Shown: positions 1 through 64,000 of the stretch, one piece after another
Position numbering within the stretch: position 1 is the first letter of the stretch
How the letters are laid out: every line of letters starts with the position of its first letter
Source: Kondoa malvinella
Taxonomy: Eukaryota > Basidiomycota > Agaricostilbomycetes > Agaricostilbales > Kondoaceae
Assembly (NCBI GenBank): GCA_039545315.1
Contig: BCIM01000008.1
Span: forward strand, 883,286-947,285
Direction of reading: 5' to 3'
DNA: 64,000 bases
Notes under the pieces: model-generated
Database searches by the model: none
The model's input: only the letters and a program-made list of their open reading frames with translations
What the model was told of the DNA's origin: nothing
Made by a program: the position numbers and the translations under genes

Positions 1-1417
1 TTTATTGACTGTATTGATGAGCGTTTAGTATTTCACGCTCGAAACGATTCACTCTCACCTCCACCATTCAATGACTGGATATCACTCAACGCTGAATTGT
101 CTCTCGTCTGCATTCGACCTCTGTCCGGCGATATCTACTTATCGACCTATGAAATACTCAAGCCGCTTCGGATGGCCTCGTTCGACGGGCGAGCAGGCTT
201 GGAGAGGCCACAAGTATACGCAGACTGGAGATCTGCTCTTATACGGCAGCACCGGCTCGGACACTTTCAGGTCTCAATACTGCGAGGCTACGAATTGGTG
301 CGAATGGGCAATAAAGCACAGTATGGATGGGATATACCGCTATGAGATGGACTCGTGGGTAGAGGTTGCAGATTAGTGTCTATTGAGCTGACGTACTAAG
401 GCAGTGATATCATCCTGTGCGACTGGAACAACCCAAAGATTAAATTGGTAGATCACTATTCAGTCGAAAAAAGACAGAATGTCAGCGAAGAAGCGTGGAA
501 GAAGGTTGCATTCGAAGACTGGTGGGCGTTAAACCGACTCCAGAGCTTCCATGCTACAAGTCCACCTAGACAACTCGTGCCGGACTGGTCAACTTTCGTC
601 TCTTTCGATCACCCTGCCTTGCATAGTCTCGATACGTCTCGCCGGAATCAAATAAATGGTCAATACTCCCTCGTTGATGCTAGCCAGAAGGATATCGCAA
701 TGGTCAGAGATTGGGTTAAAGAAGCATCTGAGCGCCGCAAGGGCAGGGACGACATCGACTGGTCTATTGTGGTGGAACGTATCGTAGCGCACTACCGACC
801 GATACTATCCGAGTTACAGGCTATCCTATCTGTCACAGAAGCTCAGCAAGCTTCTCGCTATCAACGGCTGCTCAACGACCTGGCAATGACCGCCGCAAAC
901 ACAGCAGATGGAAGAAGCAAGTGCGAGCTGATGTTCATGCCTACAATGAAGCAGCACGATAGCTCATCGAAGACCTTGTTACAAGTATCGGTCGGCGAAG
1001 TTCTGCGGCAGCTCTGCACACTTGGACCGCGCTTACAACAAATCCCTCTTTCCAATCTGCAGATAGCTCGGCAACACGTATACGAGCTAATCACATGGCT
1101 AGATTGGCCAGAAGAATATCGTTGCACGGAAGTCTGTAAAAGCAATGTGTGCGTTGCTCTTTTCGGGCCTTTGATGAATACTGACACCCGTATGAAGGAG
1201 TTCTGTATGATTACTACCAATGTTGGTAATCCTGTTCCACAATGCCAAAGCTATGAGAGAGTCGCGAAGCCGAAGGACGGGGATCCAGGCTATCCCAGGC
1301 ATAGTTTGAAGTGTGAGTGATGCCGCTCTTCCCTTCACTTGATCCGATTCGATGCTGACACGATGCTGACACGCATAACAGTGGTTCCAGATACGTGCGA
1401 GGCCATCGTACGTGCAT
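1..1417 (+). CDS. Hypothetical protein, 5' end cut by window edge
   Basis: The frame is open from base 1 to 320. A GT-AG intron at 321-404 (donor GTATGG, branch-like CTGAC, acceptor GGCAG) then joins to a frame that stays open to 1312. A second intron at 1313-1381 (GTGAGT..CAG) leads to a short last exon with TAA near 1417. The protein is rich in Trp and His (FEDWWALNRLQSFHA), with a charged helical middle, and has no transmembrane segment. I do not recognise a family. The start codon lies outside the window, so length and N-terminal domain are unknown. The last intron has an alternative donor at 1311 that would give a longer basic tail ending near 1658, so the C-terminus is the least certain part. 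Confidence 0.45.
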
Positions 1418-1970
1418 AAGAGCTGCCTGCCCTGTCCTATTTGCCGCTTCTTACACGGTTTCTTTGATCTTTTCTCGATGTCTGCCTCTTCTTCAAACCT
1501 ATGTCAATCTACGACGATGGTTTTCTCTTCTGTACTTGGAAAGTCTTGGTCTTCTGAAACCGCAGAGAAGCCTAAATCCATCTGGTTGTCTGAAGCTGTC
1601 CGTGCATCATCGGAGCTGCTTTGCCAGGACTTGCGTCTCGATGACCGAAGGCTGCTAGTCTACTATAACATGTCAGGCTGAAAACGTTACGCAGTCTATG
1701 CCGCCGTCGCAGAAAGCGTCAGGTCGTTCCCTTTGTTTCGCCGTTTCCCGCTGCGTCTTAACTTCCGGCTGGTCTGTGCGTGCGATGCACTTGGTCTTGG
1801 CCTGGTCTTGGCCGCGGTGCAAGCTGTACAAAGCTATGTAAGCCATGCATCCGTCCGCATATACAAGCCCGGAATTCAGCCTTTTTGACATCTTCCATAT
1901 CTTCTCCCATCACTACTTTCCTCTCGAGCATCCTTATCCAGCTCTGCCATTCTCTTTGCTTTACCACATC
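1418..1970. other. Intergenic stretch, nothing clear
   Basis: Several short overlapping frames exist on both strands, but none shows conserved motifs, a good start context or splice-consistent extension. It probably holds the 3' UTR of the upstream gene and the promoter of the small gene that starts at 1971. A pyrimidine-rich run (1900-1965) just before that ATG looks like a fungal core promoter or 5' UTR. Confidence 0.4.
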
Positions 1971-2398
1971 ATGTCTGGACAACAGGCCTGTGATCCTGTC
2001 CGTGAAGCAGCTGCTCAGCACGCCGCTGCTCTTCAGGTTAGCTTGACTTCATCTGCCAAGTCCACCCCGCTCACTTTGGACATGAATAGGCTGCCATGTA
2101 TACGGTTCAATACTATCGCGATCCGCACACAGAAGCATTGAAGCATCGCCGGGATATGATTGAAGCCCTCGATCGCGCGAACGCGGCCACCGACGCCATC
2201 ATCGGGTCTGGTTACCAGCCCACTCCTGATTCGTTGCAAAGGAGAAGGCAATATCAGGTTGCAGCCCCACAAGCGGATGTCGCCGAACGACAAGCTGAGC
2301 ACAATCTGGTTTCAGCAGAGAATGCTCTACGGCTTTTGCAACAAGGTGGTCAAAGCTCTTCCGGAAACAGAAGGAATTCGCGCAGAAGCGGGCGCTAA
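1971..2398 (+). CDS. Small helical protein, unknown function
   Basis: Two exons (1971-2036 and 2090-2398) joined by a 53-nt GT-AG intron in phase 0 give about 124 residues. The start ATG follows a CT-rich leader and the sequence ACATC. The first exon encodes an Ala/Gln-rich stretch (REAAAQHAAALQ). The second carries a long amphipathic, charge-rich helix and ends in a Ser/Arg/Gly-rich basic tail (RRNSRRSGR). No signal peptide, membrane segment or cysteine pattern is visible. The make-up resembles small coiled-coil adaptor subunits, but I cannot assign a family. The clean phase-0 junction and the open frame on both sides argue that it is a real gene. Confidence 0.55.
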
Positions 2399-2980
2399 AT
2401 AGCCTAGGGTGTGCAGCTAAATCGGTATGTCTTTTAAGCCTGCTCTGTCCGCTTTGGTTGAAACTACTAGCAGTTTCTCTTAGCAGAGTTATTCGGACCA
2501 CGCGTCTTTCTATGCCTGTACATTCCATTCTGTGATAGCCTTCTTTGCAATCAATTAAATCTTCCGTATGAATTCGCGTGAGTTGACCAATCATCTAGTT
2601 CGGAGAGGACGATATCGCTTGGGTTTCTAGTCCTCAAGGTGAGCGTCTATGATGCCTCTACACGAGATAACAAATGCAGTGCACTGAAAGTCTTCGGACT
2701 TGATCAGGTGATGGCTGGCAGCGAGGAGATGTTACATTCTGAAATAAGACTGCAAGGGATGGCCTGTATGCAATGCTATCATCTGTCCTGTCGACTAGGC
2801 ACAGCTGGCTGCGTCGATCGCCGCACCACCACTCGTCACAGGCCGCCATATCTTGGCATCTTTCGCGGAGTCGAGAAGTGAACGGTGGCGCTTCCTGTCA
2901 TCCAGCAACCGTGAAGACGCTTGAGCCTCGCTTAGACAGATCATCGTATACCCAAATCCTCAGGGATACCAGCTCAGGCT
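2399..2980. other. Intergenic stretch upstream of ADAM gene
   Basis: No convincing gene is visible. Frames here are short, lack recognisable motifs and have no consistent splice signals. The stretch probably contains the terminator of the small gene and the promoter and 5' UTR of the metalloprotease gene. Confidence 0.4.
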
Positions 2981-5900
2981 ATGCTCGCCAGCCCGAAATG
3001 GCTCATTCTGGCCTTTGTTATTCTGCTTTCCACCTCTGGTATTGAAGCCAACAGCAAGCGAGCTCAGCCTTTCAAGCGAGTCTTTACACCTCAAGCACCT
3101 TCTATACGGATATTGAGAAGAGAGACGAATCCGCAAACTCTAGTCAAGCGTTCTACTTTTGCTCAAGATGCTGCTGTGTTGCATTCCGATACCCTGCTGA
3201 TGCGCTTCTCTGTGGATGGCGAGCCTGTCTCAGTAGTTCTAAGACCGAGTAGAGACCTCGTTTCACCAGTCGCCAAAATCAACTATCACTCGACCGATGC
3301 GCTTGGCAGGAAGAGTGTTAAATCTATTCCGCTGCTTCGTCAAGATTTCCGCGCATACGAGGGCGTGGTAGTACACGAAGCGCATGTGAACAAATGGTGG
3401 AAAGAGGAAGCGGCCGGCCTTGTTCGCGGAGATGAGTTGAAAGATGAAAGGACAAGAGGTTGGGCTAGAATAACGCTGAGGCAGCAAGATGATGCTTGGG
3501 ATGGAGCAATGAGCATCGATGGGCATCTACACCACTTCAAACCTCTTCATTCATACCTTCGAGACCGCTCATCTCGTGACCCCGATCCGCCAATCTCTGC
3601 CTTGGCTCGCCGCGGCAGACCTGGTGGAGCTACAATCATAGCAAGAGAACGTGACGCATACTCTGATCATGAAGCACATTCTTGCTCTCACGACACGCTC
3701 GACTTCAACATCGACTCGCACAACCCAATCTACCAGTCTGCGCGTCAAATTGCATTCGATGATGCTTTAGGCTTCTCCAAACCGCAACCACAATCCTGGC
3801 TGGGTCACATCCTGGGCGAGCAACCACATCCCCGTTCTTTTCGTCCATCGCATCATCACAAAAGGCAAGACATCGCGGGCACGACAGGAAATGACGGCCT
3901 GAACAGCACTTCCGGCTTCGTCGATTCTATAGGCTCTACAAATGGCTGCCCGACAGATCAGCGTGTGCTCTTCATTGGTGTTGCAGCAGATTGTACCGCT
4001 GTCCAAAGCTATGGAAGTCAAGATGAAGCTCGCCAACAAATCTTAGCAGAGATGAACACTGTCAGTGGACTATATCAGCGGACCTTCAATGTCGCTTTGG
4101 GTGTAGTAGAGATGGAAGTGATGGATCCCAGCTGTCCAAGCAGCTCTAACGCGGATGTCGCTTGGAATGTGGCTTGTGGATCAAACAATGTGGACCTCAA
4201 CACCCGTCTCAGCTTGTTCAGTCAATGGAGAGGTAACAAAGGTGGTTCCGACGGTGCTGGATTATGGCATTTGCGTGAGCTAGCTTCTTTCTACTGTTGA
4301 TGTCTTTGGCTGATGTTTTGAATAGTAACGGCCTGTAATACTGGTCAAGAAGTTGGTGTCGCATGGTTGGGTCAGCTTTGCCGGGTCGAAGCTAGCTCGA
4401 GCAGAGGTCAGACCACCAGTGGGACGGCAGTGACCGCTTTGACGGACCGAACATGGACTGTCATCGCCCATGTATGTCGTGCTTGTTATCATCCGATTAC
4501 GAGCTGACTTACATCGGGCAGGAAATCGGTCACAACTTTGGCGCTGTACACGACTGTGTCTCCGGTTGCTCAGGCACAAGTCAAGGATCTCAAGGAGGTG
4601 GACAAGCATGCTGCCCTCTATCTCGCAGCAACTGCAACAGTGGTAGCGAATACATCATGTCGCCCGTATCTACGCAAGATGTCAGCGATTTCAGTCCTTG
4701 TTCGATCGGCAATGTGTGCTCTGTGCTTCAATCCACGCTCAATACTACTTGTCTCTACGAACCCGGCCAGCGTGCTACGCTGTCGACGCAACAGTGCGGT
4801 AATGGCATCCTTGAACCTGGCGAAGAGTGCGATCCAGGAAACGATACCGGCTCGTCTTGCTGTACTTCCGACTGTAAATTCACCCAAGGCTCTGTTTGCG
4901 ACCCGGTCAACAGCGCCTGCTGTGAAGATTCCTGTCAATTCTCGCCTTCGTCGAAAGTTTGCCGAGCGGCTGTCAATGCGGAGTGCGATGTAGCAGAAAG
5001 CTGTTCAGGCAACTCGGCAGATTGTCCTGCCGATCAGACTGTGGATGATGGTCAGTCTACTCTTGCTCATAATGTACTGTAGCTGACGACTTTGATAGGC
5101 ACGACTTGTGGCAATCCAGATGATGACTTGCAGTGCGCCAACGGAATATGCACCAGTCGAGATCAGCAATGCAGAGAACAAGGCGACTCATTGGGCATCA
5201 CACAAGCTTGTGGGGACGCTCGCTCTTCGTGTCAACTCGTAGGTCTCCTTCTCTGTCGTTACTCGCATCTAATGTCTCCCTCAGACATGTGAAGCACCTG
5301 GCCAGCCCGGATGTGTTGTGCTTGACTCGAACTTTGCCGATGGTACGCCTTGCGGTGGAGCGGGCAAGTGCGAAGGCGGCCAGTGTCAAAGAGGAGCTTG
5401 GCAAGATGAAGCAGCCTCGTGGATCACAAACAATAAGCAAATCTGTCAGTCCCTGACATCCTCGTTTGTCCTCATTTGCTGACTATCTTCTAGCAATACC
5501 TGTCATTGTCGTTGCTGGTCTTATCGTGCTGGCCATCCTGTACACCTGCGTTCGCTCATGCTGTCGCCGAAGCAAGCGCAACCGTACTGCTCCCTCAGCG
5601 GCCTACAACAAGCGCAAGAGCAAGAAGTCGAAAGTGGCCGCGATTGTTCCAGGTGTAGCTGCTGCGGGACATCACAGCAATCACAGTTCGCTTACGAACG
5701 CAAATGGCTCATACAACAACTACGCAGCTCCTCCGCAGCCAAATGCTGCAAGCTACAACAACTCTCAAAGCTCGCTCATGCGGGAGACGACGCCTAGTAT
5801 CAGGAACTCTTTCGGTCAACAACCTGCTTTTGGCGCGCCTAACTATCCACCTCCGTCAGGAAACTATCCGGGTCAAAGTCCAGGCGGCTTTGCTGCTCCA

Positions 5901-6041
5901 GCACCATCTTATCAGCCTTCCTATTCTAACCGAAGTTCTGCTCAATATGCAGCACTAAGCGGCCCACCACCACAGTCTTCGCCATTAGGCTGGAATCCTC
6001 CTCAAACCCAAGCAAACACACAGGGCAATTGGGTTGAGTAA
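2981..6041 (+). CDS. ADAM family zinc metalloprotease, type I membrane protein
   Basis: Six exons: 2981-4274, 4326-4471, 4522-5050, 5099-5238, 5285-5444, 5494-6041. Domain order: a signal peptide starting MLASPKWLILAFVILL; a long prodomain with dibasic KR sites and a KRQ site just before the catalytic domain; a reprolysin-type metalloprotease domain with the zinc motif HEIGHNFGAVHD (three His ligands, catalytic Glu); a cysteine-rich disintegrin-like domain starting near CGNGILEPGEECDPG; a second Cys-rich segment; one membrane helix (IPVIVVAGLIVLAILYTCV); and a basic then Gly/Pro/Ser/Asn-rich cytoplasmic tail. This is the layout of fungal ADAMs, predicted surface sheddases. All key residues are present, so it is likely active. 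The second intron falls exactly between the His and Glu of the zinc motif. The ATG at 2981 is chosen because it opens directly on the signal peptide. Confidence 0.95.
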
Positions 6042-6495
6042 GTTACAATGTTATTAGACTTGAAACCCGAGACTGAAGTGTCTCTTCACAGTCCGGCGGC
6101 ATACAACGGCAATCGCACAGATCTGTGAATATGAGGTCGTTCATTTCAAGGACAATCGCACTGTGTAATATTGTTATGCATTGACAAGATACCCACGCAT
6201 CGTGATCTGTCTCCAGTAGCCCTTGATCTGTCCTTGACCAGTATTGATCGGCAGAGGACATGAAAATGAAGATAGAGTCAAGTAGATGAGCAGCAAAGTC
6301 TAGTGAAGGATAGCATTTGCTTCATTCATATATGTATGTACAGATCACACCAAGAGCTCAAGAATATGCGCATGCCAGAACTGAATCGCCGAACCAAGAA
6401 TGGGAGAACAAAGCTGATATGCGAGATGCCTTGGTGAAGATGCAATATTGGTCGATCCAAGCTGGGCCGTTTTATGATATAGTGGTGAGAGACGA
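6042..6495. other. Convergent intergenic region
   Basis: It lies between the stop codon of the ADAM gene (plus strand) and the stop codon of the nucleolin-like gene (minus strand). No gene is seen; it must hold both 3' ends. Short frames on both strands lack motifs. Confidence 0.5.
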
Positions 6496-8521
6496 TCAAA
6501 ATGTCGTCTTCTTGCCGGCTGAGCCGCCGGATGAGGCTCCTGCCCAACCCGCATCCCGTCCTATTAAAGTGTGAAGATAAGGGTATGATTTTTTTTTTTG
6601 AGAAAGAAAGAGCTCTCACCTCCTCCGCGCGGCGCACCTCTTCCGCCTCCTCGTCCGCCCCTGCCACGGTCACCTCCTCTGCCACCGCGAGCTTGGAATC
6701 CACCTGAGAAAAGAAAACCGAACTTAGACAAGACTTGGTACAGATCAGGACTGGAATAGCTCACCTCGTCCGCCGCCGCGCCCTCCGCCACGGTCACTGA
6801 TGTGCGAGCATATACATGAGCATATCGAAATTGTTAGTCTTCATCCAAACTTACGAGAAGCCTCCTCGCGATCCGCCTCGGCCGCCTAGAGAACGTATCA
6901 GATCTAGTCAAACGAAACAAAGGAATGTGAGCTCACCTCTTCCACCTCCACGAGGTGCTGAAGCATCTCTCGGTTGACTAAAGTCAAGTCTGACTGCCCG
7001 ACCATCAATCTCTAGCGATTCTCCACCAGTACCGGCGGCAACTGCTTTTTTGGCAGATTCCAAGTCGGAGAATTCAACGTAACCGAAACCTTTAGGGTTA
7101 CCGGTTTCCCTATCGGTGGGTAGACGAACGGAAGAAACACCGCCATAGTTGGCGAAAGCTTCCCAAACAGAGTCTTCGGTCGCTTCGAATGAAAGGTTGC
7201 CAACGAATAGAGTGGTTGATGGTTCACCGATTTGGTCGTTGAATGAACGCTTGGCACCTTCTTCCTTTGGTGGGCGAGGAGTGGATAGATCGCAACGAAC
7301 TTCTCTGCCATCAATGCTGGCTCCAGTCATTTGCTCGACAGCCTTCTTTGCAGTTTCGGCATCAGCAAAGTCGACGTAGCCAAATCTGTATGTACATGTA
7401 AGTTGGGGAGAAGCGAACGAAAATGATATGAGCATACCCTTTGCTCTTTCCGGTAGATCTGTCAGTGACAACACGAGCAGACACGACTTCTCCAACGGCT
7501 TCAAATTCAGACTTGAGGAAGTCATTGTCGACGTTCCACGACAGACCACCGACAAAAACGGAAAGCGCTTCAGGTGCAGAGTCGTCAGTCTTGGTCTTCT
7601 TTGCGGCTTGGGCGGGCTCAGCATCAGCCTTTCTCTTCTTTGAGACTGGCTCAGCAGCAGCGGCGGGTTCTGCCATTTCTTCGTCATCGTCAGAGTCCTG
7701 CTTAAAAGTCAGATGCGATCAAGAAGGAACGGAATTTTGACGGACAGAGCTGTCATCGCTTGATGATCCGGCCTTTGTTGCGGCAGCAGCGGCAGGTGCA
7801 GCTTTGGCAGCGGGCTTCTGTGAAATAGTTCCAATGAGTTCGTGATCGGTAACATCTAGAGTTGAGTAAACGAACCTCTTCATCGCTTGAATCATCGCTT
7901 GAATCGTCCGACGAGGCAGCATCAGCCTTTGCGGCTTCAGCGACCTTGGCCTTGGTGGCTTTAGGTGCAGCTGCTTTTGCAGCCGCTGCTGGACCAGACT
8001 TTGCAGCAGTTGCAGCAGCCGCTTCGTCAGACTCTTCGTCGGATGATGACTCTTCGCTTGACTCTGCAGCTTTTCCGTTCGCTACAACAGCTGGTTTCTG
8101 AAATTGGAAAAATTTGCGCAAAATCAGAAATTGATCAATCTCGATCCAAAGAAGGCAGACTAACAGCTGCTGGGGTCTCTTCTTCAGAGGAAGAAGAATC
8201 ACTTGAAGCTTCAGCTACTGCAGGGGCAGCTGCGGCCTTCTTGCCATTCGCTTTTCCATTCGCAGCAGGCTTGACAGCGGCTGCTTTTGGCTTTTCCTCT
8301 TCTTCAGAAGATGATTCAGAAGATGAAGAGGACTCAGCAGGTGGTGGTGGAGGTGGTGTAGGCTCTTTGGCAGCTTTTTTCGACTTCTTGTCCTTCTTTG
8401 AAGCTTTTACTGGAGCGGCGGCCGCTGGTACAGCAGCTTCTTTGGCAGGCTTGGCAGTTTTACCGGACTTCTTCTTGTCGGCTGAAGCTGCGACAGGTTT
8501 GACATCCTTGGTTTTTCCCAT
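6496..8521 (-). CDS. NSR1: Nucleolin-like RNA-binding protein (NSR1/gar2 type)
   Basis: Nine exons on the minus strand: 8521-8165, 8097-7876, 7817-7746, 7697-7438, 7385-6937, 6885-6855, 6796-6765, 6703-6620, 6560-6496. The N-terminal half is Lys/Ala-rich with repeated acidic serine blocks (SSSSESSSEEEE, SSDDSSDDSSDEE), typical CK2-target nucleolar repeats. Two RRM domains follow, with RNP2/RNP1 pairs LSVFVGGLSW / KGFGYVDF and TTLFVGNLSF / KGFGYVEF. The C-terminus is an RGG/GAR tail ending KKTTF. Proteins of this build act in nucleolar pre-rRNA processing and 40S assembly. The GAR tail is spread over several exons, two of only 31-32 nt. A poly-A/T tract at 6590-6599 lies in the last intron. 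Orthology to yeast NSR1 or fission yeast gar2 is inferred from domain order. Confidence 0.93.
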
Positions 8522-9463
8522 TTTGAATTATAGAAGGGTGATCGACTTGAGCAGTGTAGTAGTCAATGTATAGACGAGTCGTAGAGTGAGAAGAGGATCT
8601 AGTAAGATACCTCTCGGAGTCGTTGCAAGAAGAGAAACGACAAGCTCGTCAAAAATGTGAAATTTTTCTCGCTCATCACGTGATGTCACCGGTGCCTCTA
8701 AGGGCGATGAAGGCACAATAGACAGAGAGCAGAAGCAATCCAGGTCATAGTACACATCTAGTCTATTCCCCTGCCTTGACTGCACTGCTGGCTCTTCGTT
8801 ATAGCTTCTAGCTGATCATAAACCTCCCGCATCTGGGGGGGGGCAAGAGCACAGATAAATATCTGATCGCAACACGTAGTGACTGTGCACCGTCGCTCCG
8901 ATCTTTCAGCAGATCAAGTAGCATCTGACAGAGAAACGGGTAGCATGCTTCGAGCATGCATTATCAGGCCTTAGCAAATGAAAGGACACTGGCTGTCGTG
9001 GCAGGGACAGAAGCTTTAAGTAGAGCACCGTGCATCCGCGACCGCCAGACGAGCAGAGCATCAATACAGCGGCTCATACTTGAGTTGCACAGATAGCGGC
9101 TAAACTGGACAGCTAGCACAGTAAGACGCTTGTTATTGAGGATCCGTGAATCAGATGAGACAGTAAGACAGTGCACGCTTTTGTACCAGTGGTAGGATCA
9201 TGGAAGAGACAAGCAGTTGGCTTGGACGCGCGAAGAGATATCGCGTCGCGATGAAGCTACGGTAGTGCTTCAATGAGCGGGCTAGTTGCAAGCGATTCGA
9301 GAGGCACAGCCAGAGAGATAGACCAGATAATACAGAGGGCTGCAGAATCGCTGAAGAGTCCAGCGAGCAGATCTCGCCTGCGTGTTGTCATTTGATCCAT
9401 CTCGCTCTCGTCGGCCACTCTTCCTCGCAGTTCTATTCTCTGGTGCTTCCACAGAGCTTCAAG
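8522..9463. promoter_or_regulatory. Divergent promoter region
   Basis: This 942-bp gap separates the start of the nucleolin-like gene (minus) from the start of the hydantoinase B gene (plus) and must carry both promoters. It contains a run of nine G at 8835-8843 and a perfect inverted repeat at 8943-8959 (arms GCATGCT / AGCATGC, loop TCG). I looked here for the hydantoinase A half of a fused 5-oxoprolinase and found no recognisable segment. Confidence 0.5.
8943..8959. repeat. 17-bp perfect inverted repeat
   Basis: Arms of 7 nt (GCATGCT and AGCATGC) flank a TCG loop. It sits about 420 bp upstream of the nucleolin-like start and 500 bp upstream of the hydantoinase B start. It could be a protein-binding palindrome or chance; no second copy was noticed nearby. 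Confidence 0.5.
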
Positions 9464-12400
9464 ATGACTAATGAACGACAGCGTCCAAAAGCGGACCAGA
9501 TCTTGCTGTCACTATTCGCTAACCGCTTCGTTCGTTGAGTCGTTGACGAGATAGTCTGGCTGTATTGGCTGACAAGACAGTGCAGATGTCTGTAGCAGAG
9601 GTGAGAGCTCCTTATGCATGCCGCGTTGATAGCTGAATTCCTAATGTAGGCTATGGTTCGTGTGCAAGCTTCAGTGCCGGCGATTTGTTATCTCATGCAA
9701 GAAAGTAGGGCAATGCCTTGAGGTCCGCTCACTGCTGCGAGACTCAAGATCCCCTTACTTATATTAGACGAACAGGCAGAGCTCCATTAGCACCAACATC
9801 AAGGAGAGATTGGATGCAAGTCCAATTCGGTCCGAGAGATGAGGATGATCTGATGTAGCATACTACAGTTCTCCTGCGCTATCTTTGCTCCTACTGGCGA
9901 TCTCAGTGCGTCGAAACTCTACCGAAGTGATCTATAGCTGATGTATGCCAGTCGCCAATGCTCCGCGTGCGTATTAGCGCAGTATGGGACTTATTGATCT
10001 GACAGCTGCTTTCTACAGATCTGCCGTGCGTACTGTGCAGTGTCGTTCGTCCTCGGCTGATCCATCTACCCCTAGTGTCCATCTAGGCAGCATGTCCTTT
10101 GCTGTTAGATATCAAATAGATTACCTGAAAGATGACATCAGAGTAAGCTCTCGTCAACTTGCAAGACGGTATCTCATTTTTGCTGTAGGAGGGCGATGTG
10201 ATCAGTCAGTCTAATCCTCTGTGTTCAATTCTTGACTCACGTTTGCATAGTGGCTAACCACCCTCAAGCTGGAGGCTCGCATTTACCAGGTAGATCATGT
10301 CGCTCTTCTCCATGAGCGAAGCTAAATAGATATCAGATATTACCGTCATTACGTTGGTCTCATGGATAATTCACTCCCTGTTACAAGATTGACCTTTTTC
10401 GCAGTCCCGTATTCGAGAACGGAAAGATTGTCTTCTTCACTGCGTCACGAGGTCACCACGCAGATGTGGGCGGTATCTTACGTGAGTTGTAGTCAGCGTT
10501 CCGATTTGTGATTCTGACAATCCAGTGTCGACGTACAGCTGGATGTTAGCCCTCCTTTGTTTCTCGCTTGACGTGTCAACGCTGACTTGAACAAAGCCAT
10601 GCCGCCTACTTCTAAAACATTGTTTGAAGAAGGAGCGCAGATCAAGTCCTTCAAGCTAGTCAACAAGGGCGAATTCCAGCACGACGAGCTTGTTCGATAC
10701 ATGGTCGAAGAGCCTGCCAAGTCCGCTTGCCTTTCCTTTATACCTCATTGAGAGTAGACTGACGTTGATTCAGGTATGAAGGCTGTTCCGGTACCCGTTG
10801 CATGTCGGATGTGGAATCGGATCTTCGAGCACAGATAGCAGCAAACCACAAGGGAGTTCAGCTGATCGGCAAGCTGATCGTGAGCTGCATTCTCTTTCTC
10901 AGCATAGAAAAATCTGACTTGCTACTCAGGACGAGTACAGCTTAGAAACAGTACAAGATGTCAGTGTTCTGCTCCGCCTTGTATTGACGATAGCTAACAT
11001 CGCTTTAGTACATGCTCCATATCCGAGATAACGCAGAACAAGCCGTTCGACAGCTGCTCAAGGGAGTAGCGAAAGAACGAGGTACTAAACTAGAAGCGCT
11101 TGATTATATGGACGACGGAACACCTATACAGCTTGCCATCTCGATAGATTCCGATGCTGGCTCTGCAGTCTTTGATTTCGAGGGGACTGGTCCAGAGATG
11201 ATTGGTGACTTTACTTCATCAGTGACAGTCGATGGTTCTGATCAGTCTTTAGGCAACTTGAACTGTCCATTATCGGTCACTTATTCTGCTATCATCTACT
11301 GTCTGAGATCCATGGTGGACATGGATGTGGGTTTCTAGCCTCTGTCATTGACCGTCACTGATTCCATAAACAGATACCGCTGAATCAAGGGTGCTTGAAA
11401 CCCATCAAAGTCATTGTACCGCCTGGCTGCTTGTTAGATCCGAGCGAGACCGCGGGTGTAGTAGCTGGCAATGTTTGTACATCTCAAGTGAGTGCTTGTC
11501 GGGCGTAGCTAGTAAAGCTCTCATCACTTTATCAACAGCGCATAACAGGTTCGTGCGACAGTCGATCTTGCGAATCAAAGCTCAACAAGATGCTTGGCAG
11601 ACGTTGTCCTGAAAGCATTCAAAGCATGCGCAGCATCGCAAGGAGACTGCAATGTCGGTCAATCTCGAGCTTGGAAGCCCAATTCCGCTGACCAATTGAG
11701 GCAGAATTTGACCTTTGGTGCTGGAGGTAAAGATGCAGAGGGCAAGCATGTAGAGGGCTGGGGCTTGTGAGTGTTGAGCTATTCATTGCTCGCCAGCTGC
11801 TAAATCATCATACCTTAGCTACGAGGTCAGCTTTCGGTGCATTGTAGGGTGCCGAGCACTCATCATTTCTGGCAGACGATAGCAGGCGGCTCGGGTGCAG
11901 GAAACGGATGGGATGGAACAAGTGGTGTCCATAGTAAGCAAACGTCTGGCAGTCTGACCTTCAAATGCTCAGTCGTTCACTCGCGTCGTCTTACAGCGCA
12001 TATGAGTAAGCAAAGACAACTGCTTCGTCAACTTGCCACTGAAGTTGCTCGTAGCTAACACCCGAATAACTGATCCTGAAATCTTGGAAAGGCGATATCC
12101 AATCTTGCTACATGAATTCTCGCTTCGCACGAGTAAGTCATCCTGCCTGTACTATATTGAGATTTTGACAATATTCGCCCAGACTCTGCAGGTAAAGGCT
12201 TGTACAACGGAGGCGAAGGCGTTGTGCGAGATATTGAGTTCCTAGAGCCAATTCAGTGCAGCATTCTCTCAGGTCTGCCAACTACTCATCTACCTTCGCA
12301 AAGCTGATGTGATTTACAGAGCGCCGTGTACATCAACCGTACGGACTTGAAGGCGGCGGACCGGCGGCGTGCGGGCAGAATTTATGGATCAAGCAACGCA

Positions 12401-12683
12401 GAACCGAGGACGGCGATCGGAAAGAGAAAGAAGACAGACCACCCCGATGTATCAACCTTGGAGGTAAAGCGACTGTGAAGATGGGTAAGGGCGACAGAAT
12501 CATCATCAAGACGCCAGGCGGAGGAGGCTATGGATCAGCAGGCGGTGACAGGCATGCTAGAAGCGCTCGGGCACATCATGCTGGTCAAGCTCGGTGCGTG
12601 TATACTCAGCCGAGAAGTCCGCTCTGCTGACACTCAACAGCGGCACACATGCAGATCGTTTGGCAGAGCAGGAAGGCGCTTAG
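9464..12683 (+). CDS. Hydantoinase B / 5-oxoprolinase (HyuB domain only), 29 exons
   Basis: Exons: 9464-9529, 9586-9600, 9650-9655, 9709-9722, 9776-9815, 9869-9905, 9952-9966, 10019-10025, 10076-10142, 10189-10204, 10251-10289, 10337-10352, 10405-10481, 10539-10544, 10597-10720, 10774-10879, 10930-10959, 11009-11326, 11374-11487, 11539-11548, 11601-11653, 11705-11766, 11819-11825, 11876-11933, 11997-12005, 12055-12132, 12183-12272, 12320-12593, 12641-12683. They sum to 1797 nt, 598 residues plus stop, with no internal stop. The product follows the HyuB family end to end: [99 protein letters not shown] and the usual [14 protein letters not shown] end. HyuB works in ATP-dependent cleavage of 5-oxoproline, normally fused to or paired with HyuA. 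No HyuA is present. Intron 9816-9868 is GC-AG (GCAAGT). Confidence 0.92.
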
Positions 12684-12766
12684 CATTGATGTACCATAGC
12701 TGATCACGGTCGCTGCTACGGACGAAACCGCTCATGTAATTGTGTTTTCGGATCATCATCTCGCTG

Positions 12767-13585
12767 TCAAAGTAGCTTCAGGTGCCCAGTGATTTGATTG
12801 ATCAGACGAACAGGTGCTGGTCCTACACCGAGCACCGTTCTGCTGCCAGCTGCGATTTGTGTCCGACCTCTGAGCACAGCATAAGAAGCTGGTCTGACAG
12901 GGATAGTTGTAGACGTACGCATCTTGAATGCTTCGAGCGCATACCTACAAGCAGTCAGTATCTGTAAAAGGGCTTTGGGAGGAGAAAACTCACTCCTAGA
13001 CTTGTTGCCTGAGCCTCGAGCAAAAGCAGCTCATCTTCACTTTCTGCCTTGAGCGCAATCTTTGTCTGACCGTATCGTTCCCAGTGACGCAGTAGAGCAG
13101 GATTCGACTTGTTCAATGCTTTGTAGCAGGCCAGTGTTGCATGTCTAGAAAAAGGTCAGCGCAAACGAACATATGTGAGCAAGCGACAGACCCGCATTGC
13201 GCAGCTATCTTGCCCTTGGTCATGCCTAGATCTTGACGGACAACCAATATCTGCGAGCGTTCAGGCCATGCCATTTTCTGAAGCAGGCTACCACCTTACC
13301 AGCTTGCATTCTTCCATCATGCCTGGCTTTACGCTAGCCAGCTCATTGTCTAACGGCTCTTCCTCGTCGCTTTCTGCCTTTTCAGAGGCTGTATCGTCCT
13401 CTGCAGCTGCCTCTTCTGCCGTTTCCCCTCTCTATTTCAAAATATTTCGTGTCATCATTCACTTCGCGCGTACCATACTTCGGACGCACTGTGATGTCCA
13501 AGCTACTCCCCGTAGCATAGAAATAGCCAACCAGGCATCCGCAACACAGTCCAGCCAATACACCGGGCCATTGATTCGTCGACAT
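12767..13585 (-). CDS. PTH2: Peptidyl-tRNA hydrolase 2 (Pth2 family)
   Basis: Six minus-strand exons: 13585-13490, 13431-13300, 13250-13192, 13144-12994, 12944-12919, 12869-12767. An N-terminal membrane helix ([17 protein letters not shown]) is followed by an acidic linker and the PTH2 domain: [60 protein letters not shown] and the conserved end ITGHLKLL. Pth2 releases peptidyl-tRNAs that drop off the ribosome. The N-terminal helix suggests anchoring to the mitochondrial outer membrane, as in yeast and animal Pth2. The residue pattern of the catalytic region (Lys in TKGKIAAQ, Asp and Thr in QDAGRTQ) is intact. The last intron splits the alanine codon in QDAG. It ends only 83 bp from the convergent hydantoinase B gene. 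Confidence 0.95.
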
Positions 13586-13962
13586 TTGACTACCTTGTCT
13601 CGTCGTGATTTAACTTCCCATCCGCCTGCTGTCGTGAATTGAACTGCTCCCACAGCCTCCCAAGCTGTGCTGTACTGTACGCCTTCTGACCGTGCCTTGC
13701 CGTGCGATGCTTCCCTATTCCGGTACATCCATCCACGACACTATTCGCCTGCGCCTGGCATAATTATGCTTCGGCGCATACTCTTGACAATTTCGTCATT
13801 GGAGTTGCGAAGAGTACAAAGCTGAGATGTCTAACTCTCTTGGAACACATTTCAACAGCCTCATCTACATTTGGAATAAAGATATATAACTTCACCAATA
13901 AATAGCCCTGAAACAAAACCGCCTCAAACATGTTGTCCGCACATATGCACACCATGATCGCC
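13586..13962. promoter_or_regulatory. Intergenic region, promoter of PTH2
   Basis: This 377-bp gap lies between PTH2 (starts at 13585, minus) and the 3' end of the HMG gene (stop at 13963, minus). No gene is recognisable. It should contain the PTH2 promoter and the HMG gene's terminator. Confidence 0.45.
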
Positions 13963-15507
13963 CTAATAATCCAGAGTAAAGTCCTCAAATGGAACAGGCT
14001 GTACGACCCATTCTTGCATCTCTTGGTACAGTGCTGGTCCAGTAGGAGATCTTGACACATTGCTGCTCGGGTATTGCTGCGTGAAATGATAATCTACTTG
14101 CTGAGGCGAGCTGCCAGTGTACGGCTGCATGGGCAAATCATATGCTCGAGGCGCCATCTTGAAAGAATAGTCGCTCGCATCTGAAGGAGCTGAAGCTGGG
14201 TAATTGAGTGCGGGACCGAATGTGTGCAGATATTGCTGCCGAGATTCCGGTGAGGGCACTTGCAAGTGAAGGGCATTACCGGCAAAGACCGGAGAGTCGT
14301 AGGTGTCATCTTGCATATCAGACAGGGCAGAGTCGTGGTGAGTGTAAGGCGCAATGATGGGCGGGGAATGCTGCATATTGAAAGGATAGGCAGGCTCGAC
14401 ACATGAAGTCAAAGGCTGGTTGAACGGAGGCTGCCAAGTCTCTGCAAAGTGGGAAGGTCCATCTTCACTAAAGCTGGCGTTGGAATGTCAGGCGGCGACA
14501 GAGCAATTATTTCCGGTGAAGCTTGCGCAATGTTGATAGCGTTCGTGTTCCAGATTGCGTTGAACTGCTCTCTTACATTGTCGGCCGTGTTTTCACCCGG
14601 TACGCCTGCTACAGGCAAGCTTCGAGGGGTATCGGCGCTTGCAAGGGGTGAATATCGTTTTGAAGACATGGTAGTGGATGATTTAGCCCGGCGAAGACGC
14701 GACGACGAGCGTGATTTCTCCCTCGCCGAGAGCGGTATGAGCTCCGACTTGTCGTTCTTCTTCTGCGGCTTGAATTTGTAGCCTGCATCAGGCTGTTAGG
14801 CCAGTCGACAAACAAGGTTCGTACGACTAACCTGGATTTTGCGATTCATGTTCCTGCTTCCTCATCTTGGCCTGCAGCTCATATCTCTGCTTCACTTCCG
14901 GGCTCTCGTTCCTCCACCGCTCTGCAATCAATTTCGATAATTCCGCCTGTGGCGTCCGGATCTCCGCGTGCGCCTTGACTTCCAGGATCTTGTCCGAACG
15001 ATACAAGATCCATGCATTTGGAGGTCTGCTAATCTTTTTCAATGGTGCAGATGATGAAGAAGCTGAGCGATTGCGCGCGATGTCATTTTCGGCAACGGTA
15101 AGGGGAGACGGCAATGGCTCGCTTCCAGGCGTCAGAGGTTCCCAAGCAGGCGACGAGCCATTCGGGCTAGCTCTCGGTTGAGCGCCAAAGTAACCGATGT
15201 TCTCCCATGCAGGAGGATGGTAGTAGTCGGAGAGATGTCCAGAAGAAGGACCATTGGAACGTGGAGGTGCAAAGTCAAAGTACTCTGATGTGCCAGTATT
15301 CGGTGCTGATGCAGAAACTCTTCTTTTACCAATGTCGAAGCACGTTCTCTGAGGATGTGCAGTTTCGGGTCGCTCGTGTATAGGATTATCTAATACAAAG
15401 CAGTCAGCATATTGTGGAGATAATAAACACTGCAATCTACACATGGTATCCACTTCGCGACGTCGAGCGTCTCTGCTGGGAGACTGCGGATGCTTGGGCG
15501 ACTGCAT
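13963..15507 (-). CDS. HMG-box transcription factor (MATA_HMG type)
   Basis: Minus-strand exons: 15507-15441, 15389-14832, 14782 to about 14500, and about 14467-13963. The HMG box covers roughly residues 140-210 and carries KKISRPPNAWILYRSDKI and LIAERWRNESPEVKQRY, the signature of fungal MATA-type boxes (Prf1, Ste11, mating-type HMG factors). Flanks are Pro/Ser/Thr-rich and disordered; the C-terminus is Gln/Tyr/Pro-rich like an activation domain and ends FEDFTLDY. The frame must change near 14468-14499. A 32-nt GT-AG intron at 14499-14468 (containing CTGAC) gives a clean join, but it is very short; a frameshift is the alternative. The role is probably DNA binding in development, mating or nutrient response; the target is not predictable from sequence. 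Confidence 0.82.
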
Positions 15508-15784
15508 TTTGCTGTTTTCCGCTTAATCTTCCGTTGTCGCCGCTACTGGAAGGGAATTGCGTGGAACTGGAACCGTATGTTAGCCAGAGATCGACGACAT
15601 TTGGCGGGATCAAGCTACCCGGAACCCGGTTACTAGGCTCGCGGGGTTAGAGATAAGCCCCAAGAAGCGACTGCGGCAGTTTTGAGGCGAAGAGAGAGAG
15701 CTAGCTGTCAGGCAGACATCCCTAATCGACCATCGACCGCAATGGGCTACTAGCTAGAAGGCGTATCTCTCAGGCACTGAGAGG
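15508..15784. promoter_or_regulatory. Divergent promoter between HMG factor and METTL4-like gene
   Basis: The 277-bp space separates the HMG factor start (minus) from the proposed METTL4 start (plus). It is the only room for both promoters. No further motif could be assigned. Confidence 0.45.
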
Positions 15785-17570
15785 ATGAGACATGCGGTGA
15801 CTGATGTTTCTAAATCAATTTGTGTCGGGTACGGCAATTAATTTAGGCTCACAAATTGAACAAAAGAACACCACATTCTTGGCACGCGGTTCTCGAATCC
15901 GACTTGCTGCTTTACAGGGCCAGACCTTTTCCGTTGGACAAGCTGGGACACATAGAAGCGGAACCGAGTCCGCACGACTCATGGCACGCCGCTTTGCGAG
16001 CACGACAAGAGCTCACAGACAGCTCCTGTGCAAGATGATGATGTAGACAGGGCGAGAAAGAGCATAAGTCGTTGTCGGACGACCGATGGCAAAAGGCATT
16101 CAAGCAACAGCAATATGCCCTGATGGTGATGCAGCGCATCTGCTGGATGCACACGCAGCCTTGGTCGATGAATGGCCAGCCAGTATCGCGGTTCGCTTGC
16201 CAGAGACGCCACAACGACAATTTCAAGGCAAATCGCATAGAACGAAGACAAGTCAGGCATCACAGGCAGACATAGACGGCGAGGCGTATCACGAGGAGTT
16301 GCTTGGCTGGCTAGGAGCAGCCATCGAGGCTGTCAGAAGTGAATGGCTCTGCAAGAATAAGCTGTCAAACCGTTGGTGCACGAGAAAACTTGAAGGAAGG
16401 ATCTCTTCTGCTAAAGGCGCTGGTCACGATGCAGTGGATCTGCACGCCTGGTGCGCTGTCTGTCAAGATGTCGCAAAGCCCGACATGCCTGTCCAAGGTA
16501 GGCCTTCCTAAGACTGATGGACACATGACTGACAGTGCACAGGTTCCAAGAGCGACTTCTACATTACTTCGATACTAAATAGGCTAGTCTCGAACGATAG
16601 CCAGGATTACCAAGACATGCGACTCCATGCCGAAGAGCAGTTTGCAAATTCATCTTCTCGCTTTCTACTACCTCCCTGCTCCTCGTTTCTGCTTTCTGAG
16701 ATGCATCTATGGCACGAACACCTTTCTTGTATCTCTTCTCCTTGTCCGTTTGGTGCAGAGCTTACGACCCTTTCTAGCCCTTTCGTTTCAATCCCCTCCA
16801 CTTGACTTGGTCCTGCTCGTGTGTCTATCTCGATCTCTTTGTGCCTTCTGATCGGTCATATCTAAGGATCCACCGTGGCCTAACAAGAGCGCTCGCCGTT
16901 CCGAGTCTTATGAAGAGATTGACATTTACGATCTATTCAGCATCAACTTGCCTTCCATCTTATCTCGCACCAATCCCGCTACTCCCTGTCTGGTTGCAGT
17001 ATGGGTGACGAACCGGCCCAAATTCCGCCGCTTCGTGCAAAATCGGTTGTTTCCGGATTGGCAAATCGACCTGACAGCGGATGAATGGCTTTGGATGAAG
17101 ATTACGGACACGCCAGAGGGAGAGGAAGCTAGTGAAGGTGGATTGCCTGTGTTTGACCTGGACAACACCCATCGAAGAGCTTATGAAGGTATGTCGACCG
17201 TTGCAACTGTGAGCAAGGCTGAGCGATGTGCAAAGGTTTGATGGTTGGGCGATATGACCCGACGAGGTCAGCTCCAGCGACACAAGTGCCGAATCGCAAA
17301 GTCTTTCTGTCTGTACCGTTAGGACATTCTCGAAAGCCAGATGTACTACGTAAAGCTTTCTTGCCTAGCTGCAAACTTCGTTCTGACGAGTGACCAGAAC
17401 TATTACGGCCTTACCTGGCCAATCCAGATACGCCCAGCGTCTTGGAACTGTTTGCACGAATGACAAGACCCGGTCCGCAGAGTTTAACAGGTCAAAGAGG
17501 ACATTGGACTTCGGTAGGAAACGAAAGCATAAAGTTCAACCAAATCGGTCCATATCTTGTAGAGATCTAG
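15785..17570 (+). CDS. METTL4-type MT-A70 adenine N6-methyltransferase
   Basis: Exons: 15785-15796 (tentative), 15847-16027, 16069-16497, 16543-16728, 16778-16818, 16867-17188, 17236-17349, 17398-17570. The catalytic motif DPPW (16867-16878) follows LDLVLL in the preceding exon, giving the family's LLDPPW core. Downstream are the other METTL4 hallmarks: VWVTNRPKFRRFV, a Trp-Leu-Trp-x-Lys strand, PVFDLDNTHRRAYEGLMVGR, KVFLSVPLGHSRKPD, LELFARMTRPG and GNESIKFNQ. MT-A70 proteins transfer methyl from SAM to adenine N6; METTL4 members act on DNA 6mA or U2 snRNA. The N-terminal region is poorly conserved and the first two exons are the weakest part of the model; ATG 16086 is a fallback start. The 49-nt intron 16729-16777 restores the frame before DPPW. 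The stop overlaps the convergent ARL2 stop. Confidence 0.88.
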
Positions 17571-18506
17571 CATTGTATTGCATTTCGATGTACAAACTCG
17601 CGCAAGCCTGCCATCGGTCCTGTATCGACTACTGCTGACCATCCAACAGCTGCTCCGTAATACAGTCTATTCGATACTTCTTTCGTCACCCAGTCAAAAC
17701 CTTGTAATAGGTTATCGCCTGTTTTTGCAGAGCAGGGAAAGATCTTCCACGCGTGTGACTTGATTTGATCCAACTGCAAGGCCTTTATATAGCTTCAGCC
17801 AACGGAATTGAGCAGAAGGAGACACTTACCTGTCGTATCGCTTCAGGCGACGTAGCACCCTCTACATCTGACTTGTTGGCAAAGACGAGCAGACTAGCGC
17901 CCATCAGCCGCTGACACATGTATTCAGCCTGAGCGCCAGTGTTGTAGCTACAAGACTTACTTCTTCTCGCAGCAGGTCATGCAATTCCTTCCTGCAATCA
18001 TCCATCCTTCGCGCATCAACGGCGTCGACGACCCATACCAGAGCATCAGTGCGCTCAAAGTAGTTCTGCCAATAAGGCCGCAGCGTTGCTTGTCCGCCAA
18101 TGTCCCCTGAATTGCTCGTCAGACGTGCAGCATAAGAACAGCGCGGTCATACAGATGTTTAGCGTATAGCTATCCTGCGAATGATCTTAGCCTGGCCATA
18201 AGCATACGATAGCTCGACATTACCCTCTATGAATCAAAGATTTGATGTTGAAGCCCAACGTCGGCTAGGTAACACCACAGCATCAGCCTACTTTGATAGC
18301 GCACAAGCCAAGGACTTACGGCTATCTGGGAGATACCTTCACCATTGATACGGCGCAGAACAGTCGTCTTGCCTGCATTATCGAGCCCGCTAAGAAATTC
18401 GTCGTCAACATCCGCTGTAGAGCATTTCGGGACAACTCAACAGCATCAAGAACCTCATTTCCTTCTCTTTCATTCGATTCTTGCGGATTATCGTCAATAA
18501 TCCCAT
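17567..18506 (-). CDS. ARL2: ADP-ribosylation factor-like 2 small GTPase (ARL2)
   Basis: Seven minus-strand exons: 18506-18442, 18389-18320, 18264-18224, 18169-18153 (17 nt), 18106-17961, 17910-17830, 17773-17567; 208 residues. Start MGLLTIIRKNRMKEKEMRFL matches ARL2 closely. G motifs are present: P-loop GLDNAGKTT (G1), the conserved Thr in IAPTLGFNIKS (G2), WDIGGQ (G3), NKSD (G4) and CSAKTG (G5). Arl2 controls tubulin folding cofactor D and microtubule biogenesis (cin4/Alp41 in yeasts). The core ends at RLYYG; about 24 further residues follow that relatives lack, so either the protein has an extension or one last intron was missed. It diverges from SPT4 with only 32 bp between start codons and converges on METTL4 with overlapping stops. 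Confidence 0.94.
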
Positions 18507-18538
18507 TTTGTCGCTTTGGTGAACCGCGGTCAAAACGA
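18507..18538. promoter_or_regulatory. 32-bp gap between divergent start codons (ARL2/SPT4)
   Basis: Only 32 bp separate the ATG of ARL2 (minus) and the ATG of SPT4 (plus). Core promoter elements and transcription starts of each gene must therefore lie inside this gap or within the coding and intron sequence of the other gene. Confidence 0.7.
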
Positions 18539-19123
18539 ATGGCATCCGTAAAGTCGAAGCTTAGGGCTTGCTTGTGTGAGGGAGCTCTCGTCTGTATGGC
18601 TGCAGTTGCTCATATAAGCTGTATGTATACAGCCTGCTCGCTTGTACAATCTGCTGCAGCTTTCAAGAAACACGGTTGCGCGAATTGCGACTTTCTAGAT
18701 GTGAGTTGACTATACGACCTTCCGAAAAGCAATCGCTCATCCTGCTCTACGTAACAGATGAAGGGCAGCGGTGATCGTGTATTGGAATGCACGACTGGTA
18801 CATTCGATGGAGCAATAGCTATGGTTCAGCCGAATGATAGCTGGGTAGTAAGTCTGCCCTTTTGGATCTGACTTTGTCTGATTGGTTGCTCTATAGGCAA
18901 AGTTCCAGCGGATAGGTCTGCTAGATCTTTGTGCAGCCTTGTTCTAGGCTGATTTGTGACAGATCGCTTCGCGCCTGGGCTTTATGCAGCTCGCATGTCT
19001 GGAACATTGCCAGCTGAAGATCAAGAGATGCTGGAAGAAAAAGGCTACTTGATACGAGGAAGAGATGTGAGCGTGCTGACACCCGGCTCTTGTTTATTGA
19101 CTCATTTACATGTGCAGGATTGA
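18539..19123 (+). CDS. SPT4: Transcription elongation factor SPT4
   Basis: Exons 18539-18575, 18633-18700, 18758-18847, 18897-18915 (19 nt), 18963-19066, 19118-19123. The spliced protein has the four-Cys zinc site of Spt4 (LRACLSC and GCANCDFLD), the TTGTFDGAIAMVQPNDSWV segment that packs on Spt5 NGN, and the end KFQRIDRFAPGLYAARMSGTLP. Spt4 with Spt5 forms DSIF, the RNA polymerase processivity factor in the nucleus. Length (about 118 residues) fits the family. The last intron is optional: the frame also stays open through it to the same TGA at 19121, so the final residues may differ. Confidence 0.93.
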
Positions 19124-20663
19124 ATCTGTACATTTGGGGAACTTTGTACATTAGCGTCCGCTGTTGATATAACCTCGCATGTCTGTAGGTCTATCATCTG
19201 GCTGTATGTTGCTTGCTCATCGGCTCCGAATGACAGTGTACTCTTTGAATTCCAGCCTGTCTCGCTCGAGTATGATCTTCCGCCTCAAGCATCTGGCTCA
19301 GCTCATCCGTCTGGTCTTTCTGTGCCTCACACGTCCAGCACATTCTCAGCGGATGCAACCGACAGCAGCCTATCAGGAGCTACGAATGGACTATAAACGT
19401 GATACCTTTGTTCTCAATTCTCTTCTTTTCAGTACCAAGGTCACCTTGATGCCTGTTATCTCCACTGCGACCTTATTTGGACAGATGGCTAGACAATGCA
19501 CGTACCTCGCTTCGAAATTGCGATTGCAAATGCTTACAAGATGAGGCCGGTCTAGACTTTCTAAGAAGCTTGCTGGCAACGTTTGGACCGTCTTTGGCGT
19601 GCTAAATCAGCTACGTCCACCCTCAGTCTTTCCACTACGAGGACCACTTCACCCTAATCTCTTTGACAGAAAGTCGTCTGATCTTGAAAACCATGAATGC
19701 GCAGGACCTCGACGCCCAAGGTCTCGACAACCTGATGGCCGCGGAAAAGGTTGCCGACTATATGATACTCTGTAGACTTGGTAACGAGAGGATCAAGTGT
19801 CCTGGTGTAGGTTGTTCCGCCACTGGTGAGTACGAAAGTGACGTTGCAGTCTTGTCTGATATCGCGATGAGGCCTTCTGCGTCCGCCATATGCTGATCCA
19901 TTGGAAGAGCTGCAAATACCTGCCTTCCAATCGGTAGACGTGTATCGGCCGCTTCGTCTCCGCCTCCAACATCAGCTACTTCTAGCGCGCCTGTGCGGTC
20001 GGTCAATGAAGCATCAACGAGTCGTGCCGCACAGCGGGTTTCCAATACTTCTGCTGCCAACAGAAAGGTAGCCCAGAGACGCGTGGTAATTATCAGTGAC
20101 GAGGAGGATGAACCGGTCACAGGAGGATGGATCCAAATCGGTTGAGGAGGATGAAGAGCTTGAGCCAGGTATGATTCGCTGTGAACCTTCAACATGTCAC
20201 TGATAGACTGTCCACGCAGCTCATCAAACTGTAAGTCTGCCGACATTTGTGTTTGTCCTTATCTCAGACAAGCCTCATAGATCCGATCCTTCTTCAACTC
20301 CCGCACGAGAGGTCTGGGCGACAAAATCCATGTCGCCTTCGCTTCAGCCCACATCGCGCTCGAAGAATTGCAGCAGTTGCCGGACGAAGCAACGTTTGGG
20401 CAACTGATAATGGGAGCTGACTGTGCAGCGATCCCGCACATTCAGCGGCTCCTGGTGATGGCAGCTGTCAAGGAAAGGGATTTCCGTGGTATGTAACTTT
20501 AGGGATGCTCGAAAAGAAGCTGGCGGTGACAAATGCAGTAGAAGGAACTTTGAGAAGTATCAGTCTCTCGCTGCTCCATCAATTTGCTCCGGCTACATGC
20601 CACCTGGCTTCTCAGCCTTGCGCTTCCTGTGGACAGTACTTGGCCAGCATAAGGCCATGTTGA
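19124..20663 (+). CDS. Unresolved plus-strand gene(s), unknown function
   Basis: Coding-like segments sit in several frames and can be partly linked by plausible introns: a segment with DSVLFEFQPVSLEYDLPPQ (19235 on), an intron near 19312-19365, a segment with MDYKRDTFVLNSLLF and LMPVISTATLFGQMARQC (to about 19500), an intron to 19553, then KKLAGNVWTVFGVLNQLRPP and GPLHPNLFDRK. After a possible intron at 19720-19773 comes a Cys-containing stretch (NERIKCPGVGC), a Ser/Ala-rich disordered part with RVVIISDEEDEP (about 19930-20130), and a final domain (IHVAFASAHIALEELQQLP) ending in CASCGQYLASIRPC with stop at 20661-20663. I do not recognise the family. One frame step near 20115 is unexplained and the start is not found; it could be one gene or two. 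Confidence 0.4.
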
Positions 20664-20748
20664 CTAAAATAGCTTGTGCGCTGTTTTGACTTGATCGACG
20701 ACGACTCGTGTATATACCAAGCAGTGCACCTGCTGTTCCGCGGAAGCC

Positions 20749-23065
20749 ATGCAAGGCCCGAGACTCGCGAGCCATTCGTCGCAGAACCGAATCGGTTACA
20801 ACACATTCGTTGCTCGCAGAGATCAATTTGCGAACGAAGAGGATAATGGAGACCGAGACTTGGTCAAGACAGCCAGTAGCTCTAGTGTACCATCGACGCA
20901 AGACTTGAACACTTCGCAATTGCCTCGAGTGCCAAATCCAGAAAATGATGATCCGCCTGATCGACACACGAAGCTCAAGCGGAAATGGAACTGCCTTGTG
21001 CTGGTCTGCAAGAGGCACATGGCTTTCTTGGGACCTGGGCTAGTCGCTGCTGTTGTGCGTGCTGTTGACCGACGGCTTTGGGTATGAGCTGATCATGATG
21101 TTATTGTGCAGGCTTACATCGGTATGCTGCTACCTTGTGAGCAGTGCATTGATACTGACATGCTCGGACATATAGATCCAGGCAATTGGTACGTCTGCAG
21201 AGCCCACACAAGCCAAATCACTCATCACCCGCTTGCAGGTCGACAGATCTGAAAGCAGGAGCAGACTTTGGCTACTCGCATCTCTTCATCATCCTCATGT
21301 CCGGTCTTTTCGCCATCTGCTTACAAACGCTAGCTACTCGATTAGGTGTCGTTTCTGGTCTTGACCTGCCGCAGCATTGTCGAAGAGCGCTCCATTCGAG
21401 ACCGAGGCATACGCTGTTGTGGAGATGGGGTGTGCTTTATCCTCTGTATGTCATGTGTGAGAGTAAGTCATCCTGTTGGACAGGGGCGGAAAGTGCTAAA
21501 GGCTCTGTTAAGTTGGTATCATCTTGACGGATCTGTGCGAGCTGTTGGGCAGTGCGATAGCAATTAACCTGTAGGTCCCTCGGCTTTCAGCTCACGTCTG
21601 CTTATTTGCCTGCTAGACTGATACCGGAAGTGCCTCTATATGCTGGCGTGCTTGTAAGTGCAATCGCGACAACATATTTGACTCGTCTGATCAAGCTGCC
21701 AGCTTACTTCTCTCGATGTACTTATCATCCTTGCGCTCTTTTCAAACTACCCTTCGCCCAATTCTACCCGTAGCATGCGCATCTTCGAATTCTCGATAGG
21801 TGCTCTTGTAGCTGTAGTTCTTGGCTGTTAGTCCCTTTGCTAGCTTTTAGGTCTGGTATGTTGACACGGTGATTGGCAGGCTTCATCGTCCTGCTCGTGA
21901 AGGTCAAGCCAGACTGGAGCGGCGTATTCCGAAACTACCTACCCAACTCCGGTTTCGTCAGACCTGGCGGACTGTACATCGCGATCGGTATCATTGGAGC
22001 AACAGTCATGCCTCATGCACTTCTTCTCGGATCAAGAATAGCGACAGTCGAGCGGTACCCCGAAAAGAATCACCATGAAATCGCTAATGGTGAAAGTGTC
22101 AAGCCAGATCAAGCATCTCTGCATCATGTGTCGTATTCTTTGCAGAAATCGAAGTCTGCGCAGCATCTGGTTAACGATGAACAGCCGAGTATACCAAAAA
22201 CCAAACGACCTGAACCGACTGTTTCTTTCATTCGCGCTCATGTCCGCCATGCTGGTGTAGACATCGCTTTGTCTCTGATCTCATTCGCTCTCGTCATCAA
22301 GTGAGTTCATATCTTCGGGCTCAGAAGCAAAGCTGAGACTCCTGCAGCTCGGCCATCTTGATTGTCTCGGCAGCGGCTTTCCACGACAACCCAGACCCAG
22401 ATCTAGACACTGGTGATCTTTTCGACGCTCATGAACTCATCAAAAGACGCCTCGGTCCGCCCTTTGCGTTTTTGTTCGCTCTAGCTTTGCTTTTATCAGG
22501 TCAACTCGCTTCCATCACAGCTACCTTGGCGGGACAAGTCGTTTCTGAAGGCTTTCTCAATTGGACCATTGCGCCTTGGAAGAGAAGGGTGATTACCAGA
22601 TTGATCAGCATCATACCTTCTATCGCTGTTGCTGTCTCGGCTGGTCGGAGTGGTATAGATACTCTGCTGGTGGCATCGCAAGTCGGTCTTTCAGTTATTT
22701 TGCCCTTCGTTATCGCTCCGTGAGTTTCTCAACAAGCGCAGGGAAGTAGTGTTGACATATGGGGCAGCTTGATGATCTTTACTTCAACCACTTCCATCAT
22801 GTCAATCCGCGACTACCGAATACCAACGACCGTACCAGACACAGAAGAAGTTTCCGAAGCGCCTCAAGCTACCAACAAAGAGAAGTTCGTCGGCTACCTG
22901 CAGTGCATCAACCCTTTCCATACACGGCGACATCCAAGTAACGAATATGCTACTTTCGTCAATCAGCCTATCGTCGTCATCATCGGCTCGTTCATCTTCA
23001 TTTTAGTCGTGGCAGCGAACATCTACGCATTTGTGCAGTTGGGCATGGGTGAATCAGGACCTTAG
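20749..23065 (+). CDS. NRAMP-family divalent metal transporter
   Basis: Ten exons: 20749-21054, 21112-21121 (10 nt), 21176-21188 (13 nt), 21239-21462, 21513-21570, 21617-21653, 21703-21826, 21880-22300, 22348-22719, 22768-23065. After a hydrophilic N-terminus the protein has the NRAMP pattern of membrane helices: FLGPGLVAAVAYIDPGNW (helix 1 with the DPGN metal-binding motif), GADFGYSHLFIILMSG, LYIAIGIIGATVMPHALLLG (the consensus transport motif, with the MPH variant of helix 6), and LIKRRLGPPFAFLFALALL. A charged loop between helices 7 and 8 is long, as in fungal Smf proteins. It should import Mn2+/Fe2+ with protons at the plasma membrane or an internal membrane. The DPGN motif is assembled from two micro-exons. 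Starting at ATG 20749 fits the family length. Confidence 0.95.
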
Positions 23066-23107
23066 CATTGTATTCCACTGGTCGCCTTCGAATGTAAAAT
23101 AATTGCA

Positions 23108-24914
23108 TCATAGTTTGATCGGCCGTTTTGGAAGCATGTTGCTCAAAGCACATATGGCTGCTAGATATGCTGTCAGAATGACCATCGCAGCAGTGTTGGA
23201 TGCTGTGATTGTTGTAAACGTCACGTTCACCAATCCGGTCAGTAGATTGGCCTGGTCCAGTAGATTAGCGTCAAGGAGATGTTTTCGGTTGAGCCTCTCA
23301 CGATCAGAAAGATAGCCAAGCTGTGCCGATTGATAGCTTCAAAAGTTATAGGCACATCGATCGAGAGACTGTGATTGGCGAACAGTTGTTGTACCAAATT
23401 ATAGCCAAGCAGGAAGAACGTATTGAAGCCAGCAACCCATAGCATGTAGGGAAGATTGGCCTGTGATCCGATTCAGCGGTGTGTTGGCCAGCCATAGGAC
23501 AACTCACCATCTGCCTTGACACCTTTAGATCCAGAATGTACTTGTTTGTTAAAGCCGCATAGCCAATCCACCAAGCGCACGTCATGCTCATCAATAGCGT
23601 GACCATCTTTCCCGTCTTCGGTGGCCCACTCTCCACCTTCCTCCGCTTTTCTGCACTTCTATAGGCGTAGTATGGATCCGGCGGTAAGACCACCAAGCCT
23701 GTATCGGTGCCAACGAGGTAGATCGCCAGATAACCTACAATCTACATCAGTCGAGAGAATAGTCGGCTGGGTAGAGCATACCTAGCAAACTGGTAATGCC
23801 TTCTTTATTTGCCGAAATGAGGTTGATGCGAGGTGCATCAAGGACCCATTCTTCCAGAAAATTGGACAGGCAGATTTGATGCACTATCGATTCGTGAGCT
23901 ATATTACGAGACGGACTTACCAAGCTTACCGGCCGAGATGATCAAAGCCATTGTTGTAAAGGTAATGTACTTTTTCATGTCTTGCAAAAGCGTCCCGCAC
24001 AAAGGTAGAACAGCGAGCGTGAAGAAGAAATTCCAATGTACACCATATTCAGTGATGTGTTCCTATATTGTTTTTGAATATGCAGTGCAAGGTGCGGCTT
24101 CGAAATTGCGTACAGGATAATCAACGCCCTTGACCATAATCACTCGACCGATACCTAGCGCCAATATCCCCAAGCAGCTACGAAGAGATTTGACCAATCT
24201 GAAGCGGAGAGGGGGCTGCCATTCACTTCGGAGAATGGGTAGTGCTTGGACGAGACCCAAAGTGAAGACGAAAGAGCCGACACCGAGATCCATCTGACAG
24301 GGCATCAGTCAAGCTACAGATGTCTTGATCATCACATACAATGCTTGTACCCCAAGTCTCGCATTTGCCAAAAGAACGAGGAAAGGCAGGGAAGTCGACG
24401 GCGAGAATACAGATGACAGTCATGAGCATCATGTGAGCCCTGTACACCGTCACGAAAGGTTGGTAGAAGGGCTTCTTGCTGCCTGCTGGAGACTGTAGCT
24501 GAGACACTTCAGACACGACTCTTCGATGCGTCGCTTTCGTTCCAACTGTCTGGGGCTTTGGAGTGGCTTGCTTGCTTTGGAAATTGGTATGGTACAGGAG
24601 CATTACGACGCCAGCGATCAAGACGTTGAAGAGCAGTGCATGGTCTGCCAGGACAGTCAAGACCAGAAGAAGCGGTAAACAGAGGATCAGAAAGTCTGCG
24701 AATAGAAGCTGCGGTCCTTTCAAGCGATAGCTGGCTTGTATAGCAGTCCATAGGGCGTATGTCGTCTTCACAAAGCAGTCAAGATCGTTCTTAAACAAAT
24801 CTTGAAACACACCAGAGCAGTCACGCAGATGACATTGATCCGGAAGAGCGAGTCGCCTTTGTTGTTGCTCACGAAAGCGATTTTGGCCCGTTTGAGGTCA
24901 TCTGGAGTGTTCAT
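23108..24914 (-). CDS. GWT1: GPI-anchored wall transfer protein 1 (inositol acyltransferase)
   Basis: Eight minus-strand exons: 24914-24813, 24765-24340, 24293-24114, 24062-23921, 23883-23782, 23734-23508, 23460-23302, 23251-23108. The multi-pass membrane protein matches Gwt1/PIG-W: early [15 protein letters not shown] (NxxGxS pattern), [78 protein letters not shown], and near the end [17 protein letters not shown] and [22 protein letters not shown]. Gwt1 acylates the inositol of GlcN-PI in the ER during GPI-anchor synthesis. The conserved loop residues (Asp in [14 protein letters not shown]) are present, so it looks functional. A decayed copy of its first two exons lies at about 27340-27610. 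Confidence 0.95.
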
Positions 24915-25342
24915 ACAGGCAATGCATGCATGCAAGCGAGAAGCAGGTTGGCTGTCGCTTGGAGAGCAGCAGCCAGCATAGTACGCTCGCCTGCTGCCTT
25001 GGGACCTCTGCAGTAGCTCAAATACTCCAGTCGTACCTCGCAGCAACACCTTCACACGCCTGTCCTACGGCTTGACTACTGCTTGACTGCTTTCTTGACT
25101 TCGATTTCTCTAGAGCTCTGCCCGTGTGTTTCAAAGTGTCATCTCCAAAATGCTCGGACACTGTACCCTGTCTACCATGCTTCTTGTACTGGGTCAATGT
25201 GTACAAGATTCTGCGTATACGAAAGCCCGGGAAATTCTATTGTGCTGAAGCTGCTATATACACAAACCCATTTTTACTTTACAAGGTGGAAACGAGAGTC
25301 TTTTGATATCTTTTGAAAGAGCGACAAGCTTGCCAACATAGC
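24915..25342. other. Intergenic region upstream of GWT1
   Basis: No gene is visible. It carries the GWT1 promoter and, at its far side, the 3' end of the CPL1-like gene. Parts of the region next to GWT1 (to about 25080) have a decayed counterpart near 27550-27610. Confidence 0.5.
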
Positions 25343-26181
25343 TCACTTCATCTCTACGCATTGTCCGTTCAAACAACCTTCACCAGTACCATAGCTACAA
25401 GAAAGTATCAGCAGAGGACACATAAGCACAAAGAAATGCATAGTAGCTCACCAGACATTGCCGCAAGTACCACAAGCCTCGATAGAGGAAGAGAGATCGA
25501 GGCAGACGTAGTCGTGGGCGACCACAGCAGCGTTCGACAGTGTGCTTGATCCTGAGCTGGAGCAAGCGGTTTCGTTAGGCGAAGGGCAAAGGCTGCGACG
25601 TTGGGCCTTGTTGCGTTCGGAAGACATGTTGCGGCGTCTCCTGCCGAGCTGGGAGGGGTTGGGAGGAGGGGGTAAGACGCATTCACCGGAACCGTTCAAA
25701 ACGTAGCCAGGAAGACAAGCGCCAAGACCACAGCCGGTGATGGAGTTGCAAGTCGGCTGTCGACCATTGATAGAAGCACAAACTTCGACAGCAGCTAGTG
25801 AAGCGACAGTCTATAAAGTACAGCGGGTCAGCTAAAGAAAAGGGAAATGTGCAAAAAATGGCGCACGGCATCGGCTAGTGCGTCGACTGTGATCGCATCC
25901 ACGATTTCGGTGACTGTAGAGTCGACGTTGACTTGCACTTCAATGCACTCGTTCACTCTGAGAAGAGAAAGAAGATTGAGGCCGACAAACGCGACTGCTG
26001 TCACTTGACTGGTGTGACAGAACGATCAGCAACGATATGAAGAAAGGACCACAGAAGCTTACGTAGAGTCGCCTTGTCTCTTGGCAAGATCAGAAAGTGT
26101 AGTGCTGGTCGCTGGAGCAGCTGAGGCCACAGAGACCAAAGAGAGGACGGAGAGCGCAGAGAGGAGAGCGTTGGCGAGCAT
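25343..26181 (-). CDS. CPL1-like secreted cysteine-rich protein
   Basis: Minus-strand exons: 26181-26063, 25957-25867, 25810-25452, 25394-25343. It starts with a signal peptide (MLANALLSALSVLSLVSVASA) and a KR site soon after. A Cys pair region with NGRQPTCNSITGCGLGACLPG is followed by a basic stretch (LGRRRRNMSSERNKAQRR) and a C-terminal CPL1-like domain: LCPSPNETACSSSGSS, YVCLDLSSSIEACGTCGNV and GCLNGQCVEMK. The CPL1 domain is a basidiomycete secreted domain named after a Cryptococcus capsule-related protein. Function here is unknown. For exon 2 an alternative acceptor about 35 nt further upstream also keeps the frame, so the mature N-terminus is uncertain. Confidence 0.82.
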
Positions 26182-26507
26182 GGTTGAACGAAAGTGTAGT
26201 GAGAACAAGGAGTGAATATGTGTTGAGAAGAAAGAGAAGATTTGGAAATGTCAAGATATAAGAGCTGCTCTCGAAAAGGCATCTAATGTACCTTAATCGA
26301 GGACTTTCTGGTGACAAGACGACTGTCGACCGACCGATAAGACTAACAGGATGCTGAGAGACAAAAAGGAACAGAGCCAATTTCCACGGGGCACAGTAAT
26401 TGCTTGGAACGAAGAGATGAAAAGGATGCACACCCTGGAAAGCCAGTGATCAAGCTGCTGATCGCCTCGAAAAGCGCCAGTAGCGAGAGCGAAGTGAGAC
26501 ATTCGAC

Positions 26508-26533
26508 TTGGACGCGCTTTTTGGACGCGCTTT
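26508..26533. repeat. Tandem 13-bp duplication
   Basis: The unit TTGGACGCGCTTT occurs twice head to tail and is followed by a partial third copy (TTGGA). It lies in non-coding DNA about 330 bp upstream of the CPL1-like start. Confidence 0.85.
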
Positions 26534-27199
26534 TTGGATCACATAAGCGATATTACGAATTTGCCGCCCCTGGCTCCACCCCCAGCCGCTGATCTGCGCT
26601 CCTTAAGGTTTAAGTTGCGCCCACGAGGTACACTTACTGAGCGTCCAATTAGTGCAATGCCGAGTGATAAAGTATTAAGGCCCGGAAGCCAGGGACCCTA
26701 AAGCTCGAGACGCTCCAGATGGTGCGCATGCAAGCAAGATATCAGAGACAAAGGAGAGCAGAAAAGGAAAGCAGATCGAAACTTTGACGCTAGAACAGGA
26801 GGCCAGGTACATGAAGGAGTGAGATTCCTTGTGGTTTGTCGAGCTGCACACCCAATTTGGCTCAGCTCGTAGAACGCTAAGCGCGGCTTGGCGAACTCAA
26901 TACCGGTGACCTCTTTAACAATCAAATCTTCTGGTGCCATACCAAATTGAGGTCCACAGGTGATTCTGGCGGTACGACTAAAGATGACCCAATCGAGCTG
27001 CAACTTCACTCTCGGTCTCTTGTTTCGACGCCTGTGATCTGTTCAACACTGTATTGCCAGACCAAGCAAGAAATCGAGCATACCCTTCAACCACAGGAGT
27101 TGAACTTGGAGGCACTTGCAGCTACAGCGAAATTTAACAAGCAGCCAATAAACAGGAAGCTCTTCAGATCATTGGCAGTCACAGACGTTCAGTCGGCCA

Positions 27200-27225
27200 G
27201 CTGGACGTTCCGGCTGGACGTTCCG
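27200..27225. repeat. Tandem 13-bp duplication
   Basis: The unit GCTGGACGTTCCG occurs twice head to tail. It shares the core GGACG with the repeat at 26508 but is otherwise different. Confidence 0.8.
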
Positions 27226-27339
27226 ACAAGCTGTCCGTTAAGAAACCCAAAAGCCAGTTCCGAGCGCAGTAGCGACGCATCCTCCTGCCTGCGCTTTTTC
27301 GTCTTCCTGGTCTGGCTCTGAAATCGCTGATGGTATCAA

Positions 27340-27610
27340 ATAGCAGCGCATGGTCTTGCTAGGACAGGTTCAGACGGGTAAAGGGCTAAAAGCGGTAAAA
27401 CAGAAGCTGCGGTCCTTACAGGCGATATTCGGCTTGTGTAGCAGTCCATAGGGCATGCGTCGTCTTCACAAAACAGTCATGTTCCTTTGAGGCAATGGCA
27501 AGCAAGCATTAGGGCACGTCGAGTCGACTTTGGTTGAAGTCTAAGAGCAGCCAACATACCTCGCAGCCCCATCTTGCAGCAGCAAGTTCCACGCCTGCTT
27601 TGCATCTCTT
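27340..27610 (-). pseudogene. Decayed partial copy of GWT1 5' region
   Basis: Forward-strand text at 27403-27484 closely repeats GWT1 text at 24704-24785 (shared runs AGAAGCTGCGGTCCTT, TAGCAGTCCATAGGGC, CGTCTTCACAAA), with substitutions and small indels. Weaker similarity continues both ways: GCATGGTCT and AAAGCGGTAAA on one side, GTCGAGTCG, CAGCCA and CTCGCAGC on the other, matching GWT1 upstream sequence to about 25080. Orientation is the same as in GWT1. The piece covers exon 1, intron 1 and the start of exon 2; frames are broken and the rest of the gene is missing. It ends just before the 3' end of the lactonase-like gene. Confidence 0.82.
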
Positions 27611-27686
27611 GTAGGGAGACCAGCGAAGACAGATTCTATTGAGACGAAATACAAAGACCAGCCAGCGATACAAACAAGAGTTCCGC

Positions 27687-29517
27687 TTAAACGAGCATAG
27701 CTGCCGCAGCCACACCCAAGGCTAGAGAGCCGACTCGCAGGGCTGAGGCACTGCTCATGCCATCATCAACCACATCATAGCCATCTTCTGCTGGTTCTTC
27801 GTCCTGCTCTGCATCTTGCACCTTCTTGCCTACAACAGCACCGGTCTCCTCTGCGGCAGCCTGCACACCACTTCCTGATCCTGAGCCTTCCACTTCCAGA
27901 GTGTCCGTCTCTTCAGCATCATCAGCAGGGTCGGCTGCTTGGAGAGTCTTCAACTCTACATCCTCTTCGGTCTCCTTGCCCGGTCCACTAGCGGCTGCAT
28001 CACCTTTGGGCGTGTCTTCGAGGGCAGCAGGTTCTTCTTTCGTATCGTCGTCGGTCTCCTTCACTGGTTTGGGAGCTTCTTGGCATTTGAGAGCAGACAG
28101 AAGAGCCATATCGATAGGAACGACCTTACGAGATTCTTTGAAGACGACAGTCGATGGTGCCATGATACCTTCTGTAATTGGTTCGCCTTTAGGAGTGAGC
28201 GCACCAGTCTCCATGTCAAAGTCGAACATCTGGAGCGAGACACCTTTGCTTTCCGCATCTCCTCCGTTGACCACAGCCAATTGCGAGTCATCAGCGCTGA
28301 GAGCCATCCCACGCGGGAAGATGCCGCCTGATGGAATGTTTTCGCCGACTTGTTTTATTGGTAGGCCTGGCTCGTCCGTGATGGAGAATACAGCAATGGA
28401 ACCCTCAGTGCTGTCTAGACGACGGTTCGACACTAGAAGCCATTTGCTGTTTCGTGTGACCAATACTTCGGCGACGGCATCTGTCTGGTTTATGAGGGCT
28501 TGAGCTGGAGTAGGAATAGTTGGTACTCCTGCGATGAGCGGAGTAGCTTTGAAGCCGTCGTCGGCATAGCAGATAGAGAAGGTATCGACGGTCTGTCACT
28601 AGGATTCAGCGCGTCATATTTATAGAGGAGCAATGAGCATACGTTTGACACTTCATTGCCAACATGAAGCCAGACCCAAGTAGGAGCTTGTAAAGGATTT
28701 TCACCTCCAAGCGAGAATGCAGCATGACGTGGACCAGGAGCGCGTTCGAAAGGCACCTTCAATGGTGGAGATTCAATGTCTGTCCAACAAGAAGATGAGC
28801 TCTGAAGACATCTGTTCAGAAGACGATAGGACATACCATCCAAGAATTCCAACCCGTCCGCACCAATCTTTGCAACATGAATTTGGTTCAAGCCCAAGTC
28901 CGGAATCACGACGAATTGACCACTAGGGTCGACGACGATAGAGTGAGCTTTCGAAGTCTCTGGTGTACCGAAAGGAGTATTGACGGGAGCAGCAGTACCG
29001 ATTGAACCGTCTTCGCCAAGAGCGATTGCAGATACAGAGCCAGCTGTGTACTGTGCAGTCCAGATCTTCATTCCATCTGGTGATAGAGCCGAATGAACCG
29101 GACCTAAGACACAAAAGAATCAGCTGATGATGATCAGGTCGGGGGACGAGAATGTGACTCGCCTGTTCCGCCGACTGGGACAGCTTCACCAAGGGCAGTC
29201 AATGCTCCGGCTTCATCGACAGAGAACGCAGAGACGGCTTGGTAGTATAGTCAGAATGCAACTTCTAGCGATTGACATGTCGACTCACTTGATGCATTCT
29301 CATCAGTTACATAGACCTTGCTTCCATCAGGCGATAGAGTCAGCCATGAGCCGCCAGTACCAGAGCCTTTGCCAACAGTCATATCTGCTAGGTTGATTGG
29401 CACGACGCCTGCATCTGGCGGTCCAGAGATGAGCAGCATTGGAGCGGCCGCGGCTGGTTCAGTTTGCGCCGAGACGCAAGCCAGGGCAAAGGCGAGTAGC
29501 AGCGAGGAGGAGAGCAT
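27687..29517 (-). CDS. Secreted beta-propeller lactonase-like protein with GPI-type tail
   Basis: Five minus-strand exons: 29517-29289, 29237-29163, 29103-28837, 28779-28643, 28592-27687. The protein has a signal peptide (MLSSSLLLAFALACVSA) and then repeated propeller strands with SPDG/SADD turns (WLTLSPDGSKVYVTDENAS, VHSALSPDGMKIWTAQYTAG, GPRHAAFSLGG, PRGMALSADDSQLAVVNGG), as in the 6-phosphogluconolactonase-like lactonase family. After the propeller comes a long acidic, Glu/Asp/Ala-rich region and a C-terminal hydrophobic segment (SLALGVAAAAMLV) preceded by small residues, the pattern of a GPI-anchor signal. Enzymatic activity is unproven; the substrate cannot be read from sequence. Intron 29162-29104 begins GCGAGT (GC-AG). 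Confidence 0.86.
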
Positions 29518-29924
29518 GACTGTCGTTGGTAAGAGAAGAGAAGCGTGAGAAGCTCGTTCTCGACGTCGTCAAGAAGCGCCTACAACAAAGGGAAACGGTC
29601 GCTATTCAGACGGATGTAGGACGAATTGAACAGAAGACGAGATCTCTGGATGCTGGGAATTCGATACAGAGGAGTACAGACCAGCTGTAGATTGAGAGAG
29701 AAAGAGAGAGAGGAAAAGAGACGAAATGGCCGTGCGTTGATAGCGTGAAACTTGGTGAGAAGGGCTCGGAATGGAGGCCAAAAGCATTGGGTCTGACTTG
29801 CAGAGCATGAACCATACTCTTGTGCTTGCAGCTAAGCTATAATCAGGTGCTCGCTGCGCAAAGAGAGATGCCGAAAAGATTTTCAATATTTTTGCATGAT
29901 TCCTCTCGCTAACCGCTATCCGCC
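29518..29924. promoter_or_regulatory. Divergent promoter (lactonase-like / SDA1)
   Basis: 407 bp between two divergent start codons. A pyrimidine/purine-biased tract (minus strand CTCTCTTTCTCTCTC at 29695-29715) lies in the middle. No gene is seen. Confidence 0.5.
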
Positions 29925-32608
29925 ATGTCGATGAATAACCTGGGCTCGACGAGCACCCCTAGAGGCGCCCAGCTTATCGCCAATCTGCCCAACTTGCAAA
30001 ATCTCATCAAACGAGACCCAGCAGCCTATGTCGAAGAATTTCAAATTCAGTGGAATCACTATGAAAGCGTCAGGCAGATCTTTGAGCTCGGCTTGGCCTC
30101 TGAGGGAGGTGTCGGCAAGATGAAAGAAGTCGAAAGCAATTGGAGAGACCTCGTTGGCTTTATCGCTCAAGTTGCGCCTTGCTATCCCAAGAGGGCAGCT
30201 CAGTTCCCTAGTCATCTATCGAACCTACTCTTGACCTCGCATACTGCTTTGGCACCCGATACTCGCAAGACATTGGTGCAAAGTCTGGTCTTGCTCAGAA
30301 ACCGATCTATGATGTCTGATATAGAGTAGGTCGCTATACGTATGCACCGATCCGTAGTCTTACACGCGCTTGCTAGACTATTGAAGATCCTTTTCCCTCT
30401 ACTTGGCATGACCCCTTCGCCTAATTTGCGGTCTTTCATCTTGAAAACTATTCTCTCCGACATCAAAACGGCCAACAAGAAGGGCAGCAACCACAAGCTA
30501 AACAGACTTGTTCAAGGCTTACTATTCGATATGGTCCAACGAGGCATAGATGACTCTTCATATGTCGAAGGAACGGGCACGACAAACAACAAGAAGAAGG
30601 GTACCGGATCTGTGACATCGACAGTCAGCGGCAGGGAAGCTATGTTGGCAGTCAAGCTGTCTTGCGAGCTCTGGAAGAAGAACATCTGGGCCGATGCAAA
30701 GACAGTACAGATTGTTGCTCTGGCTTGCTTTCACCCAAACACAAAGGTTCAGAATGCTGCTATTCATTTCTTCCTGGCTACGGAAGGAGACGATCAAGCC
30801 GAAGAGTCAGATGAAGAGACTGAAGCTGCCATTCCAGACATTAAGAAAGTCCTTCATCAAAATCGCATCAACAAGACTCGTCGTTCCACAGTCAAGAGCA
30901 CCAAAAAGACTGTCAAAGAGTCACACAAGAAGAGAAAGCGCAACGAAGCAGCAGCAGCAGGTCGTGTCAACTTTTCTGCCGTTCATCTGCTCAACGACCC
31001 GCAAACCTTTGTCGAACGCTTGTACGACTCTCTGCAAAAGCACGACAAACATTTCACACTCGATCACAAAGTCCTCATCATGCAACTCTTTGGTCGAGTA
31101 ACCGGTCTAAACAAGCTCTGCGTTCTCGGTTTCTACTCATACTCTACCAAATACCTAACGCACCATCAACTTCAAGTCACTTCCATCCTCGTCGCGCTCG
31201 CTTCTTCCGTTCACGATCTTACACCACCGGATGTCCTCACTCCCGTCATTCGAAAACTAGCACACGAATTCGTTCATCCAGGAGTAGCGAGCGAAGTCAT
31301 TTCTGCCGGTCTGAACTCGATTCGGGAGATATGCCGTCGACAACCTTTGTGCATGGAGAAAGACCTGTTGGAGGATTTGGTTGAGTATAAGAAGTCGAGA
31401 GATAAGGGCGTGATGATTGCTAGTAGAGCTCTTTTGGCCTTGTATCGGGATGTGAACCCTGATTTGTTGAGAAGGAGGGAGAGGGGCAAAGCTGCGAGTA
31501 TGGCGAAAGGAAAGGAACCGGCTGCTTTTGGTCATTCTTCTTTACCTAGTGGTATTGAAGGCTTGGAGGTTTGTTCTTTACGCCTTTTTGGTTGATGTGA
31601 GCTGATGTGCTGCGAGTAGCTGTTGCAACAATATAGAGCAGAGAAAGTCGCTGCTGGTGAAGCCATACCTGAAGAAGGGGATGAAGCGGCTTGGACTGGT
31701 TGGGAGCATGAATCAGATGATGAGTCTGGTTTCGATAGCGATGGCAATGGCTGGACCAATGTCGGAGATGGGGACAGCGATATTCAGCTCTCTGATAGCG
31801 ACGAAGAGGGTAGCAAGCGTAAGAAGGCAAGGAAAGCTTCCACCAAGGTGGTAGAAGAGGCAGAAATTAGCGATGAAGATGGACCGATCAAGTTCACCTT
31901 GAAGGATGCTTCTGATGATGAGGAAGATGGAGATAGCGAGAGCGATGGAGATATGGCAGAGGGAGATGGCGAGCTCGCGCCTGAAGAGCCTGCCATGACT
32001 ATTGAGGAAATGATGGCTTCTCAAGTAAGCTTACCTTGTCGATCCCTCTTTTCGTGCTTATAAGATCTGCAGATTCTCACTCCAGCCGATTTCGCCAAAC
32101 TGAACGAGCTCCGTCTGGAAGCAGCAGAGAAGGAAGCCGAGAATGGTGGCGGATCAGCCGCTCGCAGAAAGCTTCAAGCACTTCAAGCAGCCAAGAAAGC
32201 CAGTGAAGCTTCCGAGTTCCTGACCGAGACCGAAATCATTGGATTCCGCAAGCATCAAAAGGACGACTACGAGACTCGTATGGCTTCGATTCAATCTGGT
32301 CGAGAGGGTCGTGGCAAGTTTGGCTCGAAGAAGGGTCAAATGAAGGTTGACAACCCAAGTTCTTCTACCAATGTTGAAAAGAGCAAGAAGAAGAACTTTA
32401 TGATGATTGCTCATTCCAACAGAGTGAGTTTCCCTACGCTCGGTGTGCGAATGACTTCTGATTTCGGTGATTAGGTCAAGTCGAAGAAGCATGCTTCGCT
32501 AAGAGACACGCAAAAGAAGCTCAGGTTTGTCCTTATCATCGCGTACCTTGCAAAGTCTGATAGTGCTATAGGTCGCATGTCAAGAAGCAGAAGAACAGGA
32601 TGAAGTAG
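29925..32608 (+). CDS. SDA1: SDA1, 60S ribosome biogenesis and export factor
   Basis: Six exons: 29925-30325, 30377-31568, 31620-32024, 32073-32423, 32475-32524, 32572-32608. The N-terminal part (NLPNLQNLIKRDPAAYVEEF, FIAQVAPCYPKRAAQFPSHL, LRNRSMMSDIELLKILFPLL) and the middle helical repeat region (NDPQTFVERLYDSLQKHDKHF, VTGLNKLCVLGFYSY, YLTHHQLQVTSILVALA, LTPPDVLTPVIRKLAHEFVHPG) match Sda1/NUC130. An acidic Asp/Glu/Ser block follows, then a basic C-terminus (SLRDTQKKLRSHVKKQKNRMK) typical of the family. Sda1 acts in the nucleus on pre-60S particles and in G1 progression. ATG 29925 follows an AC-rich leader; a second ATG two codons on is an alternative start. Confidence 0.95.
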
Positions 32609-32760
32609 TGAAGTCTTCGGGCGATCCACGTAGACTAGATATTTACGCGTCAAATTCTATCAGATGCTCGTGTCTGCCGCTTGTAGCAATACTGAGCCAA
32701 TTACGCGTCATTCACATCCTCTGCGAAACTTCATGCAGTCAATCTCGACGAGCTGCAACC

Positions 32761-35700
32761 ATGTCACAATTCGCTGCACGTTTCGCACAGTATCAGGATC
32801 CAGAGTCTGACGGTCCAGACAATGGCTTTGCCTTTGACATGCCTATGCCTACCGCAGGACAGCGAAGTCCGCTTGCAAGTGCTGAACCAAAAAAGGACGT
32901 CGAGATGGAACAGCCTGTCGACGACTCTGGCTATCTCGATGCTTCTGATGTACCAAAAGGCGACATGGAGAATACACAGCAGCAAGCGATGGAAATTGAA
33001 GAGGACGAGCTGGCTCCCTCTCCTGCCGTTTCTGTTGCTGTGGTGTCGAGCAATCCTGCCATGCCCAATGTACCTGCTATCTCTTCTATCCTTACGCCAA
33101 CTGCCCCCCAGCAAGAGCCAGAGCCAACTTTAGGCAGACTGAGCAATCGACCACCCCTCAAAATCCAGCCCAAACCTCGAGCGGATGCTTCTATGCTTGG
33201 ACCGGACAGACCACCTCGAGCTGATCCCTCGAGCGTCACTGCTGTCGCCAATGCTTCTATGCTGCCCCCTTCACGACCTTCGGGTCATGCTGAGCGATCC
33301 GCTACACCTCCCAATGTCTTTGCTCTACCCAAGCCATCTGCTTCTTCTCAAAGGTGAGCTATCTTGCTCTTAGTAGGTTGTCGCGTGACAAATTCGTATA
33401 CGCAGACTTGATTTCCGTAACTTGAAAGCTTCCCAATCATCCAATGCGCGTAATGCTTTCGCGGTCCCTAAGCTCTCCAGTGGCATCAACAAGAGCAATC
33501 TTGCAGCCACTACATCTGCTATGTCTACGACTATGTCTAGATCCCAGGCTTCTACCCGCACACTTCATAATTTGCCCGACGATACGCCCGCTCAAGCGCC
33601 AGCATCTGTCGGCATTCATGATCTTGCTCAGCCCCGGGCCAATGCTAGTCCCCAGCATGACTTTCCATTACTTGATGCCTCTTCATCATCGCGACCTAAC
33701 AGTCGTTCATCAGCTCAGCCTTTTGCCATACCCAAAGCTCCAGCACTACCGATTACGCAGACCCGCAAACCTCCCGCTGCGCCAAAGCTGAGCCAGATGA
33801 CAGGACGACAAAGCTCAGCAGCCTCTTCCAAACACACATCACCTCCTCGCAGTCCCCAGCCGCCTCGTAGCAGACCGACCAGCATCCCCAACGATTTTTT
33901 GGCAGCTTTCCTCCGCCACAAGACTGCTTCAGTCGCTCCAGAGGTACCGCGAAGTCGTTCTGGTCAATCTCAGGCTCCGTCTGATCCGGACACGGACGAC
34001 TGGAAAGGTATTATCGAGACTCAGATGAGGCAGATTGCTAGTCACACAAGCTTGAAGGAGAAGCTCAATGCAGCGGTGAGTAATTCTTGACTATTGGCAC
34101 CTGTTCGTCGCTCATTGTATGTGTAGCTGGATGAAAATGCTCGTTTGCGTGATGATCTTGCCCAAAAGGAGGATAAGATTGATCAACTCGATCAAGACAA
34201 GAGACAGATTGGCGCTCAAGCTGCGGAGAAAGTCAAGCAAGCACTCTACTCGTATGTTTCGTTTCATCCTTCTTGCATACGCCTCGCCTAATTCTGTTGC
34301 AAGAATGGAAACAATTCAAACTGAGAACGCTAACCTGAAAGACGAGCTTTCCGCTGAAATTGAGCGCTATCGAGATCTCTACAAAACGCAACTGGCAGAC
34401 ATCTTGAGCCAACGCGAAGAAATTGATCTGGCGATGAAAGGTCAGCGTTTGGTGTTTGTCTGTATGCTGGAGCTCACAACAGGAGTACAGAGCTGTCCTT
34501 CTACGTAGAAGGTGATGGTCGTGTAACCATCGAGCAGAATGAGGCTTCCCGCTTCGAGCTACTTCGAGACCAAGCAGAGATGATAGAAAGTCGTAAGGCT
34601 GCGCAACTGCTGTATCTGCCTCCATTCTGAAGTACGTTGACACAGAGCAACATGTCACGGCAATGCTCAGAGAACAGCTCGAGACCAAGATTGGCGAATT
34701 GACTGAACAGCGTGCCAGATGTGATCGCTTACAAAGCAAGATCGTTGGACCTGCAAACCATGCTACTGCTTTGGCCAAAAACATTGTCGAGCTGCAAAAT
34801 CAAGCGCAAATGGAGCAAGCAGCGTGGTCTCGTCGAAATACTGTTTTGCAATGTCAGTTGGTCAAGGTACAACATGAAAAGGCGGCTCTTGCCAGCCAGC
34901 TCGTGGCTGAACAATCCGAGTGCGCTATCTCGGCAGGTCTCATCTAGTTTAAGCTAAAAATGTGACAGACATCGTCAAATTGTCGAGCAATTGCAATCCA
35001 ATCTTGACGATGCGCAAAATACATCCAAAGACCTCGAGTCTGCCAACATCAAGCTCGTATCAGAGTGCGTCAGGTCTTCGATGGAAATGGCACTGGGCTG
35101 ACTATGCAACAGCATTGCTTCGCACCGCGCCGTGTCTTCAGGGACTATCAAGGATCTGGAGGCCTCGCAAACCAGCTTGCGCCATCTGCAAGAAGCCTGG
35201 GCAGAAGCCTCCGGCCTATACACCGAGTGAGCATCATGTGGCTCGAGGGCATGGCCACCTTTCTGAGCTATCACTCAGGTCATCTCGCCGCGCCAAAGAG
35301 CTCGAAGCTGATCAGCAAGAGTCTCGCAAAGCGATAAGACTCCTTGAACAGCGAAATGCAGTGCTTGACGCACAGTGAGTCTGTTCTGCCTGCTAGGTGC
35401 AAAGCTCACGCGGCAATGTATCCAGATGTGGCGCCATCCGATCCACATCCAGTCAAGCTCAGAACAAGGTCGAGCATTTGCAAGCTCGTGTGGCGGAATT
35501 GCAGCCTTTGGCGTCAGTGCTCTCTGCTTCCAGCACAACCTGAACTCACTTCTTGGTAGTGCTCGCGCGGATGAAGCTGACCATCTAGGGAAAGAGCTTG
35601 CAATGTCGAAGGAGGCCACAGAAAAGCTCAAAAGCCAACTGCAAGCTGAAGAGACTGCAAAAGCCGCCGCCTCAGCCAAAATCGAGATCCTGTCACAGAA

Positions 35701-37883
35701 CAACGCAGCTTTACAGCAGCGCTGCGAGCGTACTGTCGCACTGGAAAGCGAGTAAGTACGTCCGCTTTCCGTCTTCCACTCTAATGGCGTGTAAAGGAAT
35801 GCTGGCTTGAAGACGGCTCTTTCGGAAAAGACGCAGCGCCTTTCATCAGCAGAAGAGCAGATTAGCCAGCTAGAAGATGTATCGTACGTATTGGGGATCA
35901 GCTCCTTCCGCACGACCCGGCTCAGATCCAGCTGCAGGCACCAGCTCGCCGTCGTGACCAAGCAGAAAGATGATTTGGCCACCAAAGTTGAAGAGCTATC
36001 TGGCAAGCTACAGGAGATGTCACAAAGCGATGCAGATGCTGCAACACTGCACGAGCGAAATGCTACGCTCAAGCGCCGTATTGACGCACTATCAGCTGTA
36101 CAGACTGAGTTGGTAGTCTCGAGAAAGCCTTGGTCATACATTGATGCGCGTGAGTAGACTCGCGACTATGAAAGCTTTGATGGACGACAAGCAAGAGCGA
36201 CTCGATCAGGCTCAAGAGACCATCAAACAATTACAAATCCATCAAGGTCGAGCTGACGCTTTGGACAAGCAATGCCGCACCCTCCAGGAGTCACTCGAAG
36301 AGCAACGAAGCATAGTCAAGAGTCTTCGAGATGAGCTTGCCCAAGCCACAACGGAGACGGCAGTGACCCAGCAACTCGCCAAAGTTCGTCTCGACTCGCA
36401 AAACGATTGCTCCGCACGCTTGAGAGTCAGTAAGACGAAAATGTGATTACTCGAGCTCAATTATGCTGTCAGGTCTCTGAAGAAGCAAGAGAACAATTGG
36501 CAAGTCAGGCGCAAGATCTCCGTGCTCGGCTGTCCATCAATCAGCAGGACTTGCAGAAGAAGGATCAACAAATTCTCGCTGTCACCGAAAAGGCTGACGC
36601 GCTTATTCACTATGAGGAATTAGCCTCGCGGGTCCAGATCGAATGTGCTGTGCTGGAGACTCGATTGGAGGCAGAAGACAAGATCAAAAGCAGTCTACAG
36701 GCCAAGGTAAAGGTCGAGGATAGGTGAGTCTGACATAAATTGACTGCGTTGCCAGGTCACAAGTCTTGAACATGCCAACGAAAAAGCTGGCTATGATTTT
36801 GCTACCAGCAGATCGCAATTAGAAGATCACCTTGCGAATTTGATTGTTACCCAGACATCTATGCAGCAAGAGAAGACGGCGCTACAAGAGAAGCTGTCGA
36901 TTTTGCAAGCTGAAACGCAAGGCCGGTCTCAAGATCACGATCAGGTCCAACGTCTTACTCTGCAGCTCGCTGAGCTTGCTGCTCATCTCGATCAACGGAC
37001 AACCCAAGTTGATGCGTTAGAATCGCAAAAGCAAGAGCTGGAAGATCAGGTCATTCAACTGGGCGCGGAGGTTGCAAGTGCAAAGACAGCAGTAGCAGAG
37101 GCACAATCTAGCGCGCCAGCGATTTCATCAGAGGTATGCGATTATGCCTGTCTGAGACGATTATTCAGCCAGTGAACAGGAGCAAGAGAAACGCGATCGC
37201 AGTGTTCGACAAGGTAAAGTCAGCCTACGTTGCCGGTATACTGCCTGATGCCTGGGAAGCGACCATGCGCGAGGCAAAACAGCTTCACGACAAGGAGATT
37301 GCCTTGAAAGACAACGAGCTGAAGCGTCGACAAAACAAGATGGATAGTCTCACAGCAAAATTGACGTTGGTCACCAAGTAGGAGCCTTGCTTGTGTGCCG
37401 TGACGATTGCTCATGTAGTTTTAGTGAGCTCAATACTGCAAGAGGCAGTAATCGAAGAGGTATTGTCCATCGGGTGTGCTGTAAGAACTACGCTAAAAGT
37501 CGCAGCAGTCATTGCCCAGCAAGACGATCCCGCACCGGATGAAGCTTCCCAAAGCTTGGCGCCTCCGAAAGCTAGAGCTCTACCAGCGCAGTCTACCAAC
37601 AAAGCTGAGAAGCCCCTTGCTCAGTCCAGGCCAGCTGCTGCAGGCAACACCGAGTCTGAGCTGTCGGACATTGCGGATTTTTCGGACGAGGAAGAACAAA
37701 GCAAGGGCGCTACTTCGCAGGCCGGACCTCGAAAGCGTCGCAAGCCCAATGAAAGCGAAGAAACACAGTCGGAAGTCAGGACGCGAAAGGTCTGCAGAAA
37801 GCTCTATCTCACGGTGTTCACGCTGATTTGTCTGACAGCCGAGAGCGGCCTCATCGAAGGCTCAGAAGACTAAGAAGCGCTAG
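32761..37883 (+). CDS. Long coiled-coil protein with basic nuclear-type ends
   Basis: About 18-20 exons, starting at ATG 32761 (context ACCATGTC). Exon 1 (32761-33353) and exon 2 (33406-34075) are Pro/Ser/Ala-rich and disordered. Exons from 34127 to about 37380 encode an almost unbroken coiled coil (for example KDELSAEIERYRDLYKTQL, RQIVEQLQSNLDDAQ, LEQRNAVLDA, KVEELSGKLQEMSQ, SLEEQRSIVKSLRDELAQ). A tail with acidic DIADFSDEEEQS and basic GPRKRRKPN segments ends KAQKTKKR. No motor, PDZ or DNA-binding domain is visible. A nuclear, spindle or synaptonemal scaffold is a guess from composition only. Intron phases keep heptads in register; one intron (37134-37168) is only 35 nt. The 3' exons after 37380 are less certain. 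Confidence 0.8.
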
Positions 37884-38011
37884 TACTCTTTGTAGACTTT
37901 GCAATCAAGCCTTGACCGTTCCATGCGTGGTGCCTTTCATAGCAGAACCTCTCCAGACAAAGGATTGACGACTGGATGATGGGAAACACTGCATATGCAT
38001 GAAATACAACC

Positions 38012-40895
38012 TTATAACAGATGATAAGACCCAAAGTCCGCAGCCAATATACCTTTGAGAGATCCAGTCATCACTGCTTGAAAGTGCCGATGACTGCCAA
38101 CGATTCAAAAAGTACCTTTCAATCGAAGAATAACACTCACTGGTATCGGAGGCATATTTCGCAACCACTTTAGGGTCGTGCAACATCTGCGAAGGCATGT
38201 GAGTACAGTGGCAGCGCATCAAGGGGTGTAAAGCTAACGTTGAACTCCTGGATAGTCGCAAGCACGATATGAGCGAGACGTCTGAAGGCTGACAGCTACA
38301 ACTTACCTCACTACACTCCTTCCCGGCATAGAGCTGGATGGCCTTGGCACCTGTGAGACCGTATTCAATTGGCTGCACGTCGTATAAGAAGCAAATGCCC
38401 GACCTCCTGGGTGATCATTCTGGAAGCTGGTAACGTCGAGCACTTGACCATTCACAGCAACCCAGAGGTCATCCTTGGAATTATGTTTGGCAAGCTCGTC
38501 GAGGGATATTTCTCGAAGATCCTTCTTCTTTGGCAGGTTTTCCTCTGTTCCGTGTGGAATTTGCATCTTGGTGTCGCCTTCCGAAGGAGGTGGTGTAGTG
38601 TCTTGCTGATTGCCTTGCGAGCTTGAGGAAGAGCTAGTGACAGAAGGTTTGCCATCTTGGCCTGCCCACGAGAACTCGAGAGTAACGTTTTGCGAGTCTG
38701 GCTTGATGGTGATCTTGGTAGTAAGCTGGTTGGCTACTTGAGTCAGACGTTCTTGAGCCTGAGATGAGCCGACGGCGCCAGAGCTCATTTGATTCATGAG
38801 ATAGGCAGCGGCGCTGTCTGCGGCGACTCTTCCGAATACCACACAGCCGAGAAGAGAAGAACCTGGTACCGCGATGGCGCATGAGTAGAGCTCGTACTAT
38901 AGATGGTCTGCATTCACCTCCCAAGCGATTGGCTCCATGTACCTGCATGGTCATAAGTACTTGTCCAAAAGCTTGGCTGCCAGACCTACACCTCCTCCAA
39001 TTTCACCAGCTCCCCAGACACCTATGCGGAAGATACATCAGTCCTGTTGCATTGTCAAGGCGCGAAAGGCTTACCAGGGATGACCTTGCCATCAGTGTTG
39101 ATGATTCTCGAGTGTGGATCAATTTCGATGCCGCCCCTAGAGTATTCAAGCTTCAGTAATGAGGCTACGATTGGGACAAAGCGCGTGCATCGTATAGTGC
39201 AAGACAGGCTGCAGCGCTGTGTGAGAACATCCTTCATATTGCGGAGTTTTCTCTTACCTCCATCTGCGCAACGTAAAAAGTGTCGTTGGCAGTAGTCTTC
39301 CAGTTGTCAAAGAACTTCTTGCCGAAAGGATCCTTCTTGTTGCCTTGCGCGATTTCAGCATACTCTGCGTAGGTCTCTTCGAGCTTCTTGACTGGAACGC
39401 CCATTTCCTCCGAAAGACCCTTGTAGCCTTCTATCTTCTTCATCAAGCCACGTCCGGTGCTACAAATGACAGTCAGCATTAGTTGAGATAAAGGTGAGAT
39501 AGACGCACTAATGCTTGCAGTGCCATTCAATGTCCTTGGAAGCTTCGGTGCCAAGAATCAGCCTGACAAGAGATTTTTCTTTGGGAAGCCCAAAGATGCA
39601 GCCAGTAACATAGTCGCGATGGCCGAGCTCATCGCAGAAACGTTCTCCGGCGCCGTTCAACAGAATACCTTAACAAAATCGTCAGATCCAATTTATCTCA
39701 GGAAGATTACTACTAACCACCGGCACCACGCAAAGCCTCGGCAGCCAAGAACTTGACCTTCGAGTCGGGCTCTTTGGGATCAATGAGACCAGTAGGGTGA
39801 ACTTGAACTTTCTCGAGATCAATCGGCCGTCCGCCAATTTTCATCAGCATCTTCAGACCATCACCAGTGCAGTGCTCTCCATTGGTAGTCGATAGAGGGA
39901 GCGTGTCTGGACGATGCTTGGCTCTGAAAGAGATGTCAGTAGAGGCCAAAGTTGGGAATTAAGAGCGACATACAGAAGACCGTCTTTGTCAAAGTCTGCA
40001 GCGTAACCTCCGGTAGCAAGCTATCGCTAGCATCAGTGCCATGGTCTGCCTGAGCTGAAAGAACGAACAATGACAGGTCCACGAGCGATCTTTTCTTCGC
40101 CCTTCAGCAGGTATTTGCAGCCAACAACAGCGCCGTTCTCCACGATGAGCTCTTTGACGTCAGCCTTCTTCCTATTGACGCGAAGCACGTCAGATCCCGC
40201 AAAAGAGCCCTGGAAGTCAGCACTTACAAGATTTCCATTCGCTTTGGGTCCGTCTCCGCCAATTCTTCGAGCTTCTCCATCAAAGCGTAGGTAATCTCCA
40301 TTCCAGGGAATTGAGCTGTTCCCCTATGTGTTCTAGGCTGAGAGTGACCACCCAAGCGACCGAGTTTGGTCATCTTGAGGTTGAAAGCATCTTCGAGCCA
40401 GTCTACGGCTTCACCAGAGCGACCAGTAAGGACTTGAATCAGGTCATCGCGAGCTAGTTCTCGGGCCTGATATCAATTGTAAGCGGGATCCGTATAATCG
40501 AGAATAAGAACGTACACTCTTCTTGGTGTCTTCAAAGAAAATGGCTTTCGAGTCTGCAATGCCCTGGTCGCCTTGAGTACGTGTACCGGCTCCGTTGATG
40601 CCTGGGAGGTCCGCATGATCAGCCAGCTCAACATATCAGGCCGTATTAGACCTACCTGAAGTCGCTTTGGTAGAGTTGCCACCTTTGACGCTGTCAGCGC
40701 GGCTTCTATCTTATACACCGTAGGCCTACCGTGGAAACCATTCTTGTCCAAATGCAAGACGCTATTTTCCCATTATCAGCTCGCGGACTAATAACGTTAG
40801 GGGAATGCGACTCACCTGGCTCCGCGTTCGTAGAGCGTGTGAGCAGCAGATAGACCGGCCAGACCGCCTCCGACAACGATAACGCGAGATGACAT
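38012..40895 (-). CDS. Soluble fumarate reductase with C-terminal cytochrome b5 domain
   Basis: About 19 minus-strand exons from 40895 (MSSRVIVVGGGLAGLSAAHT) to 38012. The N-terminal Rossmann FAD motif GGGLAGLSAA is followed by GGNSTKATSGINGAGTRTQ, LGRLGGHSQPRTHRG, TGDGLKMLMKIGG, VQVHPTG, LAAEALRGAGGILLNG, RFCDELGHRDYVT and the closing GGVHGANRLGG, all features of Osm1/Frd1 fumarate reductases. These use FADH2/FMNH2 to reduce fumarate to succinate and recycle NADH without quinones. A cytochrome b5 domain follows at the C-terminus, with heme-His motif DHPGG and AIQLYAGKE. Catalytic Arg/His residues are present. The b5 domain includes a 9-nt exon (38247-38239), and one intron (39188-39137) starts GC. 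An upstream ATG frame (to 41108) is probably untranslated leader. Confidence 0.94.
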
Positions 40896-41753
40896 TGCTA
40901 CAAATGAGAGAGATTTGATAGGCTTGTGAAATATAGTCAACGTGATTGGCGGCCGAATCAAGGATGTAGACCCACTGCGCTGCTTGTAGTGTATATGTAT
41001 CAAAAGGCCTATAGTAAGTGAGAAGAGAGTAAAGAGCTGTTTTGAGCGGAGTCGTGGAGAAAAGGAGAAAGTGTGGAGAAGGTGCAGCTCAGGTCGGAAG
41101 GTGATCACGAAGGTGAAGTCCCGGTTAGGATGTTACCGAAGAGTTTCAAAATAGCTATCTACAGGGCTGTACAGGCGCCTTGGATTCCGCTTCTGCAGCT
41201 TTCCCACTGCTGTAGCTACGGACACGCCAGACAACACCATCGCTTGCCGATTGTTGGCTTAAACGGCTGGCTGAACTGACAGCTCCGACAAGCACAGCGA
41301 AGCAAGCACACAGAGACGCAAGGGAGAAGCAGTGCTCCTCAGTCATACGACTATTGCTGACTTGCCAGATGGTCTTCACCAAGGAGAAAATGAAAGCACG
41401 TGAATTAGACATAACATGCGGGGAGATTCCACTCAGGCAGACAGCTGTGAAGAGAACAAAGAGAACACGATAGGATGTGCTCCCTAGCACGCAGAACACG
41501 CAACCAAAAGAGAGATCTGGTAGACTATTCCAGTCCAGATGCGTTCACCGATAAGCGATCGCGATTTGCAAGCAAAGAAAGAAAGAAAGCGCTGATACAA
41601 TTCAAGATAAGATGTCTTGCATAAGCTGAGCAGTCGATAAGCAGCCTGTGCGATTCGGAGTGATCTGCTTCGATCAAAACAAGTCACGTCATCGTTGATC
41701 ACGAACCACCAGTCAAACCCTCAATCCGTTCCCCAAGACACGCGTAGAGCAAT
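40896..41753. other. Divergent intergenic region
   Basis: 858 bp between the fumarate reductase start (minus) and the HVA1-like start (plus). Frames on the minus strand are short and hydrophobic without motifs; part is probably the fumarate reductase leader. No gene can be supported. Confidence 0.45.
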
Positions 41754-42135
41754 ATGAGCGAAGAATTAAAGAAAGGAGATGAAGTTAGCTGGAACTGGGG
41801 CAGTAGGTAAAGGATCTTATGATGGGAAGACGATGTTGATGATTGATTGCAGGTGGTCAGCCAAGCGGAGAAGTACAAGCGGTAGTACCAGACACGCATA
41901 CGATCGAATCCAAGAATGGGAAAGAGATCAAGAGTAAGTTCACTGCTAGAAGATAGTCGATGTGGTCTGATGCATTCCGACAGAGAAAGGCACTGAAGAC
42001 AACCCAGCAGTAGAGATCAAGCAGGACAATGGCAATCCCGTGTTGAAGAAGTTGAGCTTTCCTTCGATCGACAGAGCCAAGCTGACGGCTGAGAACAGAG
42101 CTTCCGAGTTGAACGAAGTCGAGACGGAAGAATAG
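41754..42135 (+). CDS. HVA1/TUDOR-domain small protein
   Basis: Three exons: 41754-41802, 41853-41933, 41984-42135; about 93 residues. The start MSEELKKGDEVSWNWGSG is the typical opening of the hypervirulence-associated TUDOR domain family (small SH3-like barrel), followed by SGEVQAVVPDTHTIESKNGK and DNPAVEIKQDNGNPVLKK. These small proteins are common in fungi and bacteria; a nucleic acid or peptide binding role is assumed for the Tudor-like barrel but not proven. Full family length is present. It converges with the C2H2 gene at 42251, 115 bp away. Confidence 0.86.
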
Positions 42136-42250
42136 GCCACTCTCTTGTACAAAAGAATCGAAAGCAATTTCAGTATCTCTAAACCCAAAGTAATGTACAA
42201 GAAAAATGCTGGCCTTGCGCTCAACATATCGAAAAAATGCGACATCCACT

Positions 42251-42958
42251 TCAACAATCGCTGCCGGCCTTTTCCGTTGAGCTGACAGAGTCTATGAGAT
42301 TACATGAGCGACACAATAGTACCGAATTGATGAACTCACTGGACACGCCGCCTGGACCAGGGCACCTGTTTGGCACCTCGACGTGACGATCTCTATCGTG
42401 CTTGCGCTTGAATGACTTGTCGCAAGCGGGACATGTGCTGTATCATATGCTCAGATGATACTGATTCGAAAAGCACAGAGACTCACTAGAGTCGTTTGTT
42501 CAAATGAACCTGCTCATGATGCGCCGTCACATTCGACAACTTTTCATTGCTGAATTCACATCGTACAGCAGGACAATGATGCATGTCCACATTCGCTCCA
42601 GGCTGGGCATGATTTCGAGGTGACTTTCTCAGTTTGATGGTTGGCTTGGATTTTGCAAAAGCCTCCATTTCCTTCAGCCAAGCGGGCGGTTCGGATGACA
42701 AGTCGATCGGAGAGGTGTAGGTAGATTGAAGATGAGGAGGAACGATAGCATAGCCAAGAGTTGAGCCGTTGTAGACCATTGGAGAGATGTACTTGTCGCT
42801 CGGCAGTATTGCATTGAGATCTCGGTCGGCGCACGAGGTGTCAGCCTGTGGTATTTGAGTGAGGCTGTAGATGCGTGCCGTATCAGGCTGACCTGCATTT
42901 CCTCGGGAGCGACATCTTCGACGGCCGGGAGAATTTCGATTTCACGACAAGATACCAT
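42251..42958 (-). CDS. C2H2 zinc finger protein
   Basis: Four minus-strand exons: 42958-42893, 42845-42487, 42437-42340, 42291-42251. The start MVSCREIEILPAVEDV has context GCCATGG. The C-terminal half carries two C2H2 fingers: CPAVRCEFSNEKLSNVTAHHEQVH and, across an intron, TCPACDKSFKRKHDRDRHVEV with a Pro/Gly/Cys tail. The first half is disordered and Pro/Ser-rich. This is the layout of many basidiomycete regulators with two C-terminal fingers. Target unknown. An upstream in-frame ATG near 43003 would add a short hydrophobic N-terminus and is less likely. Confidence 0.76.
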
Positions 42959-43139
42959 GGCAGCAGCGAGCGGGTAGTAAATAGAGAGAGAGAAGAGCTC
43001 CATGATGCGCGACAGAACAGGAGAAAGCGCCAAAACACACAGTCATGCGAGGTCTGAGGGCCATTCAAGCATCGAAGGAACTTTGCAGATGTCTTCGAAC
43101 AAGGTTTGGACGGCCTGCTCGTGAGGGCAACGTCGATCT

Positions 43140-43503
43140 GCTTTCACTATCACATTCACCGCAAGCTCTTCCTCGATTCTTGGCTATTTCAGTCGTGTTT
43201 GCTCAGCGACCAGGCAACGCGTTTCTCTTGATGTTCGTTCTCTTCGAACTCGTCCTGTGGCCTTTTGTATCCTGTGTTGTCACTCGTGTGCAGATTGCTT
43301 GGTGCTCGACCGTTGAAGAGCTGCTCAAGAGCTGGCTTTTTCCCCTTCTTTGTGTCAACGCCGCCTTGACCCTCTCTGTATATTTTTCTAGCAGACATTG
43401 AGCTGTCCAGTGTCCAAATGCCTTGCAGTGCTGCATACGTTGTAATGCCTCTGCTGCTTAGCCTGTAGCCTTGTTCACTGCCTTCCATGCTGCATGATGC
43501 CAT
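43140..43503 (-). CDS. Possible CCHC zinc-knuckle (ZCCHC10-like) gene or remnant
   Basis: One minus-strand frame (about 43440-43400) encodes MQHCKAFGHWTAQC, very close to the CxxC-x3-GHW-x4-C knuckle of ZCCHC10-type proteins, but the first Cys position holds Met. A neighbouring frame continues with a Lys-rich stretch (KKGKKPALEQLFNG). An acceptor (GCAG) just before the His-Cys codons could supply the missing Cys from an upstream exon, but I found none that fits. It could be an intact small gene with an unseen first exon or a decayed copy. No start is proposed with confidence. Confidence 0.35.
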
Positions 43504-43696
43504 CGGCTGGCTACCTAATGCTTGCGCCTTGCATTAGCACACTGGGCACTCTATGGTGCTCCGTGCAAGAGCAATGAAGTCACAAGCCTACGAAATGGGC
43601 ATCAGGTAAGCGAGCGTGTAAGCATTTTTCCGCTTCCGCTCTCCACCTCTTGCCTGGTCAGCATCTTTACTCATCAACCGTGTACTTAAAGTCAAA

Positions 43697-44782
43697 ATGT
43701 CGCCATCTTCTCTTCTTTCACTACCACCGCTCCAACGAATACAATTTCTCAAGTTAAACAAACCATCCTCATTGCTGGCGCAACTGGCAACACCGGCCGC
43801 GAGGTCTGCAAGACCCTCTCTGAGTCTTTCCCAAATGGCGAATGTAAGCTCTTAACCTGTAATGAGTGTCTGCGTCCTGACTAACGCACACTTGTAAAGA
43901 CCGCCTCCTAGCTCTCACTCGAAGCAAGAATTCCGATGCTGCTAAAGCTCTGTCTGACTTCAAAGGCGTGGAGGTTGAAGAGATGGATTGGAGCGACATT
44001 GTTTGTGACTGGTTAAAGGAGAGGAACGTGATCAGAGCCTTCATCGGTAAGCATCGCATTGCTCACATTGGATTCGCTTAACATTGCTTACTCAGCTCCT
44101 GCTAATGGTCCTCCTCATTTCCTCAACGAGTCTCAATTCCACCTCGCCTGCTTACAAGCTGGTGTCGAACACGTTGTTCGGACTTCAACAACCGCATGCG
44201 TCGTCAAAATCGATTCGCCAGTCTTTTTACGGAAGGACTCACGCTGCCATCGAAAACATCCTCGATTCACCTCAGTACAAGAAGCTCGCTTTCACTTCTT
44301 TTCAGCCTGCCATTTTCCATTCCTTCTTCTCTGCAAGTGGTGTAGACTGGATCAAGCACTACAAGAAGACTGGCGAGAAGAAGCTGCTCAAGATCACGTC
44401 TGACGAGCATGTCGGCGTAGCAGTCATTGAACCAGCCGATGTCGGCCGCATCGCTGGTCTGCTCCTCGCTCAAAAAGACTTCAGCCCTTACAACGGAGCC
44501 AAACTTGTTCTCGGCGGACCAGAAGATGTGACTGGTGCGGATGTAAAGAAGCTGGTTGAGAAGTTTGCTGGCACAACAGTCGACCAGGTGGAATACAGGA
44601 ACGCTGAATGGTTGGAAGCGACCGGCAATCCACCCAAGTACACCAGATCTCTCTTCTTTTCCGTCAAGACTCTTTGGGACGGTCTGGTCTCCAAGAAGAA
44701 CATGCTTACCTCTCAGCAAGCTATGGATCTGGCAGCACCGAAAGGTACTTTGGAACAGGCAATGAAGGAGATGCTCGCATAG
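43697..44782 (+). pseudogene. NmrA-like NAD(P)-binding reductase, frame-disrupted
   Basis: Exons end at 43843, run 43900-44046 and 44096-44782. The product has the NAD(P) motif TILIAGATGNTGREV, then APANGPPHFLNE, GVEHVVRTSTTA, SFQPAIFHSFF, VAVIEPADVGRIAG and a full C-terminus ending EQAMKEMLA, as in NmrA/HSCARG-like sensors and isoflavone reductase-like enzymes. Two problems argue for a broken gene or sequence error. First, the T run at 44224-44228 holds one base too many: the frame reading DSPVF must step by one to continue YGRTHAAIENI. Second, the frame of the GATGNTG motif has no ATG before an upstream in-frame TAA; the only nearby ATG (43697) is one base out of frame. Both faults lie in otherwise conserved sequence. 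Confidence 0.78.
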
Positions 44783-45173
44783 TGATAGCATGGTGAGCTT
44801 CATGTGCCAGTCGATCTGTACCTTGACTGACCAAGCGTAGTGTATTCACGGTGCATCAGCTTGGCTCAATCTATTTCCCTTTGTACACTTGCAATGATCA
44901 GTCTTCATGTCCACGCCTCGCTGCTTGTTTCTGTCGCGTCAAAATGTTTCGTGCTTATATCGGAGCTGTTTTTCATAAGATTACATGGTACGAGATTGGG
45001 TTATCCTACGACAGCATTCAATACATCCCAACACACAAAGAACCGAGAGCGAGAGCATGGACGAGGATCGCATAGAGAGCATCTGAACCACGTCAGTCGT
45101 TCCGTGACCAGCCGGCAGAGTCAGTGGCTTACAATCATGTATTATCACCGAAGGCAAATGGTCGAAATGACAT
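44783..45173. other. Convergent intergenic region
   Basis: 391 bp between the NmrA-like gene (plus) and the proposed 3' end of the C2H2 gene (minus). No gene or repeat is recognised. Confidence 0.45.
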
Positions 45174-46199
45174 TCATGGAAAGATTAAAAGCGATGGGTT
45201 CGACTTCCGGTGGTAACGGGTATGCTTTGCCCATGCATTAGCCAAAGAAGAGTAAGGTAGAAGGGGCATACAGGTGAGAGATCGTCTGTCTGGTCGGTCA
45301 CCTTTCGGGAGCACTTCTCTGTACCATTTTTTGTGAACGTTGATGATATACTTTGGGTACTGAGGAGTGGAGAAGCCATCTGTCTTTGAAACGTGTCGCC
45401 AAAGAGTATCATATTTCACGTCCTGGCGCAAGGAGCCTGTGTAGACGCTAAGAAAGGAATGAAAAGGAGCGAGCTGGACAAGGCATAACCAACAAAGCTT
45501 TCTTTCCAAAGTGATCTCTGTCAATGTGGGTTTGCAGGCTACCTTTATCCTTGTATCTCTTCGAGCAACCAAGCCATTGACAAGCGTGCGAGCTGGTGTG
45601 GGTGGAAGGTCGCGTCTTCCCACCAGAGCGACGAGTAGAGGAGCTGGCAACGGCACCCGTGTTCTCTCGAGAAGCTATAGGAGCGGCAACGAAGATGTCG
45701 GGCGGGTCTAAACCAACGGACGATTCCGAAAAGGGCACGGCGACGTCTTGACTATTGGTCGAATCGACAGACCAAGCAGACAAAGCGTCGACGGAGAAGG
45801 CGGTTGCAGCGGTAGATGCAGAGTCATGCGAGAACATGCTTGAGTCAAAGGTATGATTCGATGAAGTATCTTCTGGGCGAAGATGTTGGTAAAACGGAAT
45901 ATGGGGCGGATTGTACTGCTCCGATGCGTCCCCACCGTAGATCTCTTCCTGTATGGCCTGCAAGATCAGCTGGGAATCTTACACCAGGTGTAGTGTACTT
46001 GCCGGATACTCCAAGACCTGTGCAAAAGCGGGATCTTTCTCGAAAGCAGCCAAACTGTGCAATCTAGCTCCTTCACCCAAGTCACTGACGTTGGTACACC
46101 CAAAATCACTCTGGCTTGTGCTCCAGAAAGATTCCCGTTGCGTGCTGAAAGTTCGAAGTCGTTGAAAGACGCCATCTTGTTTGAGGACAAGGCGTTCAT
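45174..46199 (-). CDS. C2H2-type zinc finger protein
   Basis: Exons 46199-46090, 46054-46003, then from 45957; the 3' structure is uncertain and the end is set at an in-frame stop near 45174. The first exon begins MNALSSNKMASFNDFEL; the inner Met (46175) is an alternative. Exon 3 is Ser/Asp-rich (SSMFSHDSASTAATAF) and contains a zinc finger HACQWLGCSKRYKDKGSLQTH. Downstream DVKYDTLWRHVSKTDGF looks like half of a second finger whose Cys pair lies across an unresolved junction. Intron 46089-46055 is only 35 nt, and intron 46002-45958 begins GCAAGT (GC-AG). A DNA-binding regulator is likely; the target is unknown. Confidence 0.58.
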
Positions 46200-46635
46200 G
46201 CAGGTAGCATAGGGCTTGGTCTATACAATATACACGGGAAGAGAAGATGATTTGATCGAGATAGATAGCAAAGGTCATGCAGAACCAATTCAAAGTACGT
46301 GATGAGTGCGCATAAGCTACGTACGTAAAGCGCCTATGTCGATGATAGCGCAACCGGAACGAGGCAGACCACAGCAAGTAGACAGAGGCATAGAATATGG
46401 TGCAAACAGGTACAGAGGAAGCGGAATAGTAGAGTCAGAGACGGCTCGCCCAACTCGGCAGAGCGAAGGTCTCGCAAGGGAACACAGGTGGAGGTCTGCG
46501 GAGATCTATATGGCTTGCACTTCTTCCTTTGCAGCGACACAGCGTGGGAGCAGCCCAAAGCCTGGCTGGCCGTTAGGAGACGACCTCCGTCATTTCAGGA
46601 TTCTCGCTCTTCTCGTGTCAACGACTGAATACAAT
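46200..46635. promoter_or_regulatory. Divergent promoter region (C2H2 / TMEM33-like)
   Basis: 436 bp between divergent starts at 46199 (minus) and 46636 (plus). Short frames inside are without motifs. It must contain both promoters. Confidence 0.45.
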
Positions 46636-47808
46636 ATGCCGCCAGCAGCAGCAGCAAACAAAGCTCACCTATCTGTGCCCCACATGGGCGAGTCCAGTAT
46701 TTCTGACGTCGGGTGCAAGCGCTGACGTGCAAATTTCTTTGAACAGCCTGGGCAGCAGGTCATGTCGTCGTATTGCTCGGTCAGTGCATCTCCAGAGACA
46801 GCAAAAGTCCCGCTGATCAAACGAGACCAGGCTCGCTATACACCATGTTCAAAGTCGTCACTTTCGGAACTCCTTCGCCTTACATCTACTCGCTGTCATA
46901 TGCTGGCGCCATGCTCTCATGGGGTATAGTCATCTACAAGGCCTTTGGTGTGCCTCAAGTATGTCCTCACCTCCACGCACATACAACGCTATCCTGACCG
47001 AATCTCCAGCCAAACATGGCATACGTTCAACGCTTCCTGAACGATGAGAATGGCGAATACTTGCTCCTCGCTGCTTTCTGGTTCTGGAACAAACCAATCT
47101 ATATCAGCTTGATACCTTTTGCGACCTTCTCCCTCTTCCACACGCGTAAGTCAAACCGTTATGCCTGTCTGCTGCCGGCTGATAAGTAGAGCAGTCGGCT
47201 TTGTACGCCAGACTTTCCTTCCACCTGTACCGAGCAAGAAGACCGGTACACCAGCTGCAGCTCAACCAGCCGGGTCGCCCGCTCTAGTCAACTTAAGCAA
47301 GACTATCCAAACTTGGGTAAAGAGGAACTATGATACAGCCAGTCGGTCTCCTTTTTCGCTTGATCAACACTATACTGACAGTAGCACTCAGTGATGGTCG
47401 TCAGCTACACCGAAGTTCTGCTAGTCTTCCCTTATTTGGCTCTTGGCGCGCTTCTATGGCGCAACTCCTTCCTCTTACCTATTGCATTCGCCAATTTCCT
47501 CAGACTGCGCTACATGCTTTCGCCTCAGACGCGTAAAGCGTACGTTGCCACAATACCTTGCTTTCTTAAACCTCACAACGCTGTATTGCACAGTTTCGGT
47601 TATGTTGATTCGCAATGCATTGGATGGATCATGGGCCACCCAAGCGTGCCAGCTCCCGTCAAACAAGGCACTCAATTCGTCAGAAACCTAGTGAGCTGCT
47701 GTTCATTCTTCTCAAGGACGAATGCTAATTGCGATACAGGTCGTGCGATACGGCGCCGCGGCAACAAGACCATCAGTACCAGCAGGCGCACAGGACAGGG
47801 CTCGATGA
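46636..47808 (+). CDS. TMEM33/Pom33-family nuclear envelope and ER protein
   Basis: Eight exons: 46636-46696, 46747-46779, 46831-46958, 47010-47145, 47195-47341, 47392-47539, 47594-47690, 47740-47808. The spliced protein has the family's helix series: WAAGHVVVLLGSLYTMFKV, YSLSYAGAMLSWGIVIYKAFG, EYLLLAAFWFWNKPIYISLIP and SYTEVLLVFPYLALGALLW, then NFLRLRYMLSPQTRKA, which matches the LRLRYxxS-TR end of TMEM33, Pom33 and Per33. These proteins shape ER tubules and help nuclear pore placement. The N-terminal exon (MPPAAAANKAHL) is supported by a clean 50-nt intron. Otherwise translation could begin at MFKVV (near 46844), which would lose the first helix. Confidence 0.86.
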
Positions 47809-47890
47809 GAACTGGGACTAGATGATATAGAAAGCATGTGCAAGAAAAAGAAATCTAGCCAAGCAGATACATTCCCGGTCGCAGTTCAAT

Positions 47891-49629
47891 CTAATTTCCG
47901 CCTCTAGCTAATCTGGTCTCTTCCTTGCTTGCCAATGAGTCTAACGAGAACTTTGGTAGCGTTCGTGTTGTCGGTCGCGGCTGGACTACTGGCTCTGGCG
48001 AATACTCGTCCTTGAAATTAGACGTGCGCTTCTTTTTGCCCTTCTTTTTCGGTATTGCTGGGGCAGGCTCGGTAGACGGTGTGATGAGCGTGCTTTCTTT
48101 GACTGATACCGCGTTGTTTTGGGCTAAAAGACCAGGATAAGAGGTGGTGGGTCCGTCTTGATCTCTTGTCGCTCCCAAATCCGAGCAGCTGAGTGTTCTT
48201 CTGAGCGAGGGAATGGAATGGATGAGTTGTTTTGGAGTAATCTTGGACTCGGAGATCATCTCGACCATTGATTGAAGCAGCGTTTCAGCATCAGAGCGCT
48301 CGGAAGGGCCGGGAAGGGAAGAGCTAGCGTGGTCTTGCGATTGCAGGCCTTTTCTTAGTCGTTCCCATTGCGCTGCTTGGAGTGATTTGAGGATAGATGC
48401 CTGGTAGGTGAGATTTTGTGACGCTTGTGATGAAGGCAGATCGTCGACGAAGGCTTCAAAGTCGGATCGAGTCATTTCTAGCGAGCGAAGGGTGTCTTCG
48501 TCTAGCTCGGCCTTGACTTTGTCGTCGCTAGAGCTAGGCTGTTGTTGCTGCATCTCTTCCTGAATGGTATAGATGTCTTTCGTCTCGTGCTCCCGCAGCC
48601 GCTGCTTCGCTGCGCGCAGATTGACAGATTCGGTATGTGACAGCTGAGCGTTTGTAGAGTCGTAAGTAGGTGCGAAGGAAGAGAAGGTATCATATTGAAG
48701 GAAAGTGACTAGTCTGGGCTGAGGTGTAGATCCGCTAAGACCGCCTGTCCGGTCTTTCGATGGTTTTGGTCGCAAGCTGATTTGCCCTAATTGAAATGAT
48801 TTCTGACCACGCGCCGCCAGGGGCAACTCTTCAGACAGAGATATCAAGTCCGTGTCTTTTACTAAACAACGAATCAGCTAGATCTTTAGGAGCTAGATAT
48901 GGCATACCTCCTGACAAAGCCTCCAATTCTGCTTGGCCAAAGTCCTTGACATTCGCACTCGAAAACACGTCCAATGTCCCACCAAGTGTTCTATGTAGTA
49001 CGACTTTGCTGCTCTGCCCTTCTTCCTGCTTTGGCGGCAGCAACCCTCTCCTGCCTCGCTTTTTGCCATACTCCATCTCATCCAACAACGCAAGCGCTTG
49101 ATTGACCCATCTATCAATTGTCGTTGTCCGTGTTTTGTTTGCGTCTTTTTGCACCAGACGCTTGGTCATTGCATCATCTATCGCTGCCTCATCTTCTGTC
49201 GTTTTGTTCTTTAGCCGAGTCAAATTTGTTGGTAGCGGAGGCAGGGACGGCAATGCAGAGATTGTGGTCTGCCGTATTGATGTGATGATAGCCTGTCCTG
49301 ACTTTAGCCAGTCAGCTGAGGGTGAGAAGTGATAGCTTACTCTGAGATTGTCAAAGGAAGGGACTGGACTGCTTTCCAGCGCTTGCTTCAAGCTAGTATA
49401 GCTCAACTTCTCTGACTGTATTGCATATTCGAGCAGATCCACCTCCAATCTGATACACTGTAAGCTGCATAGCAGAGTCTGAAAGCGAGGCGTACAACTT
49501 CAGCACATTCAGCAGCCGGCTTGTCTGGCCCTCTGTAGGCCCTACTAGAGATGAGTCGTCATCTGCAGCGACGTCGTCTTCTCGTTTGCGTTTACCGAGA
49601 GCTGGCTGAGGATCTTGTTTGGGAGACAA
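47891..49629 (-). CDS. Conserved-looking nuclear protein, unknown function
   Basis: Three minus-strand exons: 49629-49507, 49457-48908, 48861-47891. Both introns (49 and 46 nt) restore the frame and are supported by open frames on each side. The N-terminus is basic (PALGKRKREDD), followed by helices (LEVDLLEYAIQSEKLSYTSL), a middle stretch WVNQALALLDEMEYGKKRGRRG, coiled Gln/Glu-rich sequence and a Lys-rich tail (PKKKGKKKRTSNF). A sequence resembling an intron (GTAAGC..GTCAG, 43 nt, near 49340) breaks the frame if removed, so it is read through. No catalytic motif is seen. I cannot assign a family; a chromatin or nucleolar role would be a guess. Confidence 0.72.
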
Positions 49630-50033
49630 GGTGGGCGCTGCGAGACATGCATGCAGTTCAGCGACTATGGTTCAATAACCTGTTTGCGGATGTTGCTAGG
49701 CTCGCTTGGAGGCAAACGACGGAGCTAGAGAAGTTCGAAAACAAAGTTGCCAAAACAGCTCGTGCAAAGAATTCTCGCGTCTCGCTCAACCTTGCGCATA
49801 ACAAGATAGACGAAGGGCAGAATGAAGAGCGCGATACAAAGAAACAATGCTTACCCATTCGTGTGCTGTTTTGACTTCGCTTCTCGCGCCCGCGAAGTTG
49901 AAGAATCTCAAGAGCTGACCTTTGTCGGATGGTTCGGCCTATCGAAGAGCGCACGAAGACACTGACAAGAAAGGTATAGCATGTAGTATATCTATTGCAT
50001 CACATTCCATCTCATCCGATAACTTTCAAGCCT
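49630..50033. other. Intergenic stretch with one unassigned small frame
   Basis: 404 bp between two minus-strand genes. A minus-strand frame of 98 codons (49954-49658) starts MRSSIGRTIRQRSALEIL and contains splice-like sites, but no junction gives a better protein and no family is recognised. Antisense to it a plus-strand frame is also open. I do not call a gene here. Confidence 0.4.
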
Positions 50034-51913
50034 TCACATCAAGCTATAGTCGACCGGGCCATCCTTGATCTTTTGCTCTCCCTTGCCCTCGTCAATGATA
50101 GCGAGACGGAGGTATCTCAGCTTTGGCGCGACATAAGGGACCCATTGCAGCACAGTCTGGGCACGTAGATTAGCGGAGTGACTTGAAATGCGGATTAGAA
50201 GTGACACACCTCTTCTTTTTCATTCGCAGGCAAATCGGTGACACTCGCATCAAAGCCGTACAGGTTGACTTTGAGCGTCTTGAGACTTGCACTAGGATGA
50301 ATCATGCAGCCAATTCGAAGTTGATGGACGATGAATGTGTTCAATTGGGGGCAAGAGCAGAGTGGAATGGGCGAGAGCTTGGAAGAACATTCCAACCAGC
50401 CAGCTATTTCCAAATGAGAGAGGCCTGCTTCTATTTTAGCTCGACCCTAAAGATGTAAGAGTGAAAGACTGACCACATCCAAAGTTTCTGATAGTTTCCT
50501 TCACTTGATCAGCGGTACATTCATCGATAATGTTAGTAATGACGAGTTTGCGCAGAGACAGTGGAGCGTGGGATAGCAAGAATTGAGTGGTATGTGCGTT
50601 CAATTCCAAATTGCCGCTGAAATTCATATAGAGAGCAGAAAGGACGAAAGGTGGGGAAGCGCCGATAGTCGAGCTGCCGTTGACGAAGACGTTGTTCAAG
50701 CGCAATGTACGCAAAGCGGGAAGGAAACGCAGTGCAGCGCTGAGCGATGGGATATAGGTCAATCGCGCAGCGCTAATGCAGAACGAGTGTAGGTTGACCA
50801 AATGAGAGAAAGCGACAGTAAAAGGTGACAAGAAAGGACTGCGTGACATTCAGCCGGAGCATCGTCGTAGTGATTAACCCTTACCTGTGATTTCGACTGT
50901 CCATCGTAGTGATCTTCAGATAACGGAGGCTCTTGGCAGTCTTCAACAGAGCGCAAAGATTAGGGTCATCGAAGCTGAAGCCATTCGTCTAGTGTAGGGC
51001 TTCAGCTCGATTCAGACAATCAGACACACTCTGCTCACCTCGACAATGTATAGATATCGGCAGTGCTGCATGATAGGGGCAGTGCGGTTGTACATGATGT
51101 ATTGCCTTGGGCTAAAAGTCAGCTGTCCTTCAAATGAGCATGATGCAAGGCTCACTGAATCTTCCTTGGCGAAGTCAGGGCGACGTCCTTGTGCAGCAAC
51201 TTCTGAGAGGCCTGTCTCCAGCTCTTGCTGACCAAACAGAGACTCAAGATGTCTGCAGTAGGCGGAGAGCTTGTTGCTCCGTACAGGTGACCAAAGATCA
51301 GATCGAGGAGACTAGCATCAAGTTGACCAGCGAGAGACGGAATAGCACTCGCTTTGCTTGGGATTCTTGCGACGATAAAGCGCAGGGGAGGTCCTTTGAC
51401 GGGCGTGCGATTGGACTTGACGTTCGGTGCTCGAACAGGTGACTGTGCCGTCTGCTGTTTTGAAGGCGAGCGAGCTGGAGACGGCGGCTTATTGAGGGTG
51501 AAAGGCCTTATTCTACCAGGCGACTTGGCTGAGGGAGCTGAACGTGGTACATTTGGGGAAGGGTGCTGGCGAAGCGAAGGACGCAAAGCGGTGTTGGAAT
51601 GCTTGTTGTCTGCCATGAGGATACTTGTAGCGACTTCTGGATAGCTTTGACCGCCAATCGTAAGTAGACGTACGCGCTCCTGAGGTGACATGCGTTCGAT
51701 GACGTTTTGCAAGCCAATGTCAGACTTGTTGGCTGTAGTGTTGGTCGCAGCCCAGACCGAGGTTGCTAGCATCGGATGCTTCGCAGCTTATAATCGAGCA
51801 TTAGCCGAGTACACGACTTTGACAGAAGCGAACTCACCCGCACGAAAGAGAAGAGCTACTTGGCTCTCCGTGCTGAGTTGCAACACCTGGCTCTGCTGAA
51901 TGTCGAGAGTCAT
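50034..51913 (-). CDS. F-box protein with leucine-rich region
   Basis: Minus strand, several exons; the first (from 51913, MTLDIQQSQVLQL) joins by an intron into the frame at 51772 (MLATSVWAATN). A Pro/Ser-rich linker leads to an F-box-like helix set (LDASLLDLIFGHLYGA, DILSLCLVSKSWRQASQKLL) around residue 170-215. Downstream exons carry irregular leucine-rich strands (LCALLKTAKSLRYLKITTMD, HLVNLHSFCISAARLTYIP, LRTLRLNNVFVNG, SLRKLVITNIIDEC, LKTLKVNLYGFDASV), ending PKLRYLRLAIIDEGKGEQ. Such proteins recruit targets to SCF ubiquitin ligases through Skp1. Exon borders in 50034-51150 are approximate; substrate unknown. Confidence 0.78.
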
Positions 51914-52167
51914 GACCAAGAGGATCCTAGCAAGTCGTGGGCAAGAAAGAAGCTCGAAAAACAAAAGAGAGGAACGAATTTAGGGCAAAGTGCCCAAAGG
52001 GAAAAAGGACTGTGCTGTGTTCGCGCCTCGACGCGAATCGGACCTCGAAGCTGCAGCAGACGTGTATGAGCCTACTGGGAGCAAGCAGAAGACGCAGGGT
52101 CCTTGGAAACCGCGTGGATTAGAGTCCAGCACAAAATACTCAGTAATACTACAGCAAACAGGAAAGA

Positions 52168-54051
52168 TTAGCAAGTAGGGATGGTGAGTCCTTCCTTGAG
52201 CTTGCGGTTGACGTCAAAGAGTCCCCAACTCGTTTCCTGCCCGAATTGAGAGTGGTTGAGCGATTTAGCGGTAGGAACTCACCACAATACCTAGACCATG
52301 CGGAATTTTGTGAGGCTCATCCAGCAGCTCTGCACCACATTAGAAATATCAGCGAGACTCGTTATCAGGCATAGACATCGACTGACCGAAATAGAAGAGC
52401 TTAATTGGATCTGGTTGCTTCTTGCTCTGACAGACGGTCGCATCAAGAAACTCTGCTCTCATCAGCCAGAGAACACATCCAAGCTACTAGACTGACTCTG
52501 CATGTTCTCCGAACCAGGTGCACTTCCTCCCAAACTCTGCTCTCCTGGATCTGCTGCGCTTGGCCAACCAGTCTCGGCCACAAAACTGAGAGCCTTCTGT
52601 TCTGGCGAGGCAGCAGCGAGAGCTTGCTGATACTGGTCAAAGATGCTGCTTGCTGCTGTATCGATGGTCGAGACTTCTTCGAACCAAGGACTGGCAGCGG
52701 CGTCAGAAATGATAAGGCATTTCGATAAGTTTGTGCCTTACTGTATATTGATGCCGATGAAATCCAGCCCTTTCAAAGCATCCGGTGCATCCTAATGGAT
52801 TCCATCAGTCAAAGCAAGTTAGATGCATCGAAAGACACACGATGAAATAGCCCGAGATGTCCACATAGCCTAGAGGTAGGTCCTTCGCGTCTGGCGGAAG
52901 AGCGGCGCGGACTTTCTCGACACGCTCAGCGATGGTCGCTACCTTTTCAGGCGAGACTCTTTTGGCTTCATCGCTAATTAGATATCTTCCGACAGTATCA
53001 GGAAAGTTTCTGACGATAGCTTGACACTCACTCGTTACCGATCGAGATACCATCGATATGTTCTTTTCCATACTTCTCGATAGCCCTTGTAATGTCGCCG
53101 AGTGGACCTTCGAAGCCGACATCAGGCACTAGAGGTATGCCCAGCCAGAATTTGAGGTCACTGCATGGCCATCAGCAGAGCGAGAGGCTTTAGACCGCAT
53201 GCGCACGCGTCAAGTGTCTCCCGTGCTTCTAATACTTTGGAAGGCATATCACAGTCTGTAGAGTAAATGCGTAGATGCTTGGTGACTGTTCAAGCTTGTG
53301 TAAGCTGTACACACTGGAAGTCACGAGCAGCTCACGTTGCGCAGCCAGCTGAAGGTCTTTTAAGACATCCTCGCCGGTAAAATTACATCCAGCAACATAT
53401 GATCTGAGACTGAAATTCAGTAGGGTCAATCAAGCAGTGCAATACTTACGGTTGGTAGTCGAACCCATCGAAAACGACTCGGAGAGCAGGGTCGGGCTTC
53501 TTGCTAGGCGCCCCGACAAGATCAGGTCTGACAATCTGTTCAGGCCCTTCTCCGGGCTTGTCTCCGAGCGGTGGCTTGAGATCGTTGGTAGTTGCGGTCA
53601 ATTCTGGGCTGGCAGTCGACACGGTCTGACTTGCGATCGTTTCGCCAGCGGATGCGACTGAAAGATCAGAAGAGTTCGTATCTGCGTCTTCTTCGGGCAA
53701 AGCAGAAGATTCGGCCCCGCTGGTCACCGCTGAAGCCACTCCAGACGCTATATCGCTGTTGATTCGGCTACCGCCAAGAATAGTATCGGTGTTATTGCCT
53801 TCAATCGAAAGATCAGAATCGCCGGCTGCTGAGTTTCCAGACTGCGCGCTGAGATGTTTGACTAGGAAGAAGATGCCAACGCCGCCTCCACCTAGCACAG
53901 CGAGAACTGCGAAAGCGATCAGTAGCCTCTTCTGTGGAGACCATCCCCTTTTGTCATCTTCGTCATCTAGAAAATCGTTCTTTGGCTCGATGTATTCTGG
54001 CTCGGTGCATTCCTGGTCTGCAGCACCATTGTGACTGCCTTGCCAGCTCAT
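52168..54051 (-). CDS. Membrane-anchored GH17 beta-1,3-glucanase
   Basis: Multi-exon minus-strand gene; exon 1 is 54051-53450 and exon 2 is 53409-53336. A short acidic cytoplasmic N-terminus precedes a single membrane helix (LLIAFAVLAVLGGGGVGIFFLV), giving a type II protein, then a Ser/Thr-rich linker and the GH17 catalytic domain. Recognisable segments: VVFDGFDYQP, YVAGCNFTGEDVLKDLQLAA, RIYSTDCDMPSKVLEA, DLKFWLGIPLVPDVGFEGPL, a GISIGNE-type acid/base strand, DISGYF, and SFVAETGWPS with the nucleophile Glu, ending SWGLFDVNRKLKEGL. GH17 enzymes cut or transglycosylate cell wall beta-1,3-glucan; the membrane-tethered form suggests wall remodelling. Both catalytic Glu regions appear intact. Confidence 0.9.
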
Positions 54052-54468
54052 ATTGGGAAAAGGTCGGGATGGGATTGCTTGTAACAGAAGCCTTTAGAAG
54101 CCGTGTTCGAACGAGAGCAGCTGTATCGGAGCACTGTTGATGAGCACTTGGCTGCTGACAAACGGGCGGTAGGAGCCGTAAGTAGAAGACGGCCGAACAA
54201 AACAGTCCAGCAGAACGGCCTGGCTAAAGGAAATAAGGTGGAAGATAATTTCTGAACGACTTCCCCTTTGTGTTGCGCGGAACTGCGGCCAACAGTGTTG
54301 ATATTGACAAGTGCTTTATGCTCTGCTGTAAGTGTATTCTATTCCCAGTCTTCATGCAAGAACTGCTTCGTCCCGATCTACCAGCAGAAGAGTCAGCAAA
54401 CAAAGACTGCCTACCGAGTACAACATACCTCATACACCATCTTTTGCCCTGTAGCGAAAAGCATCAAT
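54052..54468. other. Promoter of GH17 gene and ULP1 3' flank
   Basis: 417 bp between the GH17 start (54051, minus) and the ULP1 stop (54469, minus). Frames are short; nothing else is recognised. Confidence 0.45.
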
Positions 54469-56269
54469 TCAGTCTCCGTTAAGCACAAATTGGCACCTAC
54501 TTAGATACTGCAAACGATCGAAATCAGTTTCGTGTTTCGAAGGCAAAGACGAGCGAGACTCACAGGCATGTTCTCTTGAGCAAAGTCCAGCGTAGCATCT
54601 TTCCTCGACAAGCACTCCAATGTTTGGCTTGTGAACTGTGTTCTTGCTGGTCAGCGTTCAACATTTGTCGGAAAACAATGTCACGAACAACACCGCAATC
54701 GAACCCATTCATCTGTTGCGGTACGTCCTAAGAGACAAGTGAGCAACAGGCTAGAAGATTGTTGACTGAGAGAGCGCACAGGATGCTCGTAATCGACCCA
54801 ATCAGACAGATCAAGCGGTTTCTTCTTCTTGTCCTGGTGTTCCTTCTGCAGATAGTCGCGAAGTCCCTACACAGGTACTCAGCGCCATACCTCGAATGGC
54901 GAAATGACTTACCTTGAGGATGGTCGCATTGGAATGACCCATAGAATCGTAGAATTCAAAGCGCTTCTGCCTGACGTTGATGCAAGCGCAGACCCAATGA
55001 GCGTTTCCGAGGTTGATAGGCATAAGAATAGCGTCGCAGGCAAAGACGTCAACCTGAGAATTAGGGCTGAGCTGACAAAATGCGCTGGAATGTGCTCGGC
55101 TTACTTTCTTCGTCCACCGCCTGACACCTTCATATCCAGCCGACTGGAGCTTATTGTAGAAGAATGAAGTGAAAGCATGGACTTTCAATATCTCTTCGCC
55201 CGCTTTCACCTTCTTCTTCTTGCCTGCGCCCTTTTCCTGCAACACGCCAGGGTTCTCCTTTTCATTCTCCTTTCGTTCTTCTTCTGTAGCTTTTGATCTT
55301 GTGTTGATGAGGATTGCATAGAAATTGATAACTTCGTCGTTGAGCCATTTGCCCGGTTTCAGCAATCGAATGTCTTTTGCTGCGACTTGTGCTCCAGTCA
55401 TGTTCACCACTAGACCATTATCGTTCATGAATTGTGTAGCGGCCTTTTGATGCTCTGGAGCCAAGGCAGAACGGAATTTGCGTCTTCTCAGCGAGCGTTT
55501 CTCCAGCTCTTTATCTAACGCAGCTTGTTTGCGTTGTAGCTTTTCGTGAGCTGATAGTGTAGGTGTAGAGATAGGTGGAGCAGGTGACTTGAGAGAAGAA
55601 GTGACATTGGCAAGAACGCGCTGGAAGCCTTCAGACTTCTTTTGACCTTTGTGCAATTGAGCAACTTCTCTCAGTACTGGATTCGTGTTTGGCGCAGCAA
55701 AGCCGCTGTTGACTCTTCGATGGGCAGAAGCGACTAGTTGAGCATAAGAGTTCAAGCCTTTGTACGTATCCAGGTTTTCCTTGAAGTAGCCTTTCGCCAT
55801 GAGCTCGCGATGCTCATCTTCTAATGCTGGAGCCTGAGCAGAGGCAGTTGCTAGACGATTCTGCTCTTTGTACTGTAGGGCTTGTTTGCGAGAATGCGAG
55901 AATAGGTCTCTTTGAGATTGCAGGCCAGAGATTCGCGGACATGCTGTTGCGTTTGATCTGACTGAGCTTGTCGAGACTGATCGAGCCAAGCTGGAAGATG
56001 GACCAGAGAAGGAAGTAGGGCGAGCAGGAGGAGGTTGCAATGATACAGCAGAGACAGGGTCAACAGGCGTATTCGAGGCTGGGCGACAACAAGATCATCA
56101 TTCCATGTTGCAATTCGATGACCAGCTGTGGCTTACCGCTATTGACAGTGAAGGATTGAAAGAGGTTGCCTAGCGCGGTAAAGCCAAAGTTGCTGCTCGT
56201 TCGACGCTTCTTGAACGCGGGCTGCGACGTATCCTGACCAGTGGGCGCTGGTCGCTTCAAGCTCATCAT
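54469..56269 (-). CDS. ULP1: ULP1-type SUMO protease (peptidase C48)
   Basis: Seven minus-strand exons: 56269-56137, 56078-55105, 55053-54913, 54867-54780, 54727-54689, 54635-54564, 54507-54469. The long N-terminal region is basic and disordered with a probable nuclear signal (FKKRRTSS). The C48 domain starts near DIRLLKPGKWLNDEVINFY. The catalytic triad is visible: His in NLGNAHWVCACI, Asp in FEFYDSMGHSN, and Gln/Cys in QQMNGFDCGV. It closes with LDFAQENMPYLSR. Ulp1 matures SUMO and deconjugates it, usually at the nuclear pore. The Cys exon is only 39 nt and reading without its intron gives a false longer C-terminus, so the splicing here matters. All active-site residues are present. Confidence 0.93.
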
Positions 56270-56413
56270 GCACACGCTGCTGTGTATACAGGTTTCGGGT
56301 ATATATGCGTCAAGTCGAATTGTTTGGGAGCAACATCCGAATGTCGCGAAAGTCACAGTGTCAGCGCTTTCTGATGTCATCAGGATACAGCATGGGATTG
56401 CTTGCAAGCATCA

Positions 56414-57402
56414 CTACTGACCATCCGGCTCTTTCGCAATCTGCAACATATCCCTCAACACTTGATTCTCCCTCTGCAGCCTCTCGAGCTCAACGTCCCT
56501 CATCATAGCTTCATCCATATCTTTCCCACCACCAGCTTGTTCCATCTTGACCAATTTCTGATTCAACAAATTCACATACCCTCCCAACCTCGCTGTTATG
56601 CCTTTACTCGGAGGTAAACCGAAACCAATCATAGGACCTTCTTCGCTTAGTTCCTCTTCTTCCATGAAATCTCTCAATTCAGTATCGTTCGTTACTGGTT
56701 CGCCTTGTGATGCGCGTAGTGCTTTACGTAAGAGATCCGTTAAGCGATAGAGGGAAGCTTGGACCGCTATCGGATTTTCGTAACGTGGGTTGGACAGGGA
56801 GTTGGAAGGTTGGTGTTGCGCTTCAGAGAGAAGGTCTTCGTAATGTCGCGCGAGGGCTAGATCGTGTTGTTGTGTAGAGTGGGCAAAGGTTCGGAAGCGC
56901 GACATGACTGATTCTAAGGTGCCTTCGTAGTCTCTGCAACATGATATGAGCGATGAATAGGTGATCATACTAGATCTTACTTGACGAGCATAGAGAGCTG
57001 CTTGTTCTCATGCTGTAGCGCGTGATTCTCCAACACAAGGGTCGCATTCAGCCTTTCGAGTTCCGATTCGAATTGCTCTGCTCAAGACATCAGCTGCGTT
57101 CAAGACCTGGCCGCTGCCGCATACCTTGTGAGATATCCGTGTTGTATCTCCTCAAGGTGAAACCAGTGCTGTTATGAACGGCTTGCGTCTGTGAAGCTGA
57201 TTAGCGTTCGCTCGCTAGAACAGCGCTGTCCCCCCACCTTGAGATCCTCTGCCTGCTTTTGTAAAGCATCACACTGTTGTCTATTGGCATTCAGCTGCTT
57301 GGATAGCTCAGACAAGAGATTCCAAAGTCTTGACACAAGTCAGTGCTTCCGATTTTGCGTCGAGGGGAGCGCCTACCGGTCATAATCGCCGTCCACTGCC
57401 AT
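56414..57402 (-). CDS. SIKE/FGFR1OP2-family coiled-coil protein (STRIPAK-associated)
   Basis: Minus strand, five to six exons from 57402 ([20 protein letters not shown]) to 56414. Helices follow the SIKE/FGFR1OP2 order: [18 protein letters not shown], a short linker with [67 protein letters not shown], and the closing [21 protein letters not shown] that matches the C-terminal QLEQENKGLRxxLQI signature. Animal SIKE binds the STRIPAK phosphatase complex; fungal equivalents belong to the SIN-inhibitory or Far complex. Assignment rests on pattern similarity, so moderate confidence. It sits 145 bp upstream of ULP1 in tandem. Confidence 0.78.
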
Positions 57403-58502
57403 GTAGGACCACCTGCACGAGGCGTGCGAGTCGTGAAGAAGTCAAATGGATGCTTGATAGCGAGTTCGCGTTATTGGCTCGCTCTTGACCCGCAGCAACG
57501 ATTGCAGGACAGAAGTGATATACCCCAGAATGCAGCAAACAGATACCACGCAGGTCTATGATGCTGGATACGTTGTGGTCAAAGTGCTGTGGAAGCTTGG
57601 TCGAAGTTCGTGTCAAGACGAACGGAGTAGCTCAACCGCGTCCAATTGGCTTTAACTCGCTCTTTGTGATGGGAACAGAGCTCAGCAAGTGTACCCTGAT
57701 GGTATACCACATCTATTTGGCAAGATGATCAATTCCTTGCTCGCGACAAAGGCGTCTCAAAGCTGCTATACTACACATGCTATGCAATTGCACTTCCTTC
57801 TTTCTTCTTATCTCTATTGTCTTGTGGTGTCCTTCTTCTGCCGCCTTCTCCGTTTGGGTCTCAACCTGCAAGAGTTTCGAACACTTTCAATCTCCCGAAT
57901 CCTCGCAGGGTCTATCATCACGATACTCGTGCCTTCACGAAGAGTGTCGCTCTTTCAGTGCCCATTTCAGCGACATTGTGGGCGAGCAATCGCATTCCCT
58001 GGACCCGAATAACATTCATTTTCTTCTGAGCGAATGACTTTGCAGAGAGCTGCTTCGAGTCTAGTGGTTCATGTCTTTCCGCCTACTTTCAACACCCACA
58101 TTGCAATCCATTTGTCTGTGCGGAGCGTCCGGCCCATAATGTTTCGAGGGCAGACTCAGCTATATACCGAGCTGATAGCTTATGTGCAGAGCATTGTGCT
58201 TGCTTTTGCCCACTGCTTTCTCTACTTACTTGTGACCATCGCTCGCACTACGTACAGCTCGGCCCGCCTCGTCACTCTTGACAGCTTTGGGCTTCTCCTC
58301 TATCCACTCTATACATCAGTCTACAGAATTGCCATATCAGGACAGTATCGACATCTCGGACACGCGAAACTGCCATTTACGTGTTTGAACATCGACTTTT
58401 GCCGATTTCCCGATTTCTATGAAGTCATCGTAAATATGACATCGACTTGTTTAGCTTTCCGCCATATCAGGGTTGTCCCAAACCATCCCCCAAATCACAA
58501 CA
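57403..58502. promoter_or_regulatory. Long divergent intergenic region
   Basis: 1.1 kb between the SIKE-like start (minus) and the small hydrophilic gene (plus). The largest frame (58034-58510, plus) is rich in Leu, Arg and Ser without family motifs, runs into the ATG of the next gene and is most likely chance. The size suits a complex promoter for the small, possibly stress-induced gene at 58503. Confidence 0.45.
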
Positions 58503-59079
58503 ATGTCTAACATGCAAGGTCAGCCCGTCTTTCCCTTTGCTTTGACGAGAGTCATGCTGATGCATAACTTTAGAATCCGCTGGTTACGAAGGACACCAGT
58601 CCAACCCTCAGTCTCATCTCAAGGCCGACGGAACGCCCGATCATCGTTTTAAAGAGCACGGAGGAGGAGAGCAGTAAGCCTGACATCTCTTCTGGCGTGA
58701 CTTTCGCTAAAATTCGTCCGTAGCGGAAACCAGGGCGGTCGTCTATCTGGCGGCTTTGAAGAAGACCCTCAATCAGGCTCCTCATCGCTCGTCACTGACG
58801 GTGCACCAGAGGAAGCTACCTACAAGCCATCTGCTGTCAGTCTTCACAGTTACGTGATGTGATGTTTTGGCTCATTTCGATGTTCACAGCACGGTGGCAA
58901 GAAGGAGAATGGCGAACCTGACGCCAGGATGTCTTCTGAGCACGGTTTTGGCGGAGGCGACGGACCTGATCCTCACGTTGAGGGCCAGAAGGGCGGCAAG
59001 GTGAGATCTTTCTTTCAATTGATTGCGCAAGCTGATTATCCCTCAGGCTTCTTACGACAACGGAGGTCTTACCCAGTAA
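58503..59079 (+). CDS. Small Gly-rich hydrophilic protein
   Basis: Five exons: 58503-58518 (16 nt), 58574-58673, 58724-58835, 58890-59000, 59047-59079; 123 residues. The protein is almost free of hydrophobic residues and Cys, and rich in Gly, Ser, His, Glu and Lys (ESAGYEGHQSNPQSHLKADG, HGGGEQRNQGGRLSGGF, HGFGGGDGPDPHVEGQKGGK). Such composition resembles hydrophilins and conidiation or stress-associated fungal proteins, but there is no firm family match. Every junction keeps the frame and all introns have GT-AG ends. The very long upstream region fits strong regulation. Confidence 0.8.
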
Positions 59080-59432
59080 TCGGGACTTGTAGTGGCTAAA
59101 GAAAAGAAAAAGCAAATGTAACATGATATGAATTCTCTCGCTGTTGTAGCTCTGAGCTTCTTCTTTGATATCTTGAGACTCTTGCTGGCCGTGCCGTGTG
59201 CTCCGTTACACATTGTATGCTTCTCTTGCTGTCGTTTCCTGTGCTTCTTCGTGATCTATGAGACTCATCTTGTCCCGCCTGTCATTCTACCCGTGTGTCT
59301 GAGCGGAGCTTGTCCTCATTGCAAACAGCCTGATACCCCAAACATCTGTGTGTCCCAAAGAATTACATGTATTTGCCAAAGAGCGGGCTGCATGAAGAGT
59401 TCAGTTCGTGTGCGGGTCAGAGTGAGGACCTC
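59080..59432. other. Convergent intergenic region
   Basis: 353 bp between the small hydrophilic gene and GGC1. One plus-strand frame crosses it and runs antisense to GGC1; it has no motif. Nothing else is seen. Confidence 0.45.
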
Positions 59433-60634
59433 TTACATGAGAGTCTGGGCACAAGTAAAGCTAAAAATCAATTTTGGTGAGATAACAATTAATTTGGGCA
59501 GCAGCCCCTGTCGCACCAGCACTCGTGAGCACTTGCAGTCGATGAAAAGGTGGAAACTCACCTTGAAAAATGCAGAAGGCCCTTCGTTTTTGATCAATTC
59601 CCGCACTAACGTCATACCGCCTACTCGGCCGTCAAAGTTCTGGTTCTGTATCCGCGTCTTGATGACATCGAGCGGCTGAGAGATGACTAAAGATGAGATC
59701 TGCAAAAATCAAACATCAGGACAAGCATGCTGTACTAATCTCGAACGTACTGATCCTGCTATTGATGCGACAAAGTTCTGCGTCCAAGTTGCTTTCGAAT
59801 AGTCCTTCAAGCCGAAAATGTATTCTTTGGCGAAAGACGATCCACCGAATAGCTACAGCACATTGGGTTATTCTTCCACAAAATGAGGAACAGGACTGAC
59901 TGCAAAACTACCAGGTGCATTCCTTGCAGCTGTCCAACCCGCTCCCCGATATAAACCAAACAGTCCCTCATCAGCGATAATCTTAAACAGCCCACGACCT
60001 TTGAACGCTTCCGGATTCGTCTGTCGCTTAATCTTGAGTACATCCAACGGTAGTAGCACAATCTCTCCAATCCCAATCAAAGAACCCGATGTCGCACTGA
60101 TCAAAGCTTTTCCTGATTTCTCTCCAAAAGCAGATACAAAGTATGGCTTGTACCGCGTTGACATGATATCATTTGCGAATGGTTGTCCACCGAATTTGTA
60201 GACTCGTTGTAGTACTTTATAGCCTGTTTAAAATCGTCAGCACATGCACTGCTTTTGTTCAAAATGCGAGGACGCACCTGCGGCATAACCGAGACCTGGG
60301 AACAGAGAGGTGAATTTGGTGCCTATTGAAGCAGAAGCATATTGCTTAAAGACGATCTGGTTGACGCTGGCAGTTGATAATTTGTTTGACATGAGTCGCT
60401 TCGCTATAGTGTCTGTGAGACGTGGAACGAAATATCAGCGCTTCATAACGCTATGATATTTCATCGCACTCACCTACAGGGTGAAAGATAGCGAGCTCAG
60501 CCAGACCTGAGGGAATTGCATGAAATTTGAGCAGTTCCACAGAATAGGCGTATAGAAGCCTTACCCGCTGTACCAGATCCAGCTACACGAGCTGCTGCTG
60601 AGTCCTTCTTGCTTCCGCTGTCTATAGGTGCCAT
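59433..60634 (-). CDS. GGC1: Mitochondrial GTP/GDP carrier
   Basis: Seven minus-strand exons: 60634-60565, 60506-60474, 60412-60278, 60223-59901, 59852-59751, 59699-59562, 59507-59433. The three-repeat mitochondrial carrier fold is present and sequence matches Ggc1 strongly: LAELAIFHPVDTIAKRLMSN, FTSLFPGLGYAAGYKVLQRV, GSLIGIGEIVLLPLDVLKIK with RQTNPEAFKGRGLFKII, LYRGAGWTAARNAPGSFALF and ISQPLDVIKTRIQNQNFD, with PxD/E-type signatures in each repeat. Ggc1 exchanges matrix GDP for cytosolic GTP in the inner membrane and affects iron balance. Start MAPIDSGSKKD gives normal length. Confidence 0.95.
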
Positions 60635-60979
60635 ATGAGATGTGTTCGAGGTGATAAGACGGGAACAAGGCCCTTAATCTTTTTTTGTTGGTGCAGTCAA
60701 AGATAGGCAGGCTAACAAAGTGCTGCTTAGGCATCAAGAAGGCACGATCTAATACATCTGCAAGCGTTTGAACCCTCTCAGAAAACACCCTGATCTCAAG
60801 CTTTCATGCACAGGTCACAGCTTTCACCTCCGTTGAGAGCTTGACAGACCCATCGCGAGGCCCTGTGAAAACCAACATGCAGAATGCATCAACAAATGCA
60901 ATCCTCTGAATACGAATCTCCTCACCTCAGTCCTCTTCCACCACAAGACAAAGGTCATCTTTCCCAACTTCCGCCTGAA
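60635..60979. other. Intergenic region upstream of GGC1
   Basis: 345 bp between the GGC1 start (60634, minus) and the uL5m stop (60980, minus). No gene is recognised. Confidence 0.45.
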
Positions 60980-61920
60980 TCATGCAGTCCCAGCCTTGAC
61001 GAACGGCACCCGCATCCCACTCAACAAAGCCTGCGTCTTGCCCTGCGCTCCCGGCCCTCTAGCATTCGTCACGCAATTCACATAAAACCCATAATGCCTA
61101 GGATAAACTTCCGGGTTGATCTCAACTTGAGGGAACAAACCCATCGCTTGAGAAGGTAGACCAAGTGTTACGCTGCTCGTATTGTCTGGTACGAGCTTGT
61201 TTCCTGGTGGGAGAGCGAAACCGTTCCAATCTTTAAGCCGAGGGAAAACGAATTCGACCAAGTTTTCGATAAAGTCGTGCATGTGCTGAGGGTGCTTGAG
61301 AGTTACTTTGGCGCCGCAAGGTTGACCTGAGCGGACTTTGAAAGATGCGGCTCGACTAGAAGTGCGGGTGATTTGGACGCCTGCGGGATGAAGTGGACCG
61401 AGTTGATGATGCGGCAGACCAGCAGCATGTTGGCCTGATATTGAACGAAGGAAGAGGATAGCAGGAAGAAGATGATTCTTGTTGGCTGTGTTTTCGCTGT
61501 CAGCCTACAAGTCATGCAAGGCAAAGCAAGATTTGACAGACCTGGCGCTTGCTTTACATGAATAGAGACCGTTATCGACTCTAATCTAGTGACATTCTCA
61601 TCCGTTGTGGGCTTTGCTGTAGGTTGCAAGACGTTCCTGCCCGACACTTTTGGGCGAGGGCGATTCTTGGTGAACGGGTTTGAAGGGTCCCATGATGGCA
61701 GCTTGGGCGCAGACGGTGGATTCTCAGTCACGGCGTGGTCATAATTCATATACAACAAATCTGTAGCGAGCGTATCGGTGTAGTGTTGAAAATATCTTGA
61801 TCGATGATTAGAGTCCATTCGAATAGCAGCGAGAGCAGCATCGCTTGACTGGAAACGCCTGAAAGGCGCAAGCGGTCTTGAGCGGCTTGCAGTGCGCCAA
61901 TTGGAGCAAAGGCAAGTCAT
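60980..61920 (-). CDS. MRPL7: Mitochondrial large-subunit ribosomal protein uL5m
   Basis: Two minus-strand exons, 61920-61538 and 61496-60980. The basic, Arg/Ser-rich N-terminus (NWRTASRSRPLAPFRRFQSS) fits a mitochondrial targeting peptide. The uL5 domain carries NKNHLLPAILFLRSISGQ, RAASFKVRSGQPCGAKVTL, MHDFIENLVEFVFPRLKDW and FPQVEINPEVYPRHYGFYV, ending LLSGMRVPF. It contacts 5S-site equivalents and P-site tRNA in the mitoribosome. The intron donor at 61537 is weak (GTCAAA) but gives the conserved frame; the nearby stronger site (GTCTGT) leads to a non-homologous frame ending at 61303. Length is normal for fungal MRPL7. Confidence 0.9.
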
Positions 61921-62339
61921 GGTCAGGTAGCAACACAGCGGGCAATTGAATTCGCGCCAGTTGACTCTGGCATTTGGCCTACGAATACAAGCGAGGCATG
62001 GAGGCTATGTACTTAGTAATAATCCTCCTCCGAGTCCAATGCAACAGCTTCTGCAAAGCACCAGCTTTCAGCGGGGTCGCCAGTGTGATTCAAGCTATTT
62101 GCACAATGTGAGTGATTGTGAGACATGCACATTTGCACTTAGTGAGATGTCCAAGCATTGTAGCGGCAGAAGCTTCGTCCTGCATACGCTTTGAGTGTCT
62201 GTCGCAAAAATTGGTCGACACTATCTCACCGTATCGGAGATATTAATCCAAGCTCCAGCCCGTCGGCAGCTCCCATTGCATGTGAAGGTGAATTCATCCT
62301 GCCCGAGTCCCTCCTGTCCACCGGGCAAAAATGAGCATT
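61921..62339. other. Intergenic region upstream of uL5m
   Basis: 419 bp with only short frames. It holds the uL5m promoter and the 3' end of the F-box gene, whose last exon is itself uncertain and could extend into it. Confidence 0.4.
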
Positions 62340-63705
62340 TTAAAAGGTCAAACATTCGGGCGATAAACTCGCCAGCTGAGTAGTCCTCTTCATAATGTTC
62401 GCCAGCGTACTATCCTCTTGTTGAAGAGCAGACCATACCGCAAAATAAGGTTGGCTCTCTCTTTGTGAGTACGAGAGCGTGTCGTCGTACCAAAGGCGAG
62501 GGCGCACATTACCTCCAATTTGCCTTCGCCGACCCCAAATCGAGCCGATACGATTAGGTATTGGCAAATTTGGCTCCATATTGACGCATTGATGGGCCAT
62601 CGCCAATTGGAAATTGCCAACCATGGCAAGGCATTTGCGACAGGAAAAGATGGCATAGACCGAGTGAAGCTCACTAGAAGCAACACGCTTCGGATTGCGT
62701 TTGTCTCGAGCAGCTGTCGAATTTCTGTTGTCTTGAATGAGTTGTAGTAGGTCGCTCTGTATTTTCCCACAGCTAGGCACGGCAACAGAGCCTTGAATAT
62801 CTTTCCCATGTGACGTACTTCTTCGTGCTTGATTAGATTGGCTCGTCGGCATGGCTGGCAACATCGTATGCCCATTGAGTAGAGCGCGTTTGTCTTCCCG
62901 TAGCTCCGTAGCTCGAGCGACAGAGCCAGCAGTAGTTGCTGAAGCACAAATGAGCAAATTGAAGCTCGGTAAAGTCGATTGGGTCAGGATACTTTTGTTC
63001 AAAAGACTTTAGCAGAGCGAAGGACAAAGCAGGCCAGACTAACAGTGACGAGCCGCCAATCTTTGCCATCGGCATCCTGCCACTTCTCGCCGATTCCATG
63101 GTCAACACCTGCCTCATCGACGGTGTTCGCCCCGTCTGGGCGATACTTGAAGACGTGATTTTGGCGCGAAGTCTTCCAAATCGTGCGAGCGGCTTCTGAT
63201 GAAAGCAGAGCATAGAACTGTTTGGACAAGAGCGCTAGATGATATAGAGCCGAGGGATGCACGTCGCCCAGAATCTGAAAGACCTTCAGCCGAGTCGAAG
63301 AGAGCGTTGTAGCTGAGCTCACCAAACACAACAATTCGAAAGGCAGACGTTGCGAATGGCAGACATCATCCTCTTTCTTCACTTTGTGGTCTTTCTTGCC
63401 TTTCTTGGCTTGTTCCTTCTGTTCTGCTCAGTGTCAGTCACGCGTTTAAAATCGCCGGGGACGACCTACTGCTTGAGTCAAGGGTGAATTCGTCCTCGCT
63501 CTCGCTTTCGGAATCTTGCTCGATCACAGCCTCTTCCTCAGATACATAGCGCTGGTCTGTAGCGTAGAACAGCATCAGCAGGTGCACCAAAATCACAGAT
63601 TCTTGAACTGTTACCTTCAGAGTCGGAGCCCGTGACGAGCAGAGAGTCGACATTGTATGTCACGGGTGCTCTGATTCTGCCAGAGGTACGTCGACTAGTA
63701 CTCAT
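62340..63705 (-). CDS. F-box domain protein with Cys-rich segment
   Basis: Minus-strand exons 63705-63615, 63556-63470, 63423-63323, 63283-63050, then from 63006; later borders unresolved. The N-terminus is basic (MSTSRRTSGRIRAP) then acidic (EQDSESESEDEFTL) and Lys-rich. The F-box region reads QRLPFELLCLVFQILGDVHP, SALYHLALLSKQFYALL and ARTIWKTSRQN, the usual basidiomycete F-box with trailing WK-RxN helix. Next comes FTELQFAHLCFSNYCWLC and, in a shifted frame, GIRCCQPCRRANL, together a Cys pattern often following this F-box type. The frame shift near 62935 was not resolved with a normal intron. SCF adaptor role is inferred; target unknown. Confidence 0.7.
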
Positions 63706-63881
63706 CGCTGCGACGAAAGAAAAATAAATAGATGAAAGCTCTCGACGCGTTGTGGTCGCCGCTCGCGTCAAAAGTTCAGAGCAATAAGGGACTCATAGAG
63801 ACGTTCATTGCAAAGAAGACAAGTCTTTTTTCAGCAAAGACAGAGAATGCTGCCCTCGTCCCGATGCATGAGCAATGCCAG

Positions 63882-64000
63882 CTAGACATCATCATCATCG
63901 TCATAGTCCGAATTTTCCCAGCTGAGTGCGGCCTGCCATTCTGCACTGCACCAGTCCTCTGCTGTGTGATTGTAGCTGCCCCCAAAGATCAGCATGGCGT
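63882..64000 (-). CDS. C-terminal end of a gene cut by the right edge
   Basis: A minus-strand frame open from the window edge to a TAG at 63884-63882 encodes SYNHTAEDWCSAEWQAAL followed by a short acidic end (NSDYDDDDDV). The acidic terminus and absence of earlier stops suggest the real end of a protein whose main part lies outside the window. Too short to name. Confidence 0.4.
   Translation of the reverse strand, partial: AMLIFGGSYNHTAEDWCSAEWQAALSWENSDYDDDDDV

Follow-up and report, generated by a model that had tools for sequence, protein, structure and literature searches.

The gene structures closest to the one described here come from other basidiomycetes. Like the hydantoinase B (HyuB) gene of Kondoa malvinella studied in this work, the bglA genes of Rhodotorula minuta and Sirobasidium magnum belong to basidiomycete yeasts and contain numerous short introns (PMC9142197). 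The available text of that report gives R. minuta bglA 21 introns with a mean length of 60 nt, 10 micro-exons shorter than 30 bp and one GC-AG intron; exons, which were set against cDNA, can be as short as 6 bp in that species and 5 bp in S. magnum (PMC9142197). The 21 introns of R. minuta bglA interrupt roughly 2.1 kb of exon sequence (22 × 95 bp), whereas HyuB has 29 in 1.749 kb, and while the bglA exons are cDNA-based (PMC9142197), the 11 HyuB exons of 16 nt or less are predicted from genomic sequence. The P450 genes of Phanerochaete chrysosporium, a basidiomycete as well, contain micro-exons coding for 2–10 amino acids, the shortest of 6 bp, and frequent introns of 45–55 bp. As far as the available part of that paper goes, these micro-exons occur across many genes and are discussed as a source of alternative splicing (PMC1184071), whereas HyuB has eleven in one gene.

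More distant parallels are found in plants and animals. Plant small micro-exons, of 15 nt or less and down to 1 nt, are conserved and mostly unannotated, which is similar to the situation in HyuB; the accessible text mentions one example pair of adjacent micro-exons (PMC8831610), whereas in HyuB there are many, alternating with introns that all fall into a single narrow size class. For the neuronal micro-exons of animals that involve PRP-40 or PRPF40A, intron definition has been proposed, the exons being too small for exon definition, and the same is proposed here for HyuB. According to the excerpted report, however, the animal micro-exons are alternative and have conventional flanking introns (PMC8378409), whereas those of HyuB are presumably constitutive and lie between introns of about 50 nt.

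Results

The HyuB gene lies on the forward strand at positions 9464–12683 of the analysed 64,000-nt stretch of DNA (the window), on contig C8 of a 19.09-Mb, 20-contig genome; coordinates below are those of the window unless a locus or contig is named. The final model has 30 exons and 29 introns and codes for 582 amino acids (1746 nt plus the stop codon). The product is an intact hydantoinase B protein, matching PF02538 with 706.7 bits (curated cut-off 26.8) over positions 1–518 of the 519 in the profile, so that an intact, end-to-end HyuB protein assembled from micro-exons, as proposed in the first-pass annotation, was indeed recovered. A six-frame search of the genome, which could overlook a second copy if this were heavily fragmented, found seven separate PF02538 pieces, all at this locus and none elsewhere. 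The residues in 263 of 269 near-invariant columns (at least 95% in 40 homologues) are kept, as are 22 of the 23 whose codon starts in a micro-exon. The closest protein among the best 120 of 7995 matches is that of Atractiella rhizophila, at 76% with a hand-made query and 78% with the final HyuB protein, and none of these 120 is equal or nearly equal to the HyuB query. In a midpoint-rooted tree of 31 HyuB proteins, the Kondoa protein belongs to a group of 17 rows, supported at 98/95, that also contains rusts, Microbotryomycetes and Atractiella; these are all Pucciniomycotina. The protein falls outside both the rust and the Microbotryomycete groups, and its pairing with Atractiella is weak (89/75). 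One PF01968 locus, on another contig (C2:1878320-1879480, locus L037), encodes a Hydantoinase_A, the presumed partner. Its ab initio model, which may lack the true 5′ end because the locus was cut there, has 10 introns in 1998 nt, or about 5 per kb, and the presumed partner is therefore far less fragmented than HyuB.

The exons were placed alike by a spliced alignment and by an ab initio gene finder, except for exons 18 and 19, which come from the spliced alignment. Exon 1 (9464–9529, 66 nt) begins with the start ATG and is followed by three micro-exons, exon 2 (9586–9600, 15 nt, coding for MSVAE), exon 3 (9650–9655, 6 nt, AM) and exon 4 (9709–9722, 14 nt). Exons 5 (9776–9815, 40 nt) and 6 (9869–9905, 37 nt) enclose intron 5 (9816–9868, 53 nt), which was found by both methods and from intron signals. 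Two further micro-exons, exon 7 (9952–9966, 15 nt, ANAP) and exon 8 (10019–10025, 7 nt, HLP), precede exon 9 (10076–10142, 67 nt). Exon 10 (10189–10204, 16 nt, EGDVI), exon 12 (10337–10352, 16 nt, DITVIT) and exon 14 (10539–10544, 6 nt, PGS of LPGSMPP) then alternate with exons 11 (10251–10289, 39 nt), 13 (10405–10481, 77 nt) and 15 (10597–10720, 124 nt). The middle of the gene consists of exons 16 (10774–10879, 106 nt), 17 (10930–10959, 30 nt), 18 (11009–11204, 196 nt), 19 (11253–11326, 74 nt) and 20 (11374–11487, 114 nt). After micro-exon 21 (11539–11548, 10 nt) and exons 22 (11601–11653, 53 nt) and 23 (11705–11766, 62 nt), the last two micro-exons, exon 24 (11819–11825, 7 nt, YE) and exon 26 (11997–12005, 9 nt, HM), lie on either side of exon 25 (11876–11933, 58 nt). 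The gene ends with exons 27 (12055–12132, 78 nt), 28 (12183–12272, 90 nt), 29 (12320–12593, 274 nt) and 30 (12641–12683, 40 nt and the stop codon). Eleven internal exons of 16 nt or less, plus the one of 30 nt, carry conserved residues. The micro-exon sizes first proposed (15, 6, 14, 15, 7, 16, 16, 6, 10, 7 and 9 nt) were recovered exactly by both methods, and the spliced alignment also reproduced the start at 9464 and the 7-nt exon at 10019–10025.

The 29 introns are 46–63 nt long (1471 nt in total, mean 50.7), with 28 GT-AG borders and one GC-AG (9816–9868). Their best branch-point motifs are mostly CTNAY, a few being weaker (CTAAA, CTCAG, TTGAC). Judging from these borders and motifs, they are ordinary U2-type spliceosomal introns; U2 RNA has one locus in the genome. 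Stwintrons, nested twin introns in which one interrupts a splice signal of another (PMC6616335), were considered and rejected, since at least 6 nt of exon separates all neighbouring introns.

For the spliced alignment, a profile of 40 homologues, picked from the best 120 of 7995 matches, was run against positions 9301–12900 by a dynamic programme restricted to GT or GC donors and AG acceptors, with flat scoring. The whole profile was covered by 30 exons and 29 introns with zero frameshifts and the last codon at 12680. The score of 1430.6 compares with maxima of 23.9 for 30 dinucleotide shuffles and 17.5 for the reverse strand. Each micro-exon was also tested separately by shuffling the sequence between its neighbouring exons 200 times. 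No shuffle was as good for seven of the eleven (exons 7, 8, 10, 12, 14, 21 and 26); the others were equalled by one (exon 2), two (exon 24), five (exon 4, with a gain of 2.0 bits) and 12 shuffles (exon 3). These four, weaker on protein score, are also backed by the ab initio and intron-only results.

The purpose-written two-strand gene finder uses coding phase, donor, branch point, acceptor and intron length and knows nothing of homologous proteins. It was trained on 20 stretches of 10 kb elsewhere in the genome (61 genes, 443 introns), without HyuB. In the window it predicted the gene at 9464–12683 including the stop codon, with 28 of the 29 introns exact, none extra and a coding length of 1797 nt, and the prediction did not change when introns of up to 250 nt were allowed. 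The first-pass annotation had expected automated annotation to miss this gene. The absence of a nearly equal protein from the best matches agrees with this, but HyuB need not escape a gene finder that models short introns, because even our simple self-trained one recovers all introns except one. A set of 123 simulated genes, whose exons were all at least 60 nt long, contained 1787 introns; the finder called 1751, of which 1672 were exact. Two of the 1627 internal exons in its output were false ones no longer than 16 nt, compared with 34 exons of this size among 384 in the real sample. Since the simulation was built from coding sequences and introns that the finder itself had called, it is a mild test; with this reservation, we reject the possibility that the micro-exons are an artefact of the finder. 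Some of its output looks wrong, namely internal exons of 0 and 2 nt, and was not used. In the enolase gene (L019) a 14-nt exon coding for IYDSR and an 8-nt exon coding for MDVA align without gaps to the solved structure of yeast enolase (1ebg). The shuffles, the protein-blind model and the simulation together rule out chance alignment as the source of the HyuB structure.

The two methods disagree on intron 18 (11205–11252, 48 nt), which is in frame and stop-free; the finder, like the earlier 1797-nt model, fuses exons 18 and 19. Removal of the intron gives 582 amino acids, and when it is kept the coding sequence is 1797 nt. The first-pass structure of 29 exons, 28 introns, 1797 nt and 598 amino acids is therefore matched by the finder in its 28 introns and its length, but homology adds this intron and leads to 30 exons, 29 introns and 582 amino acids. 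The 16 codons would fall between EMIG and NLNC, positions that directly adjoin each other in 39 of the 40 homologues. The 40th, P0034 of Microbotryum intermedium, has nine residues there, which are perhaps a retained intron in that annotation. P0034 contains three insertions at or near HyuB intron sites, as though its annotation had retained introns, one of them in a region that is variable in other homologues too. The borders of intron 18 are those of an intron, and a CTGAT motif begins 14 nt ahead of its final base; its donor, GTGACT, is poor (−0.7 bits). Selection by intron signals alone includes it as long as the threshold does not exceed 4.5; the ab initio model, which takes coding into account, rejects it. 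Because of this rejection and the poor donor it may be partly retained, and of the HyuB introns it is the foremost candidate for an isoform with a retained intron. Two more HyuB introns, 11654–11704 and 11934–11996, are multiples of three and stop-free.

Can the introns be found when the coding sequence is ignored altogether? From 1072 candidates we selected the best non-overlapping set by donor, branch-point, acceptor and length scores, regardless of reading frame; these scores were trained on introns of other genes, themselves called with coding information. At a threshold of 4.5, which was chosen post hoc, 29 introns were picked and all 29 were correct. Irrespective of that choice, no false intron was picked at any of the thresholds tested between 5 and 10 (28 of 28 correct at 5, 27 of 27 at 6, 25 of 25 at 8 and 17 of 17 at 10). 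Looser thresholds gave 29 correct among 30 picks at 4, 31 at 2 and 3, and 33 at 0. Controls at 4.5 produced eight picks on the reverse strand and, averaged over 20 shuffles, 9.4; across 85 long exons, 62 kb in all, the rate was 0.52 per kb. Since intron signals suffice in silico, the HyuB exons need contribute no information. The first-pass claim that micro-exons challenge exon definition was thus overstated, as the problem arises only if exons need to be recognised.

Intron length is confined to a narrow range in the sampled genes. Among 470 introns, 451 are 45–66 nt long, three 40–44 nt and five 67–80 nt; none falls at 81–100 nt, one at 101–130 nt, and ten are longer, these ten possibly including gene-joining errors. 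If any of the 11 HyuB micro-exons were skipped, an intron of 108–121 nt would be required, and six of the 11 would shift the frame. Skipping is therefore disfavoured, because introns of that size are hardly used in the sampled genes. No compensating splice signal was detected beside the micro-exons: the 19 HyuB introns flanking them have a mean score of 9.9 bits and the other ten 11.2. Donors beside micro-exons are better (6.5 vs 5.5), acceptor and branch point together poorer (7.4 vs 9.3).

How unusual is HyuB within its own genome? The comparison set consisted of 60 complete modelled genes with a CDS above 600 nt from the sample and the window. Pooled over the set, the density is 4.68 introns per kb; a value of 15 per kb is reached by four genes, one of which is HyuB. 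Three sampled genes (16.8 to 17.5 per kb) are denser than the ab initio HyuB model (15.6), a figure that rises to 16.6 once the 29th intron is counted. HyuB has the most exons of 16 nt or less, 11, and the next gene five; 17 of the 60 genes have at least one internal exon of this size, so that HyuB is not a lone oddity. An actin-like gene (L008 model) has four introns in 1323 nt. No clear 5′ intron bias was apparent, the counts per quartile being 133, 106, 114 and 117 in the other genes and 14, 3, 8 and 3 in HyuB. The available text of a survey of 263 species puts Pucciniomycotina (8 species) at 2.80 introns per kb on average and the densest fungus at 4.5 (PMC8476143), and 7.5 introns per gene are reported for Phaffia (PMC5103461); these densities are a rough guide because gene set and methods differ from ours.

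Several other models from the window and the sample deserve mention. A fumarate reductase fused to a cytochrome b5 domain (38071–40895, reverse strand), which we take to be Osm1-like, has 18 modelled introns; it aligns to the solved structure 5glg, and its smallest exon, of 9 nt, lies in the cytochrome b5-like tail. A gene with a Ulp1-type protease domain (54339–57402, reverse strand) has 13 modelled introns and a smallest exon of 7 nt, and a fungal ADAM-like protein, with a reprolysin peptidase followed by a disintegrin domain, is encoded at 2981–6128 on the forward strand. Elsewhere, the model at L022:3562-4780 (forward strand), whose motifs presumably indicate an ELO-type fatty acid elongase, has predicted exons of 9 and 4 nt near its start. 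A zinc-finger-like model at L032:6731-9271 (forward strand) ends, by eye, in a ubiquitin-like stretch and is probably two genes fused by the finder.

Discussion

In this work we have described a gene in which eleven exons of 6–16 nt alternate with introns of nearly uniform length. We consider it very probable that HyuB is a functional gene of the nuclear genome that encodes the B subunit of a 5-oxoprolinase/hydantoinase-type enzyme, the activity being predicted from the protein sequence, and that its micro-exons are spliced by intron definition. Each short intron would be recognised as a unit through its donor GTRAGT/C, its branch point CTNAY (most commonly CTGAY), its acceptor YAG and its narrow length, and the exons would be what remains between adjacent introns. 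Introns only 6–16 nt apart would presumably be removed successively. Splicing in vivo, the order of removal and the absence of exon-borne signals are what we infer from these results.

Could the gene instead be decaying, with micro-exons that are a by-product of forced alignment? The four micro-exons whose protein score alone was matched by 1–12 of the 200 shuffles and the lack of a near-identical protein among the best 120 of 7995 matches would fit such a view. Against it stand the score of the whole locus, far above that of any shuffle, the gene finder that arrives at the same structure without protein information, and a frame free of shifts and stops in which nearly all near-invariant residues are retained. 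We give this explanation almost no credence, and a pseudogene is ruled out by the undisrupted frame and the conserved residues. A recent invasion of the gene by a mobile intron family (introners), whose copies the introns would be, is also very unlikely. The pooled density predicts 8.4 introns for HyuB, whose model has 28 (Poisson tail 2e-8, to be read with caution since counts among the 60 genes are over-dispersed, chi2/df 5.3), and gain or loss has therefore been uneven. Yet among 602 modelled introns there is a single similar pair at E ≤ 1e-4, and it has no HyuB member; with so little mutual similarity recent copying is rejected, a result that bears on recent and not on old, diverged copies. 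The pair itself, L017:6165 and L019:1155 (0-based, gene strand), is 83% identical over 47 nt and is perhaps a recent copy.

An explanation to which we attach somewhat more weight, although we think it unlikely, is that intron signals are insufficient in the cell and that exon-borne or intronic enhancers with dedicated factors (Prp40-, SR- or SRRM-like) include the micro-exons, as in animal neurons. FF domains mark Prp40 and TCERG1, and the genome has two FF-domain loci with seven matches (C12:189005-189829 and 353203-354284), which we take to be candidate Prp40- and TCERG1-type splicing factors. Moreover, nearly every tested micro-exon of Caenorhabditis elegans needs PRP-40, and the same is reported for PRPF40A in mouse cells, as far as the available texts go (PMC8378409; PMC11463390). 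However, donor, branch point, acceptor and length locate the HyuB introns in silico with no use of exon information. In the worm, according to the same partial source, very short flanking introns of 49–58 nt, the size of those in HyuB, make PRP-40 dispensable for micro-exons (PMC8378409), and this agrees with our reading of HyuB as spliced by intron definition. A broader proposal is that the lineage runs intron definition with a strict ruler of about 45–66 nt, that splicing information is absent from its exons, whose size has in practice no lower bound, and that intron length alone prevents skipping. This we regard as possible, with slightly less confidence than we would place in an even choice. 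If it is true, HyuB, with its 29 introns in a row and exons as short as 6 nt, would be an almost pure natural test of intron definition.

Going by the available parts of the earlier reports, HyuB is extreme in quantity only, as basidiomycete micro-exons of 5–6 nt have already been published, some of them with cDNA (PMC9142197; PMC1184071). Genes of this kind may be broken up by exon-by-exon homology searches and by annotation without a short-intron model, as illustrated by the seven pieces in which PF02538 was found. The gene shows how far fragmentation can go without loss of the reading frame, with about one intron per 60 coding bases. Because introns alone locate the exons in silico, HyuB offers a direct test of intron definition, and it is also suited to testing in which order introns 6 nt apart are removed and whether special micro-exon factors are needed.
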